This document shows positions 1 to 64,000 of a DNA stretch of 64,000 bases, in pieces. The DNA is taken from assembly GCA_012518185.1 (NCBI GenBank), contig JAAYTA010000063.1:1-64000 (forward strand). Reading direction: 5' to 3'. This stretch comes from Methanobacteriota archaeon (GTDB lineage: Archaea > Thermoplasmatota > Thermoplasmata > Methanomassiliicoccales > Methanomassiliicoccaceae). Made by a program: the position numbers and the translations under genes. The notes below the pieces were generated by a model. The model was not told the DNA's origin and did not search any database. It saw nothing but the letters and a program-made list of their open reading frames with translations. Every line of letters begins with the position of its first letter. Within the stretch, counting starts at the first letter, position 1.

Positions 1-238
1 AGAGGGATCTGGCATGAATGAAGTAGTGATCATCCATTTGCTACATATATCATAATTAAACGCCGACATACTAGAGAATGTAATTTTCATAAATTCTAAA
101 TCCTTCATTCATGCTGTTTGGTAATCGAATAATACTGATCTAACTATCGTGCGCTATCATCGCAAGGATCCGTAGATGTATGAGTAAAAGAAGGTTACAT
201 CAGTTGGGATATTTTAGATCACATATTTTATAGGTATT

Positions 239-402
239 TATATAATTTATTATAAACTTTGATCGGTTCCATAGCACTGCTGCTATAGATTGAGCCTTTT
301 ATAAAAACAGTAATGCTGTATCATAGAACATGCGAGTAAATTGAGCGGGTAGAAATGTATTAGAAAAGGAAACGATAGAGGCTTAGCGCCTCATTATTTT
401 TT
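239..402 (+). ncRNA. Candidate small non-coding RNA: TATA-like element, hairpins, terminator-like hairpin plus U-tract
   Basis: TATA-like atataatttattataaa at about 239-257; hairpin ATAGCA-CTGC-TGCTAT at 271-286; GAGGC-TTAGC-GCCTC at 378-392 followed by ATTATTTTTT; no plausible CDS on this strand. Confidence 0.25.
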
Positions 403-422
403 AGAAGTAGATTATAGAAATA

Positions 423-644
423 TTATCCTTTCTTCATTATCTTCATCCAGCCGCCACTCTCGAATACTCCTAGGCCCCTCTTATCGAGAGTCTTCTCGAA
501 TTCATCCCATTGTATGATTTCGAGGCGGTCGTTAGATCCCTTGGTGAACTGAATACCATTCGTTCCCTTTACCCTGCCAGGCTTAAGACCTTTCTTTTTT
601 GCGATCTCCTTTGCCTTATTGACACTGATCTGTTCCATAACCAT
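423..644 (-). CDS. Small conserved-looking archaeal protein (MVMEQISVNKAKEIAKKKGLKPGRVKG...)
   Basis: ORF; AGGAGG 7 nt upstream of the ATG at 644 supports a shorter start than the ORF track. Confidence 0.6.
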   Translation of the reverse strand: MVMEQISVNKAKEIAKKKGLKPGRVKGTNGIQFTKGSNDRLEIIQWDEFEKTLDKRGLGVFESGGWMKIMKKG

Positions 645-899
645 GGAAGTCCCTCCTGCGCTCTCTGGGGCGATGGCGGCCATACGACCCAGATGGTAAT
701 GGCAGAGGCTCATATATAATATTTATCTAATAATGCTAAGCATCCAGTCTTTTCTTATTGACATATATCGTACGAATTATACTGAAATCGAACAGCATAA
801 TTCATGTGATACCCATATTATTATTGGTGCATCTTAAGAAATGCTCCGAGTAAGATTTAATCAGGAACATGTATCTATCTGCAAAGAGGAATAATCCTT

Positions 900-2198
900 A
901 TGCAATTATTTGGATCATCAGGTATACGGGGAATTGTTGGAGAGAGTTTTACAATCGAACTAGCAAGAGGTATCGGTGAGGCTGTAGGAAGCATGTATCA
1001 GCACATCGTGTTGGGTCGAGACACTAGGACTACTGGACCTATGATGATGCATGCAATAATATGTGGAGCTAATTCTGCTGGAGCAAGCGTATATGATGCA
1101 GGAATGATCTCTACACCGACCCTAGCTAGAGCTACATCGGGATTCGATTGCGGGATTATGGTAACTGCATCTCATAATCCTGCTCAATATAATGGGATTA
1201 AATTATGCAATCCCGATGGTTCGGCATTCAACACTGAGCAGACTAAATCAGTAGAGGAGCGCATAGACTCACCACTACCTGCTAAGAACTGGACAGATGT
1301 GGGAAGAGTATTTACGTTTGAGGGGGCGGAAAAAGCACATATCGAGGCTATCCTGGATGACGTAGATAACTCTGAAGCATCTGTCGTAGTTGATTGTGGT
1401 TGCGGTGCCGCTTTTCGAATAAGTCCGCTTGCTCTACGAGAACTTGGGTGCTCAGTGCTATCACTTAACGCACAGCCTGATGGCCACTTTCCAGCACGAA
1501 CTCCTGAACCAACTGAAGATGCATTGAACGATCTTAAGGCAGCAGTAATCAAGCGTGGAGCAGATGTAGGTATAGCTCATGACGGAGATGGCGATCGAAT
1601 GGTAGCCATTGATGATCGAGGACGATTTGTAAGCGGAGATCGTCTTATTGCTTTATTTGCTTCAGCTATGAATGTTAAGGGATTGGTTGCTCCTGTAGAT
1701 GCATCTATGATACTGGATGAGATGATAAGCAAAGTGGAAAGATGTAGAGTTGGGGATATATACGTGGCTGAGATGCTTAAGCAAAGTGGCCTTGAATTTG
1801 GGGGAGAGCCATCTGGGACATATATATTCCCAAGGCAGACATATTGTCCAGACGGAGTGTTGGCTGGTGCAATGATAGCTAGTATCGCTGATGAGCAACC
1901 TTTATCTGAGCGACTGGATGCTTTACCTTCATTTCCATCTAGCCGTAGCTCATGGCCATTTAGGGCAGAGAATCGAATAGAGTTATCTAAATGCATAGAA
2001 GATGAGATGAATCAATTAGATTGCGATCGTTTACTTACGATGGATGGATTCAGAGCAGAATTTTCCGATGGATGGATATTAGTTCGCCTATCTGGAACAG
2101 AGCCTAAAATACGTACTACAGTAGAAGCAAGGGATGAAGAAGAGTTGAGGAGACTTACTAATATTGTTGATAAAATTATAGATAGGTGTCTAGCATGA
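900..2198 (+). CDS. Phosphohexomutase (phosphoglucosamine/phosphomannomutase family)
   Basis: N-terminal LFGSSGIRGIVG, TASHNP phosphoserine loop, DGDGDR metal loop, RLSGTEPKIR C-terminus. Confidence 0.92.
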   Translation: MQLFGSSGIRGIVGESFTIELARGIGEAVGSMYQHIVLGRDTRTTGPMMMHAIICGANSAGASVYDAGMISTPTLARATSGFDCGIMVTASHNPAQYNGIKLCNPDGSAFNTEQTKSVEERIDSPLPAKNWTDVGRVFTFEGAEKAHIEAILDDVDNSEASVVVDCGCGAAFRISPLALRELGCSVLSLNAQPDGHFPARTPEPTEDALNDLKAAVIKRGADVGIAHDGDGDRMVAIDDRGRFVSGDRLIALFASAMNVKGLVAPVDASMILDEMISKVERCRVGDIYVAEMLKQSGLEFGGEPSGTYIFPRQTYCPDGVLAGAMIASIADEQPLSERLDALPSFPSSRSSWPFRAENRIELSKCIEDEMNQLDCDRLLTMDGFRAEFSDGWILVRLSGTEPKIRTTVEARDEEELRRLTNIVDKIIDRCLA

Positions 2199-3421
2199 AA
2201 GCTCTTATACTAGCAGCAGGTGAGGGGACTAGGCTGAGGCCACTCACATCGAATATACCAAAACCACTCCTACTAGTAGCAGGTAGGCCATTTTTATCCC
2301 ACATTCTTGGCGCACTATCATCTCAGGGCATAAAAGATGTATCCATCCTTGTAGGTTGGAAATCCAATAAGATCAAAGAACATTATGGAGATGGATCATC
2401 CATAGGAATGCGTATAAGCTATCTAGAGCAGAAAGAAAGAATGGGTACTGCACATGCTATTGGCATGGCAGAGGGCACCATAGATGGACCTTTCGTATGC
2501 ATTAATGGAGATGTTGTTCTATTCGAATCTGACCTCAGTAGAATACTAGAACGATTCCATAGAGACAAGTGTACAGTAATGAGTGCAGTCCGTGTGCCTG
2601 ATCCGCGTCGATTTGGAGTAATTGAGGAGAAAGATGGGATGCTGACGAGGATTCATGAGAAGCCACATAAGCCCCCCACAGATCTCATTAATGCAGGCTT
2701 ATTCGTCTTTTTACCCAATATTTTCGATCATATACGAGCCACTCCCCTATCTCCTCGCGGAGAATATGAGATAACTGACACATTGAATGAATTGGCTTCT
2801 AAAGACCAGGTCGCAGTACAGCAATTTCAGGAAGATTGGATAGATGTTGGAATGCCATGGGACTTATTACGCGCCAATGAGATGTTGATGTCTAGACAGA
2901 AGCGCCGCCTCGATGGAATTGTGGAAGATGGAGCATACATACATGGAGAAGTGATTGTGGAAGAGGGAGCTAGAATACGATCAGGATCTTATATTGAAGG
3001 TCCAGTGTATATCTCATCCAGATGCGACATTGGCCCTAATTGCTATATTCGTCCATCTACATGCCTTGGTCCTGGAGTTAGAATAGGGGCCTCTGTAGAA
3101 GTTAAGAATTCGATCATAATGTCCGATTCTCATGTTCCACATCACAACTACGTAGGAGACTCTCTCATAGGTGAGAGATGTAATTTGGGAGCGGGGACAA
3201 AGATAGCCAACCTTCGATTTGATGACCGCAATATAAGAGTAGTGCACCGTGGGGAGTTAATAGATTCCGGGCGGCGGAAATTAGGGGCCATTATAGGAGA
3301 TGATGTAAAAACAGGCATTAATTCCATTATAGATGCAGGGTCGATAATATATGGAGAATCAGTAATTGGGCCTGGAGCAAAAGTAAGAGGTAATGTGGGT
3401 CCAAAGACAAGGATTCTTTAA
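2195..3421 (+). CDS. Sugar-1-phosphate nucleotidyltransferase with C-terminal left-handed beta-helix (GlmU-like bifunctional)
   Basis: MKALILAAGEGTRLRPLT signature; hexapeptide-type C-terminal half; ATGA overlap with the preceding mutase. Confidence 0.88.
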   Translation: MKALILAAGEGTRLRPLTSNIPKPLLLVAGRPFLSHILGALSSQGIKDVSILVGWKSNKIKEHYGDGSSIGMRISYLEQKERMGTAHAIGMAEGTIDGPFVCINGDVVLFESDLSRILERFHRDKCTVMSAVRVPDPRRFGVIEEKDGMLTRIHEKPHKPPTDLINAGLFVFLPNIFDHIRATPLSPRGEYEITDTLNELASKDQVAVQQFQEDWIDVGMPWDLLRANEMLMSRQKRRLDGIVEDGAYIHGEVIVEEGARIRSGSYIEGPVYISSRCDIGPNCYIRPSTCLGPGVRIGASVEVKNSIIMSDSHVPHHNYVGDSLIGERCNLGAGTKIANLRFDDRNIRVVHRGELIDSGRRKLGAIIGDDVKTGINSIIDAGSIIYGESVIGPGAKVRGNVGPKTRIL

Positions 3422-3795
3422 ACTACTCGTAACTCTATTGGCCGCCCTTGGCGGTCGTAACTTCGCCACGATGCCATATCATATGGAGCGCATGTAATTA
3501 TGTGCACACTACCATAACTAGAGAATAAGTGGAGATCAGCTCTTGAAGGCCTATTGCTCGGACCTGGATGAGAATGAACAGATCCCACTATAGAAAAATC
3601 GATTGGAAGATTGAATGTGGGGAAGGTAGCAGAGCTTCCGCTCGAGATACTTCCAGGCAGAAGTAGTAATTCATATATCACACCGTCCTCTGCCCTCAAT
3701 GCAGCTACAAATTCTAGAGGATGAGTTTGTTGAGAGGCCTGATTTACCATCTCAAGTACCTCACGCTCTATACCCCATATCTTTTTACGACTCAT
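3418..3795 (-). CDS. JAMM/MPN+ family metalloprotease-like protein
   Basis: HSHPGPSNRPSRAD matches the JAMM motif HxHx7Sx2D. Confidence 0.8.
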   Translation of the reverse strand: MSRKKIWGIEREVLEMVNQASQQTHPLEFVAALRAEDGVIYELLLLPGSISSGSSATFPTFNLPIDFSIVGSVHSHPGPSNRPSRADLHLFSSYGSVHIITCAPYDMASWRSYDRQGRPIELRVV

Positions 3796-4598
3796 GGCAT
3801 ACAGACCAATTTCTCTCGAGTCTTTCTATAGAACGCTCTTTCAAAGCGTATAAATCTAGCATGTTGCTCTGCCAGACTAAAAGATATACCTTCATCGCCC
3901 TCCATTGATATCTCTTGCTGACCATCAATGACGCATAGGCATGGCTTTGGTCGTACCATCCTTATACTCACTCTGCTGCTCGAGGGTATTACCATAGGGC
4001 GAGCTCCAAACTTAAATGGAGCCATTGGCGCTATTATGAATGCGTCCACTCTGGGATCAACTATGGGTGCTCCTACTGCCATGGCATAACAAGTACTTCC
4101 AGTGGGTGTTGACACTATAATGCCATCAGCTCTCACATCCATAGCTAATTGATCATCTACAAAAACATTAAAATGTCTAATTTTAGCTACATGTGCAGTG
4201 TGCACTACGGCCTCATTAGTAGCATCTGGCAATCTCCGCCCACTGAGCATGGTCTTCAATTTGATACGTTCTTCCACGAAGAATTGTTTATCCAATAGAC
4301 GACGTAGGCCCAGATCCAGCTCATCTTCATTTACTTCTGCTAGAAACCCAAGCACGCCAGCGTTTACGCCAAAAATAGGGGCTGAAGTTTTCTGTAATGA
4401 GCGAAGAATTGTTCCATCTCCTCCTACTGTTACTAGGACATCAACGTTCATTTCTTCAATTGGCATTCCTTCTCGTCCGAATAATCGCGCGATGCCACTC
4501 TCTAAAACTATGTTTTCATTTTCTAACTTATTTATGACTTTTCTACCGACCTTTATAGCCTCAGGAACATCTGAGTTGGCAGTTATACCTATTTTCAT
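3792..4598 (-). CDS. nadK: NAD kinase
   Basis: VTVGGDGTILRSLQ (GGDG motif), NEAVVH, TPTGSTCYAMAVGAPIV. Confidence 0.9.
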   Translation of the reverse strand: MKIGITANSDVPEAIKVGRKVINKLENENIVLESGIARLFGREGMPIEEMNVDVLVTVGGDGTILRSLQKTSAPIFGVNAGVLGFLAEVNEDELDLGLRRLLDKQFFVEERIKLKTMLSGRRLPDATNEAVVHTAHVAKIRHFNVFVDDQLAMDVRADGIIVSTPTGSTCYAMAVGAPIVDPRVDAFIIAPMAPFKFGARPMVIPSSSRVSIRMVRPKPCLCVIDGQQEISMEGDEGISFSLAEQHARFIRFERAFYRKTREKLVCMP

Positions 4599-5368
4599 AG
4601 AAGTCCCTCTTTCACATCATCATCCCCATAAGCAAGGAAATTAGAGCGTGCAGTTAAATCTAATGGCATATCTAGCCTCTTGCCTTCCAGATCGACCAGA
4701 TCGCCGCCCGCCTCTCTGAGTATTAGAGCGCTGGCAGCTATATCGACTACTCGGATAGATTTCTCGCATACATTAGAATTCATATAATGTGCGTCAAATA
4801 TTCCCTGAGCTACCATGCACATTTCAAGTGAGGCACATCCCATAGCCCTTACTCTTGTAGATTGTTGAACTACATTAATGGTTTCTGTTGCAGCATGACG
4901 GCCCATATATACCATCACTTCCCAATTCCCAGGACGCGCCTTTTTGACTTTTATAGGGCGTCCATTAAGTGTGGCACCATGTGTCTTTTCTGCCATGTAC
5001 AGATCATTATTAACTAAATTAAGGACCACTCCTACCTCTATATCATTTAATGATGATTTTCCAACAGCCAATGAAACACTATAGAGTGGAATTCCGAGAA
5101 TGCTATTGTGTGTTCCGTCGATTGGATCTATTACTAATGTCTGATCATATCCACGATCTACCATTCCTGCTTCTTCACTCAGCACATTAAGTGGAGTATC
5201 CTTATCTTCCACATAATCTAATATTATCTTCTCGGCAAATTTATCAATGTTTGATGTTGGAGTTCCGTCCGCACCCGTGCATACTTCTAGACCTCTATCA
5301 AAAGTTGGAGGTAGATTTAGTATGGCATCTCGGACCTGCCGTGAAATTGCTATCAACGTCTCTCTCAT
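4595..5368 (-). CDS. Inositol monophosphatase / FBPase IV family phosphatase
   Basis: VIDPIDGTHNSILGIPLYSVSLAV signature; 4-nt overlap with nadK. Confidence 0.87.
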   Translation of the reverse strand: MRETLIAISRQVRDAILNLPPTFDRGLEVCTGADGTPTSNIDKFAEKIILDYVEDKDTPLNVLSEEAGMVDRGYDQTLVIDPIDGTHNSILGIPLYSVSLAVGKSSLNDIEVGVVLNLVNNDLYMAEKTHGATLNGRPIKVKKARPGNWEVMVYMGRHAATETINVVQQSTRVRAMGCASLEMCMVAQGIFDAHYMNSNVCEKSIRVVDIAASALILREAGGDLVDLEGKRLDMPLDLTARSNFLAYGDDDVKEGLL

Positions 5369-5459
5369 CTCTCATCTAAATGTCAAGCATGAATAAATTA
5401 GCATGCCTATCGAAATAATTTTAATACTCGGACTCACAAGCAAGAACTGGAGGCATGGG

Positions 5460-5825
5460 ATGGTAAAAGAATTTAGGCCTGTTTTATCTCCGATCGTTAA
5501 TATAGATCATGATCGTGAGAGATATAAGATCCAGGTAGAAATGCCAGGGGTAAAGAAAGAAGATATTGATTTGGAAGTATCTGAGACTAGCTTCTGCATA
5601 AGAGCGAGTCGAGAGGATGCTGAGATGGCAGGATGTTACTTCCTAGCCCATCCAGTAGATATCAATAATGTTGATGCTGCCTTAGATGAAGGCTGCCTGT
5701 ATGTAAGCATACCTTTCAAAATACCTATACGAGGTAGACGAGTGAGCATAAGAGATGGTCCTAGCGATATTGGGCAGGAAGATCCCCGTACAATAGAATT
5801 AAGGGAAGGCTGGGGCGCCTACTAA
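5460..5825 (+). CDS. Hsp20/alpha-crystallin-like small heat-shock protein
   Basis: DRERYKIQVEMPGVKKEDIDLEVSE core; GGAGG 6 nt upstream of the ATG at 5460. Confidence 0.75.
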   Translation: MVKEFRPVLSPIVNIDHDRERYKIQVEMPGVKKEDIDLEVSETSFCIRASREDAEMAGCYFLAHPVDINNVDAALDEGCLYVSIPFKIPIRGRRVSIRDGPSDIGQEDPRTIELREGWGAY

Positions 5826-5837
5826 TACAGCAATATA

Positions 5838-6053
5838 TCAACTAAGATGTTGAAGTAATATCTTCAGTATGGGCCTTAATTTAGCTGTAGCAACATATTC
5901 TCCAGCAAGCGAGTTGGCATCTCGTGTCGGCATACCTGTAATTTTCAACTCGCGATAGAATGCCCATTTAGCTTGCTTGGCACGACATCTCATACGTATA
6001 TATGAATTAATCAAACGAAGTATCATTGAAAATGCTACCGGAATCACAATCAT
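5838..6053 (-). CDS. Small protein with hydrophobic N-terminus, paralogous to the next ORF
   Basis: Shares FYxxLKxxGMxxxxAxxLxxEY with 6072..6320. Confidence 0.5.
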   Translation of the reverse strand: MIVIPVAFSMILRLINSYIRMRCRAKQAKWAFYRELKITGMPTRDANSLAGEYVATAKLRPILKILLQHLS

Positions 6054-6071
6054 ATCTCATAGCTATTGATA

Positions 6072-6320
6072 TTATCCATATTGTTCGCTCTTGGATTCCT
6101 TGGAGCCTTTTACCGCATTTCCTATCATATTAGCTATGTTGAAGTTTCCCATATACTCTCTAGTTAGAATAAATGCTTCCTCATTCGTCATTCCTGCATC
6201 CTTAAGAGCTTGATAAAAATTGGCCACTGCTTTACCATATTCTTCTCCTTCTTTAGCTCCATACAACGTTCGTGTAATACTAGTAAGCATTTCTGGAATC
6301 GTGTCCGACATTATTTGCAT
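6072..6320 (-). CDS. Small protein with FYxxLKxxGMxxxEA motif
   Basis: ORF adjacent to and alignable with its neighbour; alternative start at 6311. Confidence 0.55.
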   Translation of the reverse strand: MQIMSDTIPEMLTSITRTLYGAKEGEEYGKAVANFYQALKDAGMTNEEAFILTREYMGNFNIANMIGNAVKGSKESKSEQYG

Positions 6321-6513
6321 TATTTCCTTGAATTTCTCATGATCTTATATTTTATTATCACTCATTATTCACACTCCTTTCCAATTAGATTTGATTCAAA
6401 TAACATAGGCATTCTACTATCATTTAGATAGTTCTACATCTATCATAAATAAATCGTCTCTGAAGAATTTTCAAAATTATTGTAACTTTTAATTTATTGC
6501 TCATCTATAAATT

Positions 6514-6546
6514 AATGTGGGGATGGAGAGTATATATCTCCACATT
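6514..6546. promoter_or_regulatory. 11-bp hairpin with one G-T pair, in the intergenic region upstream of fibrillarin
   Basis: AATGTGGGGAT (6514-6524) / ATCTCCACATT (6536-6546). Confidence 0.45.
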
Positions 6547-6734
6547 AGGAGGATAGAGTTCTGATAAATAGATGATTTAGAATGTGGCCATGTAGATTGG
6601 GACCAGGTACGTGATTAATGGGGCTGGAAGAGGAGAATGATATATTAGAAAAATATGAATTCATTCATTATCATTCAGTCAATCTCGATATATTGTATGT
6701 TTGAGCCATCATACCCATTTCGATTAAATAAACA

Positions 6735-7421
6735 ATGGACTCTCTGATAAGTATGGATATCCCCTCGATTCACCAAACCGAATTTCCAGGCGTATTCACT
6801 GATGGCACTCGCTTTTACACTTTAAACTCAGTTCCAGGGAACACAGTGTATGGAGAAAAATTAGTGAATTACGAGGGTGAAGAATATAGAGAATGGAGCG
6901 TGACCAGGAGTAAGCTAGCAGCATATATCTACAATAAAGGTCAACAGCTTCCCCTAGAGTCTGATTCATCTATACTATACTTAGGCGCAGCTAATGGGAC
7001 TACTGCCAGCCATATAGCTGATATAGCATTTCAAGGAACGGTGTATTGCGTAGAGTTTTCACCCCGTTCTTTCCGCGATTTGGTAATATTATGTGAAAAA
7101 AGACCTAACATGATCCCTATACTAGCAAATGCTTTTCATCCATCTAAATTTGCTTTTGCCATTGATGCAGTCTCAGTAATATATCAAGATATATCTCAGA
7201 AAGGACAGTGGGATATATTTTCTAAAAATATGAATGCATTTTCTGTTCATCGTGGCATGTTAGTTGTTAAATCTCGTAGCGAGAACGTAGTTCAGGAGCC
7301 ACGTGAAATATATGAAATGACTAATAAGCAACTTATATCTGAAGGATTCAGAGTGACGGAGACAGTTCTTTTGGACCCTATGGAGAGAGATCATGCGATG
7401 ATGGTGATAGAGCGAATATGA
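6735..7421 (+). CDS. flpA: Fibrillarin-like rRNA/tRNA 2'-O-methyltransferase
   Basis: SILYLGAANGTTASHIADI SAM-binding motif and overall fibrillarin-like sequence including C-terminal DPMERDHAMMV. Confidence 0.9.
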   Translation: MDSLISMDIPSIHQTEFPGVFTDGTRFYTLNSVPGNTVYGEKLVNYEGEEYREWSVTRSKLAAYIYNKGQQLPLESDSSILYLGAANGTTASHIADIAFQGTVYCVEFSPRSFRDLVILCEKRPNMIPILANAFHPSKFAFAIDAVSVIYQDISQKGQWDIFSKNMNAFSVHRGMLVVKSRSENVVQEPREIYEMTNKQLISEGFRVTETVLLDPMERDHAMMVIERI

Positions 7422-7768
7422 GAACTGTATATTGTATAGGCCTTCGAGAGGATTGCTTTCTGATGGTATATAATACTAAGAGAGGTGGATGGGAAATGCC
7501 TGGAGGAAAGGTAGAGGAAGGGGAGAATGATCTAGAAGCTGCGAAAAGAGAATTTCTAGAAGAGAGTGGTAGAGATATACTAATCCTTGATAAAATGGAA
7601 ACAGAAAATGGAGCGATATTCTGCGGGAAAGTGGGTAAGAAGAATATCACAGGAGAAATGAAATCGCGATTTTTTGATAGCTTGCCGAAACAGCTTGCGT
7701 TCCCGAGCTGCGAATACACCCCTCTGATAGCGTGGGCCCGAGATGTCTTAAGTAGAGATAGTGCCTAA
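7418..7768 (+). CDS. Nudix hydrolase
   Basis: Nudix box GGKVEEGENDLEAAKREFLEESG. Confidence 0.88.
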   Translation: MRTVYCIGLREDCFLMVYNTKRGGWEMPGGKVEEGENDLEAAKREFLEESGRDILILDKMETENGAIFCGKVGKKNITGEMKSRFFDSLPKQLAFPSCEYTPLIAWARDVLSRDSA

Positions 7769-7844
7769 CAGTTATATATCCGAAGCGGAATTGGCTTCCA
7801 TTCGCCACCTATAAACTCGTTATAATTCACAATGGAGGATTCAT

Positions 7845-8300
7845 ATGGCGCGTATGCATGCCAGGAGAAGGGGAAGATCGGCGTCCCGCCGTCCCCTCAT
7901 AACTGAAAACCCTGAATGGGTATCAACTAGTAAGGATGAGATTGAAGAAATAGTGGTTAAGTTGGCTCGAGATGGTACATCTTCGGCTCGCATTGGCATC
8001 GTATTGAGAGATCAGTACGCTGTTCCAGATGTTAAGTTGGCCACTGGAATGACGATTAGTGAGATTATTTCAGAAAATGATCTAAGACCTACTATTCCAG
8101 ATGACCTATCTTCTCTGATGAGGAAGGCTATTGCTATACAGAGTCATCTTACCAATAATAAGAAAGATATCGATAACAAGAGAAGTATGCAACTGGTGGA
8201 ATCTAAAATTCGTCGCCTTGTGAGATATTACAAGCGTGAAGGACGACTTCCTGCCAACTGGCAATATTCCATCAAGACTGCCGAGTTACTTCTCGAGTGA
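7845..8300 (+). CDS. rps15: 30S ribosomal protein S15
   Basis: MARMHARRRGRSASRRP..., VESKIRRLVRYYKREGRLPANW. Confidence 0.95.
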   Translation: MARMHARRRGRSASRRPLITENPEWVSTSKDEIEEIVVKLARDGTSSARIGIVLRDQYAVPDVKLATGMTISEIISENDLRPTIPDDLSSLMRKAIAIQSHLTNNKKDIDNKRSMQLVESKIRRLVRYYKREGRLPANWQYSIKTAELLLE

Positions 8301-8305
8301 TTTGA

Positions 8306-9658
8306 ATGGACGCAGGGGCACAGCTCCCTGATAAACTCCTTTCTCGCATTTATAATGCAAAAGAAGAGCTGGAACGCTCATCTAACATTCGTATTATTTC
8401 ACATTACGATGCCGATGGGATATCATCAGCTGGCATCTTATGTAGTGCATTATTGAGGGAAGGGAAGCAATTCCATACTACATTGGTCAAGGGTTTGACT
8501 GATCAAATTGTGCAAGAAGCGGCAGAAGAGTGTGAGCTCCTCATATTTTCAGATATGGGCTCATCTAATTTAGATGCAATAGAAGAGAGTGGATGTAAAG
8601 CCATAATACTCGACCATCATGGACCTCCACGAGATTCAGAAAAAGTCATTCACGTAAATCCTCATTTGGTCGGAATAGATGGTATGACTTCGGCATCAGC
8701 ATCGGCCATATGTATGCTATTTGCTATTAATCTGGACGAGCGTAATTGGGACCTTCTCCATAATGCCTTTGCAGGTATAGTAGGAGATCGGCAAGCTATA
8801 AGAGGACTTAGTGGAGTGAATAAGTGGTTATTTGATAATGGCTTAGAGAGAAATTTCGTAAAAAAGATTCCTGGATCGCTCTATCCCTTAGGAGACTTGC
8901 AAAACGGATTATATTCTTCTACTGATCCATATATATATGGAGTTAGTGGAAATCATGATGGCGTTGAGAAATTACTAAGTGAAGCAGATATAGAGGATGA
9001 TATTTCTTCTCAAGATCTCAGTGAGTCGCAGGGGAGGAAATTATCAAGTTTAATCGCCCTGAAACTTGTAGAGCAAGGTGTCCCTATGTCTACGATGGAG
9101 GAAGTAATACATGAGCGCTACTTTTTCCCACATGTGAATATGGATGCTGGTGATTTGGCATCATTGCTCAATGCCTGTGGCAGATCAAATAATGAGAGTA
9201 TAGGTTTGGCACTAACTCTCGGTGATCCAGACGCACTTGAAAAAGCCCGAGATCTACGTGCCGAATATGTAGATGAGGTCCTTGCAGGCCTAGATCATAT
9301 TGCTCGCGAAGGTGTGTCTAAAATGAGTGATATACAATATTTTATCAATAAGAGTATAGGCTTATCAGGCATATTGTCTGGCGTGACTATGCAGTATATA
9401 GGAGATCGAGATAAGCCCACTATCGCCATGTCTGAGCATGATGAAGGTATTAAGATCTCATCTAGAGCAACGTTTCAACTACTAGATCAGGGAGTAGATC
9501 TGGCAATAGCTATGAGAGAAAGTGCTGCAAAGGTGGGAGGATTCGGTGGTGGACATCGTATCGCTGCTGGGGCCACAGTACCTAAGGGCCGCGAAGAGGA
9601 GTTTTTGTCTATCTTAAATGATATTATAAAAGATCAGAAGGAAAGTATCGATGCATAG
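8306..9658 (+). CDS. DHH-family phosphoesterase (archaeal RecJ-like)
   Basis: ISHYDADGISSAGIL, LDHHGPP and C-terminal GGFGGGHRIAAGA (DHHA1-type). Confidence 0.9.
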   Translation: MDAGAQLPDKLLSRIYNAKEELERSSNIRIISHYDADGISSAGILCSALLREGKQFHTTLVKGLTDQIVQEAAEECELLIFSDMGSSNLDAIEESGCKAIILDHHGPPRDSEKVIHVNPHLVGIDGMTSASASAICMLFAINLDERNWDLLHNAFAGIVGDRQAIRGLSGVNKWLFDNGLERNFVKKIPGSLYPLGDLQNGLYSSTDPYIYGVSGNHDGVEKLLSEADIEDDISSQDLSESQGRKLSSLIALKLVEQGVPMSTMEEVIHERYFFPHVNMDAGDLASLLNACGRSNNESIGLALTLGDPDALEKARDLRAEYVDEVLAGLDHIAREGVSKMSDIQYFINKSIGLSGILSGVTMQYIGDRDKPTIAMSEHDEGIKISSRATFQLLDQGVDLAIAMRESAAKVGGFGGGHRIAAGATVPKGREEEFLSILNDIIKDQKESIDA

Positions 9659-9659
9659 T

Positions 9660-10640
9660 TTAGCGCCATAATACTTCGACTTCATCAGTACGGAATCGTT
9701 GATTCACTTTAGTTTCAGAGATATTCATACGGACTCCAGCGCGATGCATTACTAACCCTGTCCAGGCTATCATGGCCCCATTATCAACGCATAATTTCGG
9801 CTCTGGAACATACATGCAACTTCCGCGCCCTTCAGCCATTGTATTTACCATAGCGCGGAGGCGTTTATTTTGAACCACTCCGCCACCTAAGAGTACTTCA
9901 TTCTTCTCTATATGAGCCATTGCCCTTTCAGTTACTTCAGTTAGCATGGCAAAGCATATTTCCTGTACAGAGAAACATATGTCTTCTAAATTCTCACCCT
10001 TAGCATAGTGAGATAAGGCAGCTGTCATGATACCGGAGAATGCCATATCCATGCCTTTAACGGAATATGGTAAGTCTAATAATTTCTCACCCTTAAGCGC
10101 TAGCTTTTCGATAGTGGGTCCTGCGTAGTAACCAATGCCTAGCTCACGTCCGAGTTTGTCGAACATATTCCCAATACCTATGTCAAGAGTCTCTCCGAAT
10201 ATACGATAACGGCCATTATTGAAAGAGATAACCTGAGTATTGCCGCCAGATGCATACAGTAACACAGGATCCGTTGCTTCAGTCTTAGCAACTCCAATCT
10301 CTAAATGAGACACACAATGATTTACTCCTACCAGCGGCTTTCCTAAAGATATTGCAAGAGCTCGAGCTGCAGTGGCGACCGTTCGCAGACACGGACCTAA
10401 CCCAGGACCCTGAGAGAATGTAATGACATCAATATCTTTCAGATCTAGATCGGCAATATCGATAGCTTTCTGAATGAGAGGTACGACTACATCAGAATGA
10501 TGATTTGCTGCTTCTCGAGGATGTATGCCTCCTGTAGCAGGTCGATACATCTTCAATTCATTAGCAAGAACATTGGCATTCTTATCGACTATTCCCACAC
10601 CGCAAGTATGGGCAGTTCCTTCTATTCCTAGTGCTATCAT
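9660..10640 (-). CDS. kae1: KEOPS subunit Kae1 (tRNA t6A synthesis), not fused to Bud32
   Basis: MIALGIEGTAHTCGVG, GPGLGPCLR, VGVNHCVSHLEIG, LYASGGNTQV; ORF ends RFRTDEVEVLWR. Confidence 0.93.
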   Translation of the reverse strand: MIALGIEGTAHTCGVGIVDKNANVLANELKMYRPATGGIHPREAANHHSDVVVPLIQKAIDIADLDLKDIDVITFSQGPGLGPCLRTVATAARALAISLGKPLVGVNHCVSHLEIGVAKTEATDPVLLYASGGNTQVISFNNGRYRIFGETLDIGIGNMFDKLGRELGIGYYAGPTIEKLALKGEKLLDLPYSVKGMDMAFSGIMTAALSHYAKGENLEDICFSVQEICFAMLTEVTERAMAHIEKNEVLLGGGVVQNKRLRAMVNTMAEGRGSCMYVPEPKLCVDNGAMIAWTGLVMHRAGVRMNISETKVNQRFRTDEVEVLWR

Positions 10641-10656
10641 CCTACTATTATCATCC

Positions 10657-10899
10657 CTATGCCTGACCATTGGCTAATTCTTTAAGCCTAGACATTATGG
10701 CAATTGCTCCTTCTACTACCTGATCATCTACTACCAATATTGGTACGTTCTTACCAAGTATTTCATAATAGGCCGCCTCGGCTAATCCCTCGGGAGTAGA
10801 AGTATCAACATAAGATATCTCAAGGTTCCCGGGCATTCGATCTTTAACATAATCGCACTTCTGGCATTCCGGCTTGGTGAAAAGCAATATCTCTGGCAT
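10657..10899 (-). CDS. Glutaredoxin/thioredoxin-fold small redox protein
   Basis: MPEILLFTKPECQKCDYVK (CxxC) and VPILVVDD. Confidence 0.7.
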   Translation of the reverse strand: MPEILLFTKPECQKCDYVKDRMPGNLEISYVDTSTPEGLAEAAYYEILGKNVPILVVDDQVVEGAIAIMSRLKELANGQA

Positions 10900-11032
10900 C
10901 GGAATCTTTCCGACATTAGAGGGTCCCCTTTTAAAAGTTTTCAGGCCACTTCGGATATATACAACGACAATGATGGGATTCATTATTATATGTCCGTGAG
11001 ATTTTTAAGGACTTATCACTATACTTAGGCAT

Positions 11033-11386
11033 ATGGGAGAAATTCTTAGGGCTAGTTGTATAGAATGTGGGTTTGTCTCTGAAAACCTCTACACTGGATT
11101 TGGCTTCAAGGGAGCAGGAGATCATTCTATGGAGCCATCGATATGCCCAAATTGTTTCTCATTTAAGCTAAGAGACAGGAGACACCCTCCTCAATTGTGC
11201 TATAGATGTAAGACAGAGGTCGTATTCTATGGAGATCGACAATTTTCAATATTGTTTTTCCCCGAGCCACTTCACTCTCCAGTTGTGGCTGAAGATTCGA
11301 CTGATAAACTTACTACAGGTCAGCATATATGCCCAGAATGTCTAAAAGTCTCTATGATATTCGAACGATTAGGATATTGGGATTGA
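11033..11386 (+). CDS. Zinc-ribbon protein with multiple CxxC pairs
   Basis: CIEC, CPNC, CYRC, CPEC motifs. Confidence 0.65.
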   Translation: MGEILRASCIECGFVSENLYTGFGFKGAGDHSMEPSICPNCFSFKLRDRRHPPQLCYRCKTEVVFYGDRQFSILFFPEPLHSPVVAEDSTDKLTTGQHICPECLKVSMIFERLGYWD

Positions 11387-11442
11387 AATAAGGCCTCGTT
11401 TGTTCGCAGTTTTTTATATGTCGCGTTGGCAAGCGAGAGTAT

Positions 11443-12159
11443 ATGAAAGACACATTAGTAGATGATGTTATCTTAATAACAGGAGCTAGTGTCGGCATTG
11501 GACGAGCGACCGCTATTAGATTTGCTAAAGAGAAGTGCAAGATAATCATAACATACAATACAAATGAGGAAGCAGCATGGGAAACTGCTGAACAATGTCA
11601 GATAGAGGGTTCCTCGGGATCCATTGTACTACATCTCAATACTATGGATGATTTTAGCATACGAAAGGCAATGGCAGATATCATCAAAGATATGGGACAT
11701 ATTGATACGCTAGTGAATAATGCTGGCGTGATTGAGAGAAAAAGTATAGAAGAACATACTTTTGAGGACATTGAGCATCAGTTGCGCACCAATTTAGAGG
11801 GCACTATCAAATTAACACAGAGCGTTCTTCCTCATTTGCGGAGTACAATCATAAATGTGGGTAGCGTAACCTCTCTACGCGGATATCCTACTCTGGGAGT
11901 CTATGCTGCATCTAAAGGCGGTCTTGCATCATTCTCTCGAACATTAGCAGAGGAAATTAGCCCTCGTAAAGTTTATAATATACTCCCGAGAACTACATCC
12001 ACACAGATGACTAATTTTTATGGAGATCCTCCTGAATTAGTTGCTGAGACTATAGTTATGCTTGCTTACGGATCTCATTCATTACCAAGTGGCAGTGATG
12101 TGAGTGTTGGGGAGCCTTCATTGATATGGGATCAAACGTTGACTTATGCAACGAGGTGA
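11443..12159 (+). CDS. Short-chain dehydrogenase/reductase
   Basis: LITGASVGIGRATA, NNAG, Y-x3-K (YAASKGG). Confidence 0.88.
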   Translation: MKDTLVDDVILITGASVGIGRATAIRFAKEKCKIIITYNTNEEAAWETAEQCQIEGSSGSIVLHLNTMDDFSIRKAMADIIKDMGHIDTLVNNAGVIERKSIEEHTFEDIEHQLRTNLEGTIKLTQSVLPHLRSTIINVGSVTSLRGYPTLGVYAASKGGLASFSRTLAEEISPRKVYNILPRTTSTQMTNFYGDPPELVAETIVMLAYGSHSLPSGSDVSVGEPSLIWDQTLTYATR

Positions 12160-12162
12160 TGC

Positions 12163-12384
12163 ATGGCGAGCTACAAAACCATTGGACTAATATTGTTATC
12201 CATGGGAATAGTGTCAATCATATTCTCTATATTCAGCACTACTCTAGGATCTTCATCTATAGCGCCTAATGATATCATTCTACGACTAGTGACAGTTGTG
12301 GGATTATCATTCTTAGGAACGGTGTTACTGTCACTAGGCGTCACTTTTTTACTCATAGTCGACAAGTCTGGAGATAGTTATTGA
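12163..12384 (+). CDS. Small two-TM membrane protein
   Basis: Two hydrophobic segments; starts 3 nt after the SDR stop. Confidence 0.55.
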   Translation: MASYKTIGLILLSMGIVSIIFSIFSTTLGSSSIAPNDIILRLVTVVGLSFLGTVLLSLGVTFLLIVDKSGDSY

Positions 12385-12506
12385 TAATTTATTATAAACA
12401 TAATGAGCTTCTGAGCTATTGTATATTAATGGAATTCATGATGATAAGAACTAAGCTGAACGAAAAGGATTTAGATAAGGACAGTATATGCACCAGAAAC
12501 TACAAG

Positions 12507-12579
12507 GGGCTCATGGTCTAGCGGCTATGACGTCTCCCTGACACGGAGGAGATCGCCGGTTCGAATCCGGCTGAGCCCA
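12507..12579 (+). tRNA. tRNA-Val (GAC), CCA not encoded
   Basis: Full cloverleaf: GGGCTCA/TGAGCCC acceptor, D arm GTC/GAC, anticodon loop CTGACAC, T arm GCCGG-TTCGAAT-CCGGC, discriminator A. Confidence 0.97.
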
Positions 12580-12737
12580 CTCAACATTTTTGCTCACCGA
12601 TATTGCTAGGAAATAGTACGATATGAGTGATATGATCAACTTACCTGGAATATTTTATAAGTACAAATAAATTCATTAAAATTACATATTAAATGCTATG
12701 AACATAGTTAGATGGGATTATTATGACATCTCCCTCA

Positions 12738-13478
12738 TCAAATATCCCTCCACCTTGCCTTCCGGAATCCTACCCACAAGAATATGGTGGTGAACGTCAG
12801 CAGAACTAGCCAGTCAAATATAAACATCTCCGATGAAACTTGAGTCAGACCAGCCAAATGTTGCGCGATCTGAGCCGCGTACGTAGTAGGAGACAAGTAA
12901 GCTAACGGCTGCAGGGCTTCAGGTATGAGCGATACGGGATAATAGACTGGAGCTAAAGATGTGAATAATATGGTGATCAGTCTACTGAATGAATGACTCT
13001 GTACAATATCTGTAGAGATAGTTGATAGAGCAAAACTCAATGCGACAGATGAAAGGAATACCATCAGTAATATCAAAACAATGCCAATAATCTGAAGGAA
13101 AGAGACGTGAATAGTCAGCACAAATAGGATAGAAAGTATGATTAGTGCAGGGGAAGAATAGACGATCTCTGATAATGCCATACCTGCTACATAAACTCGC
13201 GAATTAGTCGGAGAGCTTACCACAATATCCTGAAGCTTGAAGTCATTCTTGAGATGAGATAGATCTGATTGTAAGGCAATGCCTCCCTGAAACATCGCCA
13301 TAATTAATCCTCCTAGGATAGATTCTCCTAGCAATGCTCCATCACTAACTAAGAATATGAGGACTAAAAATGAGATAGGTGAAAGTGCTGTATTGATCAA
13401 TACTACTGGGTAATTTTTCATCTGATAAATTGAATTGACCAGAACCGATGCTGTTATCTGACTCCATAAGCGTTTCAC
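12738..13478 (-). CDS. ABC-2 type transporter permease
   Basis: Six-TM-like hydrophobic profile; overlaps the upstream ATPase by 4 nt. Confidence 0.8.
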   Translation of the reverse strand: MKRLWSQITASVLVNSIYQMKNYPVVLINTALSPISFLVLIFLVSDGALLGESILGGLIMAMFQGGIALQSDLSHLKNDFKLQDIVVSSPTNSRVYVAGMALSEIVYSSPALIILSILFVLTIHVSFLQIIGIVLILLMVFLSSVALSFALSTISTDIVQSHSFSRLITILFTSLAPVYYPVSLIPEALQPLAYLSPTTYAAQIAQHLAGLTQVSSEMFIFDWLVLLTFTTIFLWVGFRKARWRDI

Positions 13479-14407
13479 ATCCTGCCTCCTCCATATTCTT
13501 CGTAATCATTGTCTATATCTCTTCCAGCTATATTGTAGAAAATATCATCAAGCGTCACTGGATTCATAGAAAATTGGACGCCTTGACTGATGAGCATATT
13601 GGAAAGACTCATGGCCTCTTCTCGAGTTGTTAATATCTGCGATTGTTCATCATGACTTTTTAACACTATTCCCTCAATCATCGATGTATCAATATCTGAA
13701 GAAACTTTCACACTGTATTGATACCTCATGCCGGCTCGCAAGTCGTCCATATTTCCTAAAGCTAATAATGATCCTTCATCGAATATGCCTATACTATCCG
13801 CTACTGCTTCTGCTTCTTCTAAATAATGAGTGGTCAGAAATAGAAACCGCTCTTTCCCTATATCTATCAATAGATCCCATATGACTTGCCTAGATATTGG
13901 ATCTAAACCAGTCGTTGGTTCATCCAGAAATATTATTTCAGCATCAGAAGCCAATACCATAGCCAATAGTGTTTTACGTCTCATGCCTCCGGAAAGTTTA
14001 TAATTTAATCTATTAGAGACTTCTTGAAGCTCGACCATTGCCAAGGCCTCATCTGCTTTGCGGCGAGAGACTCTATAGCTATCACCTCTCCACATTAAAT
14101 ATGATGATACTGTCTGAAGAGGCGTTAGCCAAGGAATGGGTCGACCTTCTTGTGGAACCACTGCCATCTTTTTCCTAAGTTCGTCGGCATCCTCCATTAT
14201 GTCGAGTCCATTGATGGTAGCCGAGCCACTACTTGGCTCTAGCAGAGTTGCAAGTATTCGGATCAGTGTAGTCTTCCCAGCTCCATTGCGACCTATTATA
14301 GAGAATATTCCCTTAGTAGGTATATTCAAATTGACCGATGATAATGCTTCATTATTGCCTTCATATATCTTTCCTAGGTTGACACATCTGAGTTCTCCAG
14401 CATTCAT
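13475..14407 (-). CDS. ABC transporter ATP-binding protein (ABC-2 export type)
   Basis: Walker A GRNGAGKTT, LSGGM signature, Walker B IIFLDEPTTGLDP. Confidence 0.92.
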   Translation of the reverse strand: MNAGELRCVNLGKIYEGNNEALSSVNLNIPTKGIFSIIGRNGAGKTTLIRILATLLEPSSGSATINGLDIMEDADELRKKMAVVPQEGRPIPWLTPLQTVSSYLMWRGDSYRVSRRKADEALAMVELQEVSNRLNYKLSGGMRRKTLLAMVLASDAEIIFLDEPTTGLDPISRQVIWDLLIDIGKERFLFLTTHYLEEAEAVADSIGIFDEGSLLALGNMDDLRAGMRYQYSVKVSSDIDTSMIEGIVLKSHDEQSQILTTREEAMSLSNMLISQGVQFSMNPVTLDDIFYNIAGRDIDNDYEEYGGGRM

Positions 14408-14636
14408 AATTTTCCATCCTTATCCCATCTAAATAATGGGATTAGTATCGTTAGGAAGCTCATCAATATGTTATGATCCAAGATGCCTCGATATATGACT
14501 ATGAAGAAATGAACTATGCGTTCCTCAAATGCATTATTGCTCCATTTATATTAAAAGCAAATAAATATTATATATTATAATAAATTGATATATGAGTAAC
14601 TTTCAGATACTTTCCTGAATAGTAGAATTTGGAAAG

Positions 14637-14653
14637 ACTCTAATAATTAGAGT
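14637..14653. promoter_or_regulatory. Inverted repeat near the aguB promoter
   Basis: ACTCTAA-TAA-TTAGAGT, 33 nt upstream of the aguB start and downstream of a TATA-like element. Confidence 0.4.
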
Positions 14654-14685
14654 AGATATGCCAGGGAAATATAGGAGAGTATTGT

Positions 14686-15552
14686 ATGAATAACGAGGTT
14701 GTACTAGGCCTTGTGCAGATGAATATGGCAGCTGATTTTCAAACCAATCTACGGAAGATGACAGTCATGGTGAAAGAGGCTGCAGAAAAGGGAGCCCATA
14801 TAGTCTGTCTTCCCGAGCTATTCAATTGCCCATATTTTCCGCAATATAACATTGATGGTAAGTTGGATAGAGAACAGATACATTACGATACTATTCCTGG
14901 ACCCACTACTGATATACTCTCTTCCATTGCTCGCGACAATAATGTCATATTAGTAGGAGGATCTATTTATGAAAAGGCGGGCGAAAATTTCTTCAATACG
15001 ACTCTTGTCTACAGTGAGGATGGTTGTCTTTTAGGAATGTATCGAAAAACTCATATTCCTCATGACGAGTGTTTTTATGAACAATCTTACTTTGATGAAG
15101 GAGATACTGGATTCAAAGTCATCGACACTTCTCATGGAAAGATTTCACCACTGATATGTTTCGACCAATGGTTCCCCGAAGCAGCTAGATCGTGTGCTCT
15201 GGACGGTGCACAGATATTATTCTATCCCACAGCTCTGGGAAAAGTTGATGGCATTGAACAAACGGAGGGTGATTGGCAATTTGCCTGGGAGAATGTGATG
15301 CGTGGACATGCTATCGCCAATAGCGTGGTAGTTGCTGCTGTCAATCGTGTGGGGCGCGAGGATAAAATGGAATTTTTCGGAGGAAGTTTTGTTATAGATG
15401 CTTTCGGAAAGACTATTACTAGAGCAGGCAATGATGAAGAAGTTGTATTAGCTACTATAGATCTAGATCATGGTCGCCGAGTGAGAGAAGGTTGGGGCTT
15501 CTTCCGCAATCGCCGTCCTGAATGTTATCAACAATTAATAGAGAGGAAATGA
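14686..15552 (+). CDS. aguB: N-carbamoylputrescine amidase
   Basis: Nitrilase fold catalytic motifs (CLPELFNCPYFPQ, KTHIPHD, ICFDQWFPEAAR); next to agmatine deiminase. Confidence 0.9.
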   Translation: MNNEVVLGLVQMNMAADFQTNLRKMTVMVKEAAEKGAHIVCLPELFNCPYFPQYNIDGKLDREQIHYDTIPGPTTDILSSIARDNNVILVGGSIYEKAGENFFNTTLVYSEDGCLLGMYRKTHIPHDECFYEQSYFDEGDTGFKVIDTSHGKISPLICFDQWFPEAARSCALDGAQILFYPTALGKVDGIEQTEGDWQFAWENVMRGHAIANSVVVAAVNRVGREDKMEFFGGSFVIDAFGKTITRAGNDEEVVLATIDLDHGRRVREGWGFFRNRRPECYQQLIERK

Positions 15553-15556
15553 TATT

Positions 15557-16612
15557 ATGAAGCAGACTCCACGTGCTAATGGTTACTATATGCCAGCTGA
15601 GTGGGTACGTCATGATGCCACTTGGCTATCATGGCCAAAGAACTCCCTAACCTTCCCTGGAGATATACTCACCGGAGTAGAGCAGACTTACTGCCTCATG
15701 GTAAAATCCCTGAGCCAAGTCGAGAAAGTAAAAATCATTGTAAACGATGAGGAAACTGAGGAAAGAGTACGGCATATGTTAGAGAGGGCAGGAGCTAATA
15801 TGCACAATGTCATATTTCCCCATATTAAGTCATCTGATGTCTGGATACGTGATTATGGCCCTACATTTCTTCTACATCAAGATACTGGCATGAAGGCTGT
15901 AGTAAAATGGGATTTTAATGCATGGGGTGCTAAATATGATGACATTTTGTATGACAATATTGCAGGAGAAGACGTAGCTCAATCTACAGGATTGCCTATT
16001 TTTCGTCCAGAAATCGTAATGGAAGGGGGCGCTATCGATGTAAATGGTGCAGGCATTGTACTGACAACTGAGCAGTGTTTACTCAATGAGAATCGTAATC
16101 CGCATCTAAGTCGAGCCGATATCGAAGAATATCTTCGAGAATATCTCAATATTGATGAAATTGTATGGCTTAAGTCTGGAATCGAAGGAGATGACACTGA
16201 TGGACACGTTGATGACTTTGCTCGCTTTATCTCAGAGGACACAGTCATATGCGCCCACTCTTCTGCAGGAGGAGGTCATAATCCCAAAGTACTACAGACT
16301 AATTTGGAGATACTAGAGAATTATCGCAACAGTGATGGATGTCCACTGAATATCATTACACTTCCAATGCCTGATCCTGTCCCCATACCCGAAGAGGGAG
16401 GAGTGCTACCTGCTAGTTATGCTAACTTCTATATCGGTAATGGAGTAGTCTTATTACCTATCTTTAATGACTCCAATGATTCCATAGCTATTGAGATAAT
16501 GGAGGAAGCTATGCCAGAACATCATATAATACCCATTTATGCTCGTGATCTCGTATATGGATATGGTAGCTTTCATTGCGTAACACAACAAGAGCCTGCG
16601 GAGAAGCGATGA
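15557..16612 (+). CDS. aguA: Agmatine deiminase
   Basis: MPAEWVRHDATWLSWP, VWIRDYGPTF, GIEGDDTDGHVDDFARF. Confidence 0.93.
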   Translation: MKQTPRANGYYMPAEWVRHDATWLSWPKNSLTFPGDILTGVEQTYCLMVKSLSQVEKVKIIVNDEETEERVRHMLERAGANMHNVIFPHIKSSDVWIRDYGPTFLLHQDTGMKAVVKWDFNAWGAKYDDILYDNIAGEDVAQSTGLPIFRPEIVMEGGAIDVNGAGIVLTTEQCLLNENRNPHLSRADIEEYLREYLNIDEIVWLKSGIEGDDTDGHVDDFARFISEDTVICAHSSAGGGHNPKVLQTNLEILENYRNSDGCPLNIITLPMPDPVPIPEEGGVLPASYANFYIGNGVVLLPIFNDSNDSIAIEIMEEAMPEHHIIPIYARDLVYGYGSFHCVTQQEPAEKR

Positions 16613-17086
16613 TGAGATTGGTATAGGTATAGGATTGTCAGCATCCAATACTACACAGTGTATGATCAACGTACTATGCATCAACTTTCAGGATCAACAC
16701 AGAATCCTCATTAGTTACGAATAATCGGCTGCAGTAGCTGAACTCTCGCATAACAAGTGATGTATTAGATACCACCAGAGATGAATGAGTTTTACACATC
16801 TGGAAGTTTTTATTCATGATGATTAGTTCTAGAGATATAGTGCTTAAGAATTGAGTACGTGGTAGAATTCTATATTTTCATTACTTTCTAGTTGTGATAG
16901 CATAAACGATTTATCGGGAGCGAATTAGTGTAAATCTACTATTCATATAATATTATATTTATTAATTTTGAACTTTGTCATATAACTGGATCTTAATCTG
17001 AATGAAAAAATAAAAGATTTATGAATCAGAATATATCGGTTAGGAGCTAATCACTTCACAAAAGCTTATTAAACGACTTAATATAA

Positions 17087-18178
17087 TTGCCAAATCCAGC
17101 CGGGGGTGCGTTCTTGTCAAAAGGCGGAGGAGCACTGGGTGCATTATTTGATAACAACTCAGAACAGTCGAAATTACAGAACGATTGCTTCGAGCGCAGG
17201 GAACTCTATCGTTTGCAGATAGAATGTACTAACGAATGTTCGGCTAACTGTGCATATTGTTACCCGAAAGTCATGGATGTAAATGAGCCATTGACCACGA
17301 GAGAGATTAAGAGCCTGATACGCCAGGCCGCCAATCTTGGCGTGAAGCAGATAGATTGGATGGGTGGTGATCCCCTAGAGCATCCTGATTGGATAGAGCT
17401 AATGCAGAGTGTTCGTTATGCAGGTATGGTAAACAACTTATGGACATGCGGACCCCGCCTCAATGATGTAGTCAATGCAAAACGAGTTATTGAACTGACA
17501 CAAGATGGATTCGTTATGATCCATCTAGATTCCCTAGATCCTAAGATACTAGGATCTCTTCGCTATACATATCATCCCCGCCATGTGAGATCTACTTTAG
17601 CAGGATTGGAATTGTTACTAGAGGCAGGAAAATCGCCTAATGATGTTGCTAATATGATTATGCTCACTGTGCATCATACACCTGAAGATGTGAAGAAGAC
17701 TATGGATTTCATGCATCGAAAATATCGCATCCGTACTTGTCTAATGTCATTAAAACCTGTAGACGAGCGTGGAATAACTTATTCCTATATTCCTAAGATG
17801 GAGGATGTATCTGCTGCGTATCGTATTCGTGATGAAAAATTCCTAGATGGGCGTGGCATGGGTTGTCAAGATTTTCCCAAGCAATATTGTGGAACCTGTG
17901 CATTTATCTCTCAGGATGGCAGATTGTCATCATGCTATTCCCTTAGGCGTACTCTGGGAGATATTAGAGAAGAGAGTCTAGAAGATCTTGTACGCTTTAA
18001 CGAATCATCATTATTCTTCACACCATATCGTAAAGGTATTAGGAACACCTGTAGCGTATGCGACAGTAATTTGTGTTGGGGATGTCGCGCTAATGCATTC
18101 TATTTCTCAGGTAGTTCCTACTCAGAAGATCCACTATGTTCCCATAGCTCGAGCGACGATGATAATTGTCCATACTAA
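17087..18178 (+). CDS. Radical SAM protein with C-terminal SPASM-like cysteine cluster
   Basis: CSANCAYC (CX3CX2C), GGDPLEHP, C-terminal CSVCDSNLCWGCRANAFYFSGSSYSEDPLC. Start uncertain: TTG at 17087 or, with SD-like GGGGGTG, TTG at 17114. Confidence 0.85.
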   Translation: MPNPAGGAFLSKGGGALGALFDNNSEQSKLQNDCFERRELYRLQIECTNECSANCAYCYPKVMDVNEPLTTREIKSLIRQAANLGVKQIDWMGGDPLEHPDWIELMQSVRYAGMVNNLWTCGPRLNDVVNAKRVIELTQDGFVMIHLDSLDPKILGSLRYTYHPRHVRSTLAGLELLLEAGKSPNDVANMIMLTVHHTPEDVKKTMDFMHRKYRIRTCLMSLKPVDERGITYSYIPKMEDVSAAYRIRDEKFLDGRGMGCQDFPKQYCGTCAFISQDGRLSSCYSLRRTLGDIREESLEDLVRFNESSLFFTPYRKGIRNTCSVCDSNLCWGCRANAFYFSGSSYSEDPLCSHSSSDDDNCPY

Positions 18179-18185
18179 GCAATAT

Positions 18186-18935
18186 TTAGTCATACAATGT
18201 TGGTTCAAATACAAACTTACAGAAATTGTATTTGGTTCCAAAGCACTCTGTTTGAGTTACACCTAATGGTACACCAGTCTTGACGTCGAAGATTGACTCT
18301 AATATTCCCTCATTGAGTGTACATAGTGTTTTTCCAACATCTGGTATATCAGAACAATCATAATCATCTTTTATGATCAGTGTAAGTGGAATTAGGGAAT
18401 ATACATTTAATTCTCCCAATTCATGCTGAGCGTAGAATGCTTTTATCTCCTCTACCAATGGCTTAATTTCAGTGGATTTCATATGTTTTGCTAGTTGAAT
18501 CCCTATTTGTCGACCTATGTCCTTCAGCACAGGATCCATATTTAGGCCGATAGCTTCCACTCCAAGTATTAGGGCACGCATCTGACCTTTTAAGAATGAT
18601 ATTGGACTACCTACACTCTTGTCAATGATACTGTTCACTGCTTTCGCTAGATCTTCCCTCGGAACAACGGAAGAACCAACAGGCTTGGAGACTAGATAGA
18701 ATATCTTCCGGCGGTTGTCTGAGGGGTCATCTCTGGAGGCCACGAGCCCCTCCTTTACCATTTTGTCTAAATGAACAGATAATGTGGACTGTGCCTTTCC
18801 AGTCAATTGTGCTATCTCCGAGAGGCTTAGATCACGGCGTTGTAACTCGCTCAATATTTTCTGCCTCACAGGATTGGAGATTTGCTTCAGACCGGAACTC
18901 GTGGAATATACGTCTAGAGCTGCTCCCTTCTTCAT
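18186..18935 (-). CDS. ArsR-type HTH regulator with C-terminal V4R-like domain
   Basis: N-terminal wHTH (NPVRQKILSELQRRDLSLSEIAQLTGKAQSTLSVHLDKMVKEGLV); C-terminal half resembles V4R domains (TQTECFGTKYNFCKF). Confidence 0.75.
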   Translation of the reverse strand: MKKGAALDVYSTSSGLKQISNPVRQKILSELQRRDLSLSEIAQLTGKAQSTLSVHLDKMVKEGLVASRDDPSDNRRKIFYLVSKPVGSSVVPREDLAKAVNSIIDKSVGSPISFLKGQMRALILGVEAIGLNMDPVLKDIGRQIGIQLAKHMKSTEIKPLVEEIKAFYAQHELGELNVYSLIPLTLIIKDDYDCSDIPDVGKTLCTLNEGILESIFDVKTGVPLGVTQTECFGTKYNFCKFVFEPTLYD

Positions 18936-18984
18936 TGCACCGGAACGCTAATCGCACTGAAGTTATTTCTAATTACCCAAAGAA

Positions 18985-18996
18985 ACGAACGTTCGT
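18985..18996. promoter_or_regulatory. Perfect 12-bp palindrome upstream of the V4R regulator and mtnA
   Basis: ACGAACGTTCGT, about 50 nt upstream of the regulator start. Confidence 0.5.
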
Positions 18997-19082
18997 CTCC
19001 CTTAAGCATCGCCATATTTTTCTATAACTCTAGGGAATGACACTTTGGTCATAGCATGCGTGTAATAACTGATAAGGGTGAT

Positions 19083-20084
19083 ATGGAAATTAAGGCAGTG
19101 TGGTTTGAACATAATATGGTCCGGATGATAGACCAACGCCTTATTCCGCAGGAATTTAGCATCATAGATCTTGAAAACTATCTGCAAGTAGCTGAGTGCA
19201 TTAAAAATATGGCAGTTAGAGGTGCACCCTCGATAGGGGCTGCAGCAGCCTATGGTATTGCTCTAGCGGCCATCAATGATGATGACCTTACAGAGGCGGC
19301 AGAAGCCCTTAGGTCGACCCGCCCCACTGCATATGACTTGTTCTATGCCATAGAGCATATGCTCAGATCTATAGAGCTTGGGGATGAGCCTATTGCTGCA
19401 GCAGATATGTATGCTGATCAAATTATCGAGCGATGTAGACTTATTGGAATGTATGGTGCATCACTCATTGAAGAGGAAGCTCGGATCATGACTCATTGCA
19501 ATGCCGGTGCATTAGCAACAGTAGATATTGGAACAGCATTAGCACCTATCCGATCAGCGTGGACAGCAGGCAGACACATTTACGTATATGTATCTGAAAC
19601 GCGCCCTAGACTACAGGGTATGAAATTGACTGCATGGGAACTATATAACGAAGGAATTCCACATGCGATAATACCAGATAGTGCATCTGCACATTTCATG
19701 AGAGATGGTGTGGATATAATATTAGTAGGTGCAGATAGAATAGCTGCTAATGGTGACTTTGCTAACAAAATAGGTACATTTGATAAAGCCATATTAGCTA
19801 ACTCTATGGGTATCCCATTCTATGTATGTGCTCCACTATCTACGTTTGATTTTTCTCTGACATCTGGAGATCAGATCGTTATAGAAGAACGCGCAGAAGA
19901 AGAGGTTACTATGGTTGAGCATATCCGACTAGCTCCTCAGCATTCGGTTGCCCTTAATCCATCATTTGATATGACTCCAGCAAAATACGTAACAGGATTC
20001 ATTACCGAAGCAGGCATACTACCGCCTACAGAGATTGATAGGGTAAGAAAATTTAGATTAGAAGAGGCGAGTATCCTTGATTAA
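19083..20084 (+). CDS. mtnA: S-methyl-5-thioribose-1-phosphate isomerase family protein
   Basis: IKAVWFEHNMVRMIDQRLIPQEF, AVRGAPSIGAAAAYG, VGADRIAANGDFANKIGTF. Confidence 0.9.
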   Translation: MEIKAVWFEHNMVRMIDQRLIPQEFSIIDLENYLQVAECIKNMAVRGAPSIGAAAAYGIALAAINDDDLTEAAEALRSTRPTAYDLFYAIEHMLRSIELGDEPIAAADMYADQIIERCRLIGMYGASLIEEEARIMTHCNAGALATVDIGTALAPIRSAWTAGRHIYVYVSETRPRLQGMKLTAWELYNEGIPHAIIPDSASAHFMRDGVDIILVGADRIAANGDFANKIGTFDKAILANSMGIPFYVCAPLSTFDFSLTSGDQIVIEERAEEEVTMVEHIRLAPQHSVALNPSFDMTPAKYVTGFITEAGILPPTEIDRVRKFRLEEASILD

Positions 20085-20703
20085 GAATTATAGAGAGGAA
20101 CTAGCTGCCACTGGTAGATTGGCTTTTGAGCGCCGGCTAACTTTTGGTAGTGGAGGAAATATCAGTTGTCGATTGGATGAGAAAACTATATTGATCACCC
20201 CCTCTGGCACTTGCAAGGGACTACTTACATCAAATCAAATGATATGCGTAGATCTAGTTACTGGAAAATACGAGGGAGATTTCAAGCCGTCTATGGAGAC
20301 TCCATTTCATACAGGAATCTATCAATCAAGGCCAGAAGTAGGAGCCATAATCCATTGTCATCCTATATCGTGCACATCACTAGCTGTGATGGGACATCAA
20401 CTAAGGACTGCATTAACTCCTGAAGGATTGATGATTCTAGGGCGTTATGTTCCAACCGTAAGTTATGATGCGCCAGGTACGAGCGATTTAGCTGATAAAG
20501 TAGTTGATCAGTTGAGAATACATAATGCCTGCCTCATGCAAAATCATGGAGCCATAGCAATCGGGAAGGATCTGCCAGAGGCGCTTAACCGTATGGAAAC
20601 TATGGAGTATTTAGCTACCTTACAACTTACGGTCGAGATTATGGGGGGAGCCAAGGATCTCCCTGAGAAAGAAATTGAGCGCATTCTCTCCATGATAGGC
20701 TAG
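20077..20703 (+). CDS. Class II aldolase (fuculose-phosphate / methylthioribulose-phosphate type)
   Basis: TFGSGGNISCRL, ILITPSG, HCHP, LMQNHGAIAIG; 8-nt overlap with mtnA. Confidence 0.88.
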   Translation: MIKNYREELAATGRLAFERRLTFGSGGNISCRLDEKTILITPSGTCKGLLTSNQMICVDLVTGKYEGDFKPSMETPFHTGIYQSRPEVGAIIHCHPISCTSLAVMGHQLRTALTPEGLMILGRYVPTVSYDAPGTSDLADKVVDQLRIHNACLMQNHGAIAIGKDLPEALNRMETMEYLATLQLTVEIMGGAKDLPEKEIERILSMIG

Positions 20704-20729
20704 AGAATATCGAGAATAAGAGGAAATGG

Positions 20730-21806
20730 ATGATATTAGTCACTAAGTGGTTCGGAGTATTTCTCGTTGATCGGGAAAAGATAGTTAAAAAGGTACTATT
20801 CGAGAAGGATGCAATTGCTATTGCTGCTAAACTAGCTAAGATACAGAGAGGGGAACTCCTTCCAGAGGAGGAGAGTTTGGCAGTGAAGCGTATGAAGGTC
20901 GCTGAGCCTCGGCTATCGAGTCTGGGCAAGCCTGAATTCTTGAATTCATCATTTATTCGAGCGGAGGATTATGGATACTCGCATCAGCTTAGGCAGAGCG
21001 CGATGGTAGAATTGGGTAAAATACGCAGTCGTGAGCCATTGCCTGCTGATCGTTTTATATTACAAGCTGTGCGGGGCATGGATGATTTAATAGAAATGAT
21101 TAATCTGATGTCGGAACGACTTCATGAATGGTATGGATTACATTTTCCTGAATTGGTTGACTATGCCCACGATGCGCGTTATGCAGATTTAATAGCTCAA
21201 ATAGGTAGTCGAGAAGAAATTCTTGATGCGTTAGATTTACAACTCGAATCAGTTGGGTCGGAGCTAGAAGATAAAGATCTGAAAGTAGTCAGATCATACG
21301 CTTCCTCATTAGCTTCATTATATGGTGAAAAAAAACATTTAGAATCATACATTTCAGAAAGGATGAACGATGTCGCACCTAATTTGTCAGCTATTATTGG
21401 CCCCAGCTTAGGTGCTAGACTCATCTCTCTTGCCGGAGGATTACGTCGACTAGCGGTGCTACCATCAGGAACTGTGCAACTACTAGGCGCAGAAAAGGCT
21501 ATGTTTGCACATCTTCGTAAAGGGCGCAATCCACCTAAACATGGTATTATTTTCCAGCATCCTCTCATACATCGTGCACCCTACTGGCAGAGAGGTAATG
21601 TTGCCCGAGTGTTGAGCGGTAAATTATCTATTGCAGCACGAGTAGATTACTATAAAGGAGAATTTATAGGAGACTCATTAAATGATGAGATTGCGCGGCG
21701 AATTAAAGATATACAGGATAAGTATCCAGAGCCACCGCCTAAGAAGCCATATCGGCCCAGGACTCAGAAAGGAAAGCGTCAACACCGGGGAAGGGGGAGA
21801 CGATAG
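20730..21806 (+). CDS. nop5: Nop5/Nop56-like C/D box RNP core protein
   Basis: NOP domain (LISLAGGLRRLAVLPSGTVQLLGAEKAMFAHLRKGRNPPKHGIIFQHPLI) and basic C-terminus. Confidence 0.93.
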   Translation: MILVTKWFGVFLVDREKIVKKVLFEKDAIAIAAKLAKIQRGELLPEEESLAVKRMKVAEPRLSSLGKPEFLNSSFIRAEDYGYSHQLRQSAMVELGKIRSREPLPADRFILQAVRGMDDLIEMINLMSERLHEWYGLHFPELVDYAHDARYADLIAQIGSREEILDALDLQLESVGSELEDKDLKVVRSYASSLASLYGEKKHLESYISERMNDVAPNLSAIIGPSLGARLISLAGGLRRLAVLPSGTVQLLGAEKAMFAHLRKGRNPPKHGIIFQHPLIHRAPYWQRGNVARVLSGKLSIAARVDYYKGEFIGDSLNDEIARRIKDIQDKYPEPPPKKPYRPRTQKGKRQHRGRGRR

Positions 21807-21812
21807 TAATAC

Positions 21813-22565
21813 TCAGGCAGGGACCACGACCGGTTGCCCCCTGATAGTCTCAACACATACGGGGATGCCGTAGACCTCTCCAATCACATCAGGTGTCAAC
21901 ACTTCTACTCCTCCTGCTGCATAGATACGGCCCTCTTTCAGTAATATAAATCGATTAGAGTGTCGGATAGCTAAGTTAAGATCGTGCATGGTGAGTATGG
22001 CCGAAATATTATTCTGCTCTACTGTATCCTTAATTAGAGACATTATCCTTACTTGATTAGATAAGTCAAGATTACTAGTTGGTTCATCTAAGAGTAATAT
22101 CTTAGGATCCTGTACTAATGCGCGAGCTATCTGCACCATTTGGAATTCACCCCCACTTATTTCTCCGATATACTTCATAGATAAGTCAGAAAGACCTAAT
22201 CGATCGATCATTTCTCCAGCCACTCTCACATCTTCTCTCGTCACATCCCAGCGCACGTAAGGCTTTCGTCCAAGTAGCACTGACTCAAATACTGTGGCCA
22301 TACTGGTATCGCTCTTCTGAGCCACATAACCCACCCTCTTAGCGATCTCCAATCTTGACATATCAGTCAAGCTCTCTTTGCCGACCATTACCGTCCCTTT
22401 TTTAGCTTTCAAAATGCCATTTATACACTTCAATAGAGTAGTTTTACCCACTCCATTTGGCCCAAGTATTGATACTACTTCAGCGGCTTCAACTGAAAAA
22501 CTTACTTCATCTAGTATGGGAGTACTCCGATACTTAAATTCGATATCATCAACTTTCAACATCAT
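21813..22565 (-). CDS. FecE/FepC-type ABC ATPase
   Basis: GPNGVGKTTLLKCINGI, SGGEFQMVQIARALVQDPKILLLDEPTSNLDL. Confidence 0.9.
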   Translation of the reverse strand: MMLKVDDIEFKYRSTPILDEVSFSVEAAEVVSILGPNGVGKTTLLKCINGILKAKKGTVMVGKESLTDMSRLEIAKRVGYVAQKSDTSMATVFESVLLGRKPYVRWDVTREDVRVAGEMIDRLGLSDLSMKYIGEISGGEFQMVQIARALVQDPKILLLDEPTSNLDLSNQVRIMSLIKDTVEQNNISAILTMHDLNLAIRHSNRFILLKEGRIYAAGGVEVLTPDVIGEVYGIPVCVETIRGQPVVVPA

Positions 22566-23662
22566 TTTTTGTACCCCTTTACTAGCAGATATATAAAGAG
22601 AGGTCCACCTAAGAACGCAGTTATAACTCCAACGGGGACTACCATGGGCGATATTATTGTCCTAGCTAACGTGTCCGATCCCATTAGCAATATTGCCCCT
22701 ATAAGAGCGGATCCTGGAATAAGAAACCGATGATCTCCGCCTATGACTCTTCTTGTAATATGAGGAGCTACTAGACCGATGAAACCTATGATTCCCATGA
22801 AAGAGACTACTACAGCAGATAGGAGAGATGAGAGTATCATTCCAATAATCCTCATGCGTCCTGTATCTACACCAAGACCTCTTGCTGTCTCCTCCCCAGC
22901 ATCCATTGCATTGTAATTCCATCGATTGTAGATGAAATAGGCTAAGGTAGGAATCATTATTGCTATTAGAACTCCGCACTGACTCCAGGTCACTCTTCCT
23001 ATATCTCCAAATGTCCAGTATACTATAGAGGATAATTGGATGCTGTCTGCAAAGAATTGAAGCGCGGTCGTCCCTGCTTGGAAGATCGCTGCAATGGCTA
23101 CTCCGGCCAATATCATTGCTTCGGGGGAAACTCGTGTCATGGCTGATAAAATCATTATGAATGTCATACCAACAAGTGCCCATACAAAGGCCATGATTGT
23201 GACTATGTAAGGATTGTTTACGATTACAGTGCCTGTTGTACCGCTGATGGCTGAACCGGCACCTAAGAAGATTATTGCAAATGCAGCGCCAAATGCAGCT
23301 GATTGAGATAGGCCAAGAGTATAAGGTGATGCTAGAGGATTTTTCAGAATGCTTTGCATAACTGCTCCCGCTACAGCAAGTGAGGCTCCAGCTACTATGC
23401 CTGCTAATACTCTAGGCATGCGGATATGCCAGACTATATTGGAGTAATTACTCTCCAGTCCAACTAGCGATCGTACAATCTCCTCCATAGGGATTGATAA
23501 TGTCCCTACAGAGACTGAGATAATCATCATTACGAATAGTAATATTATACAACTTATCAGAAACAATGTCTTTCTAGCAATATAGCGAAGATATCTATCG
23601 CTAGATCTCGTCACAGGAGCACTATTAGTATTATTGAATTTCTCCTCAGAGAGTTTCATCAT
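22562..23662 (-). CDS. FecCD/BtuC-family ABC permease
   Basis: MPRVLAGIVAGASLAVAGAVMQSILKNPLASPYTLGLSQSAAFGA; 4-nt overlaps with both neighbours. Confidence 0.92.
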   Translation of the reverse strand: MMKLSEEKFNNTNSAPVTRSSDRYLRYIARKTLFLISCIILLFVMMIISVSVGTLSIPMEEIVRSLVGLESNYSNIVWHIRMPRVLAGIVAGASLAVAGAVMQSILKNPLASPYTLGLSQSAAFGAAFAIIFLGAGSAISGTTGTVIVNNPYIVTIMAFVWALVGMTFIMILSAMTRVSPEAMILAGVAIAAIFQAGTTALQFFADSIQLSSIVYWTFGDIGRVTWSQCGVLIAIMIPTLAYFIYNRWNYNAMDAGEETARGLGVDTGRMRIIGMILSSLLSAVVVSFMGIIGFIGLVAPHITRRVIGGDHRFLIPGSALIGAILLMGSDTLARTIISPMVVPVGVITAFLGGPLFIYLLVKGYKK

Positions 23663-24708
23663 CTATCACCTAATAATCTCATCACAGTTATCTCAGATAC
23701 TTCATCGAAATCCCATCTCCTGATCATTTCAAAGCCAGAGGATATCAATTCTGAGTTATACTGATCAATAGATACTGTATCTGGGCCAGAAAATCTTCTG
23801 CGAGGATAATTGCTATCATCAAATCGATATAGATTCCATCCTAAATTTTTAACAGCGTCATCCTTGATTTCTTCCTTGAACTGTCGTATAACTAGAAATC
23901 CATCCGGAGAGAGAGCATGCTTCAGGATTGGTATCATAGATATATTGGAACCGCTGGGATTGAACGATGAAAAAATTAAGTCATAATTTGATCCGATGTC
24001 ATCTTTGGTAAAATCTCCGGGGATCAGATGAACATTGGTAGCATTATAGAGAAATATATTCTTCTTGGCCACAGGCAATATATCTGGTAGATCCATTATC
24101 CAGATCTCCATATCTGGATTGAGGGCGGAGAATGCGATCGAATATAATCCATGTCCTCCTCCAATGTCCATCATTCTTTTTACTGAATGGAGATCGATTA
24201 CATCGGAAACATCTAATACAACGTTTTGGACATTGCCACTCTTAGCCGATGCAGCGATGCCTTGCATCCATTCTTCATTGAATATCTGGGTGCGATTAAG
24301 CATCTTTGGCCCATTTTTAAGAAGTGTTTGGAGAGAATGCCATCCTTCAATCTCTCGCCTCATTCCATTATAGGATGAGATGAGGCAATAGGGAGAAGAT
24401 TGAACAAAATAAGTAGTTGTCTCTAAGGAGTTAACGAATCCATTTTTAGTTTTATTTAGGAACCCTATAGATGCTAATGCTTCACAGAACATTTGTAGCA
24501 TCACATCATCAGCACCAAGTTCCTTAGATAATGTGTTTGTATCAATCTCCGAGACAGTATGTTCAAATAAATTTAGGTCAAAGGCATGGAACAAAAGATA
24601 CGTTTGTCGCATACCGTCCATGTATTTTTCAATGTTTTCCACCGCAGATTTTACATTGGGCCATGGTGATTTTAGAATGTTAAGCGAGGTCATATAGCAC
24701 ACTACCAT
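23659..24708 (-). CDS. SAM-dependent methyltransferase (O-methyltransferase-like with N-terminal dimerisation region)
   Basis: MMDIGGGHGLYSIAF SAM motif; inserted between permease and binding-protein genes. Confidence 0.8.
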   Translation of the reverse strand: MVVCYMTSLNILKSPWPNVKSAVENIEKYMDGMRQTYLLFHAFDLNLFEHTVSEIDTNTLSKELGADDVMLQMFCEALASIGFLNKTKNGFVNSLETTTYFVQSSPYCLISSYNGMRREIEGWHSLQTLLKNGPKMLNRTQIFNEEWMQGIAASAKSGNVQNVVLDVSDVIDLHSVKRMMDIGGGHGLYSIAFSALNPDMEIWIMDLPDILPVAKKNIFLYNATNVHLIPGDFTKDDIGSNYDLIFSSFNPSGSNISMIPILKHALSPDGFLVIRQFKEEIKDDAVKNLGWNLYRFDDSNYPRRRFSGPDTVSIDQYNSELISSGFEMIRRWDFDEVSEITVMRLLGDR

Positions 24709-24731
24709 TTTGTCTTAAATATTCACGCATA

Positions 24732-25832
24732 TCAGGCAAGCGATAATTGACCGAATCCACCCACGTTCTCTGATACTTCTTGATATACATTTACACCCAA
24801 CATCATTGTGTATATCTCCTCTGCCTTCTTCTCCATCACTACGTCGTCAAATTCATCTGGATAAATTATTTTACCTACATAATAGCATGAAATCAACACT
24901 GTGTCCCAATTAGTAGCATACCAATTAGATTGCATCATACCATAGATACTATCATTCTTGAAGGCGGCCATATCATTTAGAGCAGGCCTATTGTTCCTGT
25001 AATCAATTACAGCTGACGGTAATCCAGCGCGGTCTAAAAATATGTAATCTGGATTTCCACCAACCAGCGCTTCCTTATCTACGTCTACAACTACACTTGA
25101 AGCTGTTTTGATTATATTGTTGGCATTTAGAAATATAAAAGGCGCATAGTGGGCACTGGTAGAATACAGTCCGCGGCTACCTCCATAAGATAAGCCCCCA
25201 ATGTACACGGTAGGCACATCTTTTTCAAGTGCTCTGGTCGCTCTAGATTGGATATCGTGTATCAGAGTATCAATTTCCGTTTTTAGATAATCGGCACGTT
25301 TTTCATTATTCAAGATTTTCCCTATAAGATCAATTTGCCTATAGAACGACTCAATATTAGTTGTCAAATCAACTCCACTGCTGAGACCAACAACAGGGAT
25401 GCCTAGTTTACTCTGTAAATGATCGCAAAGGTGAGATTCTTGTGTAGAGAAGAATACCACATCAGGGCCTGCAAAAGACATCAGCTCTTCATTTCCTCCA
25501 TGCTGATTACCGATACTAGGTAATTCAGCATATTCTGGATGAGCTATGGCATATGTGCGACCACCTAGTCCTTTTACAGAAGTATCTTTTTCGAAATCTT
25601 CTACGCCCACAACCTTCGATGAACCGTCCAGATAAGTAACGAACCGTAGTGCTGTAGCTCCAGCAGCTATGACTCTCTCTACATTAACCGGGATGTTGAC
25701 TTCTCTATCGAACATGTCTGTGACTTTGAAAGTTTCTCGATCGTCGATCCAAACATTATCTATCATTATGCAGGAGCCAGCCAATAGAGTAGTAATCATT
25801 ATCGTCACAGTAATGATTGCCACCTGCTTCAT
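24732..25832 (-). CDS. ABC substrate-binding protein, iron-complex/cobalamin-like
   Basis: Signal-like N-terminus; VTDMFDREVNIPVNVERVIAAG typical of this family. Confidence 0.85.
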   Translation of the reverse strand: MKQVAIITVTIMITTLLAGSCIMIDNVWIDDRETFKVTDMFDREVNIPVNVERVIAAGATALRFVTYLDGSSKVVGVEDFEKDTSVKGLGGRTYAIAHPEYAELPSIGNQHGGNEELMSFAGPDVVFFSTQESHLCDHLQSKLGIPVVGLSSGVDLTTNIESFYRQIDLIGKILNNEKRADYLKTEIDTLIHDIQSRATRALEKDVPTVYIGGLSYGGSRGLYSTSAHYAPFIFLNANNIIKTASSVVVDVDKEALVGGNPDYIFLDRAGLPSAVIDYRNNRPALNDMAAFKNDSIYGMMQSNWYATNWDTVLISCYYVGKIIYPDEFDDVVMEKKAEEIYTMMLGVNVYQEVSENVGGFGQLSLA

Positions 25833-25835
25833 AAC

Positions 25836-26612
25836 TCATATCTCCTTAGCATGCCTCAGGATGAATTCTACAACATCACTGATTCCATCTACTGTGATAT
25901 CTAGAGGCTTGCCTATGAGTCCCATATGCTCAACCTCTGCATTGCGAGATATAGTAGATATTACCTTATCCTGATCAAGAGAGGTCATCATTTGTTTTGC
26001 GACCTCTTCATTGACTTTGTTTAGAATATAGTATATAGGCTTCCCCGCTTCTTCTGCCATCCCTCTGATCTTCTCAGATAATCTAATTGATTCGAATGAT
26101 GGATCTAATATTGCAATGACCATATCTGCCCCACCTGCCACCCCACGACCAAGATGCTCTACCCCTGCTTCAGTATCGATAATAACTACATCTTTAGGTC
26201 CAAGCTTCAGATTTCTAAGAAAGTCTTTAGATAGGCTACCAATCGGGCAAGCACATCCCTCTCCAAAGCTTCTTATTTTACCTATCTGCATGAGGTGTAA
26301 ATCTCCACTTACTGAGAGGCATTCAGACGGTATGTCTTCTATCCTCCATATTTGATCGAATAGAGGAACGCGTGGCTCCCCAGGATTTTTTGAAAACGAT
26401 GCCTTCATCTTTTCACCTAGCACCTTTTTACCTCCAAGATGCTCCATAAGCTCTTGAGAATTGCCTAAGCCTAGAAGTGCCTCTAGGCCAAAATTAGATT
26501 CATCGGTATCAACTATTAGGACTCGATAATTATTTTTGACCAAATTCATTGCTAGAAGGGAAGATATAGTGCTTTTTCCGCTTCCACCCTTTCCCGAGAT
26601 TATAATTTTCAT
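25836..26612 (-). CDS. CooC-like P-loop ATPase
   Basis: MKIIISGKGGSGKSTISSLLA deviant Walker A; VIIDTEAGVEHLGRGV as in CooC-type proteins. Confidence 0.85.
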   Translation of the reverse strand: MKIIISGKGGSGKSTISSLLAMNLVKNNYRVLIVDTDESNFGLEALLGLGNSQELMEHLGGKKVLGEKMKASFSKNPGEPRVPLFDQIWRIEDIPSECLSVSGDLHLMQIGKIRSFGEGCACPIGSLSKDFLRNLKLGPKDVVIIDTEAGVEHLGRGVAGGADMVIAILDPSFESIRLSEKIRGMAEEAGKPIYYILNKVNEEVAKQMMTSLDQDKVISTISRNAEVEHMGLIGKPLDITVDGISDVVEFILRHAKEI

Positions 26613-26823
26613 ATATATTCACCCTATAGGCTTGATTGCTAAAGTGAGCCTTAATCGGATTCGTTGTATATCAAATAGTATTACGATATTAAAAATCGTG
26701 TTATTCAGTGATCTCAGTGAGAAGGTGTAAAATGATCAGGTGCGTCTGAAATGTTGTGAATGCTCCAGGAAATGTCTTAGACAAAATATATAACTTGAGG
26801 CCTGATACATCCCATGATAAAAT

Positions 26824-27207
26824 ATGTGGACACAGGCTGAGGTCAGAGAACTCAAGGTTGGACGCTATATGCTGATCGAAGATGAGCCTTGTAAAATCAT
26901 ATCCATCGATACGTCCAAGCCAGGAAAGCATGGTGAGGCTAAAAGTCGTATTGACGCGGTGGGTGTTTTCGACGATAAAAAGAGAAGTGTTGTTTATCCT
27001 GTAAAGCATAAGATACAGATACCTATGATCGATAAGAGAAAGGGGCAGATACTTACCGTTATGGGCGATGAGGCTGAGATAATGGATCTAGAAACATTTG
27101 AGAATTTTTCTATCCCTGTTGATTCAGAATTAAGAGATTCTATGCAACCTGGTGAAGAGATCCAATATTTAGTGGCGATGGGAAGGCGTAAAATTACTAG
27201 AGTCTGA
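26824..27207 (+). CDS. eif5A: Translation initiation factor IF-5A
   Basis: [11 protein letters not shown] hypusine-site motif; TATA-like aaaatatataac upstream. Confidence 0.96.
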
Positions 27208-27259
27208 AGGTAATAGTCACCGAGATATACTAGGTATTTTTATTTTAAAAATTGGACTA

Positions 27260-27281
27260 TTCCACATCTGATGATGTGGAA
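27260..27281. terminator. Hairpin between convergent eif5A and phosphohexomutase
   Basis: Perfect 9-bp stem TTCCACATC-TGAT-GATGTGGAA. Confidence 0.45.
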
Positions 27282-27299
27282 ATATGATCCATATTATAA

Positions 27300-28649
27300 T
27301 TATTCAAGTAGACTTTCTAACACTTTCTGACAATTATCAGAATATTTTTGTGCATCCTTATCAGTCTGCGCTTCCGAGTATATCCGGAATAGTGGCTCAG
27401 TTCCTGATGGACGGATTAGTGTCCATCCGCTCTTAAACCATATCTTTACTCCATCAGTAGTGTCTACACGTTCATCACAATAATATTCAACTAACTTAGT
27501 AAGAACACTCTCTTTTCTACTGTCTGGGCATGCCATCTTACGTTTATCTTGGCAATATTTCGGAACGTTGTCCACTAATTTAGAGAGCGGTCCTTCAATT
27601 GCAACTATTTCTAATAATTTAGCTACAGTCATGGCTCCATCACGGCAGTATTGATGAAGTGGGAAAATAAGCCCTCCATTCTCTTCACCTCCAAATATGG
27701 CACCAGTCTCTATCATTTTCCTTGCCACTACAGGAGATCCTACTCGAGTATAGATTATCTCACCACCCGCTCTTCTTACCGCATCTTCTACAGCCATAGA
27801 CGAGGATACAGGCGTGACTACTATACCTCCATCATTTTCCCTGACCATGTATTCGGCCACAATAGCTAGTGAGCAATCTCCATAGAGATATCGCCCTCTA
27901 TCATCTACGAATATAGTTCTATCAGCATCTCCATCATGAGCAATGCCTAAATCAGCATCCGATGACTTTACCAAAGAGATTAAATCTTGCAGATGTGCCT
28001 CCACTGGTTCGCTAGGATGTCCTGGAAATGTTCCTTGGGGATTTGAATTTAAAGTCACTGCTTTTACATTAAGGTCATCTAATAATATAGGAGCGGTGAC
28101 AGAACCCGCTCCATTAGCGCAATCTAATACGGCGTGAAGATCTGCATCATGAATAGTCTTTGTATCTACCAATGACATGACATTTCTTAAATAGGGCTCA
28201 ACTGCCCTGGTGGCTCGATGCAGTGTGCCCACAGAGTTCCAGGCTTGTGACTTGAAGCTTTTTTCGAAGTATATTTTCTCAATTTGCTCTTCCTTATGAC
28301 GCGGCATTTCGGTGCCGTCGGCATCAACACACTTAATGCCATTGAATTCTGGAGGATTATGGGATGCAGTGATCACAATTCCCCCTGAAAGGGCGTTTTC
28401 CTTGACATAGAATTGAACTACCGGTGTAGGGACCATGCCAATATCGATCACTTCGACGCCAGTTGACATGAGGCCACAGGATACTGCACTCTTAATCATA
28501 TCTGCAGACGTCCTTGGATCATTTCCTATGACTACTTGTCCACTCATATACGTACCAATTGCTCTTCCCAAATCCATGGCCAATTGAATAGTCATGCCAT
28601 CATTTACAATTCCACGTACGCCATTGGTTCCAAAAATTTGCTGCGACAT
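27300..28649 (-). CDS. glmM: Phosphoglucosamine mutase/phosphomannomutase
   Basis: FGTNGVRGIVN, TASHNPPEFNGIK, DGDADR, RPSGTEPLFRIY. Confidence 0.92.
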   Translation of the reverse strand: MSQQIFGTNGVRGIVNDGMTIQLAMDLGRAIGTYMSGQVVIGNDPRTSADMIKSAVSCGLMSTGVEVIDIGMVPTPVVQFYVKENALSGGIVITASHNPPEFNGIKCVDADGTEMPRHKEEQIEKIYFEKSFKSQAWNSVGTLHRATRAVEPYLRNVMSLVDTKTIHDADLHAVLDCANGAGSVTAPILLDDLNVKAVTLNSNPQGTFPGHPSEPVEAHLQDLISLVKSSDADLGIAHDGDADRTIFVDDRGRYLYGDCSLAIVAEYMVRENDGGIVVTPVSSSMAVEDAVRRAGGEIIYTRVGSPVVARKMIETGAIFGGEENGGLIFPLHQYCRDGAMTVAKLLEIVAIEGPLSKLVDNVPKYCQDKRKMACPDSRKESVLTKLVEYYCDERVDTTDGVKIWFKSGWTLIRPSGTEPLFRIYSEAQTDKDAQKYSDNCQKVLESLLE

Positions 28650-28654
28650 TGGAT

Positions 28655-29341
28655 CTACCTGACCTTGCGAGAATCAGATATTATCAAGATGTATATCATG
28701 TCGGCTACATCTTTGCAGCTATCTGCAGAATTTTCAATGCCATGAAGCATGTCACGGAGTAAGAACACTGCTCTAGGATCAGTGTCGGAAAATAATATGG
28801 CTTTTTTAGTGGAGAAATATAGATCATCTATGATGTGTTCCTGCCTTTCGATCTCCCGGCTGCTCTCTCTTGCCCGATCATTATTGACTCCTAAATTCTC
28901 AATACTTACGAGTAGAGATTTGGTTGCTCGTGTAAGAGCCTTTGTCATATTAGCATAGCGAGACCATAAGTCACATGATACATTTACATCAGCTTCTAGG
29001 ATCAGTTGTAAATTTAATGATGCTTCTTTTGCCCAGTCAGATATAAAATCGATGCGGCGTACTAGTCTCAATAAATCCTCGCGCTGTCTTGACTCTAGAT
29101 CTCCTTTCGTTAAGCTAGCGCTTAAGGACTCTTCTACTAAATCGGCCTCTTCTTCAGCCATGAGTACTAGCTTTATTGCATCCATAGCTCCTTCTCGATC
29201 GTTGCTGCATAGTGCAGTGATTGCTCTGTTCAATCCCATTGTAGCATCACTCACTGCAATCACATGACTTCGTATTCCTTTTCGGACCAATGATTCCCTT
29301 CTGACTCCAAACCATTCCAACAACGACTTTCGTTCATTCAA
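28655..29341 (-). CDS. DUF47/PhoU-like protein
   Basis: All-helical sequence with DUF47/PhoU-type features (DDLYFSTKKAI, RDMLHGIENSADSCKDVADMIYIL); 8-nt overlap with the ABC ATPase. Confidence 0.78.
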   Translation of the reverse strand: MNERKSLLEWFGVRRESLVRKGIRSHVIAVSDATMGLNRAITALCSNDREGAMDAIKLVLMAEEEADLVEESLSASLTKGDLESRQREDLLRLVRRIDFISDWAKEASLNLQLILEADVNVSCDLWSRYANMTKALTRATKSLLVSIENLGVNNDRARESSREIERQEHIIDDLYFSTKKAILFSDTDPRAVFLLRDMLHGIENSADSCKDVADMIYILIISDSRKVR

Positions 29342-30419
29342 GTTTAACAGCCTCCGCTATACCTCCAGGCGGCTTTGGATATACTAGCGCCGACTCCATG
29401 ACCCACCCAAGGGAGACAGTGTCTCCTACGTTAAAATCCATACCTCTTGCGACATGTACGTCGAACCCTAATATATCCTCACTATCAGCCTCTGCAGTAA
29501 TTCTGAGATAAGTCCCCATGAATGATATAGAGCGGATTGTAGAATTTAACCCTTCATCAGTAGCACGTACATTCTCTGGCCGTACAGAGATAACTACTAG
29601 ATCTCCAGGATCGAATTCTCCGGGCTGTGCTTCTACAATTGATCCATCTCTCAATTCTATTAAGGATCGTTCAATTCCACTAGATACAACTACACCATCT
29701 AATAGATTAGTTTCTCCAATGAAATTAGCAGTGAATAATTCTTTTGGCGCCCTATACATCATCTCAGGAGTATCTGATTCCACTATGCGCCCTCGGCGCA
29801 TAAGGACAATACGATCAGATACGGTCATTGCTTCCTCTTGGTCATGAGTGACGTGTAGTACTGTGAGTCCGAGATTTTTTGTGATGCGCCTTAGCTCATA
29901 TCTAAGATCTACTCTTACTCTAGCATCTAATGCTGATAGTGGTTCATCAAGGAGTAGCAATTTAGATCCTGAGGCAAGAGTTCTAGCCAACGCTACCTTC
30001 TGCTGTTCCCCTCCTGAAAGATCAGAAGGGAACATTTTCATGCGATCGAGTAGATTGACCAAATTCAAATACTGATTGGATACATTATGGCGTTCTCCTT
30101 CAGTCAGGTTCTTAACAATTGGTCCATACGATACATTTTCCAGCGCATTGAGGTGAGGAAATAAAGCTATATTTTGAAAGACATATCCAATGTCTCTTTC
30201 CTCAATAGGAGTCCCTATCATATCCTTTCCATCAATGAGTACTTGTCCCTCACTAGGTTCAAGTATGCCAGCAATCATACGAATAAGTGTAGTTTTGCCG
30301 CATCCAGATGGTCCTAGTATAGTAATGTATTCACCATCTTCTATCCTTAGATTGATATTGGATGATGCGACTACCTTTCCAAAGCGTTTACTAACGTTTT
30401 TAAGCTCCACCAGCGGCAT
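29334..30419 (-). CDS. ABC ATPase (PotA/FbpC/ModC-like, TOBE-type C-terminus)
   Basis: GPSGCGKTTLIRMIAG, LSGGEQQKVALARTLA, LLLDEPLSALDA. Confidence 0.9.
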   Translation of the reverse strand: MPLVELKNVSKRFGKVVASSNINLRIEDGEYITILGPSGCGKTTLIRMIAGILEPSEGQVLIDGKDMIGTPIEERDIGYVFQNIALFPHLNALENVSYGPIVKNLTEGERHNVSNQYLNLVNLLDRMKMFPSDLSGGEQQKVALARTLASGSKLLLLDEPLSALDARVRVDLRYELRRITKNLGLTVLHVTHDQEEAMTVSDRIVLMRRGRIVESDTPEMMYRAPKELFTANFIGETNLLDGVVVSSGIERSLIELRDGSIVEAQPGEFDPGDLVVISVRPENVRATDEGLNSTIRSISFMGTYLRITAEADSEDILGFDVHVARGMDFNVGDTVSLGWVMESALVYPKPPGGIAEAVKLE

Positions 30420-31514
30420 CTAATCCACCTTAAGCTCATCTTCTAATCCATTCTCAGGGTATGGGAATATTTTTGCCTTGTTTCGATTCCACCCTATGCC
30501 GACTTCATCTCCTACATTATAGCGTCCTCGACGCCTAACTGGAATTTTAGAAGAGAATCGTCCCACTCCTTCAATATCTACATCGACATGGACTACTCTC
30601 CCTTCAAAGAGTATTCGCTCGATTCGCCCCTTAAGAGGCGTTACCTCTCGCTTGAGTATGTGTGTCTGCCCTACTTTTACAGCAAGTACTACCTTAGAAC
30701 CTATCGGAAGGCTAGTGGCGCGAGCTCTTACTCTTCTACCATCATCATCCTCAATCTCAGCGCCAGTTGGTGTGGAATTCACTAATTTTCCAGTGAAAAA
30801 ATTAGATTGCCCTACGAAGTTGGCAACAAAAGGCGATTCTGGCTCATTGAATACTTCGGCAGGTGTCCCTACTTGCAGTATCTTTCCAGCTCTCAAAATA
30901 GCGATACGATCTGCCATCACTAGTGCTTCATCCTGATCGTGAGTGACGTGTATAACTGTTAACCCAAGCGTTCTGGCCAGTGATTTTAACTCCCTACGTA
31001 GATCAATACGTAGTCTGGCATCTAAAGCTCTTAAAGGTTCATCTAACAAGAGTACATCTGGACTAGTAGCAATTGCCCTAGCGAGTGCACAGCGTTGTTG
31101 CATCCCTCCTGATAATTCTTTAGGATAGGAATTGGCTCTTTCGCTCAAGCGTACCATATCTAGTAGTGATACGAGCATCTGTTCTTTGTCTGCTTCAGGT
31201 ATTTCTCTTATTTCTGGCCCAAATAAAACATTATCAGCTACAGTCATGGTGGGGAAGAGACAGTATGTCTGGGATAGTAATACAGCACTTCTTTCTTCTG
31301 GATCTAATGATGTAACGTCTCGGCCATCGAATAATACTCTGCCCTGATCGGGAGTCGTGAGCCCAGCTATTATTCTTAACACAGTAGTTTTACCTGCACC
31401 TGTAGGACCTAATAGACAAAGATATTCACCATCATTCACAGTTAAATTGAGCCCATTAGCGGCAGTTACGTCAGAATACCTCTTGACTATCCCTAGTAGA
31501 GTTACTGATGGCAT
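30420..31514 (-). CDS. Second ABC ATPase of the same operon (TOBE-type C-terminus)
   Basis: GPTGAGKTTVLRIIAG, LSGGMQQRCALARAIA, LLLDEPLRALDA; start at MPSVTLL overlaps the permease stop by 1 nt. Confidence 0.9.
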   Translation of the reverse strand: MPSVTLLGIVKRYSDVTAANGLNLTVNDGEYLCLLGPTGAGKTTVLRIIAGLTTPDQGRVLFDGRDVTSLDPEERSAVLLSQTYCLFPTMTVADNVLFGPEIREIPEADKEQMLVSLLDMVRLSERANSYPKELSGGMQQRCALARAIATSPDVLLLDEPLRALDARLRIDLRRELKSLARTLGLTVIHVTHDQDEALVMADRIAILRAGKILQVGTPAEVFNEPESPFVANFVGQSNFFTGKLVNSTPTGAEIEDDDGRRVRARATSLPIGSKVVLAVKVGQTHILKREVTPLKGRIERILFEGRVVHVDVDIEGVGRFSSKIPVRRRGRYNVGDEVGIGWNRNKAKIFPYPENGLEDELKVD

Positions 31515-33163
31515 TAAACCACCTCTTCTCGAGTAAAGCGACGTAGGAGTAGCATAAATACATACGATATTATTATCAAAATAATACAAGCCATAGCTGC
31601 CAAATAATAAGACTGTTCATTTACTAACTCAACAATATAGACTGGAGCAGTATTGGCATTGGCTACTACTGCTAATGTAGCTCCAGTCTCTCCAAGGCTT
31701 CTTGTGAAAGCCATTATAGCGCCAGCTAATATTGAGCCCTTTATCATCGGAAATAATACTCTTCGGAAGGATTGTATTGGTTTAGCGCCTAAAGTTCGAG
31801 CTGTCTCTTCGAAGGCAGGATCTATCCCTTCAACAGCACCAACAACATTGCGCACAACTAACGGGTACGTAAAGGCAACATGGGCTAATATAATGAGCAA
31901 TAATGGAAATGAAGCATTAGGATCAAAGTTACTCCAGAACAAACCTAGAGAGAATCCTAATGCGGCAGTTGGGACAATTAATGGAACATTAACAAGGACG
32001 TCTAGCATTTGAGATAGTCTTCCAGTCTTATTCTTTACTATATACAATGCCATTGGAATTCCCATAACTAGGTCTATCAGCGTCACAATAGTGGCTACTA
32101 AGAAAGAAGTTAGAAGGGCATCGATGAAGGGACTCCAATCGGCTTGTACAGGATTTGCAGTGAGAACGTAGGTGAATATAAAGAAGGAGGGTATGAGAAC
32201 TATTACGATTAGGAATATAATCGCAGATGTATCCTTTATTTTAGGAAATAGGCCTCTGCTGAGAAGTTTCTCAGGAGAGGGCCATACTTTACGTAGAGGA
32301 AGTCTAACCCTCATGATAACTATTTTTAGTACAAGTAATAGCACTAATGCAAGTATTATGAGCAATATACTAACGAATGAAAGGGCAGGAATGAGTGTTG
32401 GATCAGATACTGAGGCATCTTTCCAGAAGCCAATAAGAGATGGTCCTGTGTGAAAATCACCTTCCACCATTCTCCTACCATATAGAGTAGCTAATGCAAT
32501 TATTGTACCACCCGTCTCGCTGAGAGATCGCGCAAAACATAAGATGGCGCCCGTGACCAATCCTGCACGGAATAGTGGTAGAGTTATGGTGCGGACAGCA
32601 GTGAGTCGGCTTGCGCCCAATGTTCTTCCAGCTGTCTCATAAGTCTCATCTATCCCTCCTAAGATGGCAGTCAGGGATCTCACCATATATGGATATGAGA
32701 ACACGACATGTAGAAGGATTATCAGTATCATAGGTGATGATATTGTAGCTAGTGAAAACGGCGGAGGGTTTGGAGTAACTGCCCAAAATATAGCTGCTGA
32801 AAAGCCTAATGCCGCGGTAGGAACAGCCAGAGGCATATCTATCAAGGTATCTAGAAATTGCTTTCCCCTGAAGTCCTTGCGTGCCATCATCCATGCCAGT
32901 GGGAGACCTGCGACGAAATCAATGATAGTCACTATGGTCGCAATTTCAAATGCCACAATTATTGAACCAATTATAAGGTCCATCGTAGCTGGATCGCTTA
33001 GAACGTGTTCTTGTATCTCTGACCAATCAGTAATTGCATATGACAAAATATATACTGTTGGTATTATAACGAATAATAGGAAGAACGCAATGTTGAGAGC
33101 GGTCCATCCCTTTCTGAACCTCTTTCCAGATATTAATTCTACTAATTTATTGCCAGGCCCCAT
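31514..33163 (-). CDS. Fused two-domain ABC permease (FbpB/ThiP-like)
   Basis: Two repeated permease halves, each with an EAA-type loop (YETAGRTLGASRLTAVRTITLPLF; FEETARTLGAKPIQSFRRVLFPMI). Confidence 0.9.
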   Translation of the reverse strand: MGPGNKLVELISGKRFRKGWTALNIAFFLLFVIIPTVYILSYAITDWSEIQEHVLSDPATMDLIIGSIIVAFEIATIVTIIDFVAGLPLAWMMARKDFRGKQFLDTLIDMPLAVPTAALGFSAAIFWAVTPNPPPFSLATISSPMILIILLHVVFSYPYMVRSLTAILGGIDETYETAGRTLGASRLTAVRTITLPLFRAGLVTGAILCFARSLSETGGTIIALATLYGRRMVEGDFHTGPSLIGFWKDASVSDPTLIPALSFVSILLIILALVLLLVLKIVIMRVRLPLRKVWPSPEKLLSRGLFPKIKDTSAIIFLIVIVLIPSFFIFTYVLTANPVQADWSPFIDALLTSFLVATIVTLIDLVMGIPMALYIVKNKTGRLSQMLDVLVNVPLIVPTAALGFSLGLFWSNFDPNASFPLLLIILAHVAFTYPLVVRNVVGAVEGIDPAFEETARTLGAKPIQSFRRVLFPMIKGSILAGAIMAFTRSLGETGATLAVVANANTAPVYIVELVNEQSYYLAAMACIILIIISYVFMLLLRRFTREEVV

Positions 33164-33226
33164 ATAGACCAGCCAGCGCCTGTAAAGAAGACTTGCTTAA
33201 TAAACTAATGTGAATTAGAGTCATGA

Positions 33227-34189
33227 TTATGCCAGTATTTCATCAGATATTGTCACGCCATCATCAACGATTGCACCAGGCCCGACCATGCAGTTCAAAA
33301 CTGTCGCCCTATTACCAATAATTGCGCCTTCCATGATCAGGCTATTGGAGATGGTTGCTCCTCGGCAGACTTTTGCTCCGTTCTCCACATACACATTTGG
33401 CCCTATCGTACTGGGCTCTAAATAGTCCGTCTCAATGAGGTTGTTTCCAATTACGCGAACACCTGTCGGATAATTATCAATTCCACATGTGTTGCTCTGT
33501 CCTCTATCTAATAAGATATGCTGGGCGCAAAGGAAGTTTTCCCTAGTTCCAGCATCTATCCAATATCCATCAAAAGTATAACCATATAGGCTACGATGCA
33601 ATATGTGAGGGAATACTTCTCGCTCTAGAGATACTACTCCCTCGGAGATGTGATCCAGCAATGCCGGCTCGAAAATGTACGCCCCTGCATTTATCTTATT
33701 AGACAATTCCTTACCTTTTGGAGGCTTTTCCTGGAACGTTGTTATTCTACCCAAATCATCAGTAGCTGCAACACCAAATGCTGAGGGATCGCTTACTGGC
33801 CATAATGCCATAGTTCCAATGCCACGGTGTGCTTTATGAACTTCAAGCATTGTCGTGAGATCTATAGAACATATTACATCGCCGTTGAATGCAAAGAATG
33901 TATCATCTAACCATTTGGAGACATTCTTTAGAGCACCGCCTGTTCCCATTGGTTCATCTTCATTGATTAATATTATGTCACGACCTACATCATTCTCTCT
34001 GAAATATCGCTCAAGAAGATCTTTCATGTACGATACTGCCAATATTACAGTATCTACTTCCTTAGGCAAGGGATCAATAATATGCCGGACCATAGGTGGT
34101 CCTGCCATTGGAATTAGTGGTTTAGGCATTGAGAAGGTTAGGGGGCGAAGGCGGGTGCCTAAGCCACCCGCTAAAATAACTGCTTTCAT
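33227..34189 (-). CDS. Sugar-1-phosphate nucleotidyltransferase
   Basis: MKAVILAGGLGTRLRPLTFSMPKPLIPMAG; C-terminal hexapeptide repeats. Confidence 0.92.
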   Translation of the reverse strand: MKAVILAGGLGTRLRPLTFSMPKPLIPMAGPPMVRHIIDPLPKEVDTVILAVSYMKDLLERYFRENDVGRDIILINEDEPMGTGGALKNVSKWLDDTFFAFNGDVICSIDLTTMLEVHKAHRGIGTMALWPVSDPSAFGVAATDDLGRITTFQEKPPKGKELSNKINAGAYIFEPALLDHISEGVVSLEREVFPHILHRSLYGYTFDGYWIDAGTRENFLCAQHILLDRGQSNTCGIDNYPTGVRVIGNNLIETDYLEPSTIGPNVYVENGAKVCRGATISNSLIMEGAIIGNRATVLNCMVGPGAIVDDGVTISDEILA

Positions 34190-34202
34190 GCATGTAGTGC
34201 CG

Positions 34203-34424
34203 TCATAGCGGCGATATACTTACAACGTTATTTCCACGAAGTACTACAGTGCCTAAGCGGCGAGTTTGCTCGGAGGTACGCTCTTCGGTGTCTTCCAAGA
34301 CCATGTTCATGTAGTCATCATATCCGGCAAGCTTTCCTTCCAGCACACGGCTGTCCTTGAGGAGTAGCGAAATCCGGTGATCCAAGGACTTTTCGAGCAA
34401 GGCAAGTGGTAGGACCATAAACAA
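34203..34424 (-). CDS. Lsm/Sm-like RNA-binding protein
   Basis: LLLKDSRVLEGKLAGYDDYMNMVLEDTEE (Sm1) and LGTVVLRGNNVVSISP (Sm2). Confidence 0.93.
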   Translation of the reverse strand: MFMVLPLALLEKSLDHRISLLLKDSRVLEGKLAGYDDYMNMVLEDTEERTSEQTRRLGTVVLRGNNVVSISPL

Positions 34425-34666
34425 TCACTATCGATGGGATTGTGGCATTCGAATTTAAACCTTTGTGAGCTTAGATGCTATACTGGCTTAATTGTATGAT
34501 ACGAATTTATTTAGAAATGATCTGTATCCAATAATAAGCGTCAACAAGTAATAGAACAAGTGAGGAGAGAAATATACTAGATAATCATCTGCATTAGTAA
34601 TAGTTAAAAATGACTAAAATTAGTAAATTTAAAGAGAGCATGAAGATGATCTACATAAGCATTTTA

Positions 34667-35170
34667 TTACTCTTTTGCCCTCTCTTCCATCCACTTCTTA
34701 ACTGAGACTCTACTGGTTCCATCTATACCAAAGTATTCTGAGAAGCGTTTAGTAGTTGTTAATTCAAGCGTCTGTCCCTTTTTACGAGCATATATCAATC
34801 CAAGATTCCTCAATGTTCTGACATCATCATAGATGCGAGATCCAAGAGATCTACTCAGATCACTCTGTAGCACCGGTTGGTGATAGGCGATCCAAGATGC
34901 AGTCCTTAGTACTTCGTCAGGGATTTCTTTTGGAGCGAATTGTCTACCAAAAGGCCGATATTCTTCCCTCAGGATTAGTGAGTATCCTGTTCCAGTCTTT
35001 GCCACTTCAATGCTAGAGCCCACTTCATCATATTGAGTGGTGAGTTTCTTAATTGCTCTTCGGATGATTCTCCTATCTATTTGAGTCCGAAGCTCTATTT
35101 CTGAGACTTTTACTGGCTTAGAAGCTGAAAATAATACTGCTTCTACAATCCGAACAGGATCCATATTCAC
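34667..35170 (-). CDS. scpB: Segregation and condensation protein ScpB
   Basis: wHTH-rich protein immediately downstream of scpA. Confidence 0.88.
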   Translation of the reverse strand: MNMDPVRIVEAVLFSASKPVKVSEIELRTQIDRRIIRRAIKKLTTQYDEVGSSIEVAKTGTGYSLILREEYRPFGRQFAPKEIPDEVLRTASWIAYHQPVLQSDLSRSLGSRIYDDVRTLRNLGLIYARKKGQTLELTTTKRFSEYFGIDGTSRVSVKKWMEERAKE

Positions 35171-35171
35171 T

Positions 35172-36071
35172 TCACATCACCGCTTCGCGGTCTGTAACAA
35201 GAGGTAGGGGATCTGGATTCGCGTCTTCCAATGTTCCAATATCCCAATCCATCCTAACTTCCAAGGATATCGTACCAAATGGAAGATCATCTTGCCAAAC
35301 TGAAATCTTATTGCTCCTAACTAAGAAAAGGAGAGATGTAAATACCATGATAATATCATCTTTCCCTCCATTCCATATATCCTCTAAACGGATAGGACCT
35401 GGGCCGCATTTGAGTATACGTTGCCATACTTCTTCCACATCTCTCTCCATATCATCGCTGTGTGCTTTGGTATCGAATTTGTCTGTTTTAACTCGATTGG
35501 CCGCGCGTATCTTCTCTCTACGCTTATTCTCTTCTTGTTCTATCCGAGCCTCTTCAAAAGCATCTAAGAGATCAACCAATGTGACGGGACAGGAACCTCT
35601 GCGTCTCACTACTTCATCCAGATCTACTTCTTCAGGCATGCGTAATTGAACAACTGGCTCCTCATCAAAAAAGTCGAAGAAATCAGGATCCCAGGGTTCA
35701 GATATCTCTTCCTCTCTGATCTCAGATCGCTCGAGTACACTCTCACTCTGCATACGTAAAATAGACCATGCCATGAGCATGAGACGGCCAGCAATAATAA
35801 AATTGACCTCTTCCTCTCTGACTTTCTCAGTATATAGGCGAGAGAACTTCATAAGATCTATATCCCACGGATCTAAATCATTATTAAGTACTAATTCAAA
35901 GACCGTTTCTAGAGATCGATCTAGAGGGTCGTTGGGAGCTATATGATGCTCTCCTTCCCCTAGTATTGAGAGATAGTGATCGATCTTGATTGCTCGATCA
36001 TTCTCATCGATGATGGCCTTATGAAACATAAGGTGCTCTAACACCTTCTCAGCTCCTGCGCATCCCATCAT
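35172..36071 (-). CDS. scpA: Segregation and condensation protein ScpA
   Basis: Kleisin-like; DPWDIDLMKFSRLYTEKV; overlaps smc. Confidence 0.9.
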   Translation of the reverse strand: MMGCAGAEKVLEHLMFHKAIIDENDRAIKIDHYLSILGEGEHHIAPNDPLDRSLETVFELVLNNDLDPWDIDLMKFSRLYTEKVREEEVNFIIAGRLMLMAWSILRMQSESVLERSEIREEEISEPWDPDFFDFFDEEPVVQLRMPEEVDLDEVVRRRGSCPVTLVDLLDAFEEARIEQEENKRREKIRAANRVKTDKFDTKAHSDDMERDVEEVWQRILKCGPGPIRLEDIWNGGKDDIIMVFTSLLFLVRSNKISVWQDDLPFGTISLEVRMDWDIGTLEDANPDPLPLVTDREAVM

Positions 36072-39000
36072 AAAACTTCCTCCTCAATATGCTCATCCGG
36101 AATGTTGAGCTCTTCTTGAACATCCTCAATACCTGATATATTCGGACGAATTAGGACGTGACTGATGCCTCCATCCTGCTTTGTGACTCCTATAATATGA
36201 TCAGCTTTCGTTAGAGTTATTTTCCTGAGAGATATCTGTAGGAATTGAGCAGTTTTAGAAGATTTTTGAACCCTCCTAGCCACCATGTCTGCATTTATTC
36301 CATCTAAAAACATGTCTACCTCATCCAGTAAGTAGAATGGTGATGGTTGATGTTCCTGGAGAGCAAATATGAATGCTAGTGCAGCTAGAGATTTTTCTCC
36401 TCCACTTAATGCTTCCAATCTGAGAGCTTTTCCCTGGCGAGGTCTTGCCCTCATAATCAGACCTCCCTCAAACGGCTGCTCTGGATTCTCTAAGACGAGT
36501 TCAGCCTCTCCCCCTTGAGATAATTCAGCATAACATCGGCGGAAGTTCTCATTGACTGCTTCATATACTTGAAATAGAGCTATTTTCTTTTTTGCGTTGA
36601 GATCTGATTCTAAATTTATGAGATCATTTCGCTGCTTATCAAGGCGCTCAGTCTCTGCGAGTAGATCAGCATGACGTTTGCTCTTCTCATCATAATTCTC
36701 TACTGCACGGAGATTTATAGCTCCCATGCTATCTATTGCACCCTCTAGCTGTCTAATATTATCTCTTAATGTATCATAAGAAGGAACTTGTCCAGATATC
36801 TCAATGCCGTATTGATCTAGTTCATCAGAGAATTCGCGAATTTTATCAAAGCATTGGCCTATACGGGTACGTAGTCCTACGATGATATCCGTTGTCGTTT
36901 CCACTTTGTTCTGAAGACGGTCACGTTCTCCCTCTAATTCAGTCTTCTCCCGGAACAATAATTCCTTTCTTTCGCGGAGTTTATTGACTTCTGAGTCCAT
37001 GGACCCCTCTATGCGCCGCAGAGCAGCCAACTCTGTCTTTGCAGCATCTCCCTCCTCACTCAGTTTCCGGGCTTCTTCGCGAAGTTTATTTATCCTATCT
37101 TCAAGCTGTAATTCTTCCGATTCCAACGATGTGATTCGCTCTTCATTAAATTGTGCTCTGGCATCAAGTGTCTGTACCGATGTCCGCAAATCGGCAACTG
37201 TTTCAGTTAATTTTATGATATCAGACTGTAGTTGCTTCATACGGATGGATAATTCAGCTGGAGCCAATTCCTCTATCCTTCTCTGACAAGTATTCCTATT
37301 AGACGTGAGGTCATCTAACTCTTTTCTTCCATTGATTAGTGTAGATTCGGTATCTACTATAGTCTTGGCAACAACTTGCATCTCCTCGACCTTAGCAGCT
37401 CGTTCATCAACGATCCTAGTATGCTTATCTTGAAGTTCTAGTCTGCGTGACTCGAGTGCTTTGAGCGTAACTTCTGAGGCTCCATCCGTGCTAGATAGCT
37501 CACGTATGCATTCATGAATGGAGTTCATCTCATCTCGTATCTCTCCTAATTGAGTATCTAGAGTCTCAGCAGCTAATATGGCTTGATTAAGTTTGGCTGC
37601 GATTTCCTCTAATTTCCCCTTAGAGGCGGCTCCAAAACTGGGGCCTTTGAAATCAAATTTTCCTCCAACCATAGCTCCTGAAGCCTCTAGTAACTCACCA
37701 TCCATGGTAACCAATCTGATGCCGCCCATTAATCGGCGAGCTTGATCTAACGTATCAACTACTACGGTGTCACCAAATACATACCAAAACGCTGCCCGAT
37801 ATTGTTCATCAAACGTCACTAGATCTATGGCAAACCCTATTGCTTCCTTTGAGGCTAAGATGGCTTTCCCACGAGGGCGTCCATCTAGCATCTTATTCAA
37901 TGGCAGAAAAGTCGCTCGTCCGAGGCTGTTTCTTTTAAGATATCTGATACACTCTGCAGCTACTCCATCGTTATCTACTACGATTGATTGCATCCGCCCC
38001 CCGGCAGCAATGTTCATAGCTGTAGTATATTTTTCATCAACCTGGGCAAGTTCAGCAATTGTCCCATGAACTCCACGCAAAGTCATAGAGTCTCTAGCCT
38101 CTAATATGCCTCTGACTGCACGATTATATCCTCTGGCTATATCTCCAGCGGCCTCTTCTTCTGCCTTTAAGCGAGATTGTTCCCGGCCAAGCGAGCGTAT
38201 AGCTTGCTCTAACTCTTTGGCTTCCTTAGAGAGGCGCGCCTCAATATTCTTCTTTTCCAAATAACTCTCTTGCAATCTCCGAAGTTCCTTAGCAGAATCG
38301 CGATCAGAAGTACTTAGTTCTTTTATCTGAATATCAGTATCTAAAATCTCAACATCTAAGCGCTCTATATTTTCATCGATCTCCAGTAGTTCAGTTGAGA
38401 TTCTATCTCGACGATTTTCCAGACGCTCTAGCTCCATGCATAGTTGATTTAATTCAATATCCTTATGTCGTATGTGTTGATCTTGAGAAATCAACTCTTT
38501 CTCCAATGAAGCTAATTCATCACTACAATTACTGAGTTCAAATTGTATCGCAGCTAGCTCTTCCTTAGCAGCATTGAGCTGATTTTCTGCATTCTCAAGT
38601 AGAGAAGATGATTTTTTATTCTCATCGTAGATGCTCTCCGTCGATTGAAATAAAGTGCTTCGTTCATCCTTCTTGATAGCACGTTCTACATCTGCTTCCT
38701 CAGCTAATTGAAGTGCTTGAGCTGAACGATCTTCTGATTTCGCTACCCTTATACGGAGCTCATCTATTTTATCACGGAGTTCTTGGAACTCTCGACCTCC
38801 TTTTTCTCGAAGTTCCTTTTCCGTCTCCATCATGCGAGCATCAAGTCCACGGATATGCTCAGCAATTTCGAGCCGGCGCTCCTTCATTTTCTGTATATTT
38901 TGCTCATAATTTTCTATCTGACTCTGTAATGCTATAGCCTCAGCTTCAGAACTCTCTTTCCGACGATAGGCCATCTGCGCTTTTGAAAGTGTCAATTTAT

Positions 39001-39673
39001 CTTTCATTTGGAGATAAGTTAGAGCTGCCTCCTTTTCTTTTTCTAATTGACTAATCTGCCTTTCCAATTCAGCTAGTATGATCGATATGCGCTCGATATT
39101 AGAATCAGTTTCATCTCGTTCAATACGTGCTTTTGAAATTTCCTCATCAAATCTAGATATTCCTGAGATGTCATCAAATATACGACGCCTCTCCAGATTA
39201 GACATAGTAGTGATCCGAGTTATATCTCCTTGTTGAACAAAATTATAACCATCAGCACTGATGCGTGCACTGCTAAGCAATATATCGAATTCGCCAAGGG
39301 TTGAGCGTTTGTCGTTTACATAGAATGTTGACGTATAACTCTCACGATCCTGAGACATTCTGATCAAACGAGTCAGGCGTACCAGATCTTCATCGATTGG
39401 CATTAAGCGATTCTTATTATCGAATACTAGTGAAACTTTACAATAATTGGCTGGAGAACGATCCTTTCCTCCATTAAATATCAGATCAGACAGTCTGCCT
39501 GCACGTATAGCTCTAGAGCTCCTAGGCCCAAGTACAAAAAGGATCGCATCAGAAATATTAGATTTTCCCGATCCATTTGGACCTGTCACTGCAGTATAGC
39601 CCTCTAACAGAGGTATCGTCAGTTTCCTGCCGAATGATTTGAAATTCTCTAGCTCAATCTGCCTGAGATACAT
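36068..39673 (-). CDS. smc: Chromosome segregation SMC protein
   Basis: MYLRQIELENFKSFGRK, GPNGSGKSNISDAI, coiled coil, hinge, LSGGEKSLAALAFIFA; start taken at MYLRQ rather than 39721. Confidence 0.96.
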   Translation of the reverse strand: MYLRQIELENFKSFGRKLTIPLLEGYTAVTGPNGSGKSNISDAILFVLGPRSSRAIRAGRLSDLIFNGGKDRSPANYCKVSLVFDNKNRLMPIDEDLVRLTRLIRMSQDRESYTSTFYVNDKRSTLGEFDILLSSARISADGYNFVQQGDITRITTMSNLERRRIFDDISGISRFDEEISKARIERDETDSNIERISIILAELERQISQLEKEKEAALTYLQMKDKLTLSKAQMAYRRKESSEAEAIALQSQIENYEQNIQKMKERRLEIAEHIRGLDARMMETEKELREKGGREFQELRDKIDELRIRVAKSEDRSAQALQLAEEADVERAIKKDERSTLFQSTESIYDENKKSSSLLENAENQLNAAKEELAAIQFELSNCSDELASLEKELISQDQHIRHKDIELNQLCMELERLENRRDRISTELLEIDENIERLDVEILDTDIQIKELSTSDRDSAKELRRLQESYLEKKNIEARLSKEAKELEQAIRSLGREQSRLKAEEEAAGDIARGYNRAVRGILEARDSMTLRGVHGTIAELAQVDEKYTTAMNIAAGGRMQSIVVDNDGVAAECIRYLKRNSLGRATFLPLNKMLDGRPRGKAILASKEAIGFAIDLVTFDEQYRAAFWYVFGDTVVVDTLDQARRLMGGIRLVTMDGELLEASGAMVGGKFDFKGPSFGAASKGKLEEIAAKLNQAILAAETLDTQLGEIRDEMNSIHECIRELSSTDGASEVTLKALESRRLELQDKHTRIVDERAAKVEEMQVVAKTIVDTESTLINGRKELDDLTSNRNTCQRRIEELAPAELSIRMKQLQSDIIKLTETVADLRTSVQTLDARAQFNEERITSLESEELQLEDRINKLREEARKLSEEGDAAKTELAALRRIEGSMDSEVNKLRERKELLFREKTELEGERDRLQNKVETTTDIIVGLRTRIGQCFDKIREFSDELDQYGIEISGQVPSYDTLRDNIRQLEGAIDSMGAINLRAVENYDEKSKRHADLLAETERLDKQRNDLINLESDLNAKKKIALFQVYEAVNENFRRCYAELSQGGEAELVLENPEQPFEGGLIMRARPRQGKALRLEALSGGEKSLAALAFIFALQEHQPSPFYLLDEVDMFLDGINADMVARRVQKSSKTAQFLQISLRKITLTKADHIIGVTKQDGGISHVLIRPNISGIEDVQEELNIPDEHIEEEVL

Positions 39674-39749
39674 CTGACCTCCGAGCGCGGAGGAGACGAA
39701 AAAAGGCATTGGACTTGCCACGCCCTATGTCGCATCCCATCATGATACA

Positions 39750-39782
39750 GTCTGACGCATGTCAGACGTGGGAATGACATGC
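39750..39782. promoter_or_regulatory. Two overlapping mutually exclusive inverted repeats at the smc promoter/leader
   Basis: GTCTGAC-gcat-GTCAGAC (39750-39767) and GCATGTC (39757-39763)/GACATGC (39776-39782); TATA-like TTATATAT on the minus strand at about 39790-39800. Confidence 0.5.
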
Positions 39783-39943
39783 AAAGCTGGATATATAATA
39801 ATTATTACACGCAGAGTATTTAGTAGATGTCATATCGTCCTCTACAAGTAGTAAACAGAAGGGAACATTTGTAATTTCGTGCAAAATGTATATATTAGAT
39901 ATTTAATAGATTAATATTATAACTCATAAGAGATATTTCTGAT

Positions 39944-41062
39944 CTAATTATCGTTATCTTCAAGAATTCTAAGGTAGCCGTCTAGCAAGCGCTGTTTCAT
40001 GTTATCCCAGTTATACTCACGCTTCGCAGCTATTCTTCCTGCTTCTCCCATACCAACTCGTCTGGAAGGATCTCGAAAGACTTCAATGGCTTTACGATAA
40101 TTATTCTCGCTCCACTCTATTACTAGACCACACCCCTCACTATTAACTAAATCTCCACTAGTGGTCCCCTCTGTAGTAAGAACAGGAATCCCTAGAGACA
40201 TGGCCTCATATATTTTAGTAGGGGAATTACCAATGTAATTTCGATTAGAAGGATCTAATAGGCATATTACTACATCACATGAAGCCATCTCTTTTAGCAT
40301 ATCCTTATGTTGTAAAAATCCAAGAAATTGTATCTGTTTATCATCGGCACGCTTTCGAACTTCTTCCTCTAAGCGACCCCATCCAGCCACTTTGTAAATG
40401 CAATCATTAACCGTCCTTGTAACATCAATGGATTCAATAATGTAGCGCATGGGCTCTAATGTTCCAACGTATAGTAGTTTTAACTCCTGCCCCTCAAAAA
40501 TCGGCTCTGGAATATCTGTAGGCATGTTTATGCAGTTTTCGACCAATATCACTCCATGGCGAGCATTTGGTATCATATGGGTAGCATGCACCTCGCTTAC
40601 AGTTATGACCAAATCTGCTCGCCTGGTGAGTATGTTCTCTATCCGCAATACGATTCGGGGAACTATATGTGGAACATCAATAGAAATCATGCATGCATAA
40701 TTCTCATGTGCATCAAAAACTAGTGGGATGCGCCTAAGCCATGAAATTATGAAGGCGAGTGGTAGAGTATCGAAATCATGACTATGAACAACATCGATAT
40801 TTCGATACAGTGCAGTTATAAGTCCTTTTATAAAGAATAAGGGGTAATTAATTAGAAATGAAAACATAGAGCCTGCCCAGCCAGTTCTGATGCGGAGGAT
40901 TTTTGCTCCTCTATATTCATCATATTCTGGGAAAACTCGTTCACGATCCCATGCCAATATTGTGACATCGTAACCCTCCTGAGTTAGTGCTTCAGCCTCT
41001 TTGGCCACTCTCGGATCGGGGCGAAAAGCATTTGTGACTATCATTAGTACATTAGTATGCAT
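39944..41062 (-). CDS. Group 1/4 family glycosyltransferase
   Basis: GT-B architecture; KIYEAMSLGIPVLTTE. Confidence 0.88.
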   Translation of the reverse strand: MHTNVLMIVTNAFRPDPRVAKEAEALTQEGYDVTILAWDRERVFPEYDEYRGAKILRIRTGWAGSMFSFLINYPLFFIKGLITALYRNIDVVHSHDFDTLPLAFIISWLRRIPLVFDAHENYACMISIDVPHIVPRIVLRIENILTRRADLVITVSEVHATHMIPNARHGVILVENCINMPTDIPEPIFEGQELKLLYVGTLEPMRYIIESIDVTRTVNDCIYKVAGWGRLEEEVRKRADDKQIQFLGFLQHKDMLKEMASCDVVICLLDPSNRNYIGNSPTKIYEAMSLGIPVLTTEGTTSGDLVNSEGCGLVIEWSENNYRKAIEVFRDPSRRVGMGEAGRIAAKREYNWDNMKQRLLDGYLRILEDNDN

Positions 41063-41065
41063 TCA

Positions 41066-42022
41066 TTACTCCTGAGATACGTTTACGCTACGCTCTTCAG
41101 CTAGAGATCGTTTTGCTCCCTCAATCATTTCCAGAGTTCGGACGCCTACCATTCCAGAATTTCTTGTCTCTGTCAGAGGATCATTGATAGATTGTAAAAA
41201 GTATACTAGTTCTGTATGGATTGTGTTATTTCGCTCCACGCCTAATCGATAAGTGTAGCCTGATTCATAGATGATTACTTCTTGCGTTACTGCATCAATT
41301 AGAGCTGATCGATTCTCTCCTATAATCTCTACCTGACGAACTTTCCTAGGAGTCAGCCATGATAGTGTTGCATGAGCAATAGTTCCATTTGGCATCTCCG
41401 AACTGATGAAGGCAGCCTCCTCCATTATTTTTCTACGATACGCTCCTCCGGTGCATGATATCTTACATGGCCACATATCGAAAATAAAATTAGCAATATC
41501 GAAAGTATGAGGAGCTAGGTCAATTATGACATCGCGATCCGCATAAGAAGGTTCGAGATTCATCCAGGCCATATTCATAAAGTACATTTTGCCAAAGAAA
41601 TTGGACCTCGCTAGCCTTCTCACCTCATTCATAGCATTGCTAAAGCGGTAAATATGCCCTACAGAAAGTGTGAGATTCATCTCTTCAGCTAATTCTACCA
41701 GCTTTTTACCCTCATGCGAGCTAAGAGCTATTGGTTTCTCTACCAGGACATGTTTGCCAGCCTCCAGTGCGTCCTTAGTAGCTTTATAATGTAAGGAATT
41801 AGGAAGAACTATGTTTACCGCTGATATAGCTGGATCCTCAAGTACTTCACGATAGTCGGTGAATAATTTTTCAATATTATATCGGCTGCGGCAAAATTCC
41901 AAATTAGTACTTATTTGATCCGACACTGCTCGAACATTTACGCCTGGGATATTGTTATATTCATCAACAATTTTCTTTCCCCAATAACCTACACCTAGAA
42001 CAGCCACATTTAAATTTTTCAT
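41066..42022 (-). CDS. Gfo/Idh/MocA oxidoreductase (WlbA/WbpB-like)
   Basis: VAVLGVGYWGKKIVDEY; HVLVEKPIALSSHEGKKLVELAEE; cluster context. Confidence 0.88.
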   Translation of the reverse strand: MKNLNVAVLGVGYWGKKIVDEYNNIPGVNVRAVSDQISTNLEFCRSRYNIEKLFTDYREVLEDPAISAVNIVLPNSLHYKATKDALEAGKHVLVEKPIALSSHEGKKLVELAEEMNLTLSVGHIYRFSNAMNEVRRLARSNFFGKMYFMNMAWMNLEPSYADRDVIIDLAPHTFDIANFIFDMWPCKISCTGGAYRRKIMEEAAFISSEMPNGTIAHATLSWLTPRKVRQVEIIGENRSALIDAVTQEVIIYESGYTYRLGVERNNTIHTELVYFLQSINDPLTETRNSGMVGVRTLEMIEGAKRSLAEERSVNVSQE

Positions 42023-43107
42023 CCATTTTCCTCATAATAGTCAATGATGAGATCGCAGATACGATCTACTTGCTCATATTCCAGCTCAGGGAAGAGCGGA
42101 AGAGATAATGCAGTGGTAGACATATGCTCACTTTGAGGATACTTGCCAGGACCAAGGTCATAAACTTCACGATACGCTGGTTGAAGATGAATGGGGATAG
42201 GATAATGAGTAGCCGTATCTACACCATTGGTCGCTAGATGATTAGCTAGCGCATCACGATCATTGCAATTGATGACGTATAAATGGAACACTGGCACCAC
42301 GTTATGGGTGCCAAGCGATGGGAGCTTAATTTCACTTACATCTTTTAATCTTTCAGAATAATGTCTTGCTAAAGACCTTCTTCTTTCATTCCAGTCATCT
42401 AGATGGCGAAGTTGTACACGTCCGAAGGCTGCATTGGCCGTATTTAAACGTGAGGTGAAACCAAAAACATCATGTTCATATCTAGACGTGCGGCCACAAT
42501 TACTAAGTTTTCTAATATCTTCTGCCAGGCACTTATCATTTGTAGTCACTATCCCTCCATCGCCCCCAACGGTCATGTTCTTAGTTGGATAGAATGAGAA
42601 GCAGCCGATATCTCCAATCGAGCCGCATCGTTTTCCATTATATATTGCTCCATGGGCCTGACAAGCATCTTCTATGATCCTAGTATCCGGTGCTGCTTCA
42701 ATTATTTCATCCATGCATGCGGGATAGCCATAAAGGTGAACCGGCATGATGGCAGCCGTCTCCCTAGTGAGTCTTATCAAAGATGGATTAATATTCCCAT
42801 CTTCTAAAATATCAACGAATATCGGGGTGCCACCAGCATGGATTATCGACGTTGCAGTAGCTACAAAGGAAAATGGAGTAGTAATGACTTCTTTGGCCCT
42901 CACGTTGAGAGCTATCATTGCGAGGATGAGTGCATCAGTACCAGACGATACAGAGATTGCATAATCTGTGCCTATATATCTAGCAAATTCTTCTTCAAAT
43001 TTAAATACACTTTCTCCAAGAACGATGCGTTCATCTCTAAGAGCTTGTGCTGAAGCTTCTATCATCTCTTCAGTAACGACTGGTTTTGTGATAGGTATCC
43101 TATCCAT
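42019..43107 (-). CDS. DegT/DnrJ/EryC1 aminotransferase (WlbC/WbpE-like)
   Basis: IGTDYAISVSSGTDALILAM; CFSFYPTKNMTVGGDGG PLP-lysine motif. Confidence 0.92.
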   Translation of the reverse strand: MDRIPITKPVVTEEMIEASAQALRDERIVLGESVFKFEEEFARYIGTDYAISVSSGTDALILAMIALNVRAKEVITTPFSFVATATSIIHAGGTPIFVDILEDGNINPSLIRLTRETAAIMPVHLYGYPACMDEIIEAAPDTRIIEDACQAHGAIYNGKRCGSIGDIGCFSFYPTKNMTVGGDGGIVTTNDKCLAEDIRKLSNCGRTSRYEHDVFGFTSRLNTANAAFGRVQLRHLDDWNERRRSLARHYSERLKDVSEIKLPSLGTHNVVPVFHLYVINCNDRDALANHLATNGVDTATHYPIPIHLQPAYREVYDLGPGKYPQSEHMSTTALSLPLFPELEYEQVDRICDLIIDYYEENG

Positions 43108-43108
43108 A

Positions 43109-43561
43109 TTATTTTCTCCTGATCGGTCGCGCCGGATTGCCTACCACAGTAGTATCAGCTGGAACATCTCGAGTGACTACTGAGCCAGCGCCTACGAGAG
43201 CATTTTCGCCTATTGTGACGCCACATACGATTACTGAGCCAGCGCCAATTGAAGCTCCATTTTTTACCTCAGTAGGAGTGATATTCCAATCCCCCATAGC
43301 ACTAGGATTCATATCATTAGTAAAGCAGACGTGGGGGCCCACAAATACTTCATCCCCTATAGATACACCCGACGGGATGAATGCAAAGGCTTCAACCTTG
43401 CAACGGTCTCCAATAGTCACTCCTCTCTGTATTTCTACATATGCAGCTATCTTGCAGTTTCTTCCAATCTTACATCCATATAAATTGACGAAATCTCTGA
43501 TAATCGTCCCCTCGCCGATATCACAATCGACAATAGAGTAATAGGTGGCCAAAGGTTTCAT
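43109..43561 (-). CDS. Hexapeptide acetyltransferase (WlbB/WbpD-like)
   Basis: Left-handed beta-helix repeats; GASIGAGSVIVCGVTIGENALVGAGSVVTRDVPADTTVVGNPAR. Confidence 0.9.
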   Translation of the reverse strand: MKPLATYYSIVDCDIGEGTIIRDFVNLYGCKIGRNCKIAAYVEIQRGVTIGDRCKVEAFAFIPSGVSIGDEVFVGPHVCFTNDMNPSAMGDWNITPTEVKNGASIGAGSVIVCGVTIGENALVGAGSVVTRDVPADTTVVGNPARPIRRK

Positions 43562-43579
43562 AAGACCAGAAACTACTCC

Positions 43580-43601
43580 TTGAGCATAAGAGTTTGCTCA
43601 A
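43580..43601. promoter_or_regulatory. Inverted repeat in divergent glycan-cluster promoter region
   Basis: TTGAGCA-taagagtt-TGCTCAA. Confidence 0.4.
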
Positions 43602-43673
43602 TTAGGAATTATAATTGATTGGTGCCTACGTAACATCTAATCTTTTTTATAACCTCTACACATATCTTTTCAG

Positions 43674-44510
43674 ATGCTTATCAGTGTGGTCCTGAATGTG
43701 AAGAATGAGGAGCGATACATTGCAGACCTCCTAGATTCCATAGTTGTACAAGAGGGCCCATTAGAGATTATCGTAGTTGACGCAGGTTCTGAAGATAATA
43801 CTCGAGATATAGTTCAAAAATATGTAGATAGATATTCATTCATCCATATTTTCACAATGCCCGGTCGCCGAGGTAAGAGTACTAACTATGGAATAGCTAA
43901 ATCTACCGGTGAAGTCATTGCGTTCACAGGTGGAGATGATCTAGCAAATCCTAACTGGCTGAGAGAGTTGAGGAAAAGTTTTCAGTCCGGCGCAGATATA
44001 GTGGCCGGACGCTCGATCATGATAGGTCTGAGAGCCTGGGAGGAATTAGATAGAGTAGAGCTTAGGCATAAGGGATTTGACGTTTCTTATCCATCAGCCA
44101 ATGAGGCATTTCGTCGCGAAATTATTGGAGAGATTGGTGGATTCGATGATTGGTTTATTACTGCAGAGGATATTGATCTTAACTACCGTGCAGTCGATGC
44201 AGGATATAAGATCACTTATAATCCAAATGCTATAATATACCGAAGAACCAAATCGACTGTGTATGAGTTTTATCGGCAAGCATTCTGGAATGGTGTAGGT
44301 AGGAAGCAGCTAACTATGAAACATGGTAATCTATGGAATAAATATGATCCACTCAAGATGCTCCAGCAGAAAATGGGATTTTGGTCCTTGACCCGATTAA
44401 TAGTTGCTATATTAGGCTATATGGGATTTAAACTAGCAAAAGATTATAGAGCAGAGAGAGGAAGATATTCAACACATGAGTCAGATCTTATGGGAAAACA
44501 TTTTAATTAA
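43674..44510 (+). CDS. Family 2 glycosyltransferase
   Basis: LISVVLNVKNEERYIADLLDSI; EIIVVDAGSEDNT; GGDDLANP. Confidence 0.9.
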   Translation: MLISVVLNVKNEERYIADLLDSIVVQEGPLEIIVVDAGSEDNTRDIVQKYVDRYSFIHIFTMPGRRGKSTNYGIAKSTGEVIAFTGGDDLANPNWLRELRKSFQSGADIVAGRSIMIGLRAWEELDRVELRHKGFDVSYPSANEAFRREIIGEIGGFDDWFITAEDIDLNYRAVDAGYKITYNPNAIIYRRTKSTVYEFYRQAFWNGVGRKQLTMKHGNLWNKYDPLKMLQQKMGFWSLTRLIVAILGYMGFKLAKDYRAERGRYSTHESDLMGKHFN

Positions 44511-44527
44511 GCTGCTATAAATTCAAA

Positions 44528-45232
44528 GTGATATTTTTGGAGCTGAGTGTCGTCATTCCTACTCTTAACGAAGAAGAATGTATTGGTCAAGTGATGGATG
44601 AATTATTAGCCTCACTCTGTGATAAGACAAGGTACGAAATTATAGTAGTAGACGGTATGTCAAAAGATCGTACAAGAGAGATCGCACGTGCGAAGGGAGC
44701 TATGATTGTAGAGGAGCCTCGTAGAGGATACGGGCGAGCATATAAGACCGGATTCTCAAGAGCTAAGGGTAAATTCATTGCTACCATGGATGGAGATTGT
44801 ACATACCCTGCAGAGAGCATCATACCCTTGATGGAGATGCTTGAGGAAGAGGATCTTGACTTTATAACCACTGATCGCTTTGGTCATATGGAGGAAGGGG
44901 CGATGAGTGATTTGCATAAAATTGGCAATCTGGCATTATCATTCACTACACGCTTACTTTTTGGACGCATCATCAGAGATTCGCAGAGTGGTATGTGGGT
45001 ATTCCGTCGTGAAGTATTATCTAAAATAACTATGGAGTCTGATGGTATGCCATTCTCCGAGGAGATTAAAATTGAGGCATTCAGAAAGCTCAGATCTAAG
45101 GAAGTAATGATACGGTATCGTCGCAGAATGGGGAGAGTAAAATTATCTTCATGGGAAGATGGTTGGAAAAATTTTAGATTTTTATGGTGGAAGCGGTTTT
45201 GTAGCCCTCGAGATACTTCTTTGCGATCCTAA
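44528..45232 (+). CDS. Family 2 glycosyltransferase (dolichol-phosphate mannosyltransferase-like)
   Basis: LSVVIPTLNEEECIGQVMDEL; DGMSKDRTREIA; MDGDCTYPAESI. Confidence 0.88.
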   Translation: MIFLELSVVIPTLNEEECIGQVMDELLASLCDKTRYEIIVVDGMSKDRTREIARAKGAMIVEEPRRGYGRAYKTGFSRAKGKFIATMDGDCTYPAESIIPLMEMLEEEDLDFITTDRFGHMEEGAMSDLHKIGNLALSFTTRLLFGRIIRDSQSGMWVFRREVLSKITMESDGMPFSEEIKIEAFRKLRSKEVMIRYRRRMGRVKLSSWEDGWKNFRFLWWKRFCSPRDTSLRS

Positions 45233-45734
45233 TAGTTTCGCTCAGGGCGTCTTTTACCTTAGAATTATAGAAAGATGCTGCTGGATGATATGTGGCAATC
45301 ATATCTATTTCTTTGCCTAATATATTTATTGTGGTTAATTTATTAAGCTCATCTGCTAGCTTGATTTCACGACCAAGAAGATCTCTAGCAGCAGTCCTTC
45401 CTAATGCTACAATCAGGCGACGGTTTTGTAATTCTTCCTTCAGATTTGGTAGGCAGGCTGCCATCTCCTCTTTAGTTGGCTCTCGATTACCAGGAGGCCT
45501 GCATTTTACAGTATTAGTGATATATATTGAAGAGCGGGAGATGTTTTCTTCATTAAGCAATGCATCCAACACCTTACCAGAGCGACCTTGAAACGGTAGT
45601 CCTGTTTCATCTTCTCTCTTACCAGGAGCCTCTCCTACGAATGCAACTGGTGAATTTACATCTCCATCAGGACATACTATGTTTTGGCGATTTTCACACA
45701 ATCCGCAAGCAACACAATTTCGGAGAGTGGTCAT
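45174..45734 (-). CDS. Family 4 uracil-DNA glycosylase
   Basis: NCVACGLCENRQNIVCPDGD; VAFVGEAPGKREDETGLPFQGRSGKVL; TNTVKCRPPGNREPT. Confidence 0.93.
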   Translation of the reverse strand: MTTLRNCVACGLCENRQNIVCPDGDVNSPVAFVGEAPGKREDETGLPFQGRSGKVLDALLNEENISRSSIYITNTVKCRPPGNREPTKEEMAACLPNLKEELQNRRLIVALGRTAARDLLGREIKLADELNKLTTINILGKEIDMIATYHPAASFYNSKVKDALSETIRIAKKYLEGYKTASTIKI

Positions 45735-46258
45735 TTTAACAACTCCTCAGCTGTTACTAGAGATACTAGCTTAACGCCCATCTTGGCTAATCTTTCTTCT
45801 CCACCTTCTTGGCGATCGACGACGCATAGAGTCGCAGATACTCTTCCTCCGGCTGAACGCACCGATTCAATAGCCTCGGAAACTGAGCCAGCAGAGGTGA
45901 TGACATCTTCAATCATTAACACCTCTTCATCCTTGAGCAGAGCTCCTTCGATGAGGTTGGCAGTCCCATGATCTTTTTTCTCTTTGCGTACCATTACAAA
46001 AGGTATCTTGGTGCGTAAAGACAATGCGGCAGCTAATGGTATAGAGCCAAGAACAACTCCGGCGATACGATCAAGTTTTATGCATTCTGTATGAATTAAT
46101 CGAGCCATCTCATCAGCAATGATTTCGAGCACATGAGGATCAGTACTTGCCTTCTTTATATCAACATAATAAGGGCTCTTTTTTCCAGAAGCTAATGTGA
46201 AGTCTCCATATCTCAGTGCGCCACATTCGATCAATGCTTTTTTGATTCTTGAAGCCAT
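45731..46258 (-). CDS. pyrE: Orotate phosphoribosyltransferase
   Basis: FTLASGKKSPYYVDIKKA; VLMIEDVITSAGSVSEAIE. Confidence 0.93.
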   Translation of the reverse strand: MASRIKKALIECGALRYGDFTLASGKKSPYYVDIKKASTDPHVLEIIADEMARLIHTECIKLDRIAGVVLGSIPLAAALSLRTKIPFVMVRKEKKDHGTANLIEGALLKDEEVLMIEDVITSAGSVSEAIESVRSAGGRVSATLCVVDRQEGGEERLAKMGVKLVSLVTAEELLK

Positions 46259-46259
46259 A

Positions 46260-46823
46260 TTACCATGGCTCCTTCTTGGCGCCAATCTTGTATCCAATCA
46301 TGTTCACTAATCGATGGATAAGTGGAACAAATATTAATAACACAATTAACCCCACTATTGATTCTCCTTCAACATAAGTAGATAGCACCCATGAGGGATA
46401 AAATAGAATTGTCAATAAAAATGCCCCAGCTACAAAATCATATTGATCTAGTCCGGGAGCTTTCTGACCCCTTTTCACTCCAAGTCGACGTTTGATAAAT
46501 GATCCTCCTAGATCTCCTAGCATAGATCCTGTGGATAAGCACACTATTACTCCTATACTCTGGGACATTGTTCCGTAAATGATTCCATTATCTATCCTAA
46601 ATATATGTATGATCATTAACATCAATAAACCAGCAATAATGCCAGAGCCTATACCTCCGAATAGGCCACGCCAAGTTTTACCGTCTCCTAGCAATCTCTT
46701 ATTTTTCCAAGAACGATTGAAATCAATTGGCGTTCCTCTTCCAAAAAGTGCTGCGGCAGAGTTGGGCACTAATGCAGGAATGAATAATATAAGTCCCATT
46801 ATTGCTGCTGTCATGATACTCAT
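46260..46823 (-). CDS. carS: CDP-archaeol synthase
   Basis: Multi-TM; GDGKTWRGLFGGI; GDLGGSFIKRRLGVKRGQKAPGLDQYDFV. Confidence 0.92.
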   Translation of the reverse strand: MSIMTAAIMGLILFIPALVPNSAAALFGRGTPIDFNRSWKNKRLLGDGKTWRGLFGGIGSGIIAGLLMLMIIHIFRIDNGIIYGTMSQSIGVIVCLSTGSMLGDLGGSFIKRRLGVKRGQKAPGLDQYDFVAGAFLLTILFYPSWVLSTYVEGESIVGLIVLLIFVPLIHRLVNMIGYKIGAKKEPW

Positions 46824-46909
46824 AGAGAGGTCATTCGTTAACCACTAGATTATTTTTGGCAGCGATGCATTATCGGCATGCTTATTTCCCTGCTTGACAA
46901 TTAACAACT

Positions 46910-47248
46910 ATGATCATTACTAGAGTAGATGAGTCGCCCACTAGGCCAAATCCCCATGGAGTAGAGTCTAAAACAATATATGATCATAGTCATGGACAAA
47001 TTACTCATTTAACTATACAACCTGGACAAAGATTGAAGAGGCATATTACTCCAGTAGATGTGGCTTTCTACATAATAGAAGGAGAATGTGACGTAGAGAT
47101 TGGGGAAGATGTCCAACGAGTTGGTCGGGATACGTTAATTGAGAGTCCTGCTGAGATACCTCACGCTTTAGTAAATCCCGGTACCTTACCGCTGCGAGTG
47201 CTAGTTATGAAGCTTCCCCGTCCCACAAAGAAGACTGTCCTATTATGA
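46910..47248 (+). CDS. Cupin-domain protein
   Basis: LTIQPGQRLKRHITPVDVAFYIIEGECDVEIGED. Confidence 0.85.
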   Translation: MIITRVDESPTRPNPHGVESKTIYDHSHGQITHLTIQPGQRLKRHITPVDVAFYIIEGECDVEIGEDVQRVGRDTLIESPAEIPHALVNPGTLPLRVLVMKLPRPTKKTVLL

Positions 47249-48022
47249 TGAGGGTTTTTCTGAATTCCATAGCATATTAAAATTATCATACATTAGCTCA
47301 GCCACCTCTGATCGAGGCATCCATATAGCTAAAGCATTGGATGAATCTATCATCTCATCGGTCGTGGACGAGAACATTATCATAACCTCCATCCGATCAG
47401 CGATTATAAATTTGATCGCTGGAGCATACATGACTCTTACTTCTGGAATGAGTCTGCGGAGCTTATCAGCTAGCATGATCTCACCTTTATCAGTATTAAT
47501 GCTTTCACGGACGAGAGCTCGGATTACTACTCCACGTTCTTGTATCATTGGCAATGATCGCTCTAACGCATCCATCTCGCCCGGAAGGTATAGCGATCCA
47601 AGGAAAAGAACTTCATTCCTAGCCCTCTTAAGCAAATCCAGCACACGAGTGATTATCTTCTCCTCACCTCGAACTATCCACGCATTAGGTGGCTCTTTCT
47701 CTACAGTTTGATAATACATACTAGATAGTTCAAGTGACGCTGCATTAACATCAGTTACGAAGCGCTCTCTCTTTTCTCCTAGGATTTCTCGAGGATTCCG
47801 AGCACTATATTGCATTGGACGACTATCAGTCGAATTGACCCAACCCTCTTGTATCAAACGACTAAGGACATCATATATTCTAGATCTGGGTATAGCTGTC
47901 TTCTCAGATAATGCTGCCGCTCCAGAAGATCCTACAGCAATTAGAGCATAATACGCCTTAGCTTCATAATATGTAAGCCCTAGAGAGCGAAGGATACTCA
48001 GAGTTTGGTCATTGAAGTGCAT
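47243..48022 (-). CDS. TrmB-family transcriptional regulator
   Basis: LRSLGLTYYEAKAYYALIAVGSSGAAALSEKTAIPRSRIYDVLSRLIQEGWV. Confidence 0.88.
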   Translation of the reverse strand: MHFNDQTLSILRSLGLTYYEAKAYYALIAVGSSGAAALSEKTAIPRSRIYDVLSRLIQEGWVNSTDSRPMQYSARNPREILGEKRERFVTDVNAASLELSSMYYQTVEKEPPNAWIVRGEEKIITRVLDLLKRARNEVLFLGSLYLPGEMDALERSLPMIQERGVVIRALVRESINTDKGEIMLADKLRRLIPEVRVMYAPAIKFIIADRMEVMIMFSSTTDEMIDSSNALAIWMPRSEVAELMYDNFNMLWNSEKPSS

Positions 48023-48081
48023 ATAGAACTCAAGTGCCCTAATCTAGTGACAATATCTTAAAGAGTAGCTTTCGTAATGAG

Positions 48082-48846
48082 TTGAACATGATACCGACTG
48101 CTATGATTGTCAGCCTTGGTTATGCTCTTATCCTCATACTCATAATGGGCATTCTCCTGAAGAAGGGGATTGTGGGTAAGAGAATAGTTACGGCAGTAAC
48201 ACTAATGACGCTGATGGTGGGAGGCCTATTATTAGGAGGCGTTCCCGATCCAGTTTCACAGTTTTTGCAGATATTTCGAGGTCTTGCCTTAGGAAATGTT
48301 CCTATCATTCCAGTAATAGGTCTATCATTACTAATCGTCATTACATTAATCGCTGGACGATTATTTTGTGGATATGCCTGCCCCCTAGGAGCGGTTCAAG
48401 AACTCATGTCTAGGTGCACGGAGCAAAAAATCTCAATGGATAAACTTCATCCGCGATGGATAAGAGGGATTTTTACTATAGTTGTAGCAGTTGTAGCTTT
48501 TTTTGTTCCATTCGTAACGCTGGTCAATCCGTTTCGATTTTTTGATCTCCAGTTCATACCTGTTGTGACCATTATTTTCGTTGGAGTGGCTATTATCTCA
48601 ATTTTTATTTATCGCCCTTGGTGTCAATTATTATGTCCATTTGGAGCAATCTCAGAACTAGCATCTCGCTATAGTATATTTCGACTGCGTCGTAAACCTG
48701 AATGTATCGATTGTGATCAATGCGTCAGAGTATGCCCTACAAATCAGCCCGTTCCCAGAGGAAGTATGAGTGAATGTTACCTATGTGGCAGATGTATCGA
48801 TGCTTGCCCGAAGGACTCCTTAGCATATAGTCGGAAAGATGCATGA
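48082..48846 (+). CDS. NapH-like membrane 4Fe-4S protein
   Basis: CGYACPLG, CQLLCPFG and two ferredoxin-type clusters CIDCDQCVRVCP and CYLCGRCIDACP. Confidence 0.87.
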   Translation: MNMIPTAMIVSLGYALILILIMGILLKKGIVGKRIVTAVTLMTLMVGGLLLGGVPDPVSQFLQIFRGLALGNVPIIPVIGLSLLIVITLIAGRLFCGYACPLGAVQELMSRCTEQKISMDKLHPRWIRGIFTIVVAVVAFFVPFVTLVNPFRFFDLQFIPVVTIIFVGVAIISIFIYRPWCQLLCPFGAISELASRYSIFRLRRKPECIDCDQCVRVCPTNQPVPRGSMSECYLCGRCIDACPKDSLAYSRKDA

Positions 48847-48848
48847 AT

Positions 48849-49475
48849 TTATTCTGCCGTAGTAGGTGCATCTTGACCTGTCATTGCCATATATCCCAGA
48901 GGCAGTACTATGCGCCCGTAGTACTCATTAAGCACTTCCGCCATAGCTACGTATACTGCGCTGGCTCCGCATATGATGCCTATATATCCAGATGTAACAG
49001 TGATTGATGATATCGCAGTAGCGTCTCCGATCGCTAGCCCGAAGAAGAGTAGCGAGAGAGTGAGGAATACAAATTGCAATCCGCGATTTATTCGGAGAGT
49101 CGCCACAAACATATATGCCGTAAATACGCCCCACATTGTTAAGAAGAACGCCATGGTTTGTTTACTCTCTACCTCTGTCAGTCCCATGATTGGGAATAAA
49201 ACTATAGCTACTAAGGAAAGCCAAAAGAATCCATAAGATATGAAGGCAGTAGTGCCAAAAGTATTCCCTTTCTTCCATTCCATAATGCCTGCTAATATCT
49301 GAGCCAAGCCACCATAGAATATGCCCATAGCAAGTATTGCACCTCCCAGAGCAATTAAGCCAGCATTATGTAGATTGAGTAATATTGTGGTCATCCCAAA
49401 GCCCATTAAACCGAGTGGGCCCGGATTAGCAGTACGATCGATCATCGCGGCCCTAGTGACTGGGTGGTCGGTCAT
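48849..49475 (-). CDS. GPR1/FUN34/YaaH (SatP)-family acetate transporter
   Basis: [23 protein letters not shown]; six TM segments. Confidence 0.92.
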
Positions 49476-49559
49476 ATGTATTCTGACGGGAGAATTATCC
49501 TTACTATTTAATGACCAAGTATGACATCGTGTATATCGACGTATGATATTATATGAGAA

Positions 49560-51470
49560 TTATCGCCCCATGGCCTTAAAAAAGTTGAGCGCATCATTTA
49601 CAGGATATTCTGATGGTATTGAAGGTAATTGAGTGGAGAATTGGGCGGCCCTACGATCCATTATCACAGCTACTCCTACATCATTTTCATTCCTTATTAG
49701 ACGTCCGACTGCCTGGAGTAATTTACGCGTAACCGGGGCCTTAACGGTATATTCCCATCCACAACCAAATCTTAACTCATAATAATGCAATAGTGCTCTC
49801 TGTCTAGCAGTGGGTTTTGGATAAGGTATACCCACTAATATGGCCATCTCTAACTCTCGGTCGGGAAAGTCAGCCCCTTCACTGATTCGTCCTCCCATTA
49901 CTGCGAATAACACTGCACCTTCTTCTGATGATTTAAACATCTCCACAGCAGCCATGAGCTCATTCTGGGGCATGCCTTTACGTTCAAGGTGTACTTCTCG
50001 ACGGATACGATTCAACATTCCATCAGCGATGAAACGATCCATCAGTTGATAAGAGGGGAAAAATACTACAGTATTACGTTCCATGACATTGCAAAGAGAA
50101 ACTACATGATCCTCTATTCTAGAAATCATGCATTCATCACTCATTATATCTTCATACTTAGTGGTCACATCTTCTAGATAAAACACTTTACGATTTTCTG
50201 GAGGAAATGGTGATGGAAAGATGCACATGCAGCTGTCAGCTGGGAGACCAATCGAGTCGCGATACTCGTTTAGAGGTATCAGCGTACCGGACATGTGCAC
50301 TGTAGCATGACAATCTAGTAAAATTCGTGTAGCAATAGATGGATCTAAACAGTATGCTTCAAAGGCAGGGTTGTCTCCCCCTACTATTAGTTTAACATAA
50401 TGTTCCTCATCCATATTGATCCAAAATAATAGATGGGCACCTAAAGAATGCATATATGATCGAGGTAGGCGCCCTTCTTTCTTCTTAGCATTTCGAATAT
50501 ATTCTCCGAAATCCATCATATTTCGAGCCATAATTGATAAGTTGCTGGAAGTAGTTGTGAATGCAGCCATGAGTGCTTCATCTAAATAGGAGGGCGGTAT
50601 GAGTCCATCATCTTCAATTATGTATTCATCCATGGCTGCATCCAGTTGTTCACTGAGCACATTGACAAGATCCATAACACTTACGCCATCGAATATTTCC
50701 GGATCGCCATGATCATCAATCTCTTTGGACACTAATTCTAAAAGGCGGCTGGAAATTGAAACTGAACGCACTTCCCGAGCATAATCGGGAAGATTGTGGG
50801 CTTCGTCCACAATCACGATTAGATCTTCAATAGATATATTCATCCAATCTAGGAGATTGTTTCGTATAAATGGCATGAAAAAATATGCATATGGAGCGCT
50901 GACTACGTCAGCACTTAATAGTAGATCTTTAGCTAACTCATGCGGACATAATCCTTTATTATCACAATATTTGGAGAATTCTTCTACAGTAGGTAAATGT
51001 TTCCGACAATAGGACTCTACCTCTTGGAGTGGCGTAGATATTGTGGCATCATAGAATCTACATCCTCCCTCCTTTTCTTGCATGGAGCGTGCCTTCCTCT
51101 CAGCACATAATTTAGATAATTCCTCTGGTGTTCCACTTCTTAGCTCTGGATCTCTTTGAATGAGGGGGCAAGTAGATTGCCTTCCCTGCATGCCTACTCC
51201 TAGTATAGGGATCTGTTTGCCGATCTCGCGCAGCTCTAATGTAACCTGTTGTTGTTGAGAATTTGTACGGGTAAGATACAAGATCTTCTTTCCATGCTCT
51301 ATCGCAGCCTCTATAGTCCCTGACAAGGCGCATACGGTCTTCCCTGTTCCGGTGCCACTTTCTAAAATGAGATGTCCTTCAGAATGAATATTGGATGTGA
51401 TCGTATCCACTAAATCCTTCTGAAATGGGCGATGAGAGTAAGGAAAGAGTACCATACACTCATCCCACAT
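49560..51470 (-). CDS. XPD/Rad3-like DNA helicase
   Basis: GTGTGKTVCAL, DEAHNLPDYA, FeS-type cysteines, GGRISEGADFPDRELEMAILVGIPYP. Confidence 0.93.
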   Translation of the reverse strand: MWDECMVLFPYSHRPFQKDLVDTITSNIHSEGHLILESGTGTGKTVCALSGTIEAAIEHGKKILYLTRTNSQQQQVTLELREIGKQIPILGVGMQGRQSTCPLIQRDPELRSGTPEELSKLCAERKARSMQEKEGGCRFYDATISTPLQEVESYCRKHLPTVEEFSKYCDNKGLCPHELAKDLLLSADVVSAPYAYFFMPFIRNNLLDWMNISIEDLIVIVDEAHNLPDYAREVRSVSISSRLLELVSKEIDDHGDPEIFDGVSVMDLVNVLSEQLDAAMDEYIIEDDGLIPPSYLDEALMAAFTTTSSNLSIMARNMMDFGEYIRNAKKKEGRLPRSYMHSLGAHLLFWINMDEEHYVKLIVGGDNPAFEAYCLDPSIATRILLDCHATVHMSGTLIPLNEYRDSIGLPADSCMCIFPSPFPPENRKVFYLEDVTTKYEDIMSDECMISRIEDHVVSLCNVMERNTVVFFPSYQLMDRFIADGMLNRIRREVHLERKGMPQNELMAAVEMFKSSEEGAVLFAVMGGRISEGADFPDRELEMAILVGIPYPKPTARQRALLHYYELRFGCGWEYTVKAPVTRKLLQAVGRLIRNENDVGVAVIMDRRAAQFSTQLPSIPSEYPVNDALNFFKAMGR

Positions 51471-51675
51471 CTATTATGTATATGGGCCTTTCGTACAGTT
51501 CTCCGAATGGCCGATAATATTAGTTGAGATATATCAGTAACATCTATGAATTGTAGGGACTGATTTGTGACAACATCGTCCATCTGATTTCGAGCACGTT
51601 GCTATATTTGAAAGAATTTGGACGAATTGAAGCTAGGTCAAATTTTCAAATAATCGTTTAATAAAAAGATGGAGT

Positions 51676-51696
51676 GGAGTTACTATTGTAAGCTCC
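51676..51696 (-). terminator. Candidate terminator of the DUF6015-like gene
   Basis: Minus-strand hairpin GGAGCTTAC-AATA-GTAACTCC with 1-nt bulge, followed by ACTCCATCTTTTT. Confidence 0.45.
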
Positions 51697-51738
51697 GTTT
51701 ATGAAGATGAATTTATATAGTGTAGTGGAGGGGAGGCC

Positions 51739-52167
51739 TTAGGCCGTCCTCTTCCATACCTCAGAATCGAGATTAGCATATGGATTATCTTCATCCTCTA
51801 TATCATCGACGTGCGTAGCTTCAGAACCTATGAGTTCATAAATACGATCTTTTCTGAATAACCAATAATGGATACGCCACTCTCTACCATCATATAGAGT
51901 AGTCTCCTCCCGCTCCGTAGTGAGTATTCCCGTATCTTCTAGCATGTAGAATGCATCTCTATCCTCAGGTTCGAGTATATTGTCAATGATCCTTTCAGAA
52001 TATCCAAAGAAATTCAATATGTGTTGAGCCATTGATTTGGCCTCTTCATCAGGCATTCCAGTACGATCTATACCATTCTTAATTGCAATGGTAAGTTCGT
52101 CCAAATTCAGTGTCCCACTGATTAATTCCGCTTCATTACTGCTCATTTTTCTATCCCCCTCTGACAT
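51739..52167 (-). CDS. DUF6015-like archaeal protein
   Basis: LTIAIKNGIDRTGMPDEEAKSMAQHILNFFGYSERIIDNIL...; family name from memory. Confidence 0.65.
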   Translation of the reverse strand: MSEGDRKMSSNEAELISGTLNLDELTIAIKNGIDRTGMPDEEAKSMAQHILNFFGYSERIIDNILEPEDRDAFYMLEDTGILTTEREETTLYDGREWRIHYWLFRKDRIYELIGSEATHVDDIEDEDNPYANLDSEVWKRTA

Positions 52168-52801
52168 CCCTACTATTGTCTATCTATGACTTCTTGGGAG
52201 CATGGAATATAAATCGGTTTACAGATATTTATCGTTTTATAGAAACCTATCCTTAATTACATGAGGTTTGGTCTCACGATAGTAATGTCGGACCAGCGAA
52301 TATTTTAAGGGCTTACAGCTGATTATCATTTAAGGTAATAATCAATAGTCACTGAATTCAGCAATACGCTTATAGGAGTAAGTAGAAGCTTTAGCATGTG
52401 CTATAGCGATATTAGAAAAGTATAAAACAATTTAATAAAAAAATTTGATCCGTGGCAAGTGTATTATCAGTCCATATATGTCAATGATCAGAAAAACGTG
52501 AATGATAATTTTAGACGAATAATAAGACATCAAAGCTAAGATTAAATGAGCATATTTCTATAAGATGAGTTTGAGGTAAGCGCCATACAGCATAGATTAC
52601 ATCTTCGAGTATTTTCATTCGAGGTATTTTTAATGGAGTCGAGTCTAAAATATAACGAGTCATATCATTGATCTAGATGGATGATTAAAATGCAATTTAA
52701 CAATTATAATTTTTATAATAATTTCTAGAAAATTTCTTAAATATCGGTAAGTATGAGTGAAGAATCAAGAGTAGTTAATGGTAGATGATTTTGCTAAGAA
52801 T

Positions 52802-52832
52802 AAAAAAGGAGAGTGGCAGATATTAAATCTGC
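52802..52832 (-). terminator. Candidate intrinsic terminator of the aminotransferase-serA operon
   Basis: Minus strand: GCAGAT-TTAAT-ATCTGC, then CACTCTCCTTTTTTATT; overlaps the serA stop. Confidence 0.65.
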
Positions 52833-54436
52833 AAATAATCTCGTTCGTCCAGATTGGATAGTTGGACTGTCCGAATCTCCTGAAACTCTCTGATAGATCG
52901 CATCTCCTTTACGATGTTTGCCTCTACTGGATTATCGACGGATATTAGAAGGAGGGCCTTTCCACCTTTCTGCTCCCTTCCAAGTCCCATTCGAGCAATA
53001 TTTACGCCCTTACTTCCAAGAAGTGTGCCAACTCGTCCCACTATACCTGGTACATCAGCATGAATCGACAACAGAAAATCTCCATCTAGAGGCATGTCTA
53101 GATCAAACCCATCAATTCCTAATAATCTTGGCTCGGTAGCAGGGAAAGCAGTACCACGGACTTCTCTCTCACCTTCTCCAGAGTGCAGGGATACAGAGAT
53201 CATGTTAACATATCGTTCTGATCCTTCTGACTTTACCTCTACAATCTGAATACCCTTCTCTCGCGCGATTGATTCAGCATTAATTATATTGGGATGCTCT
53301 CCAGACAAATTAGATAAAACTCCCATTAAAGCCGACACCGTCAGCATTCGTGTATCTACGTTGGCTAGGTCTCCAGAATAAGTTACCTGTATCTTGGCCA
53401 CTGGAGCATCAGTGAGCTGCACCGCAAAGGCTCCTAAGCGTTCTGCCACTGAGATAAATGGTAATACCTTAGGATCCATGCCCCTCACTGGAGCATTTAC
53501 CGCATTGGTAATTTTCTTATCAAGTAGGAACATCTTGACTGCTTCAGCCATTTCTACTGATACTTTCTCTTGAGCCTCCTTCGTGCTAGCACCAAGATGA
53601 GGCGTTAGTACAGCGTTACCTAGAGTCAAAAGTTTGGATCCAACGGGTGGTTCGCGCTCATACACATCTAGAGCAGCGCCTGCGATCTTCTTCCCAGATA
53701 GTGCATCATACAATGCATCCTCATCAATTAATTCACCTCTAGCTACATTTATAATTAGAGCATTAGGTTTCATTTTTGAGATGAGTTCTCTATTGATAAG
53801 GTGATGAGTGGCAGGAGTCAAGGCAGCATGTACTGTAATAATATCTGCTTCTTCTACTAGTTGCTCTAGAGAGACTAATCGTACTCCCATCTTTACTGCC
53901 GCTTGTTGAGGTATATATGGATCGTATCCGATAAGTTTCATCTGGAAGCTTTTGGCCCTCTTTGCTACTTCGCCTCCCACGCGGCCAAGTCCAATTATGC
54001 CGAGAGTTTTTCCATTCAGCTCTATTCCAGTAAACTTGGAACGCTTCCATTCACCTTTCTTCAAAGAGGCATCGGCCCATACAATATTACGAGCAAGGGA
54101 TAGCATCATGGCCATTGTGTGTTCAGCAGCCGAAATAATATTTGCTGAAGGAGTATTCATGACTAATATGCCGCGCCGAGTCGCTGCTTTAACATCTACA
54201 TTATCTACGCCTACGCCAGCCCTACCAACTACTTTTAGATTTTTTCCTGCCTCGATAACTTCAGCAGTTACTTTAGTCCCTGATCGGATTACTAATGCAT
54301 CGTAGTCGGCAAGAATAGTCAATAATTCATCATGAGGTATGCTGGGACGCACATCTACTTGCACTTGTCCGCCTTTACGGAGCATCTCTAAGCCCTCTTC
54401 GGATAGAGGATCCGTTACCAATAACTTATACATCAC
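52823..54436 (-). CDS. serA: D-3-phosphoglycerate dehydrogenase
   Basis: GRAGVGVDNVD, LGIIGLGRVGGEVAKRA, C-terminal ACT region. Confidence 0.95.
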   Translation of the reverse strand: MMYKLLVTDPLSEEGLEMLRKGGQVQVDVRPSIPHDELLTILADYDALVIRSGTKVTAEVIEAGKNLKVVGRAGVGVDNVDVKAATRRGILVMNTPSANIISAAEHTMAMMLSLARNIVWADASLKKGEWKRSKFTGIELNGKTLGIIGLGRVGGEVAKRAKSFQMKLIGYDPYIPQQAAVKMGVRLVSLEQLVEEADIITVHAALTPATHHLINRELISKMKPNALIINVARGELIDEDALYDALSGKKIAGAALDVYEREPPVGSKLLTLGNAVLTPHLGASTKEAQEKVSVEMAEAVKMFLLDKKITNAVNAPVRGMDPKVLPFISVAERLGAFAVQLTDAPVAKIQVTYSGDLANVDTRMLTVSALMGVLSNLSGEHPNIINAESIAREKGIQIVEVKSEGSERYVNMISVSLHSGEGEREVRGTAFPATEPRLLGIDGFDLDMPLDGDFLLSIHADVPGIVGRVGTLLGSKGVNIARMGLGREQKGGKALLLISVDNPVEANIVKEMRSIREFQEIRTVQLSNLDERDYLQI

Positions 54437-55500
54437 ATCGTCTCCAAAACTTCATCCATGGCCTCCAGTAGACCTTTGATTTCATCCACTGTAAGATCAC
54501 CCATATGCCCGATCCTAAAGGTACGCTCCTTAATAGTACCATAACCATTGGATATCTCGAACCCCTTTTCTTTTAACCCTGTATTAAATTTAGAAAAGTC
54601 AAGATCTTTGCGATTAATTACAGTGATTGTATCAGAATAAAAGCCGGGCTCAGCGAAAAGACCTAACCGTTTGCTAGCCCAGGATCGGACTAGATCTCCC
54701 ATCTCGCGATGCCTTCTATATCGCGCCTGTATTCCTTCCTCAAGAATCCGATCTAACTGGAAATCAAGTGCAAATAATAATGAAACTGGAGGAGTGGTTA
54801 ATGAATAATATTTATCTGCCATCTTTTTCATTTTGAGCAGATCGAAATAATAACCTCTATCGGGTACCTCACTCGCTTTATCTAACAGGCGATCTGATAG
54901 GAGCATAATACCAATCCCGGGGGGAAGAGCTAAGGCCTTCTGAGTCCCGAATACTAGAGCATCGATATCAAGATCTTTTATCTCCATATCAGTTCCATAC
55001 ACTGAAGTAACACCATCAACGAAAATTAACGGATCATATTCCTCTCTGACTGCCTCTGCAATACTTTTAATAGGATTTAGGACGCCAGTGCTGGATTCAT
55101 TGGCTACAACTGTTATAGCTTCCACTGAATCATCTAAGCTTGAATTTAGATCTCCTGGCTTAAGGGCCTTACCCCATTCACGGCAGACTTTCACGACCTG
55201 CTTTCCGTTTTCTTCACCTATACTCTGCCAGCGCTCGCCAAAAGATCCATTGGATAATCCTAACATCTTATCTTTTACACCATTGCGGACGCATGCTTCT
55301 AGTAATCCAGATGCTGAAGAAGGTGAGATGATTATATGCATATCTGTATCAAGAGTTTCGCGCAATTTCTCTACGATATCTCTCTGCAGCTGTTCATATT
55401 CTTTACTTCGATGAGTTATCATCGGATGGGTCATGGCATCGAGTACTTCCTTTCGGACCTCGACCGGACCTACGGTAAACAATGTGCGTTTCATAGACAT
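54433..55500 (-). CDS. Class V aminotransferase (serine-pyruvate/alanine-glyoxylate type)
   Basis: TVGPVEVRKEVLDAM; FVDGVTSVYGTDM; VFGTQKALALPPGIG; 4-nt overlap with serA. Second possible start at 55494. Confidence 0.92.
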   Translation of the reverse strand: MSMKRTLFTVGPVEVRKEVLDAMTHPMITHRSKEYEQLQRDIVEKLRETLDTDMHIIISPSSASGLLEACVRNGVKDKMLGLSNGSFGERWQSIGEENGKQVVKVCREWGKALKPGDLNSSLDDSVEAITVVANESSTGVLNPIKSIAEAVREEYDPLIFVDGVTSVYGTDMEIKDLDIDALVFGTQKALALPPGIGIMLLSDRLLDKASEVPDRGYYFDLLKMKKMADKYYSLTTPPVSLLFALDFQLDRILEEGIQARYRRHREMGDLVRSWASKRLGLFAEPGFYSDTITVINRKDLDFSKFNTGLKEKGFEISNGYGTIKERTFRIGHMGDLTVDEIKGLLEAMDEVLETM

Positions 55501-55672
55501 CCTCCAAGTGCTCTCTAAGGCCGCTCAGGCCCGGAGGTTGGAGGATGTCCAAAGACGTCCTCCATATCCACTTCCTAATCCATAAGCGACGTAATCCATG
55601 CATAGCATATGGCCTGCCCCGAGGCGGAATAAAAAAACCGGTGTGGTGGGCTTTGTAGAATCCAGCATGGTA
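55494..55672 (-). promoter_or_regulatory. Structured 5' leader of the serine operon with three-segment translational switch candidate
   Basis: 12-bp perfect inverted repeat 55496-55507/55538-55549 covering SD and ATG; alternative partner at 55554-55563; U7 tract at 55631-55637. Confidence 0.55.
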
Positions 55673-55694
55673 TTTCACGGTAACATGGAGTTCT

Positions 55695-55724
55695 GAATAT
55701 AAATCTTACTATGTTAGCATAGTA
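55695..55724 (-). promoter_or_regulatory. Serine-operon promoter: TATA box plus adjacent palindrome
   Basis: Minus strand TACTATG-CTAA-CATAGTA followed by AGATTTATATTC; 7-bp perfect arms 55707-55713/55718-55724. Confidence 0.5.
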
Positions 55725-55824
55725 TAGAAGAGGTACCGGGTGAGTGTTTTACAATCACACGTAATCATAATTCATCATTCTCTAAGTAATCTCTTAATTA
55801 TGTATTAAGAATATACACTAAACG

Positions 55825-56154
55825 TCACTGAATATTACTCAAGTCCTCGAGCACCTTGCGATCTCGCTCAATGGCCTCGCTGATGCTTTCAACAGGTATT
55901 GACTCTATACCAAATATCGCTGATAATGGAAGGCCCGTGAGAATTTCATCTAATTCTTCCCCCGACGATACTGTGAAAATGAATGCTGCAGATCTCTGTC
56001 CTCCGAAGAATCCTCCTCGAACTATTCCTTCAGATTCCATTTCTTTCAACCGCTCCATACTAGGTATAACTAATCTTTCGAGTATGTTTCGATTTTCTTC
56101 AGCTGTTTCTCCTATGCCCTCATCAGAGAGTTTCATCATTACTAAGAACTCCAT
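55825..56154 (-). CDS. Small alpha/beta barrel-like protein (YciI / muconolactone-isomerase-like), paralog 1
   Basis: Alignable with 56190..56543; AGGAGA upstream of ATG at 56154. Confidence 0.6.
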   Translation of the reverse strand: MEFLVMMKLSDEGIGETAEENRNILERLVIPSMERLKEMESEGIVRGGFFGGQRSAAFIFTVSSGEELDEILTGLPLSAIFGIESIPVESISEAIERDRKVLEDLSNIQ

Positions 56155-56189
56155 ATTATCTTCTCCTGTATTGTACTGATATGTTAAAG

Positions 56190-56543
56190 TCATCTGGGGA
56201 CATTTATTCCAGCTGCCTTCCTGACATCTTCCACAATTCGCCGATTATGCTCTAGTGTTGAATTTATTGATTGCAGAGGTGCGATCTCAATATCATATAC
56301 GTTCATAATTGGAATAGATGCTAGGATCTTATCTAACTCCATTTCATCCTCAACACTGAAAATAAACATCCCACTAGTTTGTCCAACAAAAAATCCGCCA
56401 GTGACTTTACCATCATTCTCCATACGTTTCATCATATCCAGGGATGGGATCATTTGGTCGACTATCATGAAGGCCGCCTCTTCTGATGAACCGCTATATG
56501 ATTCTTCACGGAGCTTGATAATCACTAAGTATCTATTAGACAT
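56190..56543 (-). CDS. Small alpha/beta barrel-like protein, paralog 2
   Basis: Alignable with 55825..56154 (IPSxxxxKxMExxGxVxGGFFxGQxSxxFIF). Confidence 0.6.
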   Translation of the reverse strand: MSNRYLVIIKLREESYSGSSEEAAFMIVDQMIPSLDMMKRMENDGKVTGGFFVGQTSGMFIFSVEDEMELDKILASIPIMNVYDIEIAPLQSINSTLEHNRRIVEDVRKAAGINVPR

Positions 56544-56624
56544 GGTACTGAGTTGGAAACGCCGTCCATTTTATCTTTTCCCCATGCGATAATGACCATT
56601 GTAGAGTCGTTGATGTACTCAATC

Positions 56625-56653
56625 CTAACATAGGTGTTGAATATTCATGTTAG
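56625..56653. promoter_or_regulatory. Inverted repeat at the paralog-pair promoter
   Basis: CTAACAT (56625-56631)/ATGTTAG (56647-56653), next to TATA-like TTATATATG on the minus strand. Confidence 0.45.
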
Positions 56654-56710
56654 CGTATCATATATAATCACTAACGGCTGAACTATTCTTTCCAGATGCG
56701 TTATTAGTAT

Positions 56711-58333
56711 TCACAATATATCAGCATCTTTAACTTCCATTATTTTAGTATCTCTTTCTGCAAACCACATAATAAGCAGTGTTAGTGCCGATAGAGGCAA
56801 TGCAATTACCATGGGATCCAGTACCTGCCAAGGCATGCCTAATAACGCAGGCCTTCCGAATAATAGTTGACTTATTCCTAAAACACTTGATTCTTTTATA
56901 TGGACGAAGGCTGTCCAGGCGAACCAAGTAATAGCTCCTATGACAACAGATGCCTTAGCAGCCCTGCTAGATAGCCGTTTGCTGAATAATGCATGTGTAA
57001 ACGCAGGCATAAATGCTGCAGCACAAAGACCCATGAACATAGCAGTGGCTCTCATTATAATACTCTCATCCATAATTAGAGCAAAACTGAAACTTAGAAT
57101 CAGCATAAGTAATGTCCCAATGCGATTGGCTTTCAGAGATGGCGGACTTAATTTTTGAGAGCCAGAATACCACTTCTTTACATGTCTCCACAGATCAAAA
57201 CCAGCTGTAGTACCCATAGTATGCAAAATAGCACTCAAAGTGCTCATAGCAGCTGATAAGAGGACTAACATAAACACCACTACAAATAATTCTGGCATTG
57301 CATCATGAATGAATGTGGGCATGATAAGATCAGAATTATTATTAGGCATAGCAGCTAGGGCAGTGGTGCCATTTTCATTCCAGAAGTATAAGTTTGTTAA
57401 TGGACCTATAGTGTACGCTGCTCCAGTAGCAACTAGTATGAATATGCCGCCCATCGGTATAGCACGATTGAGTGATTTAGTATCATCAGCCGTCATGAAC
57501 CTAACTATTAGCTGAGGTTGAGCTAGAACTCCCAGACCGACTCCCATGATGATTGTGGTCACCAGGACTAGCCAGAATTCAGAGCCTACTTCTGGCATAG
57601 ACATCCACCCGGTGAATCCTTTATTGACCACACCTTCTAGCATATCAGGAGGCATCTCAGATGGTAGTGCAGCGAGATCGTTGAATGCCTGTACAGGGCC
57701 GCCCAAAAGTGAGAGTGTTAGAATTAATAGAGCTGCCATGCCTAGTATAATGATTAAACCCTGCATAGCATCTGTATACATCACAGCCTTGAGACCGCCG
57801 AATATCACATAGGCTGCGGTGAATATTGCAAACACTGCTAGGGCCACTGAATAATCAATATTAAGTGCAGCCTCCATGAAGCGAGATCCGCCGATCATTA
57901 CTGCAGCAGCATATAGTGGCATCAGGAGTAGGATCAATATAGCAGTTGAGTATTGCATGAAGGGTGAGTCAAATCGCTTACCTAATAGATCAGGAAAGGT
58001 AGCTGCGCGGAGCTTCTGCCCCAACGCGCGCGTTGGTTTCCCAAAGATAATGAAGGCTAGGAGTACTCCAACTGCTATATTTAGAAAGGCTAGCCATATT
58101 AATCCAGTGCCATAAACAGCAGCAGTTCCTCCAAATCCAACGATGGCTGAAGTGCTGATAAAGGTAGCACCATAAGATATTCCAATTACCCAGGGATGGA
58201 TCTTTCGACCAGCTAGCATGAAGTCTTCAGATGCCCTAGTGCGTTTATATCCTAGATATCCTAAATAAATCACCAGACACATATAAGCTGATGTAAGTAC
58301 CCAAAATAGAGGACTACCCATAAGTCCTGCCAT
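56711..58333 (-). CDS. Sodium:solute symporter family (SSF) transporter
   Basis: LGYLGYKRTRASEDFMLAGRKIHPWVIGISYGATFISTSAIVGFGG; about 13 TM segments. Confidence 0.92.
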   Translation of the reverse strand: MAGLMGSPLFWVLTSAYMCLVIYLGYLGYKRTRASEDFMLAGRKIHPWVIGISYGATFISTSAIVGFGGTAAVYGTGLIWLAFLNIAVGVLLAFIIFGKPTRALGQKLRAATFPDLLGKRFDSPFMQYSTAILILLLMPLYAAAVMIGGSRFMEAALNIDYSVALAVFAIFTAAYVIFGGLKAVMYTDAMQGLIIILGMAALLILTLSLLGGPVQAFNDLAALPSEMPPDMLEGVVNKGFTGWMSMPEVGSEFWLVLVTTIIMGVGLGVLAQPQLIVRFMTADDTKSLNRAIPMGGIFILVATGAAYTIGPLTNLYFWNENGTTALAAMPNNNSDLIMPTFIHDAMPELFVVVFMLVLLSAAMSTLSAILHTMGTTAGFDLWRHVKKWYSGSQKLSPPSLKANRIGTLLMLILSFSFALIMDESIIMRATAMFMGLCAAAFMPAFTHALFSKRLSSRAAKASVVIGAITWFAWTAFVHIKESSVLGISQLLFGRPALLGMPWQVLDPMVIALPLSALTLLIMWFAERDTKIMEVKDADIL

Positions 58334-58441
58334 TCAGTCCACCTCATTTCGATTAATCCAGCCATATATCACGCATGCCGCTGCTGAACCAACTAGCAGT
58401 ACATATGCTAATAAGATCTGGGGATCATCTATTCCCAACAT
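58334..58441 (-). CDS. Symporter small accessory protein, 35 aa, one TM (not in ORF track)
   Basis: Translation MLGIDDPQILLAYVLLVGSAAACVIYGWINRNEVD*; stop directly abuts the SSF ATG at 58333. Confidence 0.82.
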   Translation of the reverse strand: MLGIDDPQILLAYVLLVGSAAACVIYGWINRNEVD

Positions 58442-58486
58442 ACATAGGCTTCCTGAGGCTCACTCTGGCGAGGCAATAGATTGCCC

Positions 58487-58526
58487 CTATTTTAAATGTG
58501 CCGTGTTAGCAAGACACAAGTTAGCA
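58487..58526 (-). promoter_or_regulatory. Symporter operon promoter with two direct TGCTAAC boxes
   Basis: Minus strand TGCTAACTTGTGTCTTGCTAACACGGCACATTTAAAATAG: boxes at 58520-58526 and 58505-58511, TATA-like at 58489-58497. Confidence 0.45.
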
Positions 58527-58543
58527 CGCGTCGCAACCATATT

Positions 58544-58975
58544 TCATGTGAATTGAGATAATTCTAGCAGTTTTACATCTTTCGCGAGTAGTTTTTCCGC
58601 TGCCACATCCGAATCCTCAACTCTCATGAATAGTACAGCACATCTCTTTCCAGAGTAGGCATAAGAATATTCGATGTTGATCCCTTCTTCCGCCAATGCG
58701 CTTACAGCATCATATAATCCGCCCGGGTGATCCTTCATCTCCACTGCTAAAACATCTGTGTAGCGAACTGTAACGCCCATAGAGGATAATTTTTGAAAGG
58801 CTCTCTCTGGCTGATCTACTAAAGCCCTTATGACTCCATAACCAGCACCTTCAGCGATGGTGAATGCGTAGATATTGATGCCTTCATCCATCATGGCTCT
58901 AGCCATTGCAGCCAGTCGTCCGGGGCGATTCTCGGAGAATATTGATAGTTGTTTGATCTTATATTTCTCATACAT
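58544..58975 (-). CDS. ACT-domain protein
   Basis: Two ACT-like repeats (KQLSIFSENRPGRLAAMARAMMDEGINI; VEMKDHPGGLYDAVSALAEEGINI). Confidence 0.88.
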   Translation of the reverse strand: MYEKYKIKQLSIFSENRPGRLAAMARAMMDEGINIYAFTIAEGAGYGVIRALVDQPERAFQKLSSMGVTVRYTDVLAVEMKDHPGGLYDAVSALAEEGINIEYSYAYSGKRCAVLFMRVEDSDVAAEKLLAKDVKLLELSQFT

Positions 58976-60276
58976 CAGATGTCCCTCCTATCTATTACCC
59001 TCCTAGCTTTCCCTTCAAATCGCTGGAGAGTGTCTGGTTCTACCAATTCTACGGCTGCCCCTATGTTAAGGGCTCCGCGGAGACGATACGCTATCTTCTC
59101 CCTTAATTCCATAAGTTGTACTATATTATCTGTGAACGCTTCCTTCTTTAGTTCCACTCTGATCAACATCGTATCTAGCGCACCCTTCCTATCTACGATT
59201 ATCTCAAAATGATCCCCAACTTCAGGTATACTCATGAGAGTATGTTCTACCTGAGAAGGGAATACATTTATCCCACGGACTATGAGCATGTCGTCAACTC
59301 TACCAAATATGCGTTTTAGCCGAGGATGAGTTCTTCCACAAGCACATGGCTCCGTATCCATTTCAGTAATATCTCCAACACGATATCGTATCATTGGGAG
59401 TGCTTCTTTCTGGAGCATAGTAAGTACTAATTCTCCTCTTTCTCCTGGAGCGACTTGTTCTCCAGTTTTTTGATCCAATATCTCAGCATATGCTATGTCT
59501 CCCCATATGTGTATTCCATCCTGCTCAGAACATTCTGTGAACATTGGCCCATACATTTCTGAACTACCGTAGCAATTAATCCCTTTCACACCGAGCCATT
59601 CACATATCCGATCTCTCATTTTGACCGACCATGGTTCGCCTCCTAGAAGACCAATCTTAAGTTTTGTATCGTTTTTGATGCTCACGCCCATCTTCTCTGC
59701 CACTTCTCCCAGATGCAGCATGTAAGATGGTGTAGCAGCCATAGCAGTAACTTCAAGATCTTGTATCAATTCGATCTGCCTTTCTGTATTTCCGGTTGAG
59801 GCAGGTACTACAGCTGCTCCAATCCGTTCGCCTGCATAATGAAAACCAAGGCCTCCAGAGAAGAGTCCATAAGTATTAGAAACTTGAATCACGTCGTCAG
59901 GCCCTAAGCCAGCAGAAATCAAGCCCCTTGCAAGGGATGTTGTCCAAGTATCTATATCATTTTTAGTATAGCATACTATAGTTGGCTTGCCAGTTGTCCC
60001 CGAAGAGGCATGGAATCTTACCAGATCTCTACGAGGAACAGAAAGCATTCCTTCCGGGTAATTATCTCGTAAATCTTGCTTGTGTATAAAGGGAAGTTTT
60101 GTTATGTCCTGAATGCATCGTATATCTTCTGGAGAGATGTTTGCCTCCCTCATACGGGCACGATAAAATGGAGATGAGGAATAGAGTCTGGTGACTTGAG
60201 TTTTTAAAAGTCTATACTGAGTCTTTTCTAAGTCTTCTCGAGACATAGTTTCTATATGTTTATCCAGATATGCCAT
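58975..60276 (-). CDS. paaK: Phenylacetate-CoA ligase family protein
   Basis: FHASSGTTGKPTIVCYT; LLGGEPW; INCYGSSEMYGPM; overlaps the ACT gene by 1 nt. Confidence 0.93.
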   Translation of the reverse strand: MAYLDKHIETMSREDLEKTQYRLLKTQVTRLYSSSPFYRARMREANISPEDIRCIQDITKLPFIHKQDLRDNYPEGMLSVPRRDLVRFHASSGTTGKPTIVCYTKNDIDTWTTSLARGLISAGLGPDDVIQVSNTYGLFSGGLGFHYAGERIGAAVVPASTGNTERQIELIQDLEVTAMAATPSYMLHLGEVAEKMGVSIKNDTKLKIGLLGGEPWSVKMRDRICEWLGVKGINCYGSSEMYGPMFTECSEQDGIHIWGDIAYAEILDQKTGEQVAPGERGELVLTMLQKEALPMIRYRVGDITEMDTEPCACGRTHPRLKRIFGRVDDMLIVRGINVFPSQVEHTLMSIPEVGDHFEIIVDRKGALDTMLIRVELKKEAFTDNIVQLMELREKIAYRLRGALNIGAAVELVEPDTLQRFEGKARRVIDRRDI

Positions 60277-60421
60277 CTCATTTCTCCTTGATGGTCGAAG
60301 GGCAGCTAGTCTCTGAAGTGGAGTCTATGAAATGCCCCGATAACGTATCAGGTGATAGTGAAGACTGATAAGAGCTTTGGCACAATAAGGGAGTTCGACG
60401 GCTACTTTTTTAATCAATGAT

Positions 60422-60433
60422 GAGATATATCTC
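60422..60433. promoter_or_regulatory. Perfect palindrome 5 nt upstream of a small acidic protein gene
   Basis: GAGATATATCTC. Confidence 0.35.
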
Positions 60434-60438
60434 TTTCT

Positions 60439-60690
60439 ATGGTGAGCAAGATAGACCACATCTATGCTATGCTAGATGATTTAGATGAGGATCTCACAGC
60501 GATGCAGGAAGATCTTGAAGTCGCGATTGATCTTCTCTCAGAAGGAGAGACTAGGAAGGTCAGAATTATACTTGAAGAGATGAGTGCCTTCCTCCTCGAT
60601 TTCCTTGAGCCAGATGAATGTGATGAAGAATGTGAGTGCATAATTATCGGCGAAGGAGAAGATGGATACGATAGTGATGAAGAGGAATAA
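60439..60690 (+). CDS. Small highly acidic protein with Cys-rich tail
   Basis: MVSKIDHIYAMLDDLDEDL...EPDECDEECECIIIGEGEDGYDSDEEE. Confidence 0.55.
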   Translation: MVSKIDHIYAMLDDLDEDLTAMQEDLEVAIDLLSEGETRKVRIILEEMSAFLLDFLEPDECDEECECIIIGEGEDGYDSDEEE

Positions 60691-60736
60691 ATGCATAAAA
60701 ATGCATATGTAAACCCCTTCGAATATTTTCTAATTC

Positions 60737-61795
60737 CTAGATCGAGCACACTCCTGATGGGCAAGAGGGTATTAATGATTCGATAATCATAGCTGCTTGA
60801 TCGATATTTTCAGCCGTAATGTTTCGATGAGTAACAAAGCGAACAGTAGTCTCTCCAAAGCATGAGATTAATAGGCCTCTATCTCTGGCACGAATTATAA
60901 ATTCCTTAGAAGACATCCCAGTCGCAGATATGTCAGCTATAACCATATTTGTTTGTATGGAATCATAGTCAATGACGATCTCATCTAGGATTTCCAGATT
61001 ATCAGCCAGTCGATGAGCATTTGTATGATCATCAGCTAAACGATGTATCATGCTCTTAAGTGCGATTATTCCAGGAGCAGCGAATAAGTCAGATTTTTGT
61101 ATATTTCCACCAATCATTTCTTGGACTTTGCGAGCAGAATTAATGAAGTCGTGAGTACCGACAAGGATGGATCCCATAGGGCAGCTTAATCCATGATGTA
61201 GACTGAACTGAATAGAATCAACATGGTGCATATAACTGGATACAGGAGTGCCTAATGCCACTGAGGCATTGAATATTCTCGTGCCATCAATATGTACTTT
61301 CATCTCAGATTCATGAGCAATTTTTGCAACTTTGGCCACCTGATCTGGAGTCCAGCATGTCCCACCAGTATAATCATGCGTGTTTTCCAAAAGTAATAGT
61401 TTTGGTATCGAGGAACTTGCACTTTTATTATTAATCACATTATATATATTATCATTATTGAATATTCCGCTATCATCTTTTATGAGTTCTGGGATCAATT
61501 GAGCAGTCAGAGCCATATTGATTGTTCCATGACGGTAGATGTGTGCCTTTGACCCTACTATAAACTTATCTCCAGTAGAGCAGTGCGTCAACAGAGCCAC
61601 TATGTTACTTTGAGAACTACTGGTTAAGAATAATGCATCCTCAGCTCCAAAAATCTGTGCTGCTAGCTCCTGGATTTCATGAGTTAGCTGATTATTTCCT
61701 AGTATGTCGCTATTTACTCCTACCTGCCTCATTGAATTTAACATCTCTTCAGTAGGTAATGTTAAGCTATCGCATCTGAGATCAATAATAGTCAC
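60737..61795 (-). CDS. Threonine aldolase family (beta-eliminating lyase)
   Basis: IDLRCDSLTLPTEEML; VHIDGTRIFNASVALG; SIQFSLHHGLSCPMGSILVG. Confidence 0.9.
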   Translation of the reverse strand: MTIIDLRCDSLTLPTEEMLNSMRQVGVNSDILGNNQLTHEIQELAAQIFGAEDALFLTSSSQSNIVALLTHCSTGDKFIVGSKAHIYRHGTINMALTAQLIPELIKDDSGIFNNDNIYNVINNKSASSSIPKLLLLENTHDYTGGTCWTPDQVAKVAKIAHESEMKVHIDGTRIFNASVALGTPVSSYMHHVDSIQFSLHHGLSCPMGSILVGTHDFINSARKVQEMIGGNIQKSDLFAAPGIIALKSMIHRLADDHTNAHRLADNLEILDEIVIDYDSIQTNMVIADISATGMSSKEFIIRARDRGLLISCFGETTVRFVTHRNITAENIDQAAMIIESLIPSCPSGVCSI

Positions 61796-61915
61796 AGGGG
61801 TACCTCAAGTAAGGGTAGGAAAATTCACAGATTAATGATAATGATTTCCATTTTTTAATCTGAAAAAGGACCAACTCATGAAAGACACATATATACTCAG
61901 AAGAATTCATGAAAT

Positions 61916-62098
61916 ATGAAGCGACAACTTCTCGACATACTAGCCTGCCCAGTTTGCCGATACAGTCCATTAGTTTTAGATGAAGTACTTACAGATGGAG
62001 AAGACATAAAGGAGGGTTTGATCAGATGTCCTAAATGTAATTCCACTTATCCTATCGTAGAAGGCATACCTGATATGTTACCTCCAAAAGATCGTTGA
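61916..62098 (+). CDS. Trm112-family zinc-binding protein
   Basis: LLDILACPVCRYSPL...GLIRCPKCNSTYPIVEGIPDMLP. Confidence 0.87.
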   Translation: MKRQLLDILACPVCRYSPLVLDEVLTDGEDIKEGLIRCPKCNSTYPIVEGIPDMLPPKDR

Positions 62099-62119
62099 AC
62101 GAATAACTGCTTTCAGATA

Positions 62120-63304
62120 TTACTTCACTGAAGATTGTAATTTAGATAGTGCTCCTTTTATCCGCCCCATTCCCTCAATTATATCTTGGCGAGAGCATGC
62201 ATATGATATTCTTAATCGGCCCTCTCCCGCGGGCCCAAATACTGATCCAGGAGTAACAGCGACCTGTGCCTCCTCTAACAAATATGCTGCCATGTCTTCT
62301 GATGACATTTCATGATCAAAGGTGGGAAATAGATAGAATGCTCCCTGTGGAGTGGAACAATTGAGTGTAGGTATTTCGTCTAAGCATTTCATAACAAGAT
62401 CTCGCCTAGCGCGAAATTCCCTGACCATTTCATTTACAGAGTCCTGGGGACCATTTATCGCCTCTACGCCTGCTTCTTGTACAAAGGAAACGCAACATGT
62501 CAGAGAATGAGTCTGTAGAGTGTTAAGATGCTTTATTATTGAGTTAGGAGCAATGGCCCAACCTAGCCTCCATCCAGTCATAGCATATGATTTAGAGACT
62601 CCATTAATTGTAACAGTGCGGTCAAACATACCGTCCAGTGAGGCAATAGATGTATGTTCCCCTTCAAATATTATTTTCTCATATACTTCATCACTCATCA
62701 CGAGAAGATCATGATCCTCGGCTAGATCCGCTACGCCCTTAACTTCATCTTTAGTCATTACTGCTCCTGTTGGATTGCAAGGAGTATTAAGTAATATCAT
62801 ACTGGTTTTTGGCCCAATAGCTTCAGCAACTGCTTCAGGCGTCATGCGGAATTCTGTACCTGTATGAGTAGATACATATCGAGGCACACCGCCCGCTAAT
62901 CTAACGCATGCTTCATAGGTGCCCCATGAGGGATCTGGCAATATTACTTCATCTCCATCATCCACCAGTGAGCATATGCCCATAAATATGGCCTGCTTAG
63001 CGGGAGTTATCAGTACATTCGACGGAGAGCAGGGGATACCATTGACAGCTTGGGCTTGATCGGCCACTGCTTTACGTAACTCTGGTATTCCTGCAGATGG
63101 AGTATAATGAGTGAAGTGGCGATCTAAGGAGGCCTTGCAGGCATCTACTATATTTCCTGGGGTAGAGAAATCCGGCTCTCCCATGGAAAATGAGATTATG
63201 TCAGTGATGCCGTCCTGCTTCAACTTACTAACTATATTGGCGATCTTTACGGTCCCTGATTCGGGTACATTGCTCAAACGCTTGGCGGCCATCAGCCCTG
63301 GCAT
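62120..63304 (-). CDS. Class I/II pyridoxal-phosphate aminotransferase
   Basis: ISFSMGEPDFSTP; LLNTPCNPTGAVM; TINGVSKSYAMTGWRLGW. Confidence 0.93.
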   Translation of the reverse strand: MPGLMAAKRLSNVPESGTVKIANIVSKLKQDGITDIISFSMGEPDFSTPGNIVDACKASLDRHFTHYTPSAGIPELRKAVADQAQAVNGIPCSPSNVLITPAKQAIFMGICSLVDDGDEVILPDPSWGTYEACVRLAGGVPRYVSTHTGTEFRMTPEAVAEAIGPKTSMILLNTPCNPTGAVMTKDEVKGVADLAEDHDLLVMSDEVYEKIIFEGEHTSIASLDGMFDRTVTINGVSKSYAMTGWRLGWAIAPNSIIKHLNTLQTHSLTCCVSFVQEAGVEAINGPQDSVNEMVREFRARRDLVMKCLDEIPTLNCSTPQGAFYLFPTFDHEMSSEDMAAYLLEEAQVAVTPGSVFGPAGEGRLRISYACSRQDIIEGMGRIKGALSKLQSSVK

Positions 63305-63388
63305 GACTAGGGTATGTAATAAAATCTTTGTGCCTTCATTCCCTCATAGGGCTCTAATTGCTATAAGTCTGCCATAAAATTGCGATTA

Positions 63389-63997
63389 TCATAGCATTAT
63401 ATCCATTCCTGTACTCATTCGAATTAGGCGCTTCCCTAATTTTTCCGAAAGTAAGTTAATTGTTTTATCACCAGTGCAGTGACCTGTAATTAATCTAGCA
63501 TTCCCCCACTCGCTCAGTTTCTTGAAGAGGGAACCTATGGCCTCCTCATCTATCACTGGATTATTGATCCCATCCCCATCTGTGAGGTGGAGGCCACCTA
63601 TTACTGCTTTCAATTCATGACTTGGAAACTGATCCTTGGCTGCAATCATCATATTAGATATGCCCGAGTGCCCACACCCCGTGATCAATGTGATGCCATC
63701 TTCCTCCTCGATTATACAGAAAAGTTCATGTGTGAAGTCATCTTGTATAATCTCATCATTCTTTCTCATGCTGAGTCCGGAGTTGCCAAGTGGCTGAGGC
63801 TCACATTGGGGGATGCAAGTTATCAAGTGAATTCCAGGAGCGATTTCTTCATTTCTTTCTAGCCATATTAATCGATGATTATTTGATGATAATATCTCTT
63901 GATTGAGTCCTATATATTCTAAATTATGTCTATTAACATAATATAGGCCATCCGCGCCATGTCTCAGATATACAGGAGCATTACGATTTAGCTCCAT
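63389..63997 (-). CDS. MBL-fold metallohydrolase, partial (5' part probably beyond window end)
   Basis: TGCGHSGISNMM, AVIGGLHLTDGDG, ITGHCTGDK; ORF open at the window edge. Confidence 0.75.
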   Translation of the reverse strand: MELNRNAPVYLRHGADGLYYVNRHNLEYIGLNQEILSSNNHRLIWLERNEEIAPGIHLITCIPQCEPQPLGNSGLSMRKNDEIIQDDFTHELFCIIEEEDGITLITGCGHSGISNMMIAAKDQFPSHELKAVIGGLHLTDGDGINNPVIDEEAIGSLFKKLSEWGNARLITGHCTGDKTINLLSEKLGKRLIRMSTGMDIML

Positions 63998-64000
63998 GAA

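Follow-up and report, generated by a model that had tools for sequence, protein, structure and literature searches.

The leader of the serine operon in the window (the whole 64,000-nucleotide stretch analysed here) is probably a ribosome-mediated leader-peptide attenuator that acts on translation. It contains three short segments on the minus strand: A, the antisequester arm (TGGAGGACGTC, 55554..55564), which pairs with B; B, the anti-SD (GACATCCTCCAA, 55538..55549), which can pair with either A or C; and C (TTGGAGGATGTC, 55496..55507; with the Shine-Dalgarno (SD) sequence, TTGGAGGATGTCT, 55495..55507), which pairs with B. The original prediction described these segments as a three-segment RNA switch. 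Judged from the sequence comparisons below, that switch is the 3' half of a conserved leader ORF that had been overlooked. The same leader architecture precedes the aminotransferase-serA operon in 26 genomes of the Methanomassiliicoccales belonging to five families, namely 13 of the 14 genomes of the window's own family that have the gene and members of four other families. The leader is absent from the largest family (f5) and from much of another (f6).

The serine operon and its translation start

The first gene of the operon encodes a class V aminotransferase (PF00266; 54433..55494, minus strand), and the second, serA (52823..54436, minus strand), encodes a D-3-phosphoglycerate dehydrogenase with an ACT domain. 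The aminotransferase stop and the serA start overlap. serA is identified by a score of 652 bits to TIGR01327, whose cut-off is 454. The aminotransferase scored below every NCBIfam cut-off and is probably a phosphoserine aminotransferase, a substrate suggested by its serA neighbour. Relatives keep the aminotransferase-serA order whether or not they have the leader, in every case where the locus extends to serA. A protein search identified Methanomassiliicoccus sp. UBA386 and UBA345, Methanomassiliicoccales archaeon RumEn M1 and archaeon DTU008 as relatives in the same genus. Directly upstream of the serine operon, on the same strand, lie two genes for small PF02426 (muconolactone isomerase-like) proteins (55825-56193 and 56190-56543), and the stop of one overlaps the start of the other.

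Sequence conservation indicates that the true start of the aminotransferase is the ATG at 55494, 6 nt past the SD. ATG, GTG and TTG interchange at this codon among the relatives and all of them have NTG, while one relative (L015) lacks the upstream ATG altogether. The ATG at 55500 was ruled out as the start because the downstream NTG is the conserved one. The original prediction had placed both the SD and the initiator ATGs inside the last segment. The SD does lie inside it and the start codon does not, so the helix formed by C takes in the SD and comes to an end immediately ahead of the start codon.

A conserved leader ORF close behind the promoter

A TATA-box-like promoter element, TTTATATT, is found at 55696..55703 on the minus strand. 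Across the 26 leaders the distance from the start of the TATA element to the first ATG of the upstream ORF (uORF) is 33-35 nt, with variant TATA boxes in L012, L013, L085 and L102. The usual archaeal distance from TATA box to start site puts the beginning of transcription a few nucleotides before the uORF ATG, and the predicted transcript is therefore nearly leaderless with respect to the uORF. Between the two lies a further conserved element, CTCCATGTTACCG (55678..55690, minus strand), which has the form TGATAC[C/A/G]G in relatives and occurs in most leaders, those of distant families included. It is possibly the start-site region, or a binding site for a transcription factor or other protein.

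The leader ORF itself (55525..55668, minus strand) consists of 47 codons followed by TGA, encodes MLDSTKPTTPVFLFRLGAGHMLCMDYVAYGLGSGYGGRLWTSSNLRA, and is open in 26 of 26 relatives. Its length ranges from 47 to 64 codons, all differences being multiples of three, and its stop codon (TGA in 24 leaders, TAA in L042 and TAG in L085) sits between the anti-SD and the SD. There are no internal stops in the reading frame of the uORF, against 53 and 22 in the other two frames. From these sequence features we infer that the leader ORF is translated. In the N-terminal half of the uORF, third codon positions are no more variable than first and second positions, which rules out an ordinary small protein and indicates that the peptide itself is not under ordinary protein selection. 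The leader upstream of A varies in length and cannot be aligned between families. In the predicted fold, the stop codon of the window's uORF lies in the loop of a small hairpin (GGCC-TGAGC-GGCC; 55519..55531, minus strand); by eye, similar hairpins of differing sequence are present at the uORF stop codon in several relatives.

Two mutually exclusive helices

On re-reading, the leader sequence and the three segments were as first described. The 12-bp perfect complementarity of B to C was recovered and extends to 14 bp in the predicted fold; the A:B hairpin, with its single C-A mismatch and 4-nt loop, comprises 11 positions. The best partner of the SD segment pairs with it at -22.0 kcal/mol, compared with -11.1 +/- 1.8 in dinucleotide shuffles, none of which did as well (0/2000). 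This is the strongest anti-SD among the window's 33 SD-bearing genes, the runner-up reaching -15.9. When genes were sampled from the genome of a relative, 4 of 159 had a partner at -19 or better, two of them reaching -21, so in that setting the energy alone would be no proof of function, whereas conservation is. The fold energy of the leader as a whole is unremarkable (z = -1.35), and the signal therefore resides in the specific helices, B:C being the more stable at -19.1 kcal/mol and A:B standing at -14.5.

Both helices are conserved. In an alignment of 24 sequences, 97.5% of the B:C cells are paired, compared with 49-60% when the arms are slid against each other. Double changes occupy 16 B:C cells against 5.5 +/- 2.9 in shuffled alignments (0/500), counted as cells and not as independent events. 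Columns 46-103, for example, form U-A in 13 of the sequences and C-G in the other 11. Compensatory substitutions in related genomes, whose absence would have counted against the switch as originally proposed, are thus present for B:C. The register of A:B differs by family, with GGACG/CGTCC in f1 and GCATC/GATGC in f3 and f6, and the helix nonetheless pairs in 24 of 24 sequences despite the change. For both helices, a sequence's own partner pairs better than partners taken from other families. Relative to synonymous recodings of the same peptide, the mean z is -1.7 to -1.9 for A:B and -2.0 for B:C, values that carry no formal P because the sequences are related and not independent. Pairing beyond the synonymous-codon expectation implies that it is selected at the RNA level on top of coding. 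An attenuator has two mutually exclusive helices that share one arm, and such a pair is found here; the conservation of both supports the proposal that together they would determine whether the serine operon's SD is accessible.

A run of glycine, serine and cysteine codons

Just before segment A lies a run in which glycine occupies every second codon and alternates with serine or cysteine. In the window it reads GGA TTA GGA AGT GGA TAT GGA GGA (GLGSGYGG; 55558..55581, minus strand), the weakest example of all and without cysteine; relatives typically have GSGSGCGG, and GSGCGSGWGG and SGSGSGSGSGG also occur. Where segment A is clear (24 leaders), glycine, serine and cysteine make up 82% of the eight codons before A compared with 24% earlier in the same ORFs, and 72 of the 96 codons (75%) between the run's glycine codons specify serine or cysteine. 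The serine codons of the run are drawn from both boxes (AGC 14, TCG 11, TCT 10, AGT 7, TCC 6, TCA 1), and this exchange between TCN and AGY indicates that the amino acid is conserved and not the base sequence. Since glycine and cysteine are both made from serine, the run names the products of the operon's own pathway. Codons for an operon's end products are expected of an attenuator, and in this case a Gly/Ser/Cys run precedes serA and the aminotransferase. The richness of the ORF in these codons suggests that the ribosome is probably the sensor.

The glycine codons of the run are strongly biased, with GGA accounting for 117 of 132 (89%), while genes of these loci use it for 19% of theirs. Bacterial attenuators characteristically have biased control codons, which has been explained by selective tRNA charging (PMC1183508). 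The bias in the run could also have an RNA-level cause.

Proposed mechanism

Transcription would begin a few nucleotides upstream of the uORF ATG (55668). A ribosome would then translate the 47-codon leader, the second half of which overlaps the switch. Just before and at A it would decode glycine, serine and, in most relatives, cysteine codons. We infer that the signal is the charging of the corresponding tRNAs. When charged tRNAs are scarce, the ribosome would linger in the first part of the run and leave A free, allowing the A:B hairpin to form as soon as it is transcribed and making B unavailable to C. The SD of the aminotransferase would then be open, and serA would follow through the stop-start overlap. 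When charged tRNAs are plentiful, the ribosome would move onto A and through B and destroy A:B, after which the more stable B:C would close the SD.

The position of the ribosome was modelled on the leader. With C not yet transcribed, A:B stays intact, with 7-9 pairs expected on average, when the A site of the ribosome is at codon -24 to -12; about 3 A:B pairs are left with the A site at codon -9 and none from -6 on. The threshold for the loss of A:B (codons -12 to -6) falls within the control run. Computation thus shows, within the limits of the model, that the position of the ribosome in the run decides whether A:B can form. Because the run spans this threshold, progress through the Gly/Ser/Cys codons would set the fold that C encounters. 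In equilibrium folding with a ribosome mask, the probability of an open SD is 0.06, rising to 0.16-0.29 with the ribosome over B (A site at +9 to +39). Since the SD is closed at equilibrium, switching on by starvation requires either a kinetically trapped A:B or fast initiation on the open SD; in the model, slow decoding leads to expression if A:B is kinetically trapped and not at equilibrium. Granted an attenuation mechanism, we consider it fairly likely that starvation turns the operon on, and this direction of the response is the least certain step of the scheme.

Alternative explanations

The most serious competitor has the opposite sign. B:C would close the SD by default, a ribosome reaching B or the uORF stop would open it, and a ribosome stalled in the Gly/Ser run would keep the operon off, so that the uORF serves as a translation-dependent gate. 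The greater stability of B:C and the equilibrium calculation, in which the SD opens only with a ribosome over B, both speak for such coupling. It would, however, switch off a biosynthetic operon at times when the cell is short of the products, and it gives no role either to A:B, which is conserved beyond the codon constraint, or to the codon run upstream of A; we regard it as unlikely. An arrest peptide would also act by placing a ribosome over B, in that a metabolite would cause the nascent chain (GSGxGCGGR.Q) to stall it there, as happens in leaders of the ErmCL type. Conservation is fair in the residues that follow the run (Q/R, then M/T/A, S/P), and a ribosome positioned at them would open the SD, but the order and identity of residues within the run vary (GSGSGC, GCGSGW, GSGSGSGS). 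The run keeps its composition and not its sequence, which is a mark of codon sensing, and nascent-chain arrest appears most improbable.

Other explanations would place the signal in the RNA. The original prediction of a ligand-responsive translational switch stands as far as exclusive helices over the SD are concerned; its ligand-binding RNA is not supported, given the lack of an Rfam match, the unalignable 5' part and the Gly/Ser/Cys-rich ORF. A riboswitch, with a metabolite that binds to the leader RNA and so determines which of A:B and B:C forms, would account for the helices and for SD sequestration. Yet the Rfam search gave nothing at the gathering threshold and chance-level matches at a relaxed one, and no conserved core exists beyond A, B and C. 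Between families the 5' part changes in both length and sequence, which is unlike an aptamer, and the conserved open frame and the TCN/AGY switching of serine codons would go unexplained. There is very little chance that the leader is such a riboswitch. Neither the specifier loop nor the bulge of a T-box was recognised, there being no Rfam match in the window's leader or in 16 related loci. The excess of GGA in the run over ordinary genes would also fit a signal in the GGA repeats (GGANNNGGANNNGGAGGA), for instance a two-tier G-quadruplex or a site to which a protein binds, in which case the ORF would be incidental. But three quarters of the NNN positions between the repeats encode serine or cysteine, with both serine codon boxes in use, and conservation extends to the frame, the start and the stop, which makes an incidental ORF scarcely credible.

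Comparison with known systems

In bacteria, attenuation of amino-acid operons through the ribosome is textbook material. Like the trp, his, leu and thr attenuators of bacteria, the serine leader has a leader ORF with control codons for the end products of the operon, and the position of the ribosome would pick between mutually exclusive helices; a biased choice among synonymous control codons is likewise shared (PMC1183508). In contrast to them, it is archaeal, has no homologous sequence and ends in SD sequestration with no terminator seen. It also combines the related amino acids glycine, serine and cysteine in one run, and its uORF crosses both alternative helices, whereas classical leaders stop before them. 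Attenuators of the ermC/ErmCL type similarly place a uORF ahead of a sequestered SD, which is freed when a stalled ribosome alters the pairing, but they sense a drug through the nascent chain, while the features here point to codon and tRNA sensing, and the three arms are arranged differently. In Bacillus subtilis, serine limitation is read at sinR as a slowing of ribosomes at serine codons (PMC3862929); sinR has neither leader peptide nor RNA switch, and the sensitive codons there are TCN, whereas the serine leader uses both boxes. In T-box leaders, tRNA charging also controls amino-acid operons at the mRNA leader, but T-box RNAs bind uncharged tRNA directly and no T-box element was found in the serine leader. 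Small ORFs upstream of longer genes are known from long archaeal 5'-UTRs in Haloferax (PMC4983044) and Methanosarcina (PMC11456600); the available portions of these reports list them with neither a codon run nor an RNA switch, and with no demonstrated regulatory role.

Distribution and significance

Among 400 genomes of the class, a covariance model of the leader finds one site per genome, before the aminotransferase, in the Methanomassiliicoccales only. The model gave a lone match beyond this order (G438, E = 9e-4); it falls within an ORF of 300 aa and was judged to be due to chance. No similar leader peptides were seen before trpE or hisG when the upstream sequences of the same family were read. 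The N-terminal domain of TrpE (anthranilate synthase) is absent from the window's genome and from four same-genus relatives (G000 and G001-G004), while other members of the Methanomassiliicoccaceae have anthranilate synthase; these five may be tryptophan auxotrophs. Just upstream of hisG, members of the Methanomassiliicoccaceae (L145-L159) have a conserved block, CATATGTTATTTATGGGGACAGGTTATCACC or CATAGGTTAATAATGAGGACGCGATATCAGC, possibly a promoter or operator for the histidine genes.

The Rfam amino-acid attenuator motifs in a comparative study of RNA regulators were only those for His, Leu, Thr and Trp, for which a gammaproteobacterial origin was suggested (PMC3766115). Searches of the open-access literature yielded archaeal uORFs and no archaeal amino-acid attenuator, an absence that is no proof of novelty. 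There is a reasonable likelihood that the serine leader is the first attenuator of the amino-acid leader-peptide type to be described from Archaea. Its near-leaderless uORF would sense the serine family as a whole (Ser, Gly, Cys and, in some species, Trp) through the progress of the ribosome, and would control how the serine operon is translated in methanogens of an entire order. If true, this conserved case would mean an independent origin of the principle in a domain whose machinery for transcription and translation is different, and would show attenuation operating on an mRNA that is nearly leaderless. It also allows a test of whether archaeal ribosomes trail RNA polymerase closely enough for such timing, and the leader would offer a ready-made sensor of serine and glycine.
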